Source: Streptomyces coryli
GTDB lineage: Bacteria; Actinomycetota; Actinomycetes; Streptomycetales; Streptomycetaceae
NCBI RefSeq assembly: GCF_011044975.1
Contig: NZ_JAAKZV010000036.1
Span: 1-47,503 of the forward strand
Reading direction: 5' to 3'
DNA length: 47,503 bases
Made by a program: the position numbers and the translations under genes. The number at the start of each line of letters is the position of its first letter. Positions within the stretch are counted from its first letter, which is position 1. Positions 1-47,503 of this stretch are shown in pieces. Below the pieces are notes generated by a model, which ran no database searches, had not been told where the DNA came from, and saw only the letters and a list, made by a program, of their open reading frames with translations.

Positions 1-101
1 TCCCGCGCCCCCAAGATCAGCCGCGCTTCCCCCACCGCAATCCGCCGCGCAGCGACCGCCCCGAACCCCGAGGTCCCCCCGGTCATCACCACGGTCACCA
101 T
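1..101 (-). CDS. Short-chain dehydrogenase/reductase, N-terminal fragment
   Basis: Only the first 33 codons lie in the window; the gene runs off the left edge. The start ATG (reverse strand, 101) has a GGGAGG ribosome site just upstream. The product opens MVTVVMTGGTSGFGAVAAR, whose TGGTSGFG matches the TGxxxGxG cofactor-binding turn of classical SDR enzymes, which use NAD(P)H to reduce or oxidise alcohols and ketones. The substrate cannot be judged from this piece. The family call rests on one motif in the right place at the N-terminus. Confidence 0.7.
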   Translation of the reverse strand, partial: MVTVVMTGGTSGFGAVAARRIAVGEARLILGAR

Positions 102-178
102 GCCGCCACCTCCCGCGTGCGCCGCGACACTTCTGCGTACCATCGCCCGGCCCCGGTGGCGAGGCGGACGGTCAGCCG

Positions 179-556
179 TCAGCTCACGTCGCAGCCGATC
201 CCATCGCCGTCGCGGTCCAGGCGATGGGGGTCGCTGTCGCCCACCCACACCTCGCCATTGAGATCGGGGCAGTCGACGTCGGGTCCGGGACCGGGACCGG
301 AGGGCAGGCCCGAGTCATTGCCGTCCCCTTGACCGGCCGGCTCCGCGGTGACCGTCTTCGTCACCTCCACCTCGACCTCGACCTCGGCCCGCTTCGTTGT
401 GGTGACGGTCGGCGCGGGCTCCGGGGAAGCGGTCACCGTGGCGGTCGCCGTCACGGTTCGCGTGGGCTTGGCCGCGGTCGCGTCGCCGCCACATGCCGTC
501 AGCGTGGCAGCGGCCGCCAGCACGATGACTGCGAGGCCCGCTATTCGTATGACCAT
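179..556 (-). CDS. Excalibur-domain lipoprotein
   Basis: A 125-residue exported protein. The N-terminus has a hydrophobic stretch ending in a lipobox, LTAC (Cys about residue 20), so it is probably lipid-anchored outside the membrane. A low-complexity linker rich in Thr, Val and Glu follows (alternating VEVEVE), then a Gly/Pro stretch. The last 30 residues form an excalibur calcium-binding-like domain: conserved Cys, then DRDGDGIGCD, the DxDxDGxxC signature. The ATG at 556 is preceded by a run of G residues. Excalibur domains are usually attached to secreted nucleases or wall-associated proteins; here the domain stands alone, so the role is unknown. It may be transcribed alone or read through from the regulator gene upstream. 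Confidence 0.8.
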   Translation of the reverse strand: MVIRIAGLAVIVLAAAATLTACGGDATAAKPTRTVTATATVTASPEPAPTVTTTKRAEVEVEVEVTKTVTAEPAGQGDGNDSGLPSGPGPGPDVDCPDLNGEVWVGDSDPHRLDRDGDGIGCDVS

Positions 557-654
557 GATCCCCCCGAGGTGGTGCAGTGAGCGACGCTCTGAAACGTATC
601 GGTCCTGGCCGGCGTGCCGTATGGGCCGGATAGGCCCGGTGGGAGGGCCGGACG

Positions 655-1236
655 TCAGTGGGTCGTGCGGGCGCGTACGTGGATGCGTTCGCCCTGGCCG
701 CCGAAGAGGCTGAGGAGTTCGACGCTGCCGCGGCCGGCGGCGCCGAACCAGTGGGGGACCTGGCAGTCGAATTCGGCTACCTCGCCGGGGTCCATCACGA
801 AGTCCTGGTCGGCGAGGCGGACGCGGAGGCGGCCGCGGAGTACGTAGAGCCACTCGTAGCCCGCGTGCGTGCGCAGGACCGGCTCCTCGTCGTGGCCCGG
901 GATCGTCATCTTGTAGGCGCGCGGCTCGCCTTGGGTGCGGGAAAGCGGCACCAGCACGCGGCCCTCCTTCTTCGTCGCGTGCTGCGGCACCCGCGGGTCG
1001 ACGATCCGCGGTGCCGCGACGATCTCGTCCAGCGGGATACCGAGCGCGGCGGTGATCGGCAGCAGCAGCTCGAGGCTGGGCTTGCGCTGCCCGGACTCCA
1101 GCCGCGACAGCGTGCTGGTGGAGATGCCCGTGGAGCGGGCGAGGGCGGCGAGGCTGACGTCCTTCTTCTCGCGGGCCCGGCGCAGCTTCGGGGCGATCTG
1201 ATCGATGGCGGCGGTGATGCTCGGTTCCTGCTCCAT
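655..1236 (-). CDS. XRE-family regulator with C-terminal cupin domain
   Basis: A 193-residue DNA-binding regulator. Residues about 15-70 form a Cro/C1-type helix-turn-helix (LAALARSTGISTSTLSRLE). Residues about 110-185 form a small beta-barrel cupin (HAGYEWLYVLRGRLRVRL, then PGEVAEFDCQVPHWF), expected to bind a small effector. I chose the ATG at 1236 over an in-frame TTG six codons upstream because the family normally starts close to the HTH. The gene is divergent from an MFS exporter that starts 92 bp away, so the usual logic would be that the regulator controls that exporter and itself. The ligand is not predictable. Confidence 0.88.
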   Translation of the reverse strand: MEQEPSITAAIDQIAPKLRRAREKKDVSLAALARSTGISTSTLSRLESGQRKPSLELLLPITAALGIPLDEIVAAPRIVDPRVPQHATKKEGRVLVPLSRTQGEPRAYKMTIPGHDEEPVLRTHAGYEWLYVLRGRLRVRLADQDFVMDPGEVAEFDCQVPHWFGAAGRGSVELLSLFGGQGERIHVRARTTH

Positions 1237-1328
1237 GCGGCCCCAGCCAACCAATGCGTCCCGGATTCGGCAACGAATTTTGCCGCTACGGCACGGCGCG
1301 GCGGACGCTCGTCGCGGAGGTGATCCGC

Positions 1329-2579
1329 ATGGATGCGGTGCAAGCGAAGGAGAAGGCGGCGGCGGCGCCCGCCGACTCCCGTACCAATGCGGCCGGAAAG
1401 GGCCGCGACCGGCTGCCGGCCGGCGTATATCTGCTGGGCTTCAGCCTGTTCGCGATGGGCAGCGCGGAATTCCTGCTGGCCGGGGTGCTGCCCGAGGTCG
1501 CGAGCGATCTCGACGTCGGGCTGTCCGCGGCCGGGATGCTCATCACGGCCTTCGCGGTCGGCGTCGTGCTCGGCGGGCCGCCGTTCGCCGTCCTCAGCCT
1601 GCACTGGCCGCGGCGCACCGCGCTCGCCGTCACCCAGGCGGTGTTCGCGGCGAGCATCGCGGCCGGGCTGCTGGGGAGTTACGAGGTCATGCTGGTCACC
1701 CGCTTCGTGTCCGGGGTCGCGTACGCGGGCTTCTTCGCGGTCGCGTCGGTCACCGCGATCAGCCTGGTGACGCCCGATCGCAACGCCCGCGCGTCCGGCG
1801 TCGTGGTCAGCGGCCTCAGCGTCGCGATGGTCGCGGGCGGACCCGCCGGCACGCTGCTGAGCCACTTCACCGAATGGCGCGGCGGCTTCTGGGCGGTGGT
1901 CGCGCTGACGCTGGCCGGGATCGCCGGGTGCCTGCGCGGCCTGCCGGCGGACCGACCGGCCGCACAGCCGGCCGCCGACCCTGACGCCGGCCCCTCCGCC
2001 CCACCAAGCGTCGCGCGCGAACTATCCACCATGCGCAACCCCCGCCTCTGGACCGTATACGCGATCACGATCCTCACCACCGCCGCCTACATGATCTCCT
2101 TCAACTACCTGGCCGCCCTCCTCCAGGACCGCACCGGCATCCCGCAGATCTGGATCCCCGCCGTCCTCGCCCTCTTCGGCATCGGCGCCTTCCTCGGCCT
2201 GTCCATCGGCGGCCGGATCTCCGACCGCCGCCCGCACCTGGCGCTGCTGACCGGCGCCGCCGCGATCGTGGCGCTCTCAGCGACACTCGCCGGCGTCATC
2301 TCACACGCCTGGGCCGTGGTCCCGGTGGTGTTCCTGCTCGGCGTGGCCGCCTTCCTGCTCAATCCCGCCCTCTACGGAAGGGTGTTCGCGATCGCCGGCG
2401 CCGCGCCGACGCTGGCGGGCGCCACCACGGTGTCGTCGTTCCAGCTGGGCATCAGCATCACCCCGCTGCTGGCCGCCGTCCCGCTGGCCAACGGGGGCTC
2501 GCTGACGACGGTTTGCCTGATCGGCGCGGCCCTCGCCGCACTGGCGGTCCCGCTGATCGTCCTGGACCGCAGGTCCTAG
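1329..2579 (+). CDS. MFS drug exporter, DHA1 Cmx/CmrA-like
   Basis: A 416-residue 12-helix major facilitator, probably a proton-driven efflux pump in the cytoplasmic membrane. The first helix region (FAMGSAEFLLAGVLPEVASDL) and the motif GFFAVASVTAISLV resemble chloramphenicol-type (Cmx/CmrA) and sugar-efflux DHA1 transporters. A poorly conserved central loop rich in Ala, Pro and Asp (about residues 195-225) separates the halves. The start is set by GGAGG at 1316-1320, nine bases before the ATG; an earlier in-frame ATG at 1254 lacks such a site. It is divergent from the XRE-cupin regulator and followed by a strong hairpin. The substrate is unknown; chloramphenicol-like export is a family-level guess. 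Confidence 0.88.
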   Translation: MDAVQAKEKAAAAPADSRTNAAGKGRDRLPAGVYLLGFSLFAMGSAEFLLAGVLPEVASDLDVGLSAAGMLITAFAVGVVLGGPPFAVLSLHWPRRTALAVTQAVFAASIAAGLLGSYEVMLVTRFVSGVAYAGFFAVASVTAISLVTPDRNARASGVVVSGLSVAMVAGGPAGTLLSHFTEWRGGFWAVVALTLAGIAGCLRGLPADRPAAQPAADPDAGPSAPPSVARELSTMRNPRLWTVYAITILTTAAYMISFNYLAALLQDRTGIPQIWIPAVLALFGIGAFLGLSIGGRISDRRPHLALLTGAAAIVALSATLAGVISHAWAVVPVVFLLGVAAFLLNPALYGRVFAIAGAAPTLAGATTVSSFQLGISITPLLAAVPLANGGSLTTVCLIGAALAALAVPLIVLDRRS

Positions 2580-2596
2580 TCCCAAGGCCCCATCCC

Positions 2597-2638
2597 CCGC
2601 CCGCCGGGCGCCCGATGCAGCCGGGCCCCGGCGGGCGG
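2597..2638 (+). terminator. GC-rich hairpin after MFS gene
   Basis: A perfect 12-bp inverted repeat (CCGCCCGCCGGG at 2597-2608, complement at 2627-2638) with an 18-nt loop starts 18 bp after the MFS stop codon. There is no T-run, as is common for streptomycete terminators. Confidence 0.55.
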
Positions 2639-2690
2639 CATGATCTTTCCGTACGCAGCGACGGAGAACGGAGAGGGGAGGGGAGGGACC

Positions 2691-2864
2691 ATGACCGGAC
2701 CGAACGGCCCGAGCATCGGCACCCCTCACCCCGGTGTCCTCAAAGGCTGCGCCAACAAATGCCCGCCGTCCCCGGTGCCGCACATCCCGGCACCCACCCG
2801 CACCGGACCACGGACGGACGAAAGGCACCCCCATGTCTGCAACGCAGGCGGACGACACCCATAA
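2691..2864 (+). CDS. Possible 57-residue leader ORF overlapping the MFS start
   Basis: A short ORF begins at an ATG preceded by an unusually strong purine tract (GGAGAGGGGAGGGGAGGG, 2671-2688). It encodes about 57 residues rich in Pro, Thr, His and Cys (GVLKGCANKCPPSP near the start) and ends at 2864, overlapping the first 32 bases of the next MFS gene in another frame. No family is recognised. The strong ribosome site and the overlap fit a translated leader that couples to or attenuates the exporter, but the composition is not that of a typical stable protein. It could equally be the 5' leader of the MFS mRNA with a chance ORF. Confidence 0.35.
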   Translation: MTGPNGPSIGTPHPGVLKGCANKCPPSPVPHIPAPTRTGPRTDERHPHVCNAGGRHP

Positions 2865-4305
2865 GCGCCGCAGCGGCCTGATCCTCGCCCTGCTCGCGCT
2901 CTCCCAGCTGATCATCGCGCTGGACTACAACATCGTGTACCTGGCGCTCCCCGACATCAGCGCCGACCTCGGCTTCAACGCCCAGAACCAGCAGTGGGTG
3001 ATCAGCGCCTACGCGGTCGCGTACGGCGGCTTCCTGCTGCTCGGCGGGCGCGCCATCGACCTGCTCGGCCGCCGCCGGATGGCGGTCGCGGGCCTCGCGC
3101 TCTACGGCGCCTCGTCGCTCGTCGGCGGACTCGCCTGGAACCAGGGCCTGCTCGTCGCCGCCCGCGCCGTGCAGGGCCTCGGCGGCGCGCTGCTCTTCCC
3201 CGCCACCCTCGCCCTGATCTCCACCACCTTCGCCGCGGGCCGCGACCGCAACCGCGCCTTCGCCGTCTGGGCGACGGCCGGCGCATCCGGGATGGTGCTG
3301 GGCTCGCTGCTCGGCGGGGTGCTCACCGAGGCGTTCGGCTGGGCGTCGGTGTTCTACGTGAATGTGCCGCTGGCCGCCGTCGCCATCGCGCTCGCCTTCC
3401 CGCTGATCGCCCCCGACGGGCCGCGCCGCACGGACCAGTCCTTCGACCTGCCGGGCGCGCTGACCGCCACCGGCGGCCTGACCCTGATCGTCTTCGCGCT
3501 CGTCCAGGGCCCTGAGTCGGGATGGACATCGGCGACGGTGCTGATCTCGGCCGTGATCGGCCTGGTGCTGCTGGCCGCCTTCGCGGTGATCGAGCGGCGC
3601 ACCGCCGACCCGGTGCTGCCGGTGCGGCTGCTCCGCAACCAGGACCTGGGCGCGGGCGTCGCGACCACCTTTCTCTTCATGGCGACCTTCGGCACGCTGG
3701 TCTACTTCCTGATGGCGTACTTCCAAGGCGTCCAGGGCTACGGCCCGCTCCGTACCGGCGTCGCCTACCTGGTGCCGATGGCCGCCGTCGTCGCCGGCTC
3801 CAACCTCGGCGGCCGCCTCAACACCCGCTACGGCGCCCGCCGCACGCTACGCGGCGGGGTGCTGCTGGGCGTGGCCGGCACGGTCTGGCTGGGCCTGGCG
3901 ATGACGCCGCACGCCTCGTACGGCTCGCTGGTGGCGCCGATGCTGGTCTACAGCCTCGGTCAGGGCGTCGTCTTCACCTCGATGTTCGCGGCCGCGGCCG
4001 CGACCGTCCCGTCGAAGCAGCAGGGCGTCGCCTCCGGCATGGCCTCCACCGGCCAGCAGGTCGGCAGCGCGGTCGGCCTCGCGGTGCTGGTCGCCATCGC
4101 CAACTCCGGCGTGCACGACCAGACCGGCGAGGCGCTGCGGGCGGCGACGACGGACGGCATCCGCACGGCGGTGTTCGTCGCGGCGGCGGCGATGGCGGTG
4201 CTGCTGGTGGTCGCCGGGCGCTTCGAGCGGACGCCGGGCGGGCCGGCGGCGGCACGGAGTGCGAAGCCGGCAGCGGCGAAGGAGCCCGCCGACGCGCTCA
4301 AGTGA
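2833..4305 (+). CDS. MFS drug exporter, DHA2 (14-helix, EmrB/QacA type)
   Basis: A 490-residue integral membrane transporter of the 14-helix DHA2 class. Visible landmarks are ALDYNIVYLALPDIS in helix 1 (the D near its start is typical), the motif-A loop GGRAIDLLGRRRM, and RAVQGLGGALLFP in helix 4/5. A charged Ala/Lys-rich tail ends the protein. The start is the ATG at 2833 with GAAAGG about ten bases upstream; a longer frame from 2734 lacks a ribosome site and adds a non-membrane, Arg-rich extension. Family members export cationic dyes, antiseptics or antibiotics by proton antiport. No regulator is directly adjacent. It converges on the hydrolase gene, with only 26 bp between stops. Confidence 0.9.
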   Translation: MSATQADDTHKRRSGLILALLALSQLIIALDYNIVYLALPDISADLGFNAQNQQWVISAYAVAYGGFLLLGGRAIDLLGRRRMAVAGLALYGASSLVGGLAWNQGLLVAARAVQGLGGALLFPATLALISTTFAAGRDRNRAFAVWATAGASGMVLGSLLGGVLTEAFGWASVFYVNVPLAAVAIALAFPLIAPDGPRRTDQSFDLPGALTATGGLTLIVFALVQGPESGWTSATVLISAVIGLVLLAAFAVIERRTADPVLPVRLLRNQDLGAGVATTFLFMATFGTLVYFLMAYFQGVQGYGPLRTGVAYLVPMAAVVAGSNLGGRLNTRYGARRTLRGGVLLGVAGTVWLGLAMTPHASYGSLVAPMLVYSLGQGVVFTSMFAAAAATVPSKQQGVASGMASTGQQVGSAVGLAVLVAIANSGVHDQTGEALRAATTDGIRTAVFVAAAAMAVLLVVAGRFERTPGGPAAARSAKPAAAKEPADALK

Positions 4306-4331
4306 CGCTACTAGGCACGCGGGCCGTCCGG

Positions 4332-5708
4332 TCACCCCGCTCGCGGGTGCACTCTGCAGTTGGTGTGGAGGTACTGGGCGGCCCCGTTCCTGAAGCCGTA
4401 GATCGCGACCGTCTGGGGGTCCTCCAGCGGGTCCGGTGACGGCATCAGGAAGTGCGTCTCGCTGACCGGCAGCAGCTCGTACCGGATGCGGTCCGGTTTC
4501 CCGAGGAACTCCGCGTGCATCGGGTCGACGAAGAGCGTCAGGTGCAGCTTTCCGGCTTCCGCCGACACCTCGAATCGTGTGCCCGGGCGCTCGTAGACGC
4601 CTTCGTAGCGGGACAGGTCGAGGGTCAGCGCGGGGTCGGGCCGCGGCAGTTCCGGGATGGTGGCGGCGCCGAGGCCGGTCAGGATCTCGTTGAACACCGT
4701 GCGGTAGAAGCTGTCCCGCGGGCCGCCGTTGGTCAGCAGCGCGATGGCGGTGTCCGAGTCCGGGAGCAGCCGGAGCCGGGCGTTCTGGCCGATCGTGCTG
4801 CCGTCGGTCGCGTAGACGGTCTCGCCGTGCCAGTCGCAGACGATGAGGCCGAGCGCCCACTGTGGTCCGAAGGTGTACGGATCCGGTATGGGTACGCGCG
4901 AACGCGTCATCTCCCGGACGCTCTCTGCCGAGACGATGCGCCGTCCGTTCGGCGCCGTGCCCTCGGAGAGGAGGACGTGCGCCATCGCGAGCACCTCCCG
5001 GACCGTGGACCTGACGCCCCCGCCGGGGCCGAAGGCACGCGGCAGATAGTCCACCGGCGTGACGATGGGGCCTTCCTCGAGGGAACGGACCAGGTGCCCG
5101 GTCGCGGCCCTGCTCTCGTCCACGTCCTCGCGCCAACTGCTCGTGCTGGTCAGACCCATGGGGCCGAAGAGCCGGTCGCGCATGATCGCGTCCCAGCGGG
5201 CGCCGTCGTGCACCTCCAGGATCCGCGCGAGGATCGCGTAGCCCAGGGCCGCGCTGTAGCCGTGGGTGTGGCCGGGCGGGAAGACCTGGGGAGCGTCGGC
5301 GATGTTCGCGACCATGCGCTCGAGGACGTCGTCGTCCTCCCCCGGATCGCCATAGGCCTCCTCGATGCCGTTGGTGTGATTGAGCAATTGCCGGGGCGTG
5401 ACCTCGGCGGTCACCCGCGGATCGGCCACCGTGAAGCCGGGCAGGCAGGCCCGTACCGGGGCGTCCAGATCGACCTTGCCCGCGTCGACGAGCTGCATGA
5501 AGGCCAGCGCGGTCCAGGTCTTGGTCATGGAGCCGCACTGGAAGACGGTGTCCGTCGTCGCGGGCTCCCGCGTCTCCACATCCTTGACGCCGACCGCGAA
5601 CTCGGCGATCTGCCCGTCGCGGAGCACGCCGATCGCGGCGCCCGGGATGCCGTACTCCGCGAGGAGCCCGGCGACCCGGGCCTCGATCCGCGGCAGGTCG
5701 AGCGTCAT
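4332..5708 (-). CDS. Serine hydrolase, beta-lactamase/class C family
   Basis: A 458-residue protein of the penicillin-binding-protein-like serine hydrolases. The catalytic SxxK motif is S60-M-T-K63 (QCGSMTKTW). The second motif is Y151-S-A where class C enzymes have YxN, so Asn is replaced by Ala. The third motif region is probably TDGSTIGQNARL. The C-terminal 110 residues form a lipocalin-like beta domain as in many esterase/D-aminopeptidase relatives. No signal peptide is seen, so it is likely cytoplasmic, arguing against a true beta-lactamase. Its ATG overlaps the stop of the small upstream gene by 4 bp (ATGA), so the two are probably translated together. The substrate is unknown. Confidence 0.87.
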   Translation of the reverse strand: MTLDLPRIEARVAGLLAEYGIPGAAIGVLRDGQIAEFAVGVKDVETREPATTDTVFQCGSMTKTWTALAFMQLVDAGKVDLDAPVRACLPGFTVADPRVTAEVTPRQLLNHTNGIEEAYGDPGEDDDVLERMVANIADAPQVFPPGHTHGYSAALGYAILARILEVHDGARWDAIMRDRLFGPMGLTSTSSWREDVDESRAATGHLVRSLEEGPIVTPVDYLPRAFGPGGGVRSTVREVLAMAHVLLSEGTAPNGRRIVSAESVREMTRSRVPIPDPYTFGPQWALGLIVCDWHGETVYATDGSTIGQNARLRLLPDSDTAIALLTNGGPRDSFYRTVFNEILTGLGAATIPELPRPDPALTLDLSRYEGVYERPGTRFEVSAEAGKLHLTLFVDPMHAEFLGKPDRIRYELLPVSETHFLMPSPDPLEDPQTVAIYGFRNGAAQYLHTNCRVHPRAG

Positions 5709-5968
5709 CGCGGGAGACCGACCGCGTTCGCGGCGTCGGCTTCGAAGTACTCCGTCGTGGCGTAGGCGCCGCCGTGCGCCTCGAAGAAGTCCCGGACGCC
5801 GTCGATCGAGTCGTGCCTGATGATGTTCACCGCCTTGGTCCCGTCCTTGCTCGCGACGGCGACCTTCCACTTGGCGCCCTTGGGGAGCTTGGCGTGGGCC
5901 TTCTTCAGGCCGCTCCAGAATCTGCCTTCGTCCGAGACGGTCGAGACGGCCATCACCTGCATCGTCAT
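5705..5968 (-). CDS. Small conserved-looking protein of unknown function
   Basis: An 87-residue cytoplasmic protein. It contains a Lys-rich stretch (LKKAHAKLPKGAKWKVAVAS), then a segment with predicted strand-helix character (DGTKAVNIIRHDSIDGVRDF). I do not recognise the family; size and pattern would suit a small alpha/beta fold such as a dimeric ferredoxin-like barrel, but that is a guess. The start chosen is the ATG at 5968, with GAGGGG just upstream; an ATG ten codons earlier lacks one. It is the first gene of a two-gene operon with the serine hydrolase (4-bp overlap) and is divergent from the HTH/MarR-like regulator, so that regulator may control it. Confidence 0.7.
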   Translation of the reverse strand: MTMQVMAVSTVSDEGRFWSGLKKAHAKLPKGAKWKVAVASKDGTKAVNIIRHDSIDGVRDFFEAHGGAYATTEYFEADAANAVGLPR

Positions 5969-5981
5969 ACACCCCTCACTG

Positions 5982-6071
5982 CGTTGCGTTTCAAACAAAG
6001 TAAATACCGATCGCCCTCAAAACAACAGCTCAGCGGCAATCGTTGCGCTAGCATTGCGGATGAACGCAACG
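5982..6071. promoter_or_regulatory. Divergent promoter region with three CGTTGCG boxes
   Basis: The 121-bp gap between the divergent genes holds CGTTGCG at 5982-5988 and 6041-6047, and its complement CGCAACG at 6065-6071. The last two form a 31-bp inverted repeat just before the regulator start. The region is AT-rich for this DNA (AAACAAAGTAAATA), so it probably carries both promoters. The boxes are candidate operators for the HTH/MarR-like protein. Confidence 0.4.
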
Positions 6072-6089
6072 AAGGGCGGAGGTGCGTCA

Positions 6090-7010
6090 ATGGCAGGCGG
6101 CAGGCTCACCCACGACGACCGCCGGCAGATCGCGGCCTGGCTGGCCGACGGCCTCGGATACGCCGAGATCGCGCGCAGGCTCGACCGGCCGACGTCCACG
6201 ATCAGCCGCGAGGTGGCGCGCAACGGCGCCTCCGGCGACTACCTCCCCGACCACGCCCAGCAGGCCGCCGGCCGCCGCGCCCGCCGCAGCAAGCCGCCCC
6301 GGCCGCCAGGGCCGCCGGCCGACGGACAGCCGACCGAGGCGATGCGCGAGTTCGTGGACGAGTTCGCCACCCTGCTGGCCGCGACCGGCCTGCCCCGGAT
6401 GACCGCCCGCGTCTTCGCCTGCCTGCTCACCGCCGACGCCGACGGCCTGACGGCGGCCGACCTGGTGCGCCGCCTCCAGGTCAGCCCGGCGTCGGTCTCG
6501 AAGTCCATCGCCTCCCTGGAGGCCATGGAGTTGGTCGTACGCGGGGCGGACCCGGGCGGCCGCCGCGAGCGCTACGTCATCGACGACGACGTCTGGCTCC
6601 GCGCCTGGCAGGCCGACACCGGCGCCCACGGCAGGGTCGCCACCGCCGCACGCCGCGGCATCGACATCTTCGGCGCCGACACCACGGCCGGTGCCCGACT
6701 TGGCCGGATGGGCCAGTTCTTCGCCCAGCTCAGCGAGCACATGGGCGGCAGCCCCCTCGCCGAGCCCGTCGTACACGACGCCCTGACCGTGCTCGCCGCC
6801 CTCGCCCACGCCGCCCGCCCCCTCACCGTGAACACGCTGACCACCGCGCTCGCCTGGCCCGCAGACCGGACCACCGCCGCCCTGGATGCCCTCCAACAGC
6901 ACCCGGCCATCGCCGATCCCCTCACCCTGCACACCACAGGACCCGGGACCTACACGCTCACGGCGAGGGCGGACCGCCTCACGCCCGCGCAGCGCGAGGC
7001 ACTCACGTGA
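6090..7010 (+). CDS. Regulator with IS30-like HTH and MarR-like winged helix
   Basis: A 306-residue DNA-binding protein with two distinct domains. Residues about 5-46 (RLTHDDRRQIAAWLADGLGY, then AEIARRLDRPTSTISREVAR) match the HTH_38 helix-turn-helix of IS30-family transposases. After a Pro/Arg-rich linker, residues about 95-165 look like a GbsR/MarR winged helix (LTAADLVRRLQVSPASVSKS, then GRRERYVIDDD). The rest is helical and may dimerise. No transposase catalytic domain is present. The start has a clear GGAGG at 6078-6082, eight bases before the ATG at 6090. It is divergent from the 87-residue gene and converges on an MFS exporter; either could be a target. Confidence 0.82.
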   Translation: MAGGRLTHDDRRQIAAWLADGLGYAEIARRLDRPTSTISREVARNGASGDYLPDHAQQAAGRRARRSKPPRPPGPPADGQPTEAMREFVDEFATLLAATGLPRMTARVFACLLTADADGLTAADLVRRLQVSPASVSKSIASLEAMELVVRGADPGGRRERYVIDDDVWLRAWQADTGAHGRVATAARRGIDIFGADTTAGARLGRMGQFFAQLSEHMGGSPLAEPVVHDALTVLAALAHAARPLTVNTLTTALAWPADRTTAALDALQQHPAIADPLTLHTTGPGTYTLTARADRLTPAQREALT

Positions 7011-7035
7011 ATGCCCCGACGCCGCATTCAGCGGA

Positions 7036-8622
7036 TTACGTCGCTACCGGGGTCTTGGGCTCCTCCCGCGGCTCCGGCGCCGGTTCGGGGGCGTCCGAGG
7101 CGGCGGCCGGAGGGTCCCGGCGCAGCACGACGACGGCGAGGATCGCGGCCACGGTCACGAGGCCCGCCGCGCCGGCTGCCGCCAGGTTGAGGCCGTCGGT
7201 GAAGGCGGCCCTCGCCGGGATGAGAAGCGAGTCCCCCAGGCCGGCGGGGAGCGTCTCGGCCACGGCCAGCGCCCCGGGCAGGGTGTCACGGGCACTCTCC
7301 TCCGCCCCGGCGGGGACGGCGGCCGGGACGGCATCGGCCATATCGGCCCGGTAGACGGCGGTGCCGAGGCTGCCCAGCAGCGCGATGCCCAGGGAGACCC
7401 CGAGGTCGCTCGCGGTGCTGTTGACGGCGGAGGCCGCGCCCGCCTTCTCCGGCGGGGCCGAGCCGATGACGAGGTTGGTGGCCAGGGTCATGACCGGGGC
7501 GACGCCCGGATAGAGGATGTAGAAGCCGGTGATCAGCAGCGGCAGTCCGCCGGCGCTGCCGACCTGGGTGAGCACGACATAGCCGGCGATCGAGAGCACA
7601 CTGCCCGCGGCGATCACATACGCCGGGCGGATCCGCCGCGCGATGACCGGCGACAGCATCGAGACGATCACCAGCAGCACGGCCGCCGGCAGGATCCACA
7701 GCCCCGACTCCAGCGGCGACAGCCCCTCGACCAGCTGCAGATACTGGGTGAACAGCAGATACACGCCGCCGAGCGCGACCGCGCTCAGCAGGAAGACGCC
7801 CAGCGCACCGCTGAAGGTGGGATTGCCGAACAGCCGCATGTCCAGCAGCGGATCGGCGAGCCGGAGCTGGCGGCGGACGAAGACCACCGACAGCAGCACC
7901 CCGGCCACGACGGCGAGGATGCCGTCCGCCGCCAGGCCATGGGCGGAGATGTCCTTGATCCCGTAGACGATCGGCAGCAGCGTGACCAGGGACAGGACCA
8001 CGCTGGGCAGGTCGAGGCGACCGGCCTGCGGGGCGCGGTACTCGGGCACCAGCGCGGGCGCGGCGACCAGCACCACAGCCATGACGGGCACGCCCACCAG
8101 GAGGGCGGCGCCCCACCAGAAGTTCTCCAGCAGCAGGCCGCCCACGAGCGGGCCGACGGCGACGCCGACGGAGACCGACGCGGCCCACAGCCCGATCGCC
8201 GTGCCGCGCTGCTTGGCGTCGTGGAACATGCTGCTGATCAGGGCGAGCGTCGACGGCATCACGGCCGCGGCGCCGATGCCCATCACCGCGCGGGCGACGA
8301 TCAGCGCCTCCACGCCCGGCGCGAAGGCGGCGACGGCCGAGGCCGCGCCGAAGGCGGCGGCACCGAAGAGCAGGATGCGCCGGCGGCCGATACGGTCGCC
8401 GAGCGTCCCCATCGCCACCAGCAGGCCGGCCATCATGAAGCCGTAGATGTCATTGATCCACAGCAGTTGCCCGCTGCTCGGTCGCAGGTCGGCGGCGATC
8501 TGCGGGGTGGCGAGGAACAGCACGGTCATGGTCAGGAAGAGCAGCACGGTGGGCAGCAGCAGCACGGCGAGGCCGAGCCACTCCTTGAGCCCGGCACGTT
8601 GCCGGGATGCGATGGCAGTCAT
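7036..8622 (-). CDS. MFS multidrug exporter, DHA2 (SmvA/QacA-like)
   Basis: A 528-residue 14-helix transporter of the cytoplasmic membrane. Landmarks are FLATPQIAADLRPSSGQLLW in helix 1, the motif-A loop GTLGDRIGRRRILLFG, and RAVMGIGAAAVMPSTLALIS. These are typical of SmvA/QacA pumps that export quaternary ammonium compounds and dyes; the actual substrate is unknown. The start at 8622 has an excellent AAAAGGAG at 8633-8640; the frame stays open 16 codons further upstream but without a ribosome site. Upstream lies an AT-rich patch with an 8-bp palindrome GATATATC (8647-8654), a likely promoter or operator. The C-terminus is acidic and Pro-rich. It converges on the HTH/MarR-like regulator gene. 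Confidence 0.9.
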   Translation of the reverse strand: MTAIASRQRAGLKEWLGLAVLLLPTVLLFLTMTVLFLATPQIAADLRPSSGQLLWINDIYGFMMAGLLVAMGTLGDRIGRRRILLFGAAAFGAASAVAAFAPGVEALIVARAVMGIGAAAVMPSTLALISSMFHDAKQRGTAIGLWAASVSVGVAVGPLVGGLLLENFWWGAALLVGVPVMAVVLVAAPALVPEYRAPQAGRLDLPSVVLSLVTLLPIVYGIKDISAHGLAADGILAVVAGVLLSVVFVRRQLRLADPLLDMRLFGNPTFSGALGVFLLSAVALGGVYLLFTQYLQLVEGLSPLESGLWILPAAVLLVIVSMLSPVIARRIRPAYVIAAGSVLSIAGYVVLTQVGSAGGLPLLITGFYILYPGVAPVMTLATNLVIGSAPPEKAGAASAVNSTASDLGVSLGIALLGSLGTAVYRADMADAVPAAVPAGAEESARDTLPGALAVAETLPAGLGDSLLIPARAAFTDGLNLAAAGAAGLVTVAAILAVVVLRRDPPAAASDAPEPAPEPREEPKTPVAT

Positions 8623-8713
8623 CGGGTGGGTACTCCTTTTCGGTTGGATATATCGAGAGAAATCCGGCACAAGAGAGCGCGAGTGACCGCACGTTGCCTT
8701 GCCACGGTTCGGC

Positions 8714-9817
8714 TTACGCCCTGCCGTACGGCCCGGAAATGATCAGCTCTTCGCCCGGCGTCGCGTCCGCGTGGAGCAGCGTCGCCAGCCGGTCGCCCGG
8801 ACCGGCCGAGGGCACGGTGATCTGCAGGCGCGGGCCGTCGTGGTCGCCGATGGGATACGAGCGCCAGAGCGGACCCGCGCCGTCGGCGGCGTGCACCCGG
8901 AGCTGTTGGCCGGGTTGGGGTGCCGGACGCAGGCCGTGGAGGGGGTCGTCGAGCCACAGGGCGATGGCGTCCGGTGGCTGTGCGCTCCGGGCGGCTATCC
9001 GCGCCGGGCGCGGCCAGCGGGCAGGCGGCGGGCCGCCGTCCGTGGGGACGGGCGTGATGGTGTCTCCGGTACGGGAGAGAGCGGCGCCCACGGTCAGCGT
9101 GCCACCCATGACGACGCGGGCGCGCAGCCCGCAGAAGACATGCCCGAAGCGGGCGTTGAGCTCGGCCGGCACCGGCAGGTCGCGGCGTGCGTCGGCGGGG
9201 TTCACGGCGGTGGCGCGGCAGCGGTTGATGGGGTGCAGCACCTCGAGTTCGACGTCGCCGATCGCGATCCGCTCGCCTACGAGGCCGAGTTCGGCCCACG
9301 CCGGGAGGCCGGAGAGGTAGAGGTTGCCGCGGAAGCGCAGCGGGTCGACCGGAGTCCCGACGGCGTCGGCGAGCGCGTCGACCGTGGCCAGGTTGATCAG
9401 CGAGACGGTGCCGTCGGGGTCGTCCCAGTAGCCGCCGTCGGCCGCCCGGACCAGGGTGGCGGGTGCCTCCCCGGCACCGGCGAACCAGTCGATCGTCGCC
9501 AGCACGCCCGGCCGGTCGAGCGGGATGGCGAGCGACTCCCGCTCCGGGTGGCCGAGGCGCAGCACCCCGGTCTCCTCCACCAAATCCACCCTGCAGCGGA
9601 GCAGTTCCGGGGTGGAGGTCAGATTCAGGAACGTCTTCGTCGGCGCCCACTGCCCGCAGCGCGGCAGGTGCTCCTGCCCCCGCCCGGCGACCAGCGCCAC
9701 GGTCCGGTCGTGCGGCACGCCGCCACCGGCCCGCACCCGGGCACCGGCCAGGTCCTGGCCCGGCATGCCCTTGACCGGATAGCGCACCAGGCGCGCGAGT
9801 TCCGCGAGATCTGTCAT
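8714..9817 (-). CDS. MOSC-domain protein with truncated flavin-reductase module
   Basis: A 367-residue protein. Residues 1-120 are the MOSC N-terminal beta barrel (LVRYPVKGMPGQDL). Residues about 135-260 are the MOSC domain of molybdenum-cofactor sulfurases and mARC/YiiM proteins, with the key cysteine C200 in NRCRAT. From about 290 a second domain begins (LRPAPQPGQQLRVHAADG, then WRSYPIG), matching the FAD-binding half of ferredoxin-reductase-like enzymes. It stops at IISGPYGRA, exactly where the NAD-binding and 2Fe-2S domains would normally follow. It may be a C-terminal truncation or a shortened family member. It is divergent from a LysR gene 75 bp away. The substrate is unknown, probably an N-hydroxylated or xenobiotic compound. 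Confidence 0.82.
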   Translation of the reverse strand: MTDLAELARLVRYPVKGMPGQDLAGARVRAGGGVPHDRTVALVAGRGQEHLPRCGQWAPTKTFLNLTSTPELLRCRVDLVEETGVLRLGHPERESLAIPLDRPGVLATIDWFAGAGEAPATLVRAADGGYWDDPDGTVSLINLATVDALADAVGTPVDPLRFRGNLYLSGLPAWAELGLVGERIAIGDVELEVLHPINRCRATAVNPADARRDLPVPAELNARFGHVFCGLRARVVMGGTLTVGAALSRTGDTITPVPTDGGPPPARWPRPARIAARSAQPPDAIALWLDDPLHGLRPAPQPGQQLRVHAADGAGPLWRSYPIGDHDGPRLQITVPSAGPGDRLATLLHADATPGEELIISGPYGRA

Positions 9818-9865
9818 GCCGTCAAGCCTGCGGCCGGGCGATCACGCAGGTCCAGGTTGAGTTGG

Positions 9866-9881
9866 TTCACGCTATCGTGAA
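9866..9881. promoter_or_regulatory. Palindrome in the MOSC/LysR divergent promoter
   Basis: TTCACG-CTAT-CGTGAA is a perfect 6-bp inverted repeat with a 4-bp spacer, 12 bp before the LysR start. TATCGT inside it could serve as a -10 hexamer. Position and symmetry fit a LysR operator and autoregulation. Confidence 0.5.
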
Positions 9882-9892
9882 GACTCACCATC

Positions 9893-10840
9893 ATGATCGA
9901 CCTCCGCCGCCTGGCAGTGCTGCGTGCCGTCGCCCACCACGGCACCGTCACCGCCGCGGCCGAAGCGCTCTACCTCACCCCGTCCGGCGCCTCGCAGCAG
10001 CTCCGCGCGCTCGGCCGCGAGTTGGGCGTCCGGCTGCTCGAGCAGGACGGCCGCCGGGTGCGGCTGACCGCGGCGGCGCAGGAGCTGCTCGTCCACGCGG
10101 ACGCCATCGAGGAGCGCTGGGAGCAGGCGGAGATCGCGCTGCGCCGCGACGGCACCCGCCCGGCCGGCCTGCTGCGGCTGTGCGGGCCGCCGAGCGCCCT
10201 GGTCGCGCTCCTGGCCCCCGCCACCGCCCGGTTGCGCGCCGAACACCCGGCGCTGACCGTCCGCATCACCCAGGCGGAGTCGCCCGACGGCGTCGACCAG
10301 GTCTTCTCCGGCGCCGCCGACCTCGCGGTCATCGAGGCCGCCGTCGGCACCCCGCCGCAGACCGACCGGCGCTTCGAGCAACAGCCGCTGCTCACCGACC
10401 CCTTCGACCTCCTGGTGCCGGCCGGGCACCCCTTCACCGACCGGCCGGGGCCCGTAAAGCTGGCGGATGCGGCGGCGGAGGAATGGGTGGTGGAGATGTC
10501 GGACCACACCTCCCACGATCACACCCTCGCCGCCTGCGCCGCCGCGGGGTTCACCCCGGACATCGTGCACCAGGCGCGTGAGTGGCCCGCGGTCGTCGCC
10601 CTCGTCGCGAACGGGCTCGGCGTCTCGCTCCTCCCCCGCCTCGCCCAGCTCCCCGACCGGTCGGCGGCCGTCCGCGTACCGCTGGCGGGCACGCCTCCCA
10701 CCCGCCACCTGCTGACCTGCATACGCGCCGGCACCGCGGCGCAGCCCGCGATCGCCGCGGCCCGCGCCGCACTGTGCGCGGTCGCGGACGTCAGCCCTGC
10801 TCGACCGTCACCGTCACCGGATCAAAACCGATCCGGGTGA
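9893..10840 (+). CDS. LysR-family transcriptional regulator
   Basis: A 315-residue regulator. The N-terminal winged helix-turn-helix is canonical (LRRLAVLRAVAHHGTVTAAA, then EALYLTPSGASQQLRALGRE). An effector domain with the usual two-lobe pattern follows (LRLCGPPSALVALLAP; EQQPLLTDPFDLLVPAGHPF). LysR proteins bind a small inducer and control a divergent gene; here that is the MOSC protein. The last 16 codons overlap the 3' end of the convergent DUF2264 gene by 50 bp, so the Pro/Ser-rich C-terminus (SPARPSPSPDQNRSG) lies in shared DNA. The start ATG follows the palindromic operator directly. Confidence 0.92.
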   Translation: MIDLRRLAVLRAVAHHGTVTAAAEALYLTPSGASQQLRALGRELGVRLLEQDGRRVRLTAAAQELLVHADAIEERWEQAEIALRRDGTRPAGLLRLCGPPSALVALLAPATARLRAEHPALTVRITQAESPDGVDQVFSGAADLAVIEAAVGTPPQTDRRFEQQPLLTDPFDLLVPAGHPFTDRPGPVKLADAAAEEWVVEMSDHTSHDHTLAACAAAGFTPDIVHQAREWPAVVALVANGLGVSLLPRLAQLPDRSAAVRVPLAGTPPTRHLLTCIRAGTAAQPAIAAARAALCAVADVSPARPSPSPDQNRSG

Positions 10841-12683
10841 CCGTACCGTCATCGGCCCACTGCACTTCGACGCCAGCGTCCGCCGGCCGCACCTCGGACA
10901 CCGCCTCCGCCGTCCCGGAACCCACTCCCCCGCCGGTGAGGGCCGCCAGCGCCACGTACACGCCGGTCCCCTCCGCCGCCGCCGCAAGCCGCGGCATCCG
11001 GGCCCAGGGCGTGTACGCCGTCCCCTCCGGGGCGCGCACCTCCTCACGCTCGCTCCAGCCGAACAACGGCTCCAGCACCGAGGCGACTTCGTCGTCCCGG
11101 CCCGTCGCCCACCCGGTCAGCGTCACCCGCGCCCCCGGCGGCGCGCCGATCACCCGGTGGACGCGCAGCTCGTACGGGCCGCGCGCCACCGTCACGCTCT
11201 CCACGCGCAGTCCCGGCGCCATCTCCGGGCCCTTCCCGAAGACCGGCCGGTGCCAGGACGCGGCCCAGCCCCAGCCGTCACCGCCGCCCGCGCCCAGCGG
11301 GTGGATGCGGCGGCGGACGCTCGGCACCCCGGCCATCTCCACGGCGAGATGGTTGTCGGCGGTGTTCGCGGCGGACGTCGGCCCGGTGCGGGTGGAGTAC
11401 GCCAGCCGGCCGTAATGCGGATCCTCGGCGGCGGCCGCCTCGCCCTCGTGCGGCCGCACATGATCGCTCCCGTGATTGTGCAGCCGTACGATCCCGTCCG
11501 CCCGCGTGGACTGGATCAGCAGACCGGGCCCCGGCAGGGCCAGCACCCGGTCCGCCGTCTCGACCGGAGCGGGCTCCTCCGCCGCCGTCCACAGCGCGTG
11601 CCCGGCCGGGGCCAGCAGCGCGGCGAAGGCCTTCGACGCCCAGTACGGCGAGGCCGGCCCCGAGTACGCCTGCAGCGTGGACGCGTGCGGCCCGTACCAG
11701 CCGAGGCTCAGCAGGCCGTCCTCGCCCACCGCCCCGCGGTCGAGGAAATGCTTGAGGCAGCCGCTGATCACGCGTCGCGAAGCACCCGCCGACAGCGGCG
11801 TGTTCCCGGTCAGCGCGCCCAGCGCCACGGCCGCGCCGGCGGCGAAGCGATACGTCAGCGACCGGCCGAAGTGGATCGGCGCCCCATCGCCGCCGAAGAG
11901 CAGCGCGTGGCTCTCCAGATGCTCGCGCAGCCGCGCGCCGTGATGCGTCAGCCGCTCCGCGTCCCCGGCCAGGTGCGCGTCCAGCATCGGATACAGGTGC
12001 AGCGCCCACCCGTTGTAGTGGTCGAAGGCCCGGCCGTCGCCGTCCGCGTACCACCCCTGGCCCCGATACCAGCTCTCCAGCAGCTCCTCGGCCCGCTCGC
12101 GCGCCCGCGCCGTCTCGGCGTCGCCGCGCCCGACGGACTCCAGGAATCCGGCCACGGCATACGGGAAGAAGTACCAGTTGTTCGGCGCGGGTATGTGCCG
12201 CAGCGCCCCGCGCAGCCACTCCTCGGCCCGGTCCTGTACCCCCGCGTCCAGCCGGTCCCACAGCCACGGCCGGGTCAGCCGCAGCCCGAGCGCCACGGAC
12301 GCCGACTCCACCATGGGCTGGCCCTGCACATGGTGATCCAGGATCAGCGGCCACGACTCGGTGTCGTCCCGCCCCGGCGTCGCGGTCCCGGCGGCCAGCC
12401 CGTCGGCGTACCGCTCCAGCATCCCGTCCGGGTCCTTCCCGCCGGCCCCGGCCGTGCGGAAGCCCGCGGCGAGAAAGGTACGGGCATACCCCTCGAGCCC
12501 GTCCGACCGCACCCCCGACCGCGACGGCGGCCCCGGCAGATCGAGCAGCGCCCCACGCGGCGTCGCCCACCGCCAGGCCGCCCGCAGCAGCCCGTCGGCG
12601 GCGGCCTCCCAGTGATCGCGGGTGTATCCGGTGTACGGGCTGAGCTCGCGGTCATCGGGCAGGAGTTGAAGGTGAGCGGTCAT
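10791..12683 (-). CDS. DUF2264 protein, probable glycoside hydrolase
   Basis: A 630-residue protein matching DUF2264 throughout. The N-terminal half is an (alpha/alpha) barrel (LEGYARTFLAAGFRTAG; HHVQGQPMVESASVALGLRL; NNWYFFPYAVAGFLESVG; GDGRAFDHYNGWALHLYPML). The C-terminal half is beta-rich (about residues 390-625). From memory, CAZy has linked this family to glucuronidase-type hydrolases (GH154), so it may release a uronic acid or similar sugar; that is family knowledge, not visible here. No signal peptide, so it would act on an imported oligosaccharide. Its ATG overlaps the dehydrogenase stop (ATGA), making it the last gene of the sugar-uptake operon. Confidence 0.85.
   Translation of the reverse strand: MTAHLQLLPDDRELSPYTGYTRDHWEAAADGLLRAAWRWATPRGALLDLPGPPSRSGVRSDGLEGYARTFLAAGFRTAGAGGKDPDGMLERYADGLAAGTATPGRDDTESWPLILDHHVQGQPMVESASVALGLRLTRPWLWDRLDAGVQDRAEEWLRGALRHIPAPNNWYFFPYAVAGFLESVGRGDAETARARERAEELLESWYRGQGWYADGDGRAFDHYNGWALHLYPMLDAHLAGDAERLTHHGARLREHLESHALLFGGDGAPIHFGRSLTYRFAAGAAVALGALTGNTPLSAGASRRVISGCLKHFLDRGAVGEDGLLSLGWYGPHASTLQAYSGPASPYWASKAFAALLAPAGHALWTAAEEPAPVETADRVLALPGPGLLIQSTRADGIVRLHNHGSDHVRPHEGEAAAAEDPHYGRLAYSTRTGPTSAANTADNHLAVEMAGVPSVRRRIHPLGAGGGDGWGWAASWHRPVFGKGPEMAPGLRVESVTVARGPYELRVHRVIGAPPGARVTLTGWATGRDDEVASVLEPLFGWSEREEVRAPEGTAYTPWARMPRLAAAAEGTGVYVALAALTGGGVGSGTAEAVSEVRPADAGVEVQWADDGTVTRIGFDPVTVTVEQG
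10817..10836. terminator. Hairpin in the overlap of two convergent genes
   Basis: CCGGATC (10817-10823) and GATCCGG (10830-10836) form a perfect 7-bp stem with the loop AAAACC. It lies inside the last codons of the LysR gene and just inside the end of the DUF2264 gene, so it could end transcripts from both directions. The stem is short. Confidence 0.35.
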
Positions 12684-13696
12684 GCGAGGTATGCCAGCCT
12701 TTCGCGTCGTACGGGGTGGTCGAAGCCGTCGCCCGCGGCCCAGCGGGTCACCTCGCCGGCGGCGAGGTCGGCCAGGCGGCCCCATTCGTTGCCCTGGGAG
12801 CCGGCCAGGTGCGGGGTGATGGTGACGTGGTCGCAGTCCCAGAGGGGGTGGTCGGGCGGCAGCACCTCCGGGTCGGTGACGTCGAGGACGGCGCGGATGC
12901 GGCCCGCGGTGGCGGCGTCGGTGAGGGCGTCCTGGTCGATGACGGCGCCGCGGGCCGTATTGATCAATACCGCGTCGGGGCGCATCGCGTCGAGGAGCGT
13001 GCGGTCGACCAGGCCGCGGGTCGCGGGCAGCAGCGGCGTGTGCACGCTGACCACGTCGCTGTCGGTGAACAGCTCCCGCAGGCCGACCGGGCGGGCGCCC
13101 AGCTGCCGCGCCTCGTCCTCGGTGACGTACGGATCGTGCAGCAGGATCCGCAGGTCGTACGGCCGCAGCAGCTCGATGGTGCGGCGGCCGATGAGCGAGG
13201 CGGACAGGATGCCGACCGTGCGCCGGTAGTTGCCGACCGACTGCGGGACGGCGAACGGGTTCCGGGCGGTGCGCGCCGCCTTGAAGTCCCGGGCGCGCTC
13301 CAGCACCTGCTTGCCGCTGAGCAGGATCATCGCGACCGTGTACTCCGCGACCGGCACCGCGTTGGCGGCCGCTGCAGAGGACACCTCGATGCCCCGCTCC
13401 CAGCAGGCGTCGGTGATGTGCCCGCGCACCGAGCCGGCCGTGTGCACGACGGCGCGCAGCCTGGGCGCGGCGGCGAGCGCGGCCGCGTCGAGGGGCGGGC
13501 AGCCCCAGCCGGTGATGAGCAGCTCGGCGTCCTGCAGCACCGAGCGGGCGTACGGGGTGGTGAAGTCGTCGAGTACGGGGCCTTCGTGCAGGTCGCAGAC
13601 GGCGGCGAGGGACGCGCGGGACTGCGGGGTGAGGACGGCCTCGGCCGCGTTGGCGGCCATGGCGAGGGCGGCCTTGGGATGGTGCGGGTGGGTCAC
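12680..13696 (-). CDS. D-2-hydroxyacid dehydrogenase family protein
   Basis: A 338-residue NAD(P)-dependent dehydrogenase. The catalytic triad is present: R249 in NTARG, E277 in DPEVLPPDHPLW, H296 in TPHLAGS. The nucleotide-binding turn reads VGILSASLIGRR rather than the usual GxGxxG, with Ser in place of the middle Gly; the following strand ends in HDPY, suggesting NAD. It starts at a GTG (13696) with AGGAG nine bases upstream. It sits between the permease and the DUF2264 gene in a tight operon (16-bp gap before, 4-bp overlap after). It therefore probably handles the sugar acid or a breakdown product of the imported carbohydrate rather than amino-acid synthesis. Confidence 0.88.
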   Translation of the reverse strand: MTHPHHPKAALAMAANAAEAVLTPQSRASLAAVCDLHEGPVLDDFTTPYARSVLQDAELLITGWGCPPLDAAALAAAPRLRAVVHTAGSVRGHITDACWERGIEVSSAAAANAVPVAEYTVAMILLSGKQVLERARDFKAARTARNPFAVPQSVGNYRRTVGILSASLIGRRTIELLRPYDLRILLHDPYVTEDEARQLGARPVGLRELFTDSDVVSVHTPLLPATRGLVDRTLLDAMRPDAVLINTARGAVIDQDALTDAATAGRIRAVLDVTDPEVLPPDHPLWDCDHVTITPHLAGSQGNEWGRLADLAAGEVTRWAAGDGFDHPVRRERLAYLA

Positions 13697-13712
13697 TTCG
13701 TGGCTCCTGCTG

Positions 13713-14573
13713 TCATTTGACGGCTCCTGCGGTCAGCCCCGAGCGCCAGAACCGCTGCAGCAGCACGAAGGCGGCGATCAGCGGCAGCACCGCCAGCAGC
13801 GAGCCCATGACGACGACGGGGTAGTACTCGGGCGATACGGACGCTGAGCTGTTCCATTGGTACAGGCCCAGGCTCAGCGGATAAAGGTGCTGGTCGGACA
13901 GCATCACCATGGGAAGGAAGAAGTTGTTCCAGATCGCGGTCAGCTGGAAGAGGAAGACCGTGACCAGGCCGGGTCCGAGCATCCGCAGCGAGACCTTCAG
14001 ATACGTCGCCAGCTCCCCGGCGCCGTCCACCCGCGCCGCTTCCAGGACCTCGCGGGGTACGTATCCCTCGCTGAAGATGCGGCCGAGGTAGACGCCGAAG
14101 GGGTTGAAGAGCACCGGGATGAAGACGGCCCAGAAGGTGTCGACCGCGCCGACCTTCGACGCCATCAGGTACAGCGGCAGCGCCAGCACCGTCTGCGGCA
14201 CCATCACGGCCGCGAGCACCAGGCCGAAGACCTTCTCCTTGTGCCGGAAGCGGTATTTGTCGAAGGCGTAGCCGCAGGCCACGCTGATCAGGGCGCTGAG
14301 CGCGGCGCCGACGACGGCGTAGAGGAGGCTGTTCACGTACCAGCGGCCGTAGAGCCCGCCGTCCATGGCGAGGAGGTCGCTCAGGTTCTGGCCGAAGGAG
14401 AAGTTGCTGAGGTCGAGGATGTTGCTGCTGAACAGGGCGTCGCGGTCCTTGGACGCCGCGAGGAGCAGCCAGAGCACCGGCAGCAGGGTGTAGAGGACGG
14501 CGATGCCGACGATCGTGTTGACGGCGGCGCGGCTCAGCATCCTGGGCCGCAGGATCGTGGACCTGGCGCTCAT
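13713..14573 (-). CDS. Carbohydrate ABC permease, CUT1 (MalG-like)
   Basis: A 286-residue inner-membrane permease with six predicted helices. The EAA loop contacting the ATPase is EAARVDGAGELATYLKVSLR. The MalG-type early region (LPVLWLLLAASK) and C-terminal QRFWRSGLTAGAVK are typical: MalG-family permeases usually end in GLTAGAVKG, and here the last Gly is absent. It overlaps the upstream permease stop by 4 bp (ATGA), so equal expression is likely. It pairs with the neighbouring MalF-like permease and the lipoprotein to import an oligosaccharide. No ATP-binding subunit lies in the operon, so a shared ATPase (MsiK in streptomycetes) probably drives it. Confidence 0.92.
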   Translation of the reverse strand: MSARSTILRPRMLSRAAVNTIVGIAVLYTLLPVLWLLLAASKDRDALFSSNILDLSNFSFGQNLSDLLAMDGGLYGRWYVNSLLYAVVGAALSALISVACGYAFDKYRFRHKEKVFGLVLAAVMVPQTVLALPLYLMASKVGAVDTFWAVFIPVLFNPFGVYLGRIFSEGYVPREVLEAARVDGAGELATYLKVSLRMLGPGLVTVFLFQLTAIWNNFFLPMVMLSDQHLYPLSLGLYQWNSSASVSPEYYPVVVMGSLLAVLPLIAAFVLLQRFWRSGLTAGAVK

Positions 14574-15538
14574 CGGTCGGCCTCCTCGCGGCTGCGGGTC
14601 GTGAAGCGGGTGACGCCGTACGACAGGGCGATGGTGCAGCACAGCAGGATCACCGAGGCGGCCGCCGCCAGGCTGTAGTTGTTGCGGGTGAAGGCCGCGT
14701 CGTAGATGTACATGCTGGGCGTGAAGCGCGAATTGATCATCGGGGTCGACTGGCTGAGCAGCATCGGCTCGGTGAACAGCTGCAGCGCCCAGATCAGCGT
14801 GAACAGCGCCACCATGACGACCGCGGACCGCACCAGCGGCGTCTTGATCTGCAGCGCGGTGCGCAGCCAGCCGGCGCCGTCGACCACCGACGCCTCGATC
14901 ACCTCGCGCGGGACCGCCTGCAGCGCGGCGTAGAAGATCACCATGTTGTAGCCGAGGTTGCTCCACAGCGCGATGTTCACGATCGACGGCAGCACGGTGT
15001 TCACACCGAGGAAGTCGATGGTGATGTCGCCCTTGGCGAGCAGGTCGACGACGGGGCTGATGCCCGGGGTGTACAGGTACAGCCAGATGATCGCCGCGAT
15101 GATGCCGGGCACCGCGTGCGGCAGATACAGCGCCAGCTGGGCCGAGGCCCGCAGCCGTACGACGCCGGAGTCGAGCAGCAGCGCGAGGGCGAGGGCGGCG
15201 ATCACCATCAGCGGGATGTAGATCAGGCAGTAGACGGCGACAAGACCGAGCCCGCCGAGGAAGGTCGGATCGGTCAGCACGGCGGCGTAACTGCGCAGCC
15301 CGACGAAGACGGTGCTCTCGGGCCCGAAGCCGAGGCCCGGCTGGTCGTCGCTGAAGAAGCTCAGCCAGACGGCGGTGCCGACGGGGATCAGGAAGACGAT
15401 CGTCAGGAGGACGAGAAACGGGGTCATCAGCACCGCACAGGCACCGCCCTCGCGGCGACGGGTGCTCATCCGGGCCCGCCGGGCGGGCGCGGCGTCGGCG
15501 CCGGCTGCCGTACGCGCCGGGGTGGCTGTCGTGGTCAT
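14570..15538 (-). CDS. Carbohydrate ABC permease, CUT1 (MalF-like)
   Basis: A 322-residue inner-membrane permease. After a cytoplasmic N-terminus rich in Ala and Arg there are six predicted helices. The first (ACAVLMTPFLVLLTIVFLIP) and the EAA loop (EASVVDGAGWLRTALQIKTP) are typical of CUT1 sugar transporters. The region LYLPHAVPGIIAAIIWLYLY is a well-known MalF-family segment. The start at 15538 has GGCAGGTG about eight bases upstream, and the gene begins 17 bp after the binding-protein gene. It forms the channel with the MalG-like partner. Confidence 0.92.
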   Translation of the reverse strand: MTTTATPARTAAGADAAPARRARMSTRRREGGACAVLMTPFLVLLTIVFLIPVGTAVWLSFFSDDQPGLGFGPESTVFVGLRSYAAVLTDPTFLGGLGLVAVYCLIYIPLMVIAALALALLLDSGVVRLRASAQLALYLPHAVPGIIAAIIWLYLYTPGISPVVDLLAKGDITIDFLGVNTVLPSIVNIALWSNLGYNMVIFYAALQAVPREVIEASVVDGAGWLRTALQIKTPLVRSAVVMVALFTLIWALQLFTEPMLLSQSTPMINSRFTPSMYIYDAAFTRNNYSLAAAASVILLCCTIALSYGVTRFTTRSREEADR

Positions 15539-15555
15539 CGGATTCACCTGCCTCT

Positions 15556-16884
15556 CTACGAGCTGCGCTGGGTGGTGGACAGGCCGAGCGCCTTCAGGTC
15601 CGGCATGGTGCCGTCCTGGGCCTTGCGCACGGCGCCGAGGATGGAGCCGGCGCCGCCGCCGGCCTGCGCGAAGCCGTCCTGCATGACGCGCTGGGTGGCG
15701 GTCATGCGCGGGCCCCAGAGCCAGCCGTCGCGGATCGTGTCGGCCTGCTCCCGGAAGAGGGTGTAGATGTCCTGGCCCCGGTAGTACTCCTCCGGGAAGG
15801 CCTTGCGGCCGACGTCGACGAGGCCGGGCGCGGCCGGGTACTGGCTGCTGGCGCCGCTGGAGAGGCGGGCCTTGAGCGCGTCCGGGTGCGAGACCTGCCA
15901 CTCGATGAACTCCATGGCCGCCTCGGGCTGCCTGCTGTCCTTGGTGACGGCGAAGGTGGAGCCGCCGTGGGTGCCGACGGTCGGCCGGTCCGTATCCCAC
16001 TGCGGCAGCGGTGCGACGCGCCAGCGCCCCTTGGCGCCGGGGTGGGCGGACATCTGGGCGCCGGCGTCCCAGGCGCCGGTGAGCCGGGTCAGGACGAGAC
16101 CGTCGCCGATCTGCGCCTTGTGCTGGTTGCTCTCGCTGCCGTTGGCGAAGACCAGGTCCTCGTCGAGCATGCGCTGCCAGTACGCGGCGACCTTGCGGGT
16201 GGGGGCGTCGGCGAGGGAGACGTTCCAGGCGCCGTCGCGGGTGTCGAACCACTGCGCCCCGGCCTGCCACGCGTACGCGGCGAACTGCATGCCGCCGTCG
16301 GTGGGGAAGAGCACCAGCCGCCGCTGCCGGGACTTGCGGCGCACGGTGCGGGCGGCCTCGGCGAACTCGTCCCAGGTGCGCGGCACCTCCAGGCCGAGCT
16401 CCTCGAAGAGGTCGGTGCGGTAGTGCAGCACCATCGGCTCCACGTCGAGCGGCACGGAGTAGGTCCGCTTCTCGAAGGTGGTGAGGGCGAGCGTCTGCGG
16501 CAGCAGCTTGCGCCGCAGCCCGGCGCCCATCAGATCGGTGATGTCGCGGGCGACGCCGTCGATGGCGAAGCCGGGGACCTGCGGGTATTCGATGGTGGCG
16601 ACGTCGGGTGCGTTGCCGGCGCGGGCGGCGTTGCTCAGCTTGGCGTAGCCGCCCTGGCCGCCGGAGGGGATCTGCTGGAAGTCGACCTGGATGCGGTCGT
16701 GGGTGCGGTTGAAGGCGTCCACCACCTCCTGACTGCCGCGCAGCGCGGACCAGAAGGTGATGCGTACGGCACCGCCGGTGCGGGCCGTGGTGCTGCTGCC
16801 GCCGGAACAGGCGCCCAGCGCACCGGCCGCCAGGGGGGCGGCAGTTGCGGCGAGCAGGGTACGGCGGCTGGGTCGACCGGGCAT
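15556..16884 (-). CDS. Extracellular sugar-binding lipoprotein (CUT1)
   Basis: A 442-residue solute-binding protein. The N-terminus has paired arginines (SRRTLLAA), a hydrophobic stretch and a lipobox ending at C26 (GALGAC), so it is a lipid-anchored, possibly Tat-exported protein on the outer face. The fold markers of cluster-1 sugar-binding proteins are visible (ITFWSALRGSQEVVDAFN at the start of the mature part; VPLDVEPMVLHYRTDLFEEL, then RTWDEFAEAA). GGGAGG precedes the ATG at 16884. It captures the oligosaccharide for the two permeases downstream. Expression probably starts from the promoter in the 92-bp gap after the regulator gene, which holds repeated GCGGTCAA boxes. Confidence 0.92.
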   Translation of the reverse strand: MPGRPSRRTLLAATAAPLAAGALGACSGGSSTTARTGGAVRITFWSALRGSQEVVDAFNRTHDRIQVDFQQIPSGGQGGYAKLSNAARAGNAPDVATIEYPQVPGFAIDGVARDITDLMGAGLRRKLLPQTLALTTFEKRTYSVPLDVEPMVLHYRTDLFEELGLEVPRTWDEFAEAARTVRRKSRQRRLVLFPTDGGMQFAAYAWQAGAQWFDTRDGAWNVSLADAPTRKVAAYWQRMLDEDLVFANGSESNQHKAQIGDGLVLTRLTGAWDAGAQMSAHPGAKGRWRVAPLPQWDTDRPTVGTHGGSTFAVTKDSRQPEAAMEFIEWQVSHPDALKARLSSGASSQYPAAPGLVDVGRKAFPEEYYRGQDIYTLFREQADTIRDGWLWGPRMTATQRVMQDGFAQAGGGAGSILGAVRKAQDGTMPDLKALGLSTTQRSS

Positions 16885-16941
16885 GAGGGCCTCCCGCGGC
16901 TCATCGTCGGAGACACGGGAATCCTGACCGCCTGAACGGGT

Positions 16942-16982
16942 GCGGTCAATATACCGATCAGAAGAACTTGAAGCGGTCAAAC
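16942..16982 (-). promoter_or_regulatory. Promoter/operator of the sugar-uptake operon
   Basis: The gap before the binding-protein gene has two direct GCGGTCAA boxes (16942-16949 and 16973-16980) spaced 31 bp, three helical turns. On the minus strand TATATT (near 16950) could be a -10. The longer box GAAGCGGTCAAAC (16970-16982) recurs as GAAGCGTTCAAAC before the regulator gene, 12 of 13 matching. Probable operators of the local regulator. Confidence 0.5.
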
Positions 16983-18077
16983 AGTCATTGGCGCCTGAGT
17001 GGAGCCCCGCACCTCGAGCTTCGGCAGCAGTTCGAGCCGCCCCGCGGGCGGCGCCCCGCCGTCCTTGCCGCCCCGCCCCAGCCGCCGCAGCAGCAGCTCG
17101 GCGGCCATCCGGCCGACCTCCGCCTTGGGCGGGGCCACGGCGGTGAGCGGCGGGTTGCCGAGGGCGGCGACCACATCGTCGTACGCCACCACCGAGCAGT
17201 CCTGCGGCACCTTCAGGCCGGCGTCGGCGAGCTGCTGCACCAGCATCAGCGCGTCCACGTCGCCGTGCAGGATCGCCGCGGTGGCGCCGCGTTCGCGCAG
17301 CAGCGCGGCGAGTTCGACCGGGGTGCCGGGGCCGTAGTCGGGGGCGGCGTCGGGCGCGCTGTAGATGACGTCCCAGGTCTCGCCACCGCTGCGGTCCGCG
17401 GCGATGGCGGCGAAGGCGGCCCGTACGGCGCGGGCCGTCGGGCTGTCGTCGCGGGCGGCCAGCACGATGCGGCGGTGGCCGAGCCGCAGCAGGTGGTCGA
17501 CGGCCAGGTGCACGCCGTACCAGTGGTCGGAGCAGACGGAGTCCATGGCGTGCAGCACGCTGCCGGGCCGGGGGCGGCGCTCCATCAGCACGGCGGGCAC
17601 ATCGGCGGTCGCGGCGGCGAGCCAGTCGTAGTCGCCCTCCTCGGCCTCGTAGCTGCGCCACCGCGGGGCGATCAGCAGCCCGCGGACGCCGTCCGCCAAC
17701 GCCCGCTCCACGATGGGCCGTTCGGTGCCCGGCGCCTGCGGCGCGATCAGCAGCGCGGGCCGTACGCCGGCGGCCTGCAGCACCTCGCGGGCGCCGTTCA
17801 TGGTCTCGTAGAGATACGCGTGCCGCTCCGGCACCACGATCCCCACCGTCCCGCCGGGCGGCTCCGCGGCCGGCTCCGCCCGCTGCACCGGCACTACGGA
17901 CCGGGCCACCCCGTGCCCCCGCCGCAGCTTCCCGTCGCGCGTCAGATCCTCGACGTCGCGCCGGACCGTGATGATCGAGACCTCGAGATCACTCGCCAGC
18001 TCCGTCAGCCGCACCTCCCCGCGCGCCTGCACCGTCGCGAGTATCCGCCGCCGCCGCACATCCGCAGCCTCCCGCAT
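16977..18077 (-). CDS. Hybrid regulator: DeoR-type HTH plus LacI-type sensor
   Basis: A 366-residue repressor-like protein. Residues 1-60 are a DeoR winged helix-turn-helix (RRRRILATVQARGEVRLTEL, then SIITVRRDVEDL). Residues about 75-355 are a LacI/GalR periplasmic-binding-like sensor (TVGIVVPERHAYLYETMNG; VNHLLRLGHRRI-like segment at VDHLLRLGHRRIVLAARDD; VVAYDD; PPLTAV). The domain mix is known in actinomycetes but is not the standard LacI layout. GGAGG lies about ten bases before the ATG at 18077. It is the first gene of the sugar operon and shares a 13-bp box upstream with the binding-protein gene, suggesting autoregulation and control of uptake, released by the imported sugar. Confidence 0.88.
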   Translation of the reverse strand: MREAADVRRRRILATVQARGEVRLTELASDLEVSIITVRRDVEDLTRDGKLRRGHGVARSVVPVQRAEPAAEPPGGTVGIVVPERHAYLYETMNGAREVLQAAGVRPALLIAPQAPGTERPIVERALADGVRGLLIAPRWRSYEAEEGDYDWLAAATADVPAVLMERRPRPGSVLHAMDSVCSDHWYGVHLAVDHLLRLGHRRIVLAARDDSPTARAVRAAFAAIAADRSGGETWDVIYSAPDAAPDYGPGTPVELAALLRERGATAAILHGDVDALMLVQQLADAGLKVPQDCSVVAYDDVVAALGNPPLTAVAPPKAEVGRMAAELLLRRLGRGGKDGGAPPAGRLELLPKLEVRGSTQAPMTV

Positions 18078-18107
18078 CCCCGCCCCTCCTCCCGCGCACT
18101 GACGTTC

Positions 18108-18120
18108 GTTTGAACGCTTC
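18108..18120 (-). promoter_or_regulatory. Candidate operator before the sugar regulator gene
   Basis: GTTTGAACGCTTC on the plus strand (GAAGCGTTCAAAC on the minus) lies about 30 bp upstream of the regulator start. It matches the box at 16970-16982 at 12 of 13 positions and contains a TTCAAAC/GTTTGAA core. Confidence 0.5.
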
Positions 18121-18139
18121 GGCGACAGAATAGCGATCG

Positions 18140-18994
18140 TCAGCCGAAAGGATCCCGCTTGCGCCGGGAGGCGACGAAATAGCCGGCGAGCAGCCCGACG
18201 ATGAGGAAGGCCAGCCGGCCAGGGGCCGGTGGGGCGTCGGGCGGCGTGACGTAGCCGCCATCGGCGAGGCCCGCCGCCCGCTCGAAGTGGTTGAAGGCGC
18301 CGGGGAAGAGGGCCTCGTCGGCGCTGTACAGGGCCGGGAAGGCGAGCGGGCCCGCCAGCAGCGTGGATACGGCCCACTGGTCGGAGTGCTTGGCCTCGTG
18401 CTCCGAGAGCCTTCGCATCCGCGGTGAGGCCTGCTCGGTGCGCTGGTCCGTGAGGAAGACCGTTCCGTACATGGTGCCGCCGCGCGAGAAGCCGTCGTCC
18501 ATGACGACGGCCGTGGTGCCATTGCCCGCGCACTGGTACGCGGCGCCGCCTCTGGCCTCCCCGTAGAGCAACGCGGCGCCGGAGACGGGGGCGTTGATCA
18601 CCGTGCGCAGAGTCTGCCAGGCGCCGCCGCCCTGCTGCGGCGGCGGCGACGATTCAGCGGGGCGGGGCCCGTATACCCCGGTCTCGGGTGGCCATGAGGG
18701 CGCCGGCGCCGGACAGGCCCGCAGGTCCCCGGCAGCCGCGATGCCCGCGAACAGGCTTGCGCACACCAGCTGCACCACGGCCCCGGCCACGACGAGCGTC
18801 ACCCGTCGCCGCGTCGGCCGCTCGCCCCGGATCGTGCCGAATACCGCCAGCAGCAGCCCCAGCACCCCGCCGCACGCCAGGCACGCCGCCCACCAGGCCG
18901 CCGCTCTTCGACGCCGCCGGACCCCGACCGGAAATCTCCGGGTCGGTGGTCCGGCCGGGGATAATGGGCGCAGGGGCGGTGTCGTGGTCGCCAT
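18140..18994 (-). CDS. Membrane protein with HExxH metalloprotease-like motif; TTA codon
   Basis: A 284-residue membrane protein. It has two N-terminal helices (about 33-54 and 65-88), a roughly 165-residue domain, and a C-terminal helix (about 258-275) ending in RRKRDPFG. The domain contains H199-E-A-K-H203 (RRLSEHEAKHSDQWA), the zinc-protease HExxH pattern, followed by hydrophobic GPLAFPALYSADE and a possible third ligand E238 in NHFERAAG. This resembles uncharacterised HExxH proteins with an LGPLYLP-like segment after the motif. Function is inferred only. Codon 11 is TTA (18962-18964), rare in Streptomyces and dependent on bldA tRNA. GGAGAGGAG precedes the ATG at 18994; a longer frame exists upstream but lacks a ribosome site. 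Confidence 0.75.
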   Translation of the reverse strand: MATTTPPLRPLSPAGPPTRRFPVGVRRRRRAAAWWAACLACGGVLGLLLAVFGTIRGERPTRRRVTLVVAGAVVQLVCASLFAGIAAAGDLRACPAPAPSWPPETGVYGPRPAESSPPPQQGGGAWQTLRTVINAPVSGAALLYGEARGGAAYQCAGNGTTAVVMDDGFSRGGTMYGTVFLTDQRTEQASPRMRRLSEHEAKHSDQWAVSTLLAGPLAFPALYSADEALFPGAFNHFERAAGLADGGYVTPPDAPPAPGRLAFLIVGLLAGYFVASRRKRDPFG

Positions 18995-19112
18995 GGAGCT
19001 CCTCTCCTGGCCACGGCAGCGAGTCAAGACGAAAGCATCACGCTCCTATAACATAAGGGATTCGATTGGGACTCGGGGAGTGGGGTCCGCGTCGCTCCTC
19101 GTCACTCCTGGC

Positions 19113-19733
19113 TCATTCGAAGCGATCGGTCGCACCGGCCCCGTGCCGTACCACCTCCGCTTCCCCGCTGGAGAAGTCGATGACCGTCGTCGGCTCGGTG
19201 CCGCAGTCGCCGGAGTCGACCACCGCGTCCACGGCGTGGTCGAGCGCCTCCTTGATCTCCCAGCCCTGCGTCATCGGCTCCTCCTCCCCGGGCAGCAAGA
19301 GCGTGCTGGACAGCAGCGGTTCGTCCAGCTCGGCGAGGAGCGCCTGGGTGACGACATGGTCGGGGATGCGGACGCCGACGGTCTTCTTCTTCGGGTGCTG
19401 CAGCATCCGCGGCACCTCGCGGGTCGCCGGGAGGATGAAGGTGTAGCTGCCCGGCGTGGTCGCCTTGATGGCGCGGAACACGTCGTTGTCGATGTGCACG
19501 AACTGCCCGAGCTGCGCGAAGTCCCGGCAGACGAGCGTGAAGTGATGCTTGTCACCGAGCCCGCGGATGGTGCGGATGCGCTCGGTGCCGTCGCGGTTGC
19601 CGAGCCGGCAGCCCAGCGCGAAGCAGGAGTCGGTCGGATACGCCACCAGCGCACCGTCGCGGATGCTGTCCGCGATCTGGGCGATGGAGCGTGGTTGCGG
19701 ATTGTCGGGGTGAACGTCAAAGTACCTGGCCAC
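19113..19733 (-). CDS. YciO/YrdC/Sua5 family protein (threonylcarbamoyl-AMP synthase-like)
   Basis: A 206-residue cytoplasmic protein of the YrdC/Sua5/YciO fold. Family landmarks are [15 protein letters not shown], the lysine/arginine cluster [15 protein letters not shown], and [15 protein letters not shown] followed by [12 protein letters not shown]. The size and the KKKTVGVR segment favour the YciO branch. YrdC and Sua5 make threonylcarbamoyl-AMP for the t6A modification of tRNA; YciO relatives bind RNA or nucleotide but may not do the essential reaction, so the exact role is open. No TTA codon, unlike its neighbours on both sides. No operon partner is evident. Confidence 0.88.
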
Positions 19734-19905
19734 AGCGGAAGCTTACGGTCCGCGCGGACGCCGCACCGGGCGGATGAGCGTAGATGAACACGTACAGCTG
19801 ACTGCTTGTCCCCTGCGCCCCACCGCCGGATACTCCCGACAGCGTTTGTCAGGGACACGCCGCGATCCGGTCGGCGTCCCGCAATCTCCGCCCAAGGAGG
19901 CCGAG

Positions 19906-20745
19906 TTGAGAACCAAGCGCACCATCCCCCTCTTAGCGGCCGCGTCTGCGCTGGTCGCGGCAGTAGCACTCACACTGCCGACGGCCCAGGCGGCACCCTC
20001 CGCCGAGCACCGCACCGCAGAAGCGCGGGCGGCCGTCGCGGCCGCCGACGTCCCGGGCACCGCCTGGGGCACGGACGGTCAGGGCCGCGTGCTGGTGACC
20101 GCCGACAAGTCGGTCAGCGGCGCCGAGCTGGCCAAGGTGAAGAAGGCGGCATCGAAGTACGGCGACACCGTCCGCATCGAGCGCACCAACGGCACCTTCC
20201 GCACCCTGCTGCGCGCCGGCGACGCCATCTACGGCGGCGGCTACCGCTGCTCGCTGGGCTTCAACGCCCGCAGCGGCAGCACGTACTACCTGCTCACCGC
20301 CGGACACTGCACGAACGCGGCGAGCACCTGGTACACCAACTCCGCGCGCACGACCCAGATCGGCCCGCGCACGGGCACCAGCTTCCCCGGCAACGACTAC
20401 GGCATCGTCCGCTACGCCAACACCTCGCTCAGCCACCCCGGCGGCTTCACCGTCGCCGACGCCTATGTGGGCGAGCGCGTGACCCGGCGCGGCTCCACGA
20501 CCGGCACCCACACCGGCACCGTCCGGGCGCTGAACGTGACCGTCCGTTACGCCGAGGGCGCGGTGTACGGCATGATCCAGACGAACGTCTGCGCCGAGCC
20601 CGGCGACTCCGGCGGCCCGCTGTACGACGGCACCCGGGCCCTGGGCATCACCTCCGGCGGCAGCGGCAACTGCTCCTCCGGCGGCACCACCTTCTTCCAG
20701 CCGGTACGGGAGGCGGCGAACCGCTACGGCGTAACGATCTACTGA
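19906..20745 (+). CDS. Streptogrisin-like secreted serine protease; TTA codon
   Basis: A 279-residue preproprotease of family S1E, close to Streptomyces griseus protease B in layout. It has a signal peptide (about 1-29, ending AQA), a propeptide of about 75 residues, then a mature chymotrypsin-like domain from about residue 103 ([17 protein letters not shown]). The catalytic triad is H134 (TAGHC), D164 (GNDYGIVRY) and S235 ([10 protein letters not shown]), with paired cysteines at C115/C135 and C229/C256. The start is the TTG at 19906 with AAGGAGG five bases upstream; the upstream open frame lacks both ribosome site and signal-peptide character. Codon 10 is TTA (19933-19935), so translation probably needs the bldA leucyl-tRNA. 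Confidence 0.93.
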
Positions 20746-20759
20746 CGCCGACCGATTGC

Positions 20760-20796
20760 GCCCGGGGCGCGGGGATCACGGTCCCGCACCCCGGGC
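20760..20796 (+). terminator. Strong hairpin after the protease gene
   Basis: A 14-bp inverted repeat with one mismatch (GCCCGGGGCGCGGG at 20760-20773; partner at 20783-20796) and a 9-nt loop begins 15 bp after the protease stop. Confidence 0.75.
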
Positions 20797-20807
20797 GCCA
20801 CTATGCC

Positions 20808-20886
20808 CGCTCGCGAGAGTCCAAGCCCGGTCTCCGCTCGCGAGAGTCCCAACCCCGGGCTGCGCTCCCGAGAGTCCAAGCCCCGG
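20808..20886. repeat. Three tandem imperfect repeats, 27-28 bp period
   Basis: The core CGCTCGCGAGAGTCCAAG recurs with small changes starting at 20808, 20835 and 20863, each followed by a CCCGG tract. The TCGCGA palindrome sits in the first two copies and is changed to TCCCGA in the third. The array lies between the protease terminator and the next secreted-protein gene. It could be a protein-binding array or a minisatellite. Confidence 0.7.
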
Positions 20887-20972
20887 ACCGGTTTCGTCCA
20901 TGGCGGCGGTGCACGGCGCCGAGTACAACGACCCACGCGCCACTTCCACCCCCCACATGAGACGAGGCCCCC

Positions 20973-21734
20973 ATGCCCCGATCCCGGACCCTCCGCCGCA
21001 GCCTGCTCGCCGCCGCGGCCGCAGGGCTGTTACTGACCGTCCCCCAGACCGCGCAGGGCGCCGTGGGCGGCGGGAACGTCCTGGTCAACTGGTCCCTCCC
21101 CGGCACCCCCGCCGACGGCCTTTCCAACCTCACCTTCCCGATCACGGTGCACCCGGAGACGGCCCACAAGGCCGGCATCTACTTCGCCCAGCAGTACGAC
21201 TTCGCCAACGCCATGGGCTACACCGGCCTCCAGCCCCGCGAGAACTCCGGCGGCAACGAACGCCTCTCCGCCCGCTTCTCCACCTTCACCGAGGGCGCCA
21301 CCACCTCCGACCCCCTCTGCCACGAGGGCGCCGACGGCGGCCCCGGCGTCACCTGCGCCGTCGACTTCGACGCGGTCTACGGCCACCGCTACGACATCAA
21401 GGTCGAACGCACCGGCACCAACACGTGGTCCGGCACCGCCACGAACACGGTCAACGGCGACTCCCACCACCTCGGCACCTGGACCCTCCCCGAAGGCAGC
21501 GGCAACCTGAAGGGCACCCAGGTCGGCTTCGTCGAGTACTACCTAGCCATCCCCAGCTGCGCCGAAATGCCCCGCTCCGCCGTGACCTTCGGCGGCCCGA
21601 CCTCGACAGACGCGGGCGGCCTCAGCGGCACGACGCGAGCGAGCCACGAATACGCGGACTGCGTGGGCGAGGGCAACTACCAGGCCGAAAACGACGGTTC
21701 CGGCACCCACGTAACCCGGGGCTTCGTGTCCTGA
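20973..21734 (+). CDS. Secreted protein, DUF3472-like; TTA codon
   Basis: A 253-residue exported protein. It has a signal peptide (about 1-29: RRSLLAAAAAGLLLTVPQTA, cleavage near QGA) and a beta-rich mature domain. The stretch KAGIYFAQQYDFANAMGYTG, with GLQ next and RFSTFTEG later, resembles DUF3472, secreted proteins of unknown function; the match is from memory and moderate. Four cysteines could form two disulfides. GAGACGAGG lies before the ATG. Codon 20 is TTA (21030-21032), so expression should depend on the bldA tRNA, as for the protease upstream and the kinase fusion downstream. Probably an extracellular developmental-stage protein. Confidence 0.75.
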   Translation: MPRSRTLRRSLLAAAAAGLLLTVPQTAQGAVGGGNVLVNWSLPGTPADGLSNLTFPITVHPETAHKAGIYFAQQYDFANAMGYTGLQPRENSGGNERLSARFSTFTEGATTSDPLCHEGADGGPGVTCAVDFDAVYGHRYDIKVERTGTNTWSGTATNTVNGDSHHLGTWTLPEGSGNLKGTQVGFVEYYLAIPSCAEMPRSAVTFGGPTSTDAGGLSGTTRASHEYADCVGEGNYQAENDGSGTHVTRGFVS

Positions 21735-21782
21735 GCTGCCGTAAGCTGGCTGTCTCGCCGGAGACGGGGTGCGGCGCAGGGG

Positions 21783-24452
21783 GTGGGCGTGTTGCTGAAC
21801 GTTGGATTGCACCAGGGATTCCGCTATATCCACGAGCCGTTACCCGCCGGCGACTCCGCGATCCCCGTACTCGGTCACGAACAGCTCGTCGAGGCCCTCA
21901 AACAGCGGCTGCGCTACTCCCATGGCGGCGCTTTCCTCGTCACCGGATTCCGTGGCGTCGGCAAGTCCACCCTGGTCACCAGGGCGCTGACCGAGGCTGC
22001 CGAGGAGTGGAGCGGCGGCGAGGAACTCCTCACTGTGCACCTGACCTTGGCCCGTCCCATGACCGCCGACGAGCTGCTGTTCGCCGTCGTCCGGCGGATC
22101 GTCGAAGCGCTGGAGGACAGGGACCTGCTGCAGCGCCTGCCCCGCGAGATCCAGGGCAAGCTGCTGCTGTCCTACATGCGCACGTCCCTGTCCTACACCC
22201 AGACCCACTCCGAGTCCGTTGAGGCGGGGGCCGCCCTCGGCACGGGCCTCACCGGCCGGGCCGGGCCGCTGAGCGCGCTCACCCCCACCCTCAACCTCAG
22301 CGGCCGCCGCACCCGCGAGCAGGCGACCGAGGCGGCGTTCCTGGCGTACTCCGAGACCGATGTCGAGCATGACCTGCTGCGCATCATCCGCCTGCTCTCC
22401 GGCACCGAAGGCCGCCCGGAGCGGCAGCGGCGCCGCACCCTGCGCCGCCGCGTCCGCGGTGGGCGGCTGCGCATCCATCCGGTGGTCGTGCTGGACGAGA
22501 TCGACCGCCTCACCGACAACCGGGCCGACGCGCTGGACGAACTGGAGAAGACGCTGGCCCGGCTCAAGAACGTGCTCACCGCCCGCGGCGCCCACTTCGT
22601 CCTCGTGGCCGGCGTCGACCTGCATGAGCGCGCGGTACGCGACGCCGATCGGGGCAACGGCACGTACGACAGCGTCTTCGCCTGGCGCATGTATGTCCCC
22701 TGTCTGTGGACCGCGCCGGAGCGGCTGGTGACGGAGTTGACCCGGGCGGCACCGCGCCCCGGCGTCGCCCTATCTGCGTGGGCCTCGCCCCCCGCCTCCG
22801 CCACGTCCGCCACCGACGTCACCGTGCCGGACAGCGTGGAAGGCGGCCTGAACCCCTGGCGGAAGTCCGAGTTCAACAAGTACCTGGCCTACAAGGCGCG
22901 CGGTCTCACCCGGCGCCTGCTGCAGGAGTTCAACTCGCATGTCTCCTGGGAGGACGGCGCCCCGGCGCTGCGCATCGCCCGAGAGGACTGGGAGCGCATC
23001 AAGTTCTACAGCGAGCTGGAGACCCTGGTGGCCGCTGCCGTGGACCACGGCCTGCCGGGCGGCCTGACCCCCGTGCCCCTGGATGAGGACCGCTGGCGGC
23101 TGGGCGGCTATCACGTCGTCGACTGGGCGCTGCGCAGCCGGGGCCGCTCCTTCACCGCTGCGGATGTCGCAGGCGCCGCCGGCGCCGTGGAGGGTCAGGA
23201 ACCCGGCATCGACCCGCTGCTGCGGATGGACAGCAACACCGCGGAGCGCTTGCTGCGGCACCTGGTGCGGTTCAACGTACTGGAGGTGGTCAGCGAGGCA
23301 GGCCGACCCGACGCGACCATCCTCGGCAACCCGGGCGAGGTACAGCCCAGCTACTACAAGCTCACCCGGGAACTCCGCCGCCAGCTCGACCGGTTCGCAC
23401 GCCGCAGCGAGTCCGAGCGGGCCGAGCTGCACCTGGACGTGTCCTGGAGCCCACACCTGCACGACGCGACGGTCACAGCCCGCCCGGCGGCCGGCACTCC
23501 ACCGGCCACCGAACCGGTGCCCGGCGACGACGGCCCGATGCCCCTGCCCTCACCGGCCACGGACGCGCCGGACGACCGAACCCAGGCCCCCGCCCAGGCC
23601 GCCGCCCCGATCTCGCCCGTCACGGTCTCGCCGATCGCCGTCCTGGCCGACCGCTACGAGGTACGTGAGCTGATCGGACAGGGCGGGATGGGTGCGGTCT
23701 ACCAGGGCCGCGATACCCGTACCGGCCTGCCGGTGGCGGTGAAGATGCTCAACCGCGCGCTGCTCACCGAAGAGGGGTTCCGCAGTCGTCTGCAGCGCGA
23801 AGCCCAAGTGGGACAGCTCTTCCATCACCCCAATGTGGTGCGGGTCCTCGACTTCGTCGACGGCCCCGATCCCGCCCTGGTCATGGAGTACATCCAGGGC
23901 CCGACTCTGGAAAAGGTCATCAGGGATCAGGGCCCCATGCGTCCCGACGCAGCCGCTCGCCTGGCCACGGACATCGGCAACGCACTCGTGCAGGCGGAGG
24001 CGCTGGGCGTCTCCCGCCTCGACCTCAAACCCTCGAACATCATCCTTCATCCCGATCGCGGCGCCGTCATCATCGATCTGGGCATCGTCCGCTACGAGCA
24101 CGACCAGCTGTCCGGGAATACGACGCAGACCGGCGTGGTGTTCGGCACCGCCGGCTACCTCGCTCCCGAACAGGCCCAGGGCCAGCACTCCGACATCCGC
24201 GCCGACCTGTTCGTCCTCGGCGTCATCCTCTTCCTGTGCCTGGCCGGCAAGCCCCCGTTCCCGCACGAAGGCGCACTGCTGATGCTCTACCGCGTCGTGA
24301 CGGAGGAGGTGCCCGTGCACGAGCTCATGATTTCCGCCGAGTTCCGCGACGTGGTGCAGAAACTCACCGCACGCGACGTCGCCGAGCGCTACCAGAACCC
24401 GGTGGACTTCCTGCAGGCGCTGTCCAAAGCACCTGAGGCCGGAGGCGATTGA
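21783..24452 (+). CDS. P-loop NTPase fused to non-RD Ser/Thr kinase; TTA codon
   Basis: An 889-residue cytoplasmic fusion. Residues about 20-320 are a P-loop NTPase of Orc1/Cdc6- or STAND-like type: Walker A G55-FRGVGKS, Walker B VVVLDEID (D238, E239). Residues about 360-540 are helical and may be winged-helix. A Pro/Thr-rich linker (about 560-615) leads to a Hanks-type kinase at about 625-880: glycine loop GQGGMGAVY, K654 in VAVK, D747 in RLDLKPSN, D765-L-G for DFG, and GTAGYLAPE. The usual HRD reads R-L-D, so it is a non-RD kinase. No membrane helix. Codon 20 is TTA (21840-21842). GTG at 21783 or 21789 could be the start. Possibly an ATP-driven sensor-kinase in development or phage defence; both are inference. 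Confidence 0.85.
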   Translation: MGVLLNVGLHQGFRYIHEPLPAGDSAIPVLGHEQLVEALKQRLRYSHGGAFLVTGFRGVGKSTLVTRALTEAAEEWSGGEELLTVHLTLARPMTADELLFAVVRRIVEALEDRDLLQRLPREIQGKLLLSYMRTSLSYTQTHSESVEAGAALGTGLTGRAGPLSALTPTLNLSGRRTREQATEAAFLAYSETDVEHDLLRIIRLLSGTEGRPERQRRRTLRRRVRGGRLRIHPVVVLDEIDRLTDNRADALDELEKTLARLKNVLTARGAHFVLVAGVDLHERAVRDADRGNGTYDSVFAWRMYVPCLWTAPERLVTELTRAAPRPGVALSAWASPPASATSATDVTVPDSVEGGLNPWRKSEFNKYLAYKARGLTRRLLQEFNSHVSWEDGAPALRIAREDWERIKFYSELETLVAAAVDHGLPGGLTPVPLDEDRWRLGGYHVVDWALRSRGRSFTAADVAGAAGAVEGQEPGIDPLLRMDSNTAERLLRHLVRFNVLEVVSEAGRPDATILGNPGEVQPSYYKLTRELRRQLDRFARRSESERAELHLDVSWSPHLHDATVTARPAAGTPPATEPVPGDDGPMPLPSPATDAPDDRTQAPAQAAAPISPVTVSPIAVLADRYEVRELIGQGGMGAVYQGRDTRTGLPVAVKMLNRALLTEEGFRSRLQREAQVGQLFHHPNVVRVLDFVDGPDPALVMEYIQGPTLEKVIRDQGPMRPDAAARLATDIGNALVQAEALGVSRLDLKPSNIILHPDRGAVIIDLGIVRYEHDQLSGNTTQTGVVFGTAGYLAPEQAQGQHSDIRADLFVLGVILFLCLAGKPPFPHEGALLMLYRVVTEEVPVHELMISAEFRDVVQKLTARDVAERYQNPVDFLQALSKAPEAGGD

Positions 24453-24462
24453 CCACCGGGGA

Positions 24463-25140
24463 TCACCGGCCGAGAATCTTCAGCACCCCGTCGAGGGACG
24501 TGACCTCATAGGCGTGATAGCCGGGCGCCGGCGGTTCGGTGCCGCGGTTGAGGTACACCGTGTTCCGCACGCCGAGGTCGGTCGCCGACTGCAGGTCGTA
24601 GCGCGGGCTGGAGGAGACGTGCAGGGTGTCGGCCGGCTCGCAGCCGAGCCGCTCGTAGAGGAACTCGAAGGCGCGCAGCCTGGGTTTGTACGCCCCCGCC
24701 ATCTCGGCCGTGACGATCGTGTGGAACGGGGCGCCGAGCTTGGCGACATTGCGGTCGGCCTGCTCGTCCGCGGCGTTGGAGAGGATGGCGAGCGGGTAGT
24801 GCGCGGCGAGCTCGGCCAGCGGCTCCGGTACGTCGGAGTGCGGGCCGAAGCCGGGGACCGCGGCGTACACCTTGGCGGCGTCACCCGCGCGGAATGCGAC
24901 GCCGCTCGCGCGGCAGGCCCGCTCGAGGGCGCGGGCGACGACCTGGTCGTACGGCCGCCAGTCCCCCATCACCTCGTCGAGCTGATAGCGGCTGAACCGC
25001 TGCAGGAAGGCCGCCATCCCCTCCGGCGGGACCAGGTCCGCGACCGCCTCGCGCGCGGCGGCGCCGATGGCGAAGTCGGTCAGCGTTCCGTACATGTCGA
25101 AGGTGATGAAGGCGGGCTTCGGGTGCTCTGGGCGCGTCAT
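24463..25140 (-). CDS. Haloacid dehalogenase type II family hydrolase
   Basis: A 225-residue HAD-superfamily protein. Motif I is ITFDMYGTLTD with the nucleophile D15 (DxYGT, as in L-2-haloacid dehalogenases). Motif II is ILSNAAD, the lysine of motif III is in AYKPRLRAFEF, and HVSSSPRYDLQSATDLG corresponds to motif IV. In the dehalogenase the motif IV region carries SxNxxD; here the Asn is not conserved, so dehalogenase activity is not assured and a phosphatase or other role is possible. It converges on the kinase fusion gene with 10 bp between stops and faces the TetR gene on the same strand. Confidence 0.85.
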   Translation of the reverse strand: MTRPEHPKPAFITFDMYGTLTDFAIGAAAREAVADLVPPEGMAAFLQRFSRYQLDEVMGDWRPYDQVVARALERACRASGVAFRAGDAAKVYAAVPGFGPHSDVPEPLAELAAHYPLAILSNAADEQADRNVAKLGAPFHTIVTAEMAGAYKPRLRAFEFLYERLGCEPADTLHVSSSPRYDLQSATDLGVRNTVYLNRGTEPPAPGYHAYEVTSLDGVLKILGR

Positions 25141-25188
25141 ACGTACGACGCTAGGCCCGGCACCTTTCGGCGCCGGCCGAACGATCGC

Positions 25189-25770
25189 TTACGCCACCAC
25201 GCCGCCGAGCACCGCCGTCACGACCCGCCGCAGCTCCGCCGCGTCCGGCGCCCCGCTGCCCGCGGCGAGCAGGTGGCCGGAGCCGATGAGCGTCGGCGCG
25301 AGCACGTCGACGTCCGCGTCGGCGGCGATCCGGCCCAGGTCGCGCTCCGCCCGTAGATAGCCGGCGAGCATCGCCCCGGCCTCGGTGAGCAGCGGGAGGC
25401 CGGCCGGCGTGGTGCGGCGCAGGCGCTCGCGCAGGGCGTCGCGGGCGAAGACGAGCGCGACGATCGAGACGGCGACGGTTTCGAAGATCTCCGCCAGCGC
25501 GTCCGTGAGGTTGCCGGCCACCGTGCCGGTCCCGGCCGCCGCCCGGAGGGCCTCGGCCCGGTCCGCCAGCCGCGCGATGCGGTCCTCGACCAGCGCGGCG
25601 AGGAAGTCGTCGAAGTCCGCGAAGTGCCGGTGCAGCACGCCCTTGGCGACGCCCGCCTCCTCGGTGACGGCACGGCTGGTCAGCCCGCTCGCACCGGCCC
25701 GCAGCAGCACGCGCTCGGCGGCCGCGAACAGCTGCTCGCGCACATCCCGGATGGCCACACCTGTCGGCAC
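25189..25770 (-). CDS. TetR-family repressor
   Basis: A 193-residue TetR regulator. The N-terminal HTH is typical (REQLFAAAERVLLRAGASGL, then GVAKGVLHRHFADFDDFLAA). The C-terminal ligand domain is divergent. It starts at a GTG (25770); GGAG lies about 12 bases upstream. It is divergent from the methyltransferase gene 86 bp away, whose start region contains two copies of an AGTGGGC...GCCCACT palindrome, the probable operator. On the minus strand TAAGCT (25804-25809) is a plausible -10 for this gene. The ligand is unknown. Confidence 0.9.
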   Translation of the reverse strand: MPTGVAIRDVREQLFAAAERVLLRAGASGLTSRAVTEEAGVAKGVLHRHFADFDDFLAALVEDRIARLADRAEALRAAAGTGTVAGNLTDALAEIFETVAVSIVALVFARDALRERLRRTTPAGLPLLTEAGAMLAGYLRAERDLGRIAADADVDVLAPTLIGSGHLLAAGSGAPDAAELRRVVTAVLGGVVA

Positions 25771-25821
25771 CCCGCACCGTCTCCTCGTCTCGGCGTCGGG
25801 GACAGCTTACGACCTGCACGC

Positions 25822-25865
25822 TTGTTGAGTGGGCAGGCGCCCACTAGAGTGGGCACATGCCCACT
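25822..25865 (+). promoter_or_regulatory. Promoter with two palindromic TetR operators
   Basis: TTGTTG (25822-25827) and TAGAGT (25845-25850) are spaced 17 bp, and the ATG at 25857 lies 6 bp further on, so transcription would begin at about the start codon. AGTGGGCAGGCGCCCACT (25828-25845) and AGTGGGCACATGCCCACT (25848-25865) are 18-bp palindromes with centres 20 bp apart, covering spacer, -10 and start codon. Confidence 0.75.
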
Positions 25866-26666
25866 CCCGCGCAGAACGAGCCACCCGAGGTACACGAACT
25901 CCGCGAAGCGGCCGAGTCCTTCGGCATCGACGCCGAGCGCTACGACCGGACCCGCCCCACCTACCCCGCCGCCCTGATCGAACGGATCGCCGCGACCGCG
26001 CCGGGCCCCGACGTCCTCGACGTCGGCTCCGGCACGGGCATCGCCGCCCGGCAGCTGCGGGCGGCCGGCTGCCGCGTCCTCGGCGTCGAACCGGACGCGC
26101 GGATGGCGGAACTGGCCCGGCGGACCGGGACGGAGACCGAGGTGGCCACGATCGAGACGTGGGACCCGGCCGGGCGTACCTTCGATGCGGTCGTCGCCGG
26201 ACAGGCATGGCACTGGGTCGACGCGCACGCGGGGGCGGTGAAGGCGGCGCAGGCGCTGCGGCCGGGCGGCGGGCTACTGGCGGTGTTCTGGAATGTCGCC
26301 GAGACCCCGCCCGAGGCCAACACGGCTTTCGCGGAGGCGTATCGCCGGGCCGTGCCCGAACTGCCCCTGGACCGCGGCACCCAGTCGGCGCTGGCCGCGT
26401 ACGAGCCGATGTTCGCCAAGGCCGCCGAAGGCATCCGCGCCGCCGCCGGCTCCTTCACGGCGCCGCAGGAGTGGCGCTACACATGGGAGCACACGTACAC
26501 CCGCGACGCCTGGCTCGACCAACTCCCGACCGGCGGAGTCTTCACCCGCCTGCCGCGGCCGACCCTCGACGCGCTGCTGGCGGAGGTGGCCGCCGTAATC
26601 GACGGGCTCGGCGGCCACCTCCCCGTCAGCTACACGACGGTGGCGGTCACGGCAGTGCGCGCCTGA
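25857..26666 (+). CDS. Class I SAM-dependent methyltransferase
   Basis: A 269-residue cytoplasmic methyltransferase. Motif I is VLDVGSGTGIAARQL, the acidic residue after strand 2 is in LGVEPDARMAEL, and the post-motif FDAVVAGQAWHWVD is typical of the UbiE/Methyltransf_11-like family. The gene seems to be read from a leaderless mRNA: no ribosome site precedes the ATG, and a -10 element TAGAGT ends six bases before it. Two TetR-type operators cover the promoter and the start codon, so the divergent TetR protein probably represses it tightly. The acceptor substrate is unknown; a small toxic metabolite would fit the circuit. Confidence 0.88.
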   Translation: MPTPAQNEPPEVHELREAAESFGIDAERYDRTRPTYPAALIERIAATAPGPDVLDVGSGTGIAARQLRAAGCRVLGVEPDARMAELARRTGTETEVATIETWDPAGRTFDAVVAGQAWHWVDAHAGAVKAAQALRPGGGLLAVFWNVAETPPEANTAFAEAYRRAVPELPLDRGTQSALAAYEPMFAKAAEGIRAAAGSFTAPQEWRYTWEHTYTRDAWLDQLPTGGVFTRLPRPTLDALLAEVAAVIDGLGGHLPVSYTTVAVTAVRA

Positions 26667-26717
26667 TCAGGTCGACCGTGATCCGATCAGGCCGACCGGG
26701 ATCCGATCAGGTCGACC
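26665..26717. repeat. 20-bp tandem repeat, 2.65 copies, spanning two gene ends
   Basis: GATCAGGTCGACCGTGATCC (26665-26684), a copy with two changes (26685-26704) and 13 bases of a third (26705-26717). The array covers the methyltransferase stop and the stop of the convergent DUF4190-like gene. Confidence 0.75.
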
Positions 26718-27000
26718 ACGAGAGCGTCCCGTTGGCCACGCTCAGGATCGCCAGCACGGCGAGATCCGCCACGCCCAGCGCGATGCCGAGCCAGGCCCGG
26801 CCGCGCCGGGAGGTGCCGCGGGCGAGCGCCAGCGAGCCGAAGACCAGGGCGCACGGGCCGAGGAAGAGATTGAAGACGAGCAGCCCGGCCAGGCCGGTGA
26901 CGAACGACGCCACGGCGAAGTCGTCACTGCGGTTACGGCGCGGCGCCTCCGTCTCCGCCTCCGTCTTCGCGGACTGAGTGCGTTCCGTCAGCGTCGTCAT
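26707..27000 (-). CDS. Small DUF4190-like membrane protein
   Basis: A 97-residue protein with an acidic N-terminus and two predicted helices (FAVASFVTGLAGLLVFNLFL; GRAWLGIALGVADLAVLAIL) joined by a GSLALARGTSRRGRA loop, the pattern of DUF4190 proteins. The start is the ATG at 27000 with GGAGGGCGGAG just upstream. Its ATG overlaps the stop of the 52-residue membrane gene (ATGA). The 3' end lies inside a 20-bp tandem repeat. Probably controlled by the divergent TetR regulator; function unknown. Confidence 0.8.
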   Translation of the reverse strand: MTTLTERTQSAKTEAETEAPRRNRSDDFAVASFVTGLAGLLVFNLFLGPCALVFGSLALARGTSRRGRAWLGIALGVADLAVLAILSVANGTLSWST

Positions 27001-27155
27001 CGCTCCGCCCTCCGGCTGTGGTGCTCGCGCACCGCGAAGCCCAGCAGCCACGCGGCGATCACGGCCCCGGCCACCATCGATACGGAGACCGGCAACTGGG
27101 CGGCGGCGCCGATCACGACGCCGAACAGCAGGAAGGCCGCCACAAGAATGATCAC
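26997..27155 (-). CDS. 52-residue single- or double-pass membrane protein
   Basis: A very short gene starting at GTG 27155 with a GAGGGGG tract about ten bases upstream, ending in a TGA that overlaps the next ATG. It encodes two hydrophobic stretches (IILVAAFLLFGVVIGAAA and VAGAVIAAWLLGFAV) and a basic tail (REHHSRRAER). Tight coupling to the DUF4190-like gene supports it being real. No family is recognised. The same region is open in another frame (ATG at 27165), which gives an Arg-rich product with no membrane character and is the less likely reading. Confidence 0.65.
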   Translation of the reverse strand: MIILVAAFLLFGVVIGAAAQLPVSVSMVAGAVIAAWLLGFAVREHHSRRAER

Positions 27156-27197
27156 GGGATTCCATCCCCCTCTTCGGTGAACGGTTGTAGTAACACT

Positions 27198-27258
27198 TGT
27201 TCACTGAAAACGAGGGTACGCACTCCTGGCGCGCAAAGGCAAACGAGTGTTTACTGAA
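27198..27258. promoter_or_regulatory. Two repeated boxes in a divergent TetR promoter
   Basis: TGTTCACTGAA (27198-27208) and TGTTTACTGAA (27248-27258) repeat in the same orientation 50 bp apart in the 108-bp gap. The second ends 5 bp before the TetR start codon. They are the likely operators of that regulator for itself and the divergent membrane genes. Confidence 0.5.
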
Positions 27259-27263
27259 TTTCT

Positions 27264-27896
27264 GTGAGCCGCACCACCGCCCCCGGGCTCCGGGAAGCCC
27301 GCAAGCAGCAGACCCGCCAGTCCATGCTCGACGCCGCGCTCGGCCTCCTCGAGGAGCAGAGCCTGTCCAGCCTCGGCCTCCGCGAGGTGACCCGCGCCGT
27401 CGGCATCACCCCGGCGGCCTTCTACCGCCACTTCCGCGACATCCCCGACCTCGGCGTCGCCCTGGTCGAGCAGGCGCTGGGCAGCCTGCACACGCTCGTC
27501 ACCTCACTGCTCACCGAGCAGGACGGCGCCGAGGAACGCATCGACACCTCCGTCGAGCTGATCCAGCGCTACGTCCGCGCGCACCCGGCCCACGTCCGCT
27601 TCGTGGCCCGCGAACGCTACGGCGGCGTACGCGAGGTGCGCCTGGCCATCGCCGCCCAACTGAACCTCTTCACCCGCGAGGTCGCCGACGCCCTCTCCGC
27701 GGAAGCCGCGGCGAAGGACTGGAGCCCGGCCGAACTGCACATGCTGGCCGGCCTCTTCGTGGACCAGATGGTCCTGACGGCGTGCGCCTTCCTCAACGCC
27801 GAACTGGGCGAGGGCCCGTCCCCGACCGAGGTGGCGGACACCGCCCGCGCCCGGATGCGCCTGGTCCAGCTGGGCCGGGAGCACTGGCGGGGCTGA
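27264..27896 (+). CDS. TetR-family regulator (FabR-like)
   Basis: A 210-residue TetR regulator. The HTH is REARKQQTRQSMLDAALGLL, then GITPAAFYRHFRDIPDLG; the TPAAFYRHF signature recalls FabR-type regulators of membrane lipid genes, and the ligand domain (RFVARERYGGVREVRLAI) also resembles that group. It starts at a GTG with no clear ribosome site. It is divergent from two tiny membrane proteins, which it probably controls through the TGTTyACTGAA boxes; regulation tied to membrane state is a reasonable guess. A strong hairpin ends the gene. Confidence 0.9.
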   Translation: MSRTTAPGLREARKQQTRQSMLDAALGLLEEQSLSSLGLREVTRAVGITPAAFYRHFRDIPDLGVALVEQALGSLHTLVTSLLTEQDGAEERIDTSVELIQRYVRAHPAHVRFVARERYGGVREVRLAIAAQLNLFTREVADALSAEAAAKDWSPAELHMLAGLFVDQMVLTACAFLNAELGEGPSPTEVADTARARMRLVQLGREHWRG

Positions 27897-27904
27897 ACGC
27901 ACGC

Positions 27905-27933
27905 GAAGCAGGGCCCGAATCGGACCCTGCTTC
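27905..27933. terminator. Bidirectional terminator hairpin
   Basis: GAAGCAGGGCCCGA (27905-27918) pairs with 27920-27933, one mismatch in 14, giving a long stem with a very small loop, between the convergent TetR gene and small secreted-protein gene. Confidence 0.75.
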
Positions 27934-27953
27934 GGTGCACGGACGAAGTGGCG

Positions 27954-28244
27954 TCAGTTCACGGTGGCCGGCTGGGCGTCGGCCGCCCCCTGCTCCTCGG
28001 CCGCCGCCTCCTCGGCCGCGACCTCCTCGGCCGTCTTGTCGTTGACGTTGGCGACGGAGTCGACGACCTCGTCGACCATGTTGCCGATGTCGCGGAGGCC
28101 ACCGATGGAGAGGATCTGGCCGAGGAGGCCCTCGCTCTCGGGTTCCGGGTTAACGCCATCGGCGTTCGCGGGGACGGTCATCAGAGCGGTTGCTGCCATG
28201 CCGGTGGCGACCAGTACGGCCGCGCGGCGGATACCTGCACGCAT
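27954..28244 (-). CDS. Small secreted protein, acidic Ala/Glu-rich tail
   Basis: A 96-residue exported protein. It has a signal peptide (about 1-27: RRAAVLVATGMAATALMTVP, cleavage near ANA), then a roughly 30-residue segment with regular hydrophobics (GLLGQILSIGGLRDIGNMVD, then EVVDSVANVN), then a very acidic Ala/Glu-rich tail. It is not a chaplin or rodlin by sequence; no family is recognised. AGGAGA precedes the ATG at 28244. The upstream region holds an AT-rich patch (TATTAT on the minus strand, near 28296) likely to be its promoter. It converges on the TetR gene across a shared terminator. Confidence 0.75.
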   Translation of the reverse strand: MRAGIRRAAVLVATGMAATALMTVPANADGVNPEPESEGLLGQILSIGGLRDIGNMVDEVVDSVANVNDKTAEEVAAEEAAAEEQGAADAQPATVN

Positions 28245-28376
28245 GGGAAGTTCTCCTGCATGTGGGGGAAGGGACCTTCGGAGTATTCCGCGCAAAACGG
28301 ATAATATGCTTAATGGCGCCCGTTTGGCGGAGCGGCCCGAGCGGCCCTCTGATGCCCCATCAGCCGGCGCGGCCGG

Positions 28377-28784
28377 CTAGCGCCCCCGGCGCAGCAGTAC
28401 CCACTGCGCCACCGCGAACGCGGCGGTCACCGCGGCCTGGAGCGGGATCCACACGGTGCCGGTGCCGGACGGGTCCAGCAGCACGACCGCGACGATGCTC
28501 GCGGCCGTCCAGGCCAGGTTGATGTCGATGAAGACGGCGACCGCGCCCGGCGGCGGGCTCGGGCGCAGGCCCACGTAGCCGACCACGGCCCCGTACCCGA
28601 CAAGGAAGGCGCCGAGGCCGAGGAGCAGGCCGGCGGAGACGCCGAGCAGGTCCTCGAGCGGGCCGGAGGCCGCCAGGTAGGCGAGTCCGTTCGCGGTGGT
28701 GACCGCGGCGTCGAGCAGCAGGACGCGGCGGAGCCAGGTCGTCGGGGTGGTCGCGGTGCGGGTGGCGTTGGCGGTCAGGGACAT
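28377..28784 (-). CDS. Four-helix membrane protein of unknown function
   Basis: A 135-residue protein with four predicted helices (VLLLDAAVTTANGLAYLAAS; GVSAGLLLGLGAFLVGYGAV; NLAWTAASIVAVVLL; LQAAVTAAFAVAQWVLL) and a basic end (LRRGR). GGAGGAGCC directly precedes the ATG. The pattern is like small integral-membrane proteins found next to regulators in actinomycetes; no named family is recognised. It lies 93 bp after the cupin gene on the same strand and may be cotranscribed with it and the LAL regulator. Confidence 0.78.
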   Translation of the reverse strand: MSLTANATRTATTPTTWLRRVLLLDAAVTTANGLAYLAASGPLEDLLGVSAGLLLGLGAFLVGYGAVVGYVGLRPSPPPGAVAVFIDINLAWTAASIVAVVLLDPSGTGTVWIPLQAAVTAAFAVAQWVLLRRGR

Positions 28785-28877
28785 GGCTCCTCCGGATGTA
28801 CGGCGGGATGCGGTGCGTTCACCGTGCCGTGCGGAGGGGTGCCGGGTCGATTACCGCAGAGGTAATGAAGGGCCTGC

Positions 28878-29213
28878 TCAGACGTCGTAGTTGAAGCCGA
28901 AGGCACGCACGCCCGTCTCCGTGCGGGGGCGGTGGCTGGTGCGGTCGCCCATGGCGACGTAGGTGCCCGGGCCGTGGGTGCGGTCGCCCTCGATGATCTC
29001 GCCGGAGACGACGAAATAGGCCTCGCCGTACGTCTCGTGCACATCCGTCTCCGGCCATTCGGCGCCGGGGGCGAGGTCCATGACCCAGGTGCGGATCCCG
29101 GGCATGCCGGGGAGCATCCGGACCTGGATGCCGGGGGCGAACTCGGTGGCGGGCAGGGCGTCGACGTCCACGGGCAGGGTCTGGCCGGTGGCGACCGGCG
29201 GAGGCGTGGTCAT
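28878..29213 (-). CDS. Cupin-domain protein
   Basis: A 111-residue single-domain cupin. Two conserved motifs are seen: the first around HETYGEAYFVVSGEIIEGD and the second around GPGTYVAMGDRTSHRPRT, though the usual metal-binding His set is only partly present. It is cytoplasmic, probably binding a small ligand or working as an isomerase/oxygenase-like enzyme; substrate unknown. It begins 12 bp after the LAL regulator stop, so it may be translated from the same mRNA. Confidence 0.83.
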   Translation of the reverse strand: MTTPPPVATGQTLPVDVDALPATEFAPGIQVRMLPGMPGIRTWVMDLAPGAEWPETDVHETYGEAYFVVSGEIIEGDRTHGPGTYVAMGDRTSHRPRTETGVRAFGFNYDV

Positions 29214-29225
29214 CGGCGCACGCTG

Positions 29226-32186
29226 TCACAGCTGCTCGCGCGCGGCGAGCGATTTAAGCTCCGCGCGGGAGGCGATGCCGAGCTTGGGATACGCCTTGTA
29301 GAGGTGGTAGCCGACGGTGCGGTGGCTGAGGAAGAGCTGGGCGGCGATGTCGCGGTTGGACAGGCCCTGGGCGGCGAGGCGGACGATCTGCAGCTCCTGC
29401 GGGGTCAGGCCCGCTGCCGCGCCGTGGGTGGGGGCGGTGGTCTGCTCGGCGCGGGTGCCGGTGCCGGTGGCGGTGAGCTCGGCGCGGGTGCGTTCGGCCC
29501 AGGGGCGCATGGCGAGGCGGTCGAAGACGTCCAGGGCGTCGTCCAGTTGGGCCCTGGCCTCCGCCTTCCGGCGGGAGCGGCGCAGCCATTCGCCGTACAG
29601 GAGCGCGGTCCTGGCGTACTCGAGGGGGCGACCGTCGCGGTCGTGGGTGCGGAGGGCGTCGGCGTAGTGCTGCTCGGCGCCGTCGTCGATGGCCAGCAGG
29701 GCGTGGCAGCGGTGCAGCAGCGCCTGGGCCCAGTCCTGTTGTACGGAGCCGGTCCACTCCGCGAAGCGGGTGAGGGCGTCCGCCGCCCGGTCGGGGGCGC
29801 CGACCCGGACCGCGGCCTCGACCAGGTCGGGGGTGGAGCGCAGGGCGCAGAAGTGGTGGCGCATGGGCTCGCGGGTGAGCCGCTCGAAGCGGGAGAGGGC
29901 GGATTCGGCGCGGCCGAGGCCGAGTTCGAGGAGGCCGAGCGACCAGTGCGCCCAGGGGGCGCCGGGGGCGAGGGCGCCGGCGGCGCCGCCGGTCAGGCCG
30001 GTCTCCGCGTGCCGCCGGCAGGCCTCCTCGTCGCCCTCGGCGGCGGCGAGATAGGCGAGCACGCTGCTGAACTGGCCGGTCCACTGCTCCTGCCCGGTGT
30101 CGCGGGCGAGCGCGAGCGCCTCGGCGGCGGTGGTGCGCGCGTCCCGGTGCCGGCCGGTGAAGACCTCGCCCTCGGCGACGAAGAACAGCACCGTGGGTAG
30201 CCGCCCGGCCGCCCCCGCGGCGCGCTGCTCGGCGGCCAGTTCGGTGGCGAGCCGGTGCGCGTCGGCGTCCTGGCCGCGGGCGAGGGCGGCGCCGCAGAGG
30301 AGCATCAGCGCTTCGTCGGGCACCTTGCCGCCGCGGCCGCGGATCGCGTCGAGGGCGTCGCGGAGTACGGGCGGCGGGCCCGTACGGCCGCGGTCCAGGA
30401 GGCGGGCGACGAAGCGGGCGAGGGGTGCGAGGGGGTGGGGCTCCGGCAGTGATACGGCCTCGAGCGCCGTCAGGGTCTCGGAGAGAGGGCGCTCGCCCAG
30501 ATACCAGGCCGGGTGCACGGACTGGATGAGCATGGCGGCGGCCTGGGCGGGGTCGCTGTCGCGGACGAGCGCGGCGCCGTTGAGCAGCAGTTGGTGAGCG
30601 GCGGGGTACGAGCCCTGCCAGAAGGCGGCGAGGGCACGGACGTGGGCGGTACGGGCGCCGAGGGCGGCATCGCCCGGGGTGGTGGCGGTGCTTCCGGGCA
30701 TGGCGGCGGTCGAGGACGTAGCGCCGTCCTGGCGTGCGGGACCACCCGAGACCGCATCGCCATCATGTGGCGCCCTCCCGCCCAAGCGCGTATCCCCTCC
30801 GGCAGCCGCGTCAGTCCCGGCCGCGCCGCGCTCCGCCGCCCGCCGGGCCAGGTCCACCGCACGCTCCAACCGGCCTGCCGCCAGCGCGGATTCCGCCGCG
30901 TGTGTCTCCCGCCGGGCCCGTTCCGCCGGGTCCGCGGTCAGGCGCGCCGCGCGCTCGTATGCCGCGGCCGCGGCCTCGTGGCCGCTGCGGGCGCGGGCTC
31001 GGGATGCCGTCTCCTCCAGGGCGGTGGCGGCCTCCGCGTCGGGGCCGGTGGCTGCCGCTGCCAGGTGCCAGGCGCGGCGGTCGGCGTGGGACGGTTCGGT
31101 GAGGGTGGTGGCCAGGGCGCGGTGGGCTGCCAGGCGGCGGCCGAGGGGAGCGCGCTGGTGGACGGCGGCGCGGATGAGGGGGTGGCGGAACGTCACCGAT
31201 TCCGGCAGCGAGCCGTCCGCGACCGCGGCGCCGGCCCGGCGTACCAACAGACCCGTCTCCTCCGCCCGCACCAGGTCGTCGATCCCAGCGCCCACCGCGC
31301 CCGCCGCGCGCAGCAGCACCTCCGGGTCGCCGGTCTCGTCCACCGCCGCGAGCAGCAGCAGGTCCTGCACGGTCTGCGGGAGCCGGCTCACCTGCCCGTG
31401 GAAGGCGAGTTGCAGCCGGCCCGTCAGCGGCAGCGCCCCAGGGCTGAAGCCGCCGGGGCTCTCCGCCGCGAGCGCCAGCGGGAGTTCGTGCAGCGCCAGC
31501 GGATTTCCGTGCGCCTCGGCCAGGACGCGATAGCGCACCGTCGGGGACAGCGATATCCCCTGCTCAGATCCCTCCCCCGCAGGCCGCCGGTCCAGCAGCG
31601 CGGCCGCCGCCTCCGGTGTGAGACCGGCCAGCCGCCGCTCGGGCAGCCCGGCGGCCGGGAAGGACCCCTCGCCGTCCCGGGCAGCGAAGACCAGCGCCAC
31701 GCCCTCGGCGTACAGCCGCCGCGCCGCGAACAACAGCGCGTCCTGCGACGCCTGGTCGAGCCACTGCGCGTCGTCGACCAGGCACAGCAGCCCGCCCTCG
31801 CCCGCATGCTCCGCGAGCAGCGACAGCACCGCGAGCCCGGTCAGCATCGCATCGCGGTCGCCGGCCGCGCCGAGGCCGAGCGCCGCCTCCAGCGAAGCGC
31901 GCTGCGGCTCCGGCAGCGCACCGAGGGCGCCGAGCGCCGGTCGCAGCAGCAACTGCAGCCCGGCGAAGGGCAGTTCCGACTCGACCTCCACCCCCGTGCC
32001 GCGCAGCACCCGCATCCCCTTCGCCCGCGCCGCCGCGTGGTCGAGGAGCGCGGTCTTGCCGATGCCCGGCTCGCCGCGCAGCACCAGCGCGCCGCTCCGC
32101 CCGCAGCGGGCCGCGTCGAGCAGCGCGGCCAGGGCGTCCTGCTCCGGCTGCCGCCCGTACAACTCTGCTGTCCGTAGATCATCCAT
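29226..32186 (-). CDS. LAL-family LuxR regulator (large ATP-binding)
   Basis: A 986-residue regulator of the MalT-like LAL type. The N-terminus has an AAA-like NTPase: Walker A GEPGIGKT (38-45) and Walker B LLCLVDDAQWLD (D138, D139). A long helical-repeat middle (about 300-900) would take TPR-like form and sense partners or ligands. The last 65 residues are a LuxR/GerE HTH (LTPQELQIVRLAAQGLSNRD, then LFLSHRTVGYHLYKAYPKLG). LAL proteins usually activate nearby operons or antibiotic clusters; no biosynthetic genes are present. The divergent SnoaL-like gene and the following cupin gene are the nearest targets. ATG at 32186 has no strong ribosome site. Confidence 0.93.
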   Translation of the reverse strand: MDDLRTAELYGRQPEQDALAALLDAARCGRSGALVLRGEPGIGKTALLDHAAARAKGMRVLRGTGVEVESELPFAGLQLLLRPALGALGALPEPQRASLEAALGLGAAGDRDAMLTGLAVLSLLAEHAGEGGLLCLVDDAQWLDQASQDALLFAARRLYAEGVALVFAARDGEGSFPAAGLPERRLAGLTPEAAAALLDRRPAGEGSEQGISLSPTVRYRVLAEAHGNPLALHELPLALAAESPGGFSPGALPLTGRLQLAFHGQVSRLPQTVQDLLLLAAVDETGDPEVLLRAAGAVGAGIDDLVRAEETGLLVRRAGAAVADGSLPESVTFRHPLIRAAVHQRAPLGRRLAAHRALATTLTEPSHADRRAWHLAAAATGPDAEAATALEETASRARARSGHEAAAAAYERAARLTADPAERARRETHAAESALAAGRLERAVDLARRAAERGAAGTDAAAGGDTRLGGRAPHDGDAVSGGPARQDGATSSTAAMPGSTATTPGDAALGARTAHVRALAAFWQGSYPAAHQLLLNGAALVRDSDPAQAAAMLIQSVHPAWYLGERPLSETLTALEAVSLPEPHPLAPLARFVARLLDRGRTGPPPVLRDALDAIRGRGGKVPDEALMLLCGAALARGQDADAHRLATELAAEQRAAGAAGRLPTVLFFVAEGEVFTGRHRDARTTAAEALALARDTGQEQWTGQFSSVLAYLAAAEGDEEACRRHAETGLTGGAAGALAPGAPWAHWSLGLLELGLGRAESALSRFERLTREPMRHHFCALRSTPDLVEAAVRVGAPDRAADALTRFAEWTGSVQQDWAQALLHRCHALLAIDDGAEQHYADALRTHDRDGRPLEYARTALLYGEWLRRSRRKAEARAQLDDALDVFDRLAMRPWAERTRAELTATGTGTRAEQTTAPTHGAAAGLTPQELQIVRLAAQGLSNRDIAAQLFLSHRTVGYHLYKAYPKLGIASRAELKSLAAREQL

Positions 32187-32282
32187 GTACCGGTGAAAGT
32201 ACCTAAGGACGACAGATTCCGCGCCGCCGGGCGCTGCCTAACTTGGTGGTCACCGCAAGGCAAACACCAAGGAGATCACGCC

Positions 32283-32651
32283 ATGACCTTCAAGAACGAG
32301 CTGGTCGAGAGCTACCTCGCCGCCTGGAACGAGACCGACGCGGCCAAGCGCAAGCACCTCCTCGCGGAGACTTTCGCCGCGGACGTCCGGTACGTCGACC
32401 CGCTGGTCGACGTCCGGGGCCACGACGGCCTCGACGCCACCATCGCCGCCGTGCAGGGGCAGTTCGAGGGGCTGGTCTTCAGCCTCGGCGGCCCGGTCGA
32501 CGCGCACCACGACATCGCCCGCTTCACCTGGCACCTCGGCCCTGAGGGCGGCGAGCCGCTGGTCATCGGCTTCGACGTCGCCGTCATGGACGACGAGGGC
32601 CGGATCAGCCAGGTGCACGGCTTCCTCGACAAGGTCCCGGCCGGCGCCTGA
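32283..32651 (+). CDS. SnoaL-like / nuclear transport factor 2 fold protein
   Basis: A 122-residue protein of the SnoaL-like fold (VESYLAAWNETDAAKRKHLL; FAADVRYVDPLVDVRGHDGL; an H-x-F type pocket near WHLGPEGG). Such proteins are polyketide cyclases, isomerases or hydrolases, and single-domain members often have unknown substrates. AAGGAGATCACGCC precedes the ATG. It is divergent from the LAL regulator across a 96-bp gap; TAACTT (32230-32235) could be its -10. It is followed by a strong hairpin before the DUF1330 gene. Confidence 0.85.
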   Translation: MTFKNELVESYLAAWNETDAAKRKHLLAETFAADVRYVDPLVDVRGHDGLDATIAAVQGQFEGLVFSLGGPVDAHHDIARFTWHLGPEGGEPLVIGFDVAVMDDEGRISQVHGFLDKVPAGA

Positions 32652-32660
32652 CCCCTCCCG

Positions 32661-32691
32661 GGAGGGCGGGCGGACACCCCGCCCGCCCTCC
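32661..32691 (+). terminator. Perfect 13-bp hairpin between SnoaL and DUF1330 genes
   Basis: GGAGGGCGGGCGG (32661-32673) and its complement (32679-32691) with loop ACACC, 9 bp after the SnoaL stop and 38 bp before the DUF1330 start. Confidence 0.8.
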
Positions 32692-32729
32692 GGGACCGAT
32701 CCCGTACGACACCCGCGAAAGGAATCACC

Positions 32730-33080
32730 ATGCCCGCCTACGCCATCGCCCAGCTGCCGGAAGCCGCCCCGCACCCGGAGATCGCCGAGTACATCGAGCG
32801 GATCCCCGGCACCTTCACCCCGTACGGCGGCCGCTTCCTGGTGCACAACACCCCGCACGAGACCGTCGAGGGCACCTGGTCCGGCGGCGTCGTGATGATC
32901 GGCTTCCCCTCGCTCGCCGAGGCCCGCGCGTGGTGGCACTCCCCCGCGTACCAGGAGATCGCCCCGCTGCGCTCCCGCCACCTGCCCGGCGACATCATCC
33001 TGGTCGCGGGCGTTCCGGAGGACTACGACCCGACGCCCTTCGCGCAGGTGGTGCGCGAGGCCGCCGCAGCCACCGGATAG
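32730..33080 (+). CDS. DUF1330-family protein
   Basis: A 116-residue protein of the DUF1330 dimeric alpha/beta-barrel group (YIERIPGTFTPYGGRFLVH; VMIGFPSLAEARAWWHSPAY, then PLRSRHLPGDIILVAG). The signature WxSPAYQEI...R is typical. Function of the family is not settled. Sequence AAAGGAATC precedes the ATG. It may be read through from the SnoaL-like gene or have its own promoter, since a hairpin lies between. Confidence 0.87.
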   Translation: MPAYAIAQLPEAAPHPEIAEYIERIPGTFTPYGGRFLVHNTPHETVEGTWSGGVVMIGFPSLAEARAWWHSPAYQEIAPLRSRHLPGDIILVAGVPEDYDPTPFAQVVREAAAATG

Positions 33081-33191
33081 CCCGGCGTTACGGGTCGCCC
33101 GGCAGGCGCCAGGTGCCCGAACGGCCCCTGGAGCACGCCGCGTCCCGGCGATAGACAGGTACCGGAAGCGGCCACCGGAGGTGTGGACACC

Positions 33192-34028
33192 ATGGCAGCC
33201 GAGCAGCGGACCCCCGCACTCGTCGTCGGCGTCGACGACACCCGCGCGAGCCTGGATGCCGTCCACTGGGCGGTCGCCGAGGCCGGCCGCCAGGGACTGC
33301 CCGTGCGCCTGCTGCACGCATCCGTGCCGGCGCCCTCCGCGAACGGCCACCGGGCGGAACTCGCCCTCGCGGAGCGCCTCGTCGCCACCGCCGCGGCCCT
33401 CGATCCCGGCGTCGAGGTGTTCACCGAGCTCGCCCCCTACGACCCGGTCACCGCCCTGCTCCAGGCGAGCCGGGAGGCATTCGCCCTGGTCATCGCCGCC
33501 CACGGCCACCGCGGTCTCACCGGACCGCTGCCCGGCCAGGTGAGCCGCGCGGTGGCGGCACGGGCGGACTGCCCGGTCGTCGTCGTACGGGGCGCGCGGA
33601 CGGCGGGCACCGGCCCCCGGCGGATCGCCGTAGGGGTGGGCGAAGCCGAGGAGAGCCGCGCCGCCCTGGAGTTCGCGTTCCGCCTCGCCGCGGCGGACGA
33701 CGCGACGGTGGAGGCCGTACGCGCCTGGCCCCGCCAGGGCCGGGCAGAACCGCGGCACCGCACCTGCGCCCCCAGCGCGCCCGCCCCCTGGGAGACCCGG
33801 GCCCGCACGACGCTGGACACCGCGCTGCGCACGGCCACGCGCCGGCACCAGCAGGTCCCCGTACGCCGGATCACCGCGGCCGGCCCGGCCCGCGATGTGC
33901 TCCTCCTGGCCGCCTCCGCCGCCGATCTCCTCGTGGTCGGCGCCCACCGCAGGGCACCGGACCTCGGCTGCCTCAACCACGCCCTCCTGCAGCACGCCTC
34001 GTGCCCGGTGGCCGTGGTGCCCGGGTGA
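33192..34028 (+). CDS. Tandem universal stress protein (UspA)
   Basis: A 278-residue cytoplasmic protein with two Usp domains, residues about 8-135 (LVVGVDDTRASLDAVHWAV; VSRAVAARADCPVVVV) and 145-275 (IAVGVGEAEESRAALEFAF; LLVVGAHRRAPDLGCLNHAL). Usp proteins often bind ATP through G-2x-G-9x-G-S/T; both copies here deviate (GHRGLTGPLPGQVS; GAHRRAPDLGCLNH), so ATP binding is doubtful. Start chosen is the ATG at 33192, ten bases after GGAGG; a GTG at 33183 sits too close to that site. A stress or dormancy role is the family expectation. Confidence 0.88.
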   Translation: MAAEQRTPALVVGVDDTRASLDAVHWAVAEAGRQGLPVRLLHASVPAPSANGHRAELALAERLVATAAALDPGVEVFTELAPYDPVTALLQASREAFALVIAAHGHRGLTGPLPGQVSRAVAARADCPVVVVRGARTAGTGPRRIAVGVGEAEESRAALEFAFRLAAADDATVEAVRAWPRQGRAEPRHRTCAPSAPAPWETRARTTLDTALRTATRRHQQVPVRRITAAGPARDVLLLAASAADLLVVGAHRRAPDLGCLNHALLQHASCPVAVVPG

Positions 34029-34109
34029 CGGTCGGCCGTACAGCGATGAGATTCGCCGCGGCGGCGGGTCTGTCCCTGTACCCGCACCAACCGACCGGAG
34101 GATCACCTC

Positions 34110-34688
34110 ATGACCGCCACCTACACCTTTGACGTCTTCTCCAGTCTCGACGGCTACGGCGCCGCCGGCGGCGACTGGACCGGCTACTGGGGCAAGCAGG
34201 GCCCCGAGCTCCTCGATCACCGCCTCGCCCAGTACGAGGAGGAGCAGCGGATGATCTTCGGCGCCAACACGTACCGGGCCTTCGCCCGGATGCTGGCGGA
34301 CAGCACCGAGGACTCCGACGTCCGGGACCCCTGGGTCACCCGCATGACACACCTGCCCGCCACGGTGGTGTCGAACTCGCTCGAGGGCCCCCTCGACTGG
34401 CACGACGGGACCGTCGCGAACGGCGACGCGGTCGACGTCGTCGCCCGGCTCAAGGAGGAGTCCAAGGTGCCGCTGCGCTCGCACGGCAGCCTGTCCATGA
34501 ACCGCGCGCTGCTGGCCGCCGGCCTGGTCGACCGCGTCCAGGTGACCCTCTTCCCGGTGATCACCGGCCGGACCGGCCTCGACCCGATCTTCCGGGGCGC
34601 CGCCGACTTCGACCTCGACCTGGTCGAGTGCCGGACCCTCGACGGCAACATCCAGGAGCTGATCTACCGGCCCACCCTGCACGCCTGA
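34110..34688 (+). CDS. RibD C-terminal (dihydrofolate reductase-fold) protein
   Basis: A 192-residue NADPH-fold reductase of the RibD_C group (YTFDVFSSLDGYGAAGGDWT; IFGANTYRAFARML; SHGSLSMNRALLAAGLVDRV). This fold includes riboflavin-synthesis reductases and many stand-alone stress- or xenobiotic-related proteins whose substrates are unknown; no other riboflavin gene is nearby. GGAGGATCACCTC precedes the ATG. It lies between the Usp and LigB genes, all on the same strand with modest gaps. Confidence 0.88.
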   Translation: MTATYTFDVFSSLDGYGAAGGDWTGYWGKQGPELLDHRLAQYEEEQRMIFGANTYRAFARMLADSTEDSDVRDPWVTRMTHLPATVVSNSLEGPLDWHDGTVANGDAVDVVARLKEESKVPLRSHGSLSMNRALLAAGLVDRVQVTLFPVITGRTGLDPIFRGAADFDLDLVECRTLDGNIQELIYRPTLHA

Positions 34689-34713
34689 GGCCACGCTCAC
34701 GCGAGAGGCATAG

Positions 34714-34725
34714 TTGAGGTCTCAA
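34714..34725. promoter_or_regulatory. Palindrome upstream of the LigB-like gene
   Basis: TTGAG-GT-CTCAA is a perfect 5-bp inverted repeat with a 2-bp centre, 17 bp before the ATG. It fits a small dimeric regulator such as MarR; none is adjacent. Confidence 0.45.
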
Positions 34726-34742
34726 TCTTTTCGGAGGCCGCC

Positions 34743-35504
34743 ATGAAGATGCCCGCGCTCTACCTCTCGCACGGCGCTCCGCCGCTCGCCGACGACCCGG
34801 TGTGGCCCGGGGAGCTCGCCGCCTGGTCGGCGGAGCTGCCGCGGCCGCGCGCCATCCTCATGATCTCCGCGCACTGGGAAGAGGCGCCGCTGGCCATCGG
34901 CGCCACCGAGACGCGGCCGCTGGTCTACGACTTCTGGGGCTTCCCCGAGCACTACTACCAGGTCACGTACGCCGCCCCCGGCGCCCCCGGCCTCGCCGCT
35001 TCCGTACGGGCCCTGCTGCGCGGCCCCGGCACCGACGTCCAGGACACCCCGGATCGCGGCCTCGACCACGGCGCGTACGTCCCCCTCGTCGAGATGTATC
35101 CGGACGCCGACATCCCGGTGCTGCAGATCTCCATGCCCACCCTCGACCCCGAGCAACTGCTCGCCATCGGCCGCAAGCTCGCGCCGCTGCGGGACGAGGG
35201 CGTGCTGATCGTCGGCAGCGGGTTCTTCACGCACAATCTCGCCGCACTGCGGCACGACGGCGTGCCGCGCTGGTCCGCGGAGTTCGATGCCTGGGGGCGC
35301 GAGGCGCTGGCCGCCCAGGACGTGGACGCGCTCGCCGACTTCCGGCACAAGTCCCCGGCCGGCGCGCTGGCCCACCCGCGTACCGAGCACTTCGCGCCGC
35401 TGTTCGTCGCGATGGGCGCCGCGGGGACCGACCTGGGCGCGCAGCGCAGCGTCATCGACGGTTTCTGGATGGGGCTGGCCAAGCGGTCCGTGCAGTTCGG
35501 GTAG
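34743..35504 (+). CDS. Class III extradiol dioxygenase, DODA/YgiD type
   Basis: A 253-residue LigB-like protein of the DODA/YgiD family, which opens catechol-type rings or makes betalamic-acid-like products using a divalent metal. Likely metal ligands are H10 (LSHGAPPL) and H44 (ISAHWEE), with H109 (LDHGAYVPL), FFTHNL and RTEHFAPL completing the site. GGAGG lies upstream of the ATG. A perfect small palindrome overlaps the probable promoter. The natural substrate in bacteria is mostly unknown. Confidence 0.9.
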   Translation: MKMPALYLSHGAPPLADDPVWPGELAAWSAELPRPRAILMISAHWEEAPLAIGATETRPLVYDFWGFPEHYYQVTYAAPGAPGLAASVRALLRGPGTDVQDTPDRGLDHGAYVPLVEMYPDADIPVLQISMPTLDPEQLLAIGRKLAPLRDEGVLIVGSGFFTHNLAALRHDGVPRWSAEFDAWGREALAAQDVDALADFRHKSPAGALAHPRTEHFAPLFVAMGAAGTDLGAQRSVIDGFWMGLAKRSVQFG

Positions 35505-35558
35505 CCCGGCACCGGCCGGCGCTTCATGACAAGCGTGTGAAGAGTTTATTCCGAGCTG

Positions 35559-35588
35559 TTGACATAAAACATCGGCGCTCCGCATGCT
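35559..35588 (+). promoter_or_regulatory. Promoter of the ROK gene, likely leaderless
   Basis: TTGACA (35559-35564), 18 bp, CATGCT (35583-35588), then 7 bp to the ATG at 35596. GTTTAT (35544-35549) and ATAAAAC (35564-35570) form a near inverted repeat around the -35, a candidate ROK operator. Confidence 0.5.
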
Positions 35589-35595
35589 GTGCGGC

Positions 35596-36810
35596 ATGCC
35601 ACAACCCGACGGTCCGCTGGCGCGGCTGCGCCGCGGTCATGAGTCCCTCGTCCTCGGCCTGCTGCGCAAGCACGGCCCGCTCAGCCGCGCCGAACTCGGC
35701 CGGCTGAGCGGCCTGTCGCGTACGACGCTCTACGACATCGTCGCCGCGCTCGTCGACAGCGGCGCCGTGGCCACCGCCGCGCCGGCGACGGACGCCGCCG
35801 GCAAGCGCGGCCGCGGCCGCCCGGTGGAGAAGCTGACGCTCAACCCCGGGGCGGGCCAGGCGCTCGGCATCGACTTCGCCCGCCGCGCCGTGCACGTGGC
35901 CGCGGTCAACGTCGCCCACGAGGTGATCGGCTCCGCCGGCGAAGCACACGCCGCCGACCTCCCCTGGGAGGAGCGCATCGACCTCGCCGAGCGGCTCGTC
36001 GGCACCCTCGGCCAGGGCGCGCTGCGGCTCAGCTCGCTCAGCGCCATCGGCGTCGGCGTCGTCGGCCCGGTCGGCGCACCCGGCGAGGAGGCCACCCGGG
36101 CCGGCGACAGCGACGGGCTGCCGGGGCTGCTGGCCAAGCGCTTCGGCGTGCCGGTCCTCGTCGACAACAACACCCGCCTCGCCGCGCTCGCCGAGGCCAC
36201 CTGGGGCGCGGCGGCCGGCGACGAGGACGTTCTCTACCTCAAGATGTCGTACGGCGTCGGCGGCGGCCTCATCGTCGGCGGTTCGCTGCACCGGGGCGCG
36301 TACGGGCTCTCCGGCGAGTTCGGGCACATCACCGTCGAGCCGGGCCCTGACGGGCGGCCGTGCGAGTGCGGCGGCACCGGATGCCTGGAGACGGTGGCCT
36401 CCGCCGGTGCCGTACTCGACGCCGCCCGGGAAGCGGGCTGCGACGTCGCGGACTTCCCGGCGCTGATCGCCGCCGTCGAGGGCGGCGACGCGGCCGCGCG
36501 CGGCGTCTTCGACCGCGTCGGTACGGCCGTGGGCGAGGTGCTCGCCGCGACCTGCAACGCCATCGGCCCCGGCGTCATCGTCCTGGGCGGCGAGGTGGCC
36601 GCGGCCGGCGCCGCGCTCCTCGAGCCCGTCGAACGCGCCCTGAGCGCCCACATCCAGCCCATCGCCCGGCACCGCGTCGACCTGCGCCGGGCGGCCATCG
36701 ACGAGTCGGGCGGCGCGCTCGGCGCCATCGCCCTCGTCCTGCACGAATCCCCCTTGCTTTCCCGCTACCCGGCGCAGGAGCCGGGATCCGAAGAAGAGGA
36801 CGACGCATGA
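35596..36810 (+). CDS. ROK-family transcriptional regulator
   Basis: A 404-residue regulator with an N-terminal MarR-like HTH ([20 protein letters not shown], then [20 protein letters not shown]) and a sugar-kinase-like ROK domain ([33 protein letters not shown]; the zinc motif [10 protein letters not shown] preceded by [11 protein letters not shown]). Regulatory ROK proteins sense a sugar or sugar phosphate. I prefer the ATG at 35596 because a -35/-10 pair (TTGACA, CATGCT) places transcription start there; an ATG four codons upstream would lie inside the -10. It heads the importer, sulfatase and GH43 gene set, with 25 bp to the permease, so it probably controls that operon. The sensed ligand is unknown. 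Confidence 0.9.
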
Positions 36811-36835
36811 ACGTCACCAGGCGACCGGAGCGGAT

Positions 36836-37654
36836 ATGGCTGTGATCACCGCACCGGAGAACGAGAAGGCCACCGCGAAGTCGGCGCCCGTCCGCGGCAG
36901 GAAGCGCCGGGTCCGGCCCATCGTGCTCAACCTGATAGCGCTCGCCATAGGCATGGTCATCTGGAACGTCGGGGCCGCGCTCGCGATGATCGGAGATCTT
37001 CCGGGACCCGGCGATGTCGCGTCCCGCACCGGCGAGATGATCGGCGACGGTCAGCTCTTCGAGAACGCCTGGGCCAGCTTGCAGCGCGTCTTCCTGGGGT
37101 TCCTGATCGGCAACGCGGTCGCAATACCCATCGGCTTCCTGATGGGCTGGTATCCGGTGGCCCGTGGGCTGCTGGAGCCGTACATCCAGTTCTTCCGCAC
37201 CATCCCGCCACTGGCGATCATCCCGCTCGCCATCGTCCTGATGGGCATCGGCGAGACCCCGAAGGTCTTCGTCATCTTCATCGCGGCCTTCATGGCCACG
37301 GTGGTGGCCGCGTTCCAGGGCGTGACGAACGTCGACCGGACGCTGGTCAACGCGGCCCGGGTGCTGGGCGCCTCGGACGGAGTCATCTTCCTGAAGGTCG
37401 TGATGCCGGCGTCGGTGCCGTTCCTCCTGGTCGGCATGCGGATCGGCCTCGGTTCCGCCTGGGCCACCGTGGTGGCCGCCGAGATCATGGGCGCGGAGTC
37501 GGGCGTGGGCCAGTCGATGATGCAGGCCCAGACGTACTACGACATGCCCACGATCGTCGTGGGCGTCATCACCATCGGCGTGATCGGGCTGGTCATGGAC
37601 CGGCTGCTGCTCCTCGCCGAGCGCCGTCTGACCGGTTGGCAGGAGACCCGATGA
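36836..37654 (+). CDS. ABC permease, SsuC/TauC-like
   Basis: A 272-residue inner-membrane permease of the nitrate/sulfonate/taurine type (BPD_transp_1) with about six helices. Landmarks are [40 protein letters not shown], and the EAA loop [24 protein letters not shown] lies before the ATG at 36836. Its TGA overlaps the ATPase ATG (ATGA). It forms the channel for the SBP/ATPase pair that follows; co-occurrence with a sulfatase suggests import of a sulfonate or organic sulfate. Confidence 0.92.
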
Positions 37655-38436
37655 ACAGCAAGATCTCGTTCCAGAACGTCACCAAGACCTTCGACTTGAA
37701 GGACTCGGTATTCACCGCCCTCGACGACGTATCGCTGGAGATCGAGGACCAGGAGTTCGTGACCGTCGTGGGCCCCTCCGGGTGCGGCAAGTCAACGCTC
37801 ATGGGCATGGCCGCCGGCCTGGTGACTCCGGACGGCGGGCAGGTCGAGGTCGACGGCGCGCCCGTGACCGGGCCGGGACCCGAGCGCGGCGTGATCTTCC
37901 AGCAGTACGCGCTGTTCCCCTGGCTCACGGTGCGCGGCAACGTCGAGTTCGGGCTGAAGCTCGCCGGGCTCTCGGCGGAGGAGCGCCGCAAGCGCGCCGA
38001 GCAGGCCATCGACCTCGTGGGCCTCACCGACTTCGCCGACGCACTCCCCAAGACCCTCTCCGGCGGCATGAAGCAGCGCTGCGCCATCGCCCGGGCGTAC
38101 GCGGTGGACCCCGAAGTGCTCCTCATGGACGAGCCGTTCGGCGCCCTCGACGCGCTCACCCGGGTCCAGCTTCAGGACCAGCTGCTCGACACGTGGACAC
38201 AGCAGAAGCGCACCGTCATGTTCATCACGCACGACGTGGACGAGGCCGTCTACCTGGCCCGCCGGGTGATCGTGATGGCCGCCCGGCCGGGCCGGATCTT
38301 CCGCATCATCGACGTGGACCTGCCGTATCCGCGCACCGAAGAGATGCGCCTGTCGCCCGAGTTCGCCCAGCTCCGTAACGAGGTCTGGCACGCCGTCTAC
38401 CACCAGGACGAGCCGCAGGACGCCGTCGCGGCCTGA
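37651..38436 (+). CDS. ABC transporter ATP-binding protein, SsuB/TauB-like
   Basis: A 261-residue cytoplasmic ATPase with all motifs: Walker [10 protein letters not shown] (41-49), Q-loop FQQYALFPW, signature LSGGMKQR, Walker [13 protein letters not shown], and H-loop ITHDVDEA. The sequence is typical of the nitrate/sulfonate/taurine ATPases. It starts by a 4-bp overlap with the permease and is followed by the binding-protein gene after 42 bp. Confidence 0.94.
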
Positions 38437-38478
38437 CGCCCCGCACATCTTCCTTCCTCCCGAAAGGACCTACGCGCC

Positions 38479-39498
38479 ATGAGCGTGACCCGCCGCGGCT
38501 TTCTGACCGCACTCTCCGCAACCGCTGTGTCACTCCCCGTAATATCCGCGTGCTCCAACTCCAAGACCAGCACGGGCCCGCGTGGTGCGGGCGGTGGCGG
38601 AGGCAAGGCCGACAGCAGCATCAAGTTCGGCTATATCTCCGACTACAACGGCGTCAGCCTGCTCGCCGTGGCCGACAAGCTCGGGCTCTGGAAGAAGCAC
38701 GGGCTCACCGTCGACGTCACGTCGTTCTCCAACGGCCCCATCCAGATCCAGGCGCTGAACGCCGGGGACCTCGACTTCGGCTACATCGGCCCCGGCGCCA
38801 TGTGGCTGCCCGCCTCCGGCAAGTCGAGGATCGTCGCCATCAACACCCTGACCTACGCCGACCGCGTCATCGGCCAGCCGGGCCTCGAGACCATCAAGGA
38901 TCTGCGCGGCAAGCGCATCGGCGTACCGGAAGGGACGTCGGGCGAGATGATCCTGAATCTGGCCCTGCAGGACGCCGGAATGTCGATGGATGACATCAAG
39001 AAGGTCCCCATGGACCCGCCCACCGTCGTCTCCGCCTTCTCCTCCGGCAAGATCGACGGCGCCGGCATCTTCTACCCGCTGATCGGCACCATCAAGGAGA
39101 AGGTGCCGAAGCTCGAAGAGGTGGCGAGCACCCGCGACCTGCCGGACAGCAACTTCCCCACCGCCTTCGTGTCCGGCCAGAAGGTCTCCGACGCCACCGT
39201 CACGAACGTCCTCAAGGTGCTCCAGGAGGCCAACGACTGGCGCGAGCAGAACTACGAGGAATCGATCAAGCTCTCCGCCAAGATGCTCAAGGTCTCCGAG
39301 GACAAGGTGGCGGCCGACGCGAAGAACGTGAAGATCATGTCGACCGACGACCTCGTCGCCAAGACCAAGGACGGCACCGTCGGCGAATGGCTCGACGGCA
39401 TGAGCGACTTCTTCGTCAAGACCGGCCAGCTGAAGGAGAAGCCGAAGGCCACCGACTTCTACACCGCCGATCTCTACACAAAGGCTGCCGGCAAGTGA
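38479..39498 (+). CDS. ABC substrate-binding lipoprotein, SsuA/NMT1-like
   Basis: A 339-residue solute-binding protein. The N-terminus carries a twin-arginine-like RRGFLTALSA and a lipobox ending at C25 (ISAC), so it is probably a Tat-exported lipoprotein. The mature part fits the NMT1/SsuA fold (IKFGYISDYNGVSLLAVADK; IQIQALNAGDLDFGYIG; GKRIGVPEGTSGEMILNLAL). Its TGA overlaps the sulfatase GTG by 4 bp (GTGA), so the two are coupled. It would capture the small sulfated compound for import; the ligand is inferred from the sulfatase neighbour. Confidence 0.92.
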   Translation: MSVTRRGFLTALSATAVSLPVISACSNSKTSTGPRGAGGGGGKADSSIKFGYISDYNGVSLLAVADKLGLWKKHGLTVDVTSFSNGPIQIQALNAGDLDFGYIGPGAMWLPASGKSRIVAINTLTYADRVIGQPGLETIKDLRGKRIGVPEGTSGEMILNLALQDAGMSMDDIKKVPMDPPTVVSAFSSGKIDGAGIFYPLIGTIKEKVPKLEEVASTRDLPDSNFPTAFVSGQKVSDATVTNVLKVLQEANDWREQNYEESIKLSAKMLKVSEDKVAADAKNVKIMSTDDLVAKTKDGTVGEWLDGMSDFFVKTGQLKEKPKATDFYTADLYTKAAGK

Positions 39499-40958
39499 AC
39501 CTGCTCTTCCTCATGACCGACCAGCACCGGGTCGACACCCTGGGCTGTTACGGCAACCCCCACGTCTCCACCCCCCATCTCGACCGGCTCGCCGCCGGCG
39601 GCACGCGCTTCGACCGCTTCTACACTCCGACCGCCATCTGCACGCCTGCCCGGGCCAGTCTGCTCACCGGGCAGGCCCCGTTCCGGCACCGGCTGCTCGC
39701 CAACTACGAGCGGAATGTGGGTTATCTGGAGGACCTGCGCGAGGACGCCTTCACCTTTCCGTCCGCGCTCGCCGAGCGGGATTACCAGCTGGGGCTCATC
39801 GGCAAATGGCACGGCGGCACGCAGCGCAATGCCGCCTCGTACGGCTTCGAGGGCCCGGATCTGCCCGGCTGGCACAATCCGGTGGATCACCCGGACTACC
39901 TGGCGTATCTGGAGGAGAACGACCTCCCGCCGTACCGGATATCCGACCTGGTCCGCGGCACCACCCCGAACGGCAACAAGGGCAATCTGCTCGCCGCCCG
40001 GCTACACCAGCCGGTCGAGGCGACCTTCGAGTACTACCTGGCCACCCGCGCCATCGAGCAGCTGGAGAAGTTCGCCGCGGACGGCCGCCCCTTCTATCTG
40101 GCCACCCACTTCTTCGGCCCGCACCTGCCGTATCTGCTCCCCGACGCGTACTACGACATGTACGACCCGGCCCTGGTCGAGCTGCCGCCGTCCATCGCCG
40201 AGACCTTCGAGGGCAAGCCGCCGGTGCAGCGGAACTACAGCGCGCACTGGACCTTCGACACCATGCCGATCGAGGTCACCCGCAAGCTGATCGCGACGTA
40301 CTGGGGCTATGTCACGCTCATCGACGAGCAGATCGGCCGCATCCTGACCCGGATGGAGGAGCTCGGCCTCGGCGCCGACACGTCGGTCTTCTTCACCGCG
40401 GATCATGGTGAGTTCACCGGGGCGCACCGGCTGCACGACAAGGGTCCGGCGATGTACGAGGACATCTACCGGATTCCCGGCATCGTCCGCGTCCCGGGCC
40501 AGGAGCCCCAGGTCCGCGACGAGTTCGTGTCGCTCACCGACATGACGGCGACCATCCTGGAGCTGGCCGGCTGCGATACGGAGCCCGCCACCGACAGCCG
40601 CTCGCTGCTGCCGCTGGTGTGCGGTGAGCACCCCGAGTGGCCGGCGGAGCTGCTGGCGGAATACCACGGCCACCACTTCCCGTATCCGCAGCGGATGCTC
40701 CGCGAGGAGCGCTACAAGCTGGTGGTCAACCCGGAGTCGGTCAATGAGCTCTACGACCTCGAGGCCGACCCGCACGAGCTCAGCAACCGCTACGAGCACC
40801 CCGAGATGCACCCGGTCCGGCGCCGCATGATGCGCCGCCTCTACGACCTGCTCCGGGACCGCGGCGACAACTTCTACCACTGGATGACACCGATGTACGA
40901 CATCGGCGAACTCGACTACGACCCGACCCTCAGCTCCTTCGAGCCGGAAGGCACCTAG
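39495..40958 (+). CDS. Formylglycine-dependent type I sulfatase
   Basis: A 487-residue sulfatase. The core CTPARASLLTG has C49, expected to be turned into formylglycine by the separate FGE enzyme (CxPxR motif complete). Metal-binding residues lie in LMTDQHRVD near the N-terminus and FTADHGEFTGAH later. No signal peptide, so it should work in the cytoplasm on an imported substrate. The start is GTG 39495 with a 4-bp overlap with the upstream gene. Its stop codon is TAG and coincides with the left end of a MITE-like insert; before the insertion it would have been TAA with the same last residue, so the protein itself seems intact. Family members cleave choline, aryl or sugar sulfates; substrate undetermined. 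Confidence 0.92.
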   Translation: MNLLFLMTDQHRVDTLGCYGNPHVSTPHLDRLAAGGTRFDRFYTPTAICTPARASLLTGQAPFRHRLLANYERNVGYLEDLREDAFTFPSALAERDYQLGLIGKWHGGTQRNAASYGFEGPDLPGWHNPVDHPDYLAYLEENDLPPYRISDLVRGTTPNGNKGNLLAARLHQPVEATFEYYLATRAIEQLEKFAADGRPFYLATHFFGPHLPYLLPDAYYDMYDPALVELPPSIAETFEGKPPVQRNYSAHWTFDTMPIEVTRKLIATYWGYVTLIDEQIGRILTRMEELGLGADTSVFFTADHGEFTGAHRLHDKGPAMYEDIYRIPGIVRVPGQEPQVRDEFVSLTDMTATILELAGCDTEPATDSRSLLPLVCGEHPEWPAELLAEYHGHHFPYPQRMLREERYKLVVNPESVNELYDLEADPHELSNRYEHPEMHPVRRRMMRRLYDLLRDRGDNFYHWMTPMYDIGELDYDPTLSSFEPEGT

Positions 40959-41170
40959 GGCCTCTCTTTCGGATCTTGCCGCGTCCCGCGCCGCCCGGCA
41001 CGCACGCTCGCCGCACGCCGCGACCGGACCGGTGGCTCCGCCACCGGACCGGTCGCAGCGCACGCCGATCGCACGCACCGAACGACGCTCCTGTGCCACA
41101 CCGCAGCCGCATTGCTCACCCGTCGGGCACCACTCCGTGCTCACCGACAAGATCCAAAAGAGAGGCCCTA
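40956..41170. mobile_element. MITE-like element, 211 bp, TA duplication
   Basis: A non-coding insert at 40958-41168 flanked by TA on both sides (40956-40957 and 41169-41170). Its ends are inverted repeats of 24 bp with two mismatches, beginning GGGCCTCTCTTTCGGATCTT on the left and GGGCCTCTCTTTTGGATCTT on the minus strand at the right. The middle holds a 17-bp hairpin (41020-41056, one mismatch, loop TCC). No transposase is encoded. TA target duplication and terminal repeats are as for IS630/Tc1-mariner-type elements, so it was probably moved by a transposase in trans. It separates the sulfatase and GH43 genes. Confidence 0.82.
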
Positions 41171-41174
41171 ATTG

Positions 41175-43463
41175 ATGCGCAGGCTGATGCGGACGGCCGC
41201 TCTCCTCGGCGCGCTGGTGGCACCCCTGGTGCCGGCGCCGGCGGGGGCGGCGGACGAGCAAGGCACGTACGCGAATCCCGTCACCCAGGGGGTGGTCGAC
41301 ACCTTTCCCGACCCGGCGGTGATCAAGGGCAAGGATGGCTACTGGTATGCCTACGGCACCGAGAACCCGGTCTTCCAGTCCCGGGGCGAGAACACCGAGC
41401 GCAAGCTGCCGATTCTCAAGTCCAGGGACATGGCGCACTGGGAGTACGCGGGTGAGGTCTTCACGCCGGAGAGCCAGCCTTCCTGGCATGACAAGTCCCG
41501 GCTCTGGGCCCCGGACGTCCGCTATTCCGGCGGGAAGTACCACCTGAGCTACTCGGTCCCGGGCAAGGACACGGTCGGCGTCGCCACCGCACCCACCCCG
41601 ACCGGGCCCTGGACCGACCAGGGCGCGATGCTGCCGAAGCCGAGCGGCTGCGCCACCGGGAACATCGACCAGGCGACGTTCACGGACGACGACGGCACCG
41701 CGTATCTGTATTGGGGCAGCTACGACACCCTCTGCGTGGCGAAGCTCAACGCCGACCGTACGCGGATCAAGGGCAAGGTCACCGAGATCGCCAAGGGCAG
41801 TCAGATGGAGGGCGGTTACGTCATCCGGCACGGCCGCTACTACTACCTGCTGTACTCCGACGCCGGCTGCTGCGACGGCGCGTACAGCGGCTATCAGATC
41901 AAGGCGGGGCGTTCGACCAGCCCGTTCGGCCCGTTCACCGACGACGAGGGCGTCAAGCTGACCGAGCCGACCAGCAAGGGCGCGATCGTCGCGGGGGCCA
42001 ACGGCAACAAGTGGATCGGACCCGGCCATCACGCCGTACAGACGGACCTGTCGGGGCAGGACTGGCTGCTCTACCACGGCATCTCGGCGGATGATCCTGA
42101 TCTCGACCGCATCCCGGCGCTTCCCGACCGGCAGCTGACCAAGCGCCCGATGCTGATGGACCGGATGGACTGGATCGACGGCTGGCCGGTCATGCGGGCG
42201 GGCGCGGGCCCGTCGGAGGAGCGTGAGCAGGCGCCGGTCGCCGAGTGGGACGCGGGCGGATCGTTCGGCGAGGGGTCGCTGGACGGGTGGCGTTCGGAGG
42301 GGTCTGCCTGGCAGGCGGCCGAGGACAAGGACGCGCACGGCTACGCCGCCGGGGCCTCGTCCGACAAGGCCTCCTTCCTGCTCTCCGACGACTCCGCTCC
42401 GGCCGACGTACGCGCGGAGGCCGATCTGAAGGTCACGTCCGGGTCCGGTGCCGCCGCGCTCGTCCTCAGCCACCGCGGCCGCGGCGACTACACGGCCGCC
42501 TGGCTGGACCGCGGCCGGAAGGCGCTGGTCACCGAGGCGGTGGTCGACGGTCGCAGCCGTGGCACGAAGGCGACGGCGCTGCCGGACGGCTTCGCCTGGG
42601 ACCAGTGGCACACCGTCACCGCCGAGCTGCGCGGCGACCGGCTGACGGCGGAGGTCAGCGAGGACCGGCTGGGCGACCCGGTCGCGCGGCAGGAGCGCGA
42701 GGTCCCCGAGGCGCGCTCCGGCGCGGTAGGGACGGCCGTCCGCGGCGGCTCCGCCGCGGCGGACAACGTGGGGGCGGCGCGGCTGTACACCCCGGTGACC
42801 GAGCGCGTGCCGGAGCCGTCGACGGGACAGCGGCTGCCCGGATACAGCGACGAATTCACCGGCTCGGGGCAGCCGGGCGAGGACTGGTCCTGGGTGCGCG
42901 GCCCGGCCGCCGGCGCCGACATCGGCGACGGCGGGCTGACCTGGCCGACCCAGGGCGGCGCCCTGGGGCTCGACAAGAACACCGCGCCGGTGCTCACCCG
43001 CGCCGCGCCCAAGGGCGACTACACGGTGGAGACCAAGCTCCACTTCGCCCCTGACCAGGCCGGTCAGCAGGCGGGCCTGATCCTCTACGGCGGCGACGAC
43101 CGGTTCTTCAAGAACGTGCACTCGGTCGCGGCCTACCGCCACCACGCCGGGCAGGTCCTGCACCGGAGCGAGTTCGGCAAGGAGGGGCCGCGCCCCACCA
43201 CCGACCCGCCGCAGCCGGTGGCCCAGGCGCCGATCTACGGCGGGCCGACGGCCGACACCATGTGGCTGAAGCTGCAGAAGCGCACCGATGAGGCGAACGG
43301 CGAGACCGAGGTCCGCGCCGCCACCAGCCGGGACGGGAAGCACTGGGTGTGGAACGGGGTGTGGACGCTGCCCGGCACCGAGGAGCTGAAGCTCGGCCTG
43401 GTGTCCATGGGCGCGGAGGGTGCCGACGCGCGGTTCGCGTACGTGCGGACGTACGTGGACTGA
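41175..43463 (+). CDS. Secreted GH43 glycoside hydrolase with C-terminal beta-sandwich
   Basis: A 762-residue exported enzyme. It has a signal peptide (about 1-25, ending AGA). A five-bladed GH43 domain spans about 30-340, with likely catalytic base D46 (TFPDPAVIK), pKa modulator D165 (NIDQATF) and acid E212 (QMEGGYV). A beta-rich middle follows, then a concanavalin-like sandwich at about 555-760 (YSDEFTGSGQPGEDWSWVRG; RFAYVRTYVD), common in GH43 xylosidases and arabinofuranosidases. An in-frame TTG at 41172 is possible but ATG is preferred; GAGAGG from the right end of the MITE gives a ribosome site. It would cut an arabinan, xylan or related sugar chain outside the cell. Confidence 0.9.
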   Translation: MRRLMRTAALLGALVAPLVPAPAGAADEQGTYANPVTQGVVDTFPDPAVIKGKDGYWYAYGTENPVFQSRGENTERKLPILKSRDMAHWEYAGEVFTPESQPSWHDKSRLWAPDVRYSGGKYHLSYSVPGKDTVGVATAPTPTGPWTDQGAMLPKPSGCATGNIDQATFTDDDGTAYLYWGSYDTLCVAKLNADRTRIKGKVTEIAKGSQMEGGYVIRHGRYYYLLYSDAGCCDGAYSGYQIKAGRSTSPFGPFTDDEGVKLTEPTSKGAIVAGANGNKWIGPGHHAVQTDLSGQDWLLYHGISADDPDLDRIPALPDRQLTKRPMLMDRMDWIDGWPVMRAGAGPSEEREQAPVAEWDAGGSFGEGSLDGWRSEGSAWQAAEDKDAHGYAAGASSDKASFLLSDDSAPADVRAEADLKVTSGSGAAALVLSHRGRGDYTAAWLDRGRKALVTEAVVDGRSRGTKATALPDGFAWDQWHTVTAELRGDRLTAEVSEDRLGDPVARQEREVPEARSGAVGTAVRGGSAAADNVGAARLYTPVTERVPEPSTGQRLPGYSDEFTGSGQPGEDWSWVRGPAAGADIGDGGLTWPTQGGALGLDKNTAPVLTRAAPKGDYTVETKLHFAPDQAGQQAGLILYGGDDRFFKNVHSVAAYRHHAGQVLHRSEFGKEGPRPTTDPPQPVAQAPIYGGPTADTMWLKLQKRTDEANGETEVRAATSRDGKHWVWNGVWTLPGTEELKLGLVSMGAEGADARFAYVRTYVD

Positions 43464-45557
<2,094 letters not shown>

Positions 45558-45565
45558 TCGCCGCT

Positions 45566-45571
45566 TAGGAT
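45566..45571 (+). promoter_or_regulatory. Possible -10 element of padR, leaderless
   Basis: TAGGAT lies six bases before the PadR ATG, so a transcript from it would start at or next to the start codon. No clear -35 is seen, and read-through from fadH is also possible. Confidence 0.4.
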
Positions 45572-45577
45572 TCGAGG

Positions 45578-46105
45578 ATGTCCCTCCAGCACGCGATCCT
45601 GACGGCCCTGCTCGAGAAGCCGTCGTCGGGGCTCGAGCTGGCCCGCCGCTTCGACCGGTCGATCGGCTACTTCTGGTCGGCGACGCACCAGCAGATCTAT
45701 CGCGAGCTCGGCAAGCTCGAATCCGCCGGGCTGATCCGCGAGCTGCCCGTGTCCCAGCCGGCGCGCGGGCAGCGCAAGGCGTACGAGGTGCTGCCCGCGG
45801 GCCGCGACGAGCTCGCGGCCTGGGTGCGCCGCTCGGAGGACCCGAGGCCGCTGCGCGACCCGCTCGGGCTGCGGCTGCGGGCCGCCGCGATGGTGGGCAC
45901 CGAGGGGCTCGCCGCGGAGGTGCAGCGTCATCTCGCGCTGCACCGCAAGCAGTTGGCGGAGTTCGAGGCGATCGAGGCCCGCGACTTCCCGGCGGACGGG
46001 TCCGGCGACGCGCTGCAGCACCTGGTGCTGCGCGGCGGCATCGAGATGGAGACCTTCTGGATCAAGTGGCTGACCGAGGCGGCGGAGCGGCTCCCGGAGG
46101 GATAG
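45578..46105 (+). CDS. PadR-family transcriptional regulator
   Basis: A 175-residue regulator with the PadR winged helix (LQHAILTALLEKPSSGLELA; IGYFWSATHQQIYRELGKLE, then GQRKAYEVLPAGRDELAAWV) and a helical C-terminal dimerisation part (IDs from about 90). It follows fadH by 20 bp on the same strand and is probably cotranscribed. The dyad TGCAAC-TT-GTTGCA before fadH is the natural candidate for its operator, giving feedback control. Its effector is unknown, perhaps an acyl-CoA or aromatic. Confidence 0.92.
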   Translation: MSLQHAILTALLEKPSSGLELARRFDRSIGYFWSATHQQIYRELGKLESAGLIRELPVSQPARGQRKAYEVLPAGRDELAAWVRRSEDPRPLRDPLGLRLRAAAMVGTEGLAAEVQRHLALHRKQLAEFEAIEARDFPADGSGDALQHLVLRGGIEMETFWIKWLTEAAERLPEG

Positions 46106-46200
46106 CCGGTACGGGACGGTGCCGACTCCGCCCCTCCGGGGCACACTTGACCGAAACGCGCGTCGTCGTCGGAACCCCCTCCCGGTGAGGAGGCCGGCCC

Positions 46201-47503
46201 ATGAACCGGCTGCCGGCACTCGTCAGCAAGCCCGCCCGCTCCCCGCACGCCCAGCGTGACGCGGAGCGCCTGCTCGCGGCCGGACCGTGTGCCGTCTGCA
46301 CGGAGCGGGACGACGCGGCGCACCGCTGGCTGCGTTACTTCACCCACCACAGCCGCGCCGAGGCGCGCGTACAGACCCGTATCCGCTCGTCCATGGGCTT
46401 CTGCCCGCCACACACCCGGCACTTGCTCGGCGACCCGGCGTCCGCCTCCTGGCTGCTGCCGCAGCTCTACGACCTCGCGCTCGACGGCGGCCTGCAGCTG
46501 CTGACGGGCCCGGCGCGGCGCCCGGCCCCGCACGCCTGCCCGGCCTGCGTCACCGGCACCCGGGCGGCGGCGCGGGCCCGGTCGGTGCTGCTGCGGGCGC
46601 TGGACAGGCCGCCGGTGTTCGCGGCGATGACCGGCGGCGACGTCTGTCTGCCGCACCTGGCCGCCGCGGCGGCGTCGCTGCCCGCCGAGGAGGGCGTACG
46701 GCTCGCGGAAGCCGTCGTGCACCGCTTTCCCGAGCGGGCCGCCCTCGAGTGGATCGCCGGTTCCGATGCCGACGCGCCCGTACGGGCCCGGCTGCACCGC
46801 GCCCTCGACCCGCTGGCCGACGAGGAGGACCGGCGGCAGCAGCGGTCGGTGCTCGACCGCTGGGACGCCGACGCCGGGCTGGCCTGCTGCCCGCTCTGCC
46901 TGGCCGAGCACCGCGCCGCGCGCCGGCTGCTGCGCTGGGCCGCCTGGGCCGGGCCGGAGCCGCCGGACGGCGAGGACACCGCGCTGTGCGCCCGCCACCT
47001 GCACGACCTGGCCGCGGACGGCGGCCCCAACCTGGCCGTCATCACCGCCGGCAACGCCGCCGCCTGGCAGGCCCGCTTCACCCGCTTCCACCTGCTGCGC
47101 CGGCAGGGCGGCGCGGCCCGGCGGACCGCGCCTGAGCGACTGCTGTACGGCCCCGACACCCGCGGCTGCCGCGCCTGCCGCGAGGAGGCGCTCGCGGCCC
47201 GCCGCCAGCGCGACCTGCTGACCGCCGTCCTGTACGACGCGACCCGCGCCCGCGCGTACGAGACCGCCCACGGCATCTGCCTCCGCCACGCCATGAGCTG
47301 GCCGGACCCGCCGGCGCCGGTTTTTGCCGCGCTACGGGCCCGGACGGCGCTGCTCCGCTGGGAACTGGACGAGGCGCTGCGCAAACAGGAGTGGCATACG
47401 CGGCATGAGGTCAGGGGCGCGGAGCTGGGGGTGGGGCTGCGGGCGCCGACGCTGGTGGACGGGCGGGTGTACGCGGGGCTGCCGCCGCAGCCGCGCGTAC
47501 ACC
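46201..47503 (+). CDS. Four-repeat CxxC...CxxH protein, DUF6062-like (cut at window end)
   Basis: An open frame from ATG 46201 (GAGGAGG upstream) to the right edge, at least 434 codons. It contains four copies of CxxC followed 29-34 residues later by CxxH: C30/C33 with C68/H71; C113/C116 with C149/H152; C230/C233 with C263/H266; C323/C326 with C360/H363. Each could bind one zinc. Between the motifs are Ala/Arg/Leu-rich helices. The pattern recalls DUF6062 proteins (CPxC... FCxxH); no enzymatic motif or signal peptide is seen. Function unknown; the repeats suggest a structural or metal-storing or -sensing role. The C-terminus is missing. Confidence 0.8.
   Translation, partial: MNRLPALVSKPARSPHAQRDAERLLAAGPCAVCTERDDAAHRWLRYFTHHSRAEARVQTRIRSSMGFCPPHTRHLLGDPASASWLLPQLYDLALDGGLQLLTGPARRPAPHACPACVTGTRAAARARSVLLRALDRPPVFAAMTGGDVCLPHLAAAAASLPAEEGVRLAEAVVHRFPERAALEWIAGSDADAPVRARLHRALDPLADEEDRRQQRSVLDRWDADAGLACCPLCLAEHRAARRLLRWAAWAGPEPPDGEDTALCARHLHDLAADGGPNLAVITAGNAAAWQARFTRFHLLRRQGGAARRTAPERLLYGPDTRGCRACREEALAARRQRDLLTAVLYDATRARAYETAHGICLRHAMSWPDPPAPVFAALRARTALLRWELDEALRKQEWHTRHEVRGAELGVGLRAPTLVDGRVYAGLPPQPRVH

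Follow-up and report, generated by a model that had tools for sequence, protein, structure and literature searches.

The window analysed here, a stretch of 47,503 nucleotides from Streptomyces coryli, carries a 211-bp insertion (40958-41168) between two adjacent genes of sugar breakdown, one for a sulfatase and one for a GH43 glycoside hydrolase, placed exactly inside the sulfatase stop codon. The insertion is a MITE, a known kind of mobile DNA, as it is short, contains no transposase ORF and is bounded by terminal inverted repeats. What is new here is a structured core that occurs under multiple ends, together with a bias towards stop codons. Our best explanation, in which we have good confidence, is that a transposase, most likely an IS5-type DDE enzyme, carried the MITE into the sulfatase stop at its TA, with the stop rebuilt, the GH43 gene displaced and the replacement ribosome-binding site predicted to be hidden.

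Insertion of the element into the sulfatase stop codon

The terminal inverted repeats match at 20 of 21 positions: the left end reads GGGCCTCTCTTTCGGATCTTG, the right end is its reverse complement with one mismatch, and at up to five mismatches the end sequence is present in the 47.5-kb window in these two copies only (coordinates in Table 1). The TA on either side, reported in the first-pass annotation, was found in place as a target duplication, with CTAG and CTAA as the broader flanks, and joining the flanks reproduced the predicted excision product with a single TA, ACC TAA TTG ATG (junction sequence ACCTAATTGATG); the insert-free junction expected for the host species is TAATTGATG (or TAGTTGATG). 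The sulfatase ORF, for which an alternative composition-based start lies at 39495, now ends in a TAG (40956-40958) formed by TA and the first G of the element. This agrees with the proposal that TAA was turned into TAG with the sulfatase unchanged, and ends and flanks together favour a non-autonomous element with terminal inverted repeats inside the TA of a stop codon.

Table 1. Features of the sulfatase-GH43 region and of the inserted element
Feature	Position	Strand	Evidence or remark
Sulfatase CDS, longest ORF	39387..40958	+	Pfam Sulfatase E 1.3e-49, SGSH_C
GGAAGG, putative native GH43 ribosome-binding sequence, in sulfatase 3' end, displaced from GH43	40946..40951	+	inferred
Left TA, target duplication	40956..40957	.	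sequence
Left terminal inverted repeat	40958..40978	+	end search
Structured core	40988..41088	+	60.3 bits against covariance model R1, which includes this sequence
5' conserved core motif GGCACGCAC	40997..41005	+	
Apical hairpin, 16/17 pairs, TCC loop	41020..41056	+	stem sequence varies among family members, pairing kept
3' conserved core motif GCACGCACC	41071..41079	+	
Right terminal inverted repeat, 20/21 to left	41148..41168	-	end search
GAGAGG, ribosome-site-like, pairs with left repeat in predicted read-through RNA	41160..41165	+	
Right TA	41169..41170	.	sequence
GH43 glycoside hydrolase CDS	41175..43463	+	Pfam Glyco_hydro_43 E 1.7e-55; open full length

The GH43 ATG at 41175 lies 216 nt past the sulfatase stop, with an in-frame TTG at 41172. 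Without an insert, the two genes overlap or abut in 27 of the 30 relative genomes in which both were adjacent in the examined stretch, the GH43 start lying 4 bp inside the sulfatase stop or directly after it. The best relatives compared reach about 80-92% identity for the sulfatase and 58-75% for GH43; no close relative was found, nor a same-species empty-site allele at this junction. The absence of the insert from these 27 genomes is what the first-pass annotation had expected of relatives, and together with the geometry of the window it supports the view that a tight GH43 junction has been drawn 216 bp apart. We infer from these sequence comparisons that the insert has probably uncoupled the two genes.

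That there was no insertion, and that an ordinary intergenic hairpin is flanked by TA through chance, is scarcely credible: the lack of a same-species empty site would agree with it, but the junctions of the relatives are insert-free and the 21-bp ends with TA recur as pairs at many unrelated places. The exact end was found in 27 genome-contig stretches (26 of them titled Streptomyces), and 114 of 295 Streptomyces genomes contain a relaxed version of it, with 0 occurrences of a control pattern among the matches listed, so that the ends do recur elsewhere, as had been anticipated. Copies are numerous in other genomes; one of these (G214) contains at least 46 forward and at least 48 reverse ends at no more than two mismatches.

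Ribosome-binding sequences and read-through RNA

The putative native ribosome-binding sequence of GH43 lies in the sulfatase 3' end, and GCCGGAAGG precedes the junction in several relatives too (e.g., L064, L067, L070, L071 and L075). The element had been thought to supply a new GAGAGG site; the sequence is indeed there, but it sits in the 3' end-repeat arm and pairs with the CCTCTC of the opposite (5') arm, and its predicted unpaired probability in the read-through RNA is 0.00, whereas GGAAGG, the native sequence, reaches 0.34 when the flanks are joined. GAGAGG is thus predicted to be fully paired and should therefore be masked in the repeat stem. Folding of the whole element gave -114.9 kcal/mol (z -8.0; none of 200 shuffles equally stable), and because the interior by itself reaches only z -2.3 (4 of 200 shuffles equally stable), much of this stability comes from the end repeats. 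The 17-bp hairpin described earlier between the genes exists, but with one A-A mismatch between its arms (41020-41036 and 41040-41056), and it caps a larger fold. Neither promoter nor terminator patterns were found.

The geometry separates GH43 from the ribosome site it had before the insertion, and the predicted pairing would bury the replacement in the repeat stem. The likely outcome would be a lower, no longer normally coupled translation of GH43 from read-through mRNA, except where RNase III cuts the stem or where ribosomes ending at the TAG open it by covering the arm that masks GAGAGG. An extension of the latter, in which the stem base joins the sulfatase stop to the GH43 start and terminating ribosomes melt the masking arm, so that GH43 is still coupled, appears unlikely. 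The TAG pairs with CTA at the stem base, GH43 is still a full-length ORF with a good domain match, and the modelled accessibility of the SD, on average 0.00, rises to 0.25 once 40940-40970 is covered; however, the footprint was chosen by the analyst in a purely thermodynamic model, and the region stays mostly paired. Under the preferred reading of a displaced and hidden site, the locus offers an example from nature, open to experiment, of two coupled genes split by an insert that brings a ribosome site and at the same time conceals it.

Target sites and the probable source of mobility

We sampled 93 elements (113 pairs minus duplicates), which come from few genomes, many of them from two. TA/TA flanks were present in 63 and CTAG/CTAG flanks in 52 of the 93, the variants including CTAA (3) and TTAG (2), in line with an IS5-like target preference (YTAR/CTAG). 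IS5 itself produces a 4-bp target duplication. The unequal flank pairs (CTAG/CTAA 3, CTAG/CTAT 2, TTAG/CTAG 2) fit a 2-bp duplication of TA better than one of 4 bp, later mutation being possible. For IS5, the accessible part of one study gives CTAG 15, CTAA 3 and TTAG 3 among 24 targets (PMC5493358).

The window MITE is probably moved in trans by IS5-type transposases. Among the places listed in 10 genomes, inspection by eye found only short pairs of the window ends and no inverted pair of IS length. Transposase loci retrieved through PF13359, PF01609 and PF13358 in five genomes, or through the L160 protein in 241 genomes (30 loci examined), have ends that are similar to those of the window element; no IS with identical ends was found in these searches. 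The closest IS5-type end scored 14.5, compared with a 99th percentile of 12.0 and a maximum of 16.0 for random TAGGG sequences, in a scoring in which 11 of 33 loci had no end pair and several others were paired but not of the IS5 type. It is very unlikely that the element is instead an IS630-type, TA-target MITE: the TA duplication fits IS630/Tc1, and the ends of the core-bearing elements L204 and L206 start with CTAGTGC like those of IS630-type IS (e.g., L190), but the window ends GGGCCTCTCTTTCGGATCTTGCC resemble the IS5-type ends of L306, L310 and L317 (GGGTCCGTCTTCAAACGGATCTTGCC), and the CTAG/CTAA targets match IS5.

Preference for stop codons

On the preferred reading the MITE, its transposase acting in trans and most likely being an IS5-type DDE enzyme, entered the TA of the sulfatase stop. 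The sequence shows that the ends read G...C; the TA on the upstream side is therefore always turned into TAG, and the protein encoded upstream stays intact when the target is TAA or TAG. The sulfatase-GH43 case is not unique, as elements of this family are often inserted into stop codons. In 64 of the 93 elements the terminal TAG serves as the stop codon of a neighbouring gene, as predicted by a custom script, compared with 15 of 82 further CTAG sites of these loci and 12 of 26 in element-free control loci; restricting the count to elements flanked by 1 kb or more on each side gives 56 of 78, versus 14 of 66 CTAG sites not located within a gene. The element TAG is also the annotated stop of three PGAP genes (at L114, L206 and L213). 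Because 12 of the 26 control CTAG sites are stops themselves, much of the bias may be due to the choice of target. Where TA and CTAG are rare, as in high-GC genomes, stop codons would be among the few harmless sites, and this may be the cause of the observed bias. The family illustrates how mobile DNA enters dense high-GC operons with the proteins intact, TA being a target common in stops and the first base of the element completing a new stop.

By gene context, 42 of the 93 elements separate convergent genes, 34 codirectional and 6 divergent ones, with 10 at edges and one inside an ORF, whereas the remaining gene pairs of these loci comprise 47 convergent, 219 codirectional and 76 divergent ones. 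This excess between convergent genes would suit a hairpin that is maintained because it serves the 3' end, by ending transcription or stabilising the mRNA, the family being retained at gene ends by selection. We regard that as quite unlikely, since avoidance of promoters and genes accounts for this distribution as well, the window has no U-tract terminator pattern, and the core shows a random strand with respect to the gene (19 same, 19 opposite). On the same strand counts, the core as a one-strand 3'-UTR signal was rejected as the main reading.

A structured core under many ends

The interior of the element is a structured core of roughly 100 nt that covaries strongly and whose apical stem is variable. 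In the core alignment 92.8% of the cells are paired and double changes occur in 14 of 29 pairs, with none of 500 shuffles as high and at most 5 pairs in slid versions. The paired motifs (Table 1) were found in 79 of 105 elements versus 13 of 315 mononucleotide shuffles, and without mismatch in the window. Covariance model R1 was built from 20 sequences including that of the window, whose score is thus not independent; the core model matches in 63 of 256 genomes of the class, and at least 10 different end sequences were found on elements with the same core. Alignment and model together thus show, at the level of sequence, a conserved structured module under many different ends. Alignment A1 leaves out L057 (resemblance in the apical hairpin only), L212-L214 (partial) and L116 (cut short where an IS ends), and alignment A2 holds 18 of 22 chosen cores plus L204 and L206; the apical-hairpin comparison was made without L295, L298, L300 and L304, and the comparison of ends covers 36 end pairs without L295, of which those of L047, L207, L281, L283, L288 and L297 are weak.

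Rfam 15 gave no match at gathering score in the window and, at E up to 1 in seven related loci, only one weak miRNA-family match and one weak sRNA match. No description of the structured-core family was found in the titles and abstract openings listed by searches of open-licence literature, and the window element appears to belong to a large family of small, folded actinobacterial elements that has apparently not been described. The minus strand of the core shows a purine-rich SD-like run, then a hairpin, then a DDNAA-like reading.

More tentatively, and as a possibility rather than an expectation, the core could be a functional nucleic-acid module carried on several unrelated transposase systems across Actinomycetes, under at least 10 ends, some IS5-like and some IS630-like. 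The two internal-loop motifs and the TCC apical loop would be kept while the stems are rewritten with pairing, and little harm would be done because the ends rebuild stops. A widespread structured repeat of Actinomycetes raises questions about the role of the core and the exchange of ends.

Comparison with known systems

The element resembles the IS5-family IS of Streptomyces (IS427/IS5-type groups) in its CTAG-type targets and GGG...-TGTC-like ends, and the IS5-family IS at L145 (889-bp spacing) has ends in common with the core-bearing MITE at L211; unlike these IS, the window element has no transposase gene, and the searches above turned up no IS that shares its ends. With the IS630-type IS of Streptomyces (DDE_3) the family shares the TA target and, on some core-bearing elements, CTAGTGC ends, but the ends of the window element differ. 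ERIC and Correia elements also duplicate TA. The present family is like ERIC, Correia/NEMIS and similar intergenic palindromic MITEs in being 100-300 bp long, an imperfect palindrome with terminal repeats, situated in transcribed gaps and inserted at 3' ends; unlike them, it is actinobacterial and high in GC, carries a single core under many ends, and its ends supply the stop. RNase III cleavage of Correia and ERIC transcripts, or an influence on their decay, is described in the accessible part of PMC10969869, which also reports Chunjie, a MITE of about 235 bp inside an operon of Geobacter uraniireducens. Chunjie is likewise a small MITE in an operon, with a different sequence and in a different host.

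Insertion Site and Host Operon

The insertion between the sulfatase and GH43 genes that the first-pass annotation had proposed is real: the element has 21-bp terminal repeats, TA on both sides, and ends that are found elsewhere. Its geometry is also as first described, with a sulfatase stop TAG made of the left TA and the first G of the element, and joined flanks that read ACCTAATTGATG without the element. Pfam supports the identities of sulfatase and GH43; ORFs upstream of the element match ROK, an ABC permease, an ABC ATPase and an NMT1-like binding protein, and the gene 3' of GH43 matches Oxidored_FMN. By their predicted starts, neighbouring operon genes overlap by 4 bp, so that the insert interrupts a series of tight junctions. 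No further copy of the element's end was found in the window with up to five mismatches allowed.

Coordinates of the element, its surroundings and related sequences in other fetched loci
Feature	Sequence	Position	Remarks
ATP-ase/permease junction	window	37651-37654	4-bp overlap (predicted starts)
Binding protein/sulfatase junction	window	39495-39498	4-bp overlap (predicted starts)
GGAAGG, putative native GH43 ribosome site	window	40946-40951	
Left TA	window	40956-40957	
Element	window	40958-41168	one mismatch between terminal repeats
Structured core	window	40988-41088	
GAGAGG	window	41160-41165	in 3' repeat
Right TA	window	41169-41170	
GH43 start	window	41175	
Solitary exact end	L011	5209-5229	no TA or partner; contig titled Shimia aestuarii
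Exact end	L018	2811-2831	no TA flank or partner
Exact end	L019	7348-7368	no TA flank or partner
Two element copies	L197 (genome G213)	870-1063; 2620-2813	194 bp each, 1.75 kb apart; both at predicted stops (reconstructed TAA)
Element on Streptomyces plasmid	L114	2501-2680	right end abuts another end-like sequence in opposite direction
IS5 end of L160 type at CTAG	L116	~2460-2570	immediately adjoins truncated L113-type core

The GH43 search (E <=1e-100) matched 23 of 392 Streptomyces genomes; for sulfatase, 42 of 394 genomes in the family gave matches, and 30 places were fetched. Both genes are present in 32 fetched loci from 30 genomes, and the element ends are absent from all of them; no GH43 match was found in the fetched stretch of the other sulfatase loci. 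In 27 of the 30 genomes a GH43 start lies 4 bp within the sulfatase stop (ATGA/GTGA) or immediately after it (TAGATG/TAGGTG); the gap is longer in two others (L085, L088), and L062 is the remaining one. The sequence before the stop closely resembles that of the window, e.g., GAGCTCCTTCGAGCCGGAAGGGACCGCG-TAG-ATG in L070. None of these relatives is close, as identities to the window are 80-92% for sulfatase and 58-75% for GH43.

Recurrence and Target Sites

The ends, whose absence elsewhere would have counted against the annotation, do recur: 27 stretches of genome_contigs contain the exact end (Streptomyces in the title of 26, Shimia in that of one); with TA it occurs in 4 of 392 Streptomyces genomes, and a relaxed pattern, TAGGGYCTNTCNTTYGGATC, in 114 of 295 (control pattern: 0 among the matches listed). 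Four plasmid records, all Streptomyces, match parts of the element, and phage records gave no match. The Shimia end reflects either chance or contamination, and the end in L018 and L019, from two Streptomyces species with identical flanks, is possibly a decayed shared copy.

The fetched loci gave 93 distinct elements with paired ends. In 64 of these the terminal TAG is the exact stop of an adjacent predicted CDS (56/78 with at least 1 kb on both sides). For 62 of the 64, reconstruction of the codon before insertion gives TAG or TAA (exceptions: L045, TAC; L114, TAT). With the identical gene-prediction script, stops made up 15/82 of the remaining CTAG sites in those loci, 14/66 of CTAG sites outside gene interiors and 71/4871 of all TA sites. 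Two points count against a strong claim of stop bias: in control loci that lack the element (the window and loci of the sulfatase region, many of them orthologous) 12 of 26 CTAG sites were stops, and the 93 elements are not independent, 20-odd being from genome G214 and 15 from G136. A second element set with other ends lies at predicted stops in 18 of 36 cases, and for three annotated genes on plasmids an element TAG serves as the stop.

CTAG occurs on both flanks of 52 of the 93 elements, and the CTAG/CTAA type of the window on three. Unequal flanks are compatible with a 2-bp TA duplication, G being part of the element; a 4-bp duplication would need one mutated flank, so the original stop may have been either TAA or TAG. 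By gene context, 42 elements lie between convergent genes, 34 between codirectional and 6 between divergent ones, 10 at edges and one inside an ORF, against 47 convergent, 219 codirectional and 76 divergent background gene pairs in the same loci. Among codirectional elements containing the stop, the distance to the next start is by far shortest in the window (3 nt; next 41 nt, L254), which makes the split of a tight pair exceptional even within this family. In L262, another codirectional case, the predicted start is inside the element and the upstream stop 544 nt off.

Predicted RNA Fold and GH43 Ribosome Site

The element RNA has a predicted fold of -114.9 kcal/mol (z -8.0; interior without ends, z -2.3). 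GAGAGG had been read as a new ribosome site supplied by the element, a claim that needs the opposite sign: its predicted unpaired probability is 0.00 in the read-through RNA and rises to 0.25 with 40940-40970 blocked as an assumed ribosome footprint, against 0.34 for native GGAAGG in the joined flanks. The predicted energy of the duplex with the anti-SD is -8.4 for GAGAGG and -6.9 for GGAAGG. Neither a sigma-70 promoter pattern nor a U-tract terminator pattern was found. Any effect of the insert on expression is putative.

Structured Core and Candidate Transposases

Interior query bases 32-137 match, at 74.5%, a S. globosus element (L113) with entirely different ends, and plasmid searches added more copies of this core. 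All of these have an apical hairpin and, on opposing arms with 2x2 internal loops, GGCACGCAC and GCACGCACC. When 13 sequences were aligned, with the structure itself taken from that alignment, 92.8% of cells are paired over 29 pairs, with double changes in 14 pairs (41 cells), compared with 7.4 pairs (14.5 cells) in shuffles, 0/500 of which were as high, and at most 5 pairs (9 cells) in slid versions; the 20-sequence alignment A2 has double changes in 5 of 17 pairs. Among 72 distinct cores, 56 have a central hairpin of at least 5 pairs (28% of shuffles), 50 a TCC loop, and 34 different hairpin arm pairs occur. Both motifs occur together in 79 of 105 elements; the others include many short forms of 80-100 bp. 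On the minus strand of cores such as L294, L289 and L006, an SD-like AAGGCGGAGGAGGG run is followed by a hairpin and DDNAA-like codons, which may be coding or chance.

Of 256 genomes in the class, 63 matched the covariance model of the core, R1 (E <=0.01, scoring limited to 15 candidates in each genome, E-values rough), with about 2-3 expected by chance; 41 of the 63 lie outside the earlier Streptomyces and family samples, and many of these 41 have a size of 3-6 Mb, which suggests that other genera are included. Fetched matches include CTAG-flanked elements whose ends differ from those of the window (L293, L299, L301, L303, L304), and at least 10 end types, judged by eye, occur among 36 elements with ends.

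Three IS5-type ISs are candidate transposase sources: L145 (CTAGGTCGTGTCCGCAAAGTC, 889-bp spacing), with ends identical to those of the core-bearing L211; L151 (CTAGGGAGTGTCTTTCCGATCAT), whose protein has relatives on plasmids annotated as IS5 family transposase; and L160 (CTAGGGTCCGTCTTCAAACGGATCCTGCC), in which two frames overlap. Among the 33 loci scanned, eight carry an end that scores 14.5 against the ends of this family (2000 random: 99% at 12.0, maximum 16.0) and shares GGATCTTGCC with the window exactly or nearly. In L116 an IS has apparently inserted into a core-bearing MITE, an arrangement that might be a route by which ends are exchanged.

The insertion is a MITE, a known kind of element, in a particular variant that we did not find in print in the open-licence literature. 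According to an excerpt of PMC5493358, E. coli IS5 used CTAG in 15, CTAA in 3 and TTAG in 3 of 24 targets. IS630-type ISs have CTAGTGC ends, like those of elements L204 and L206.
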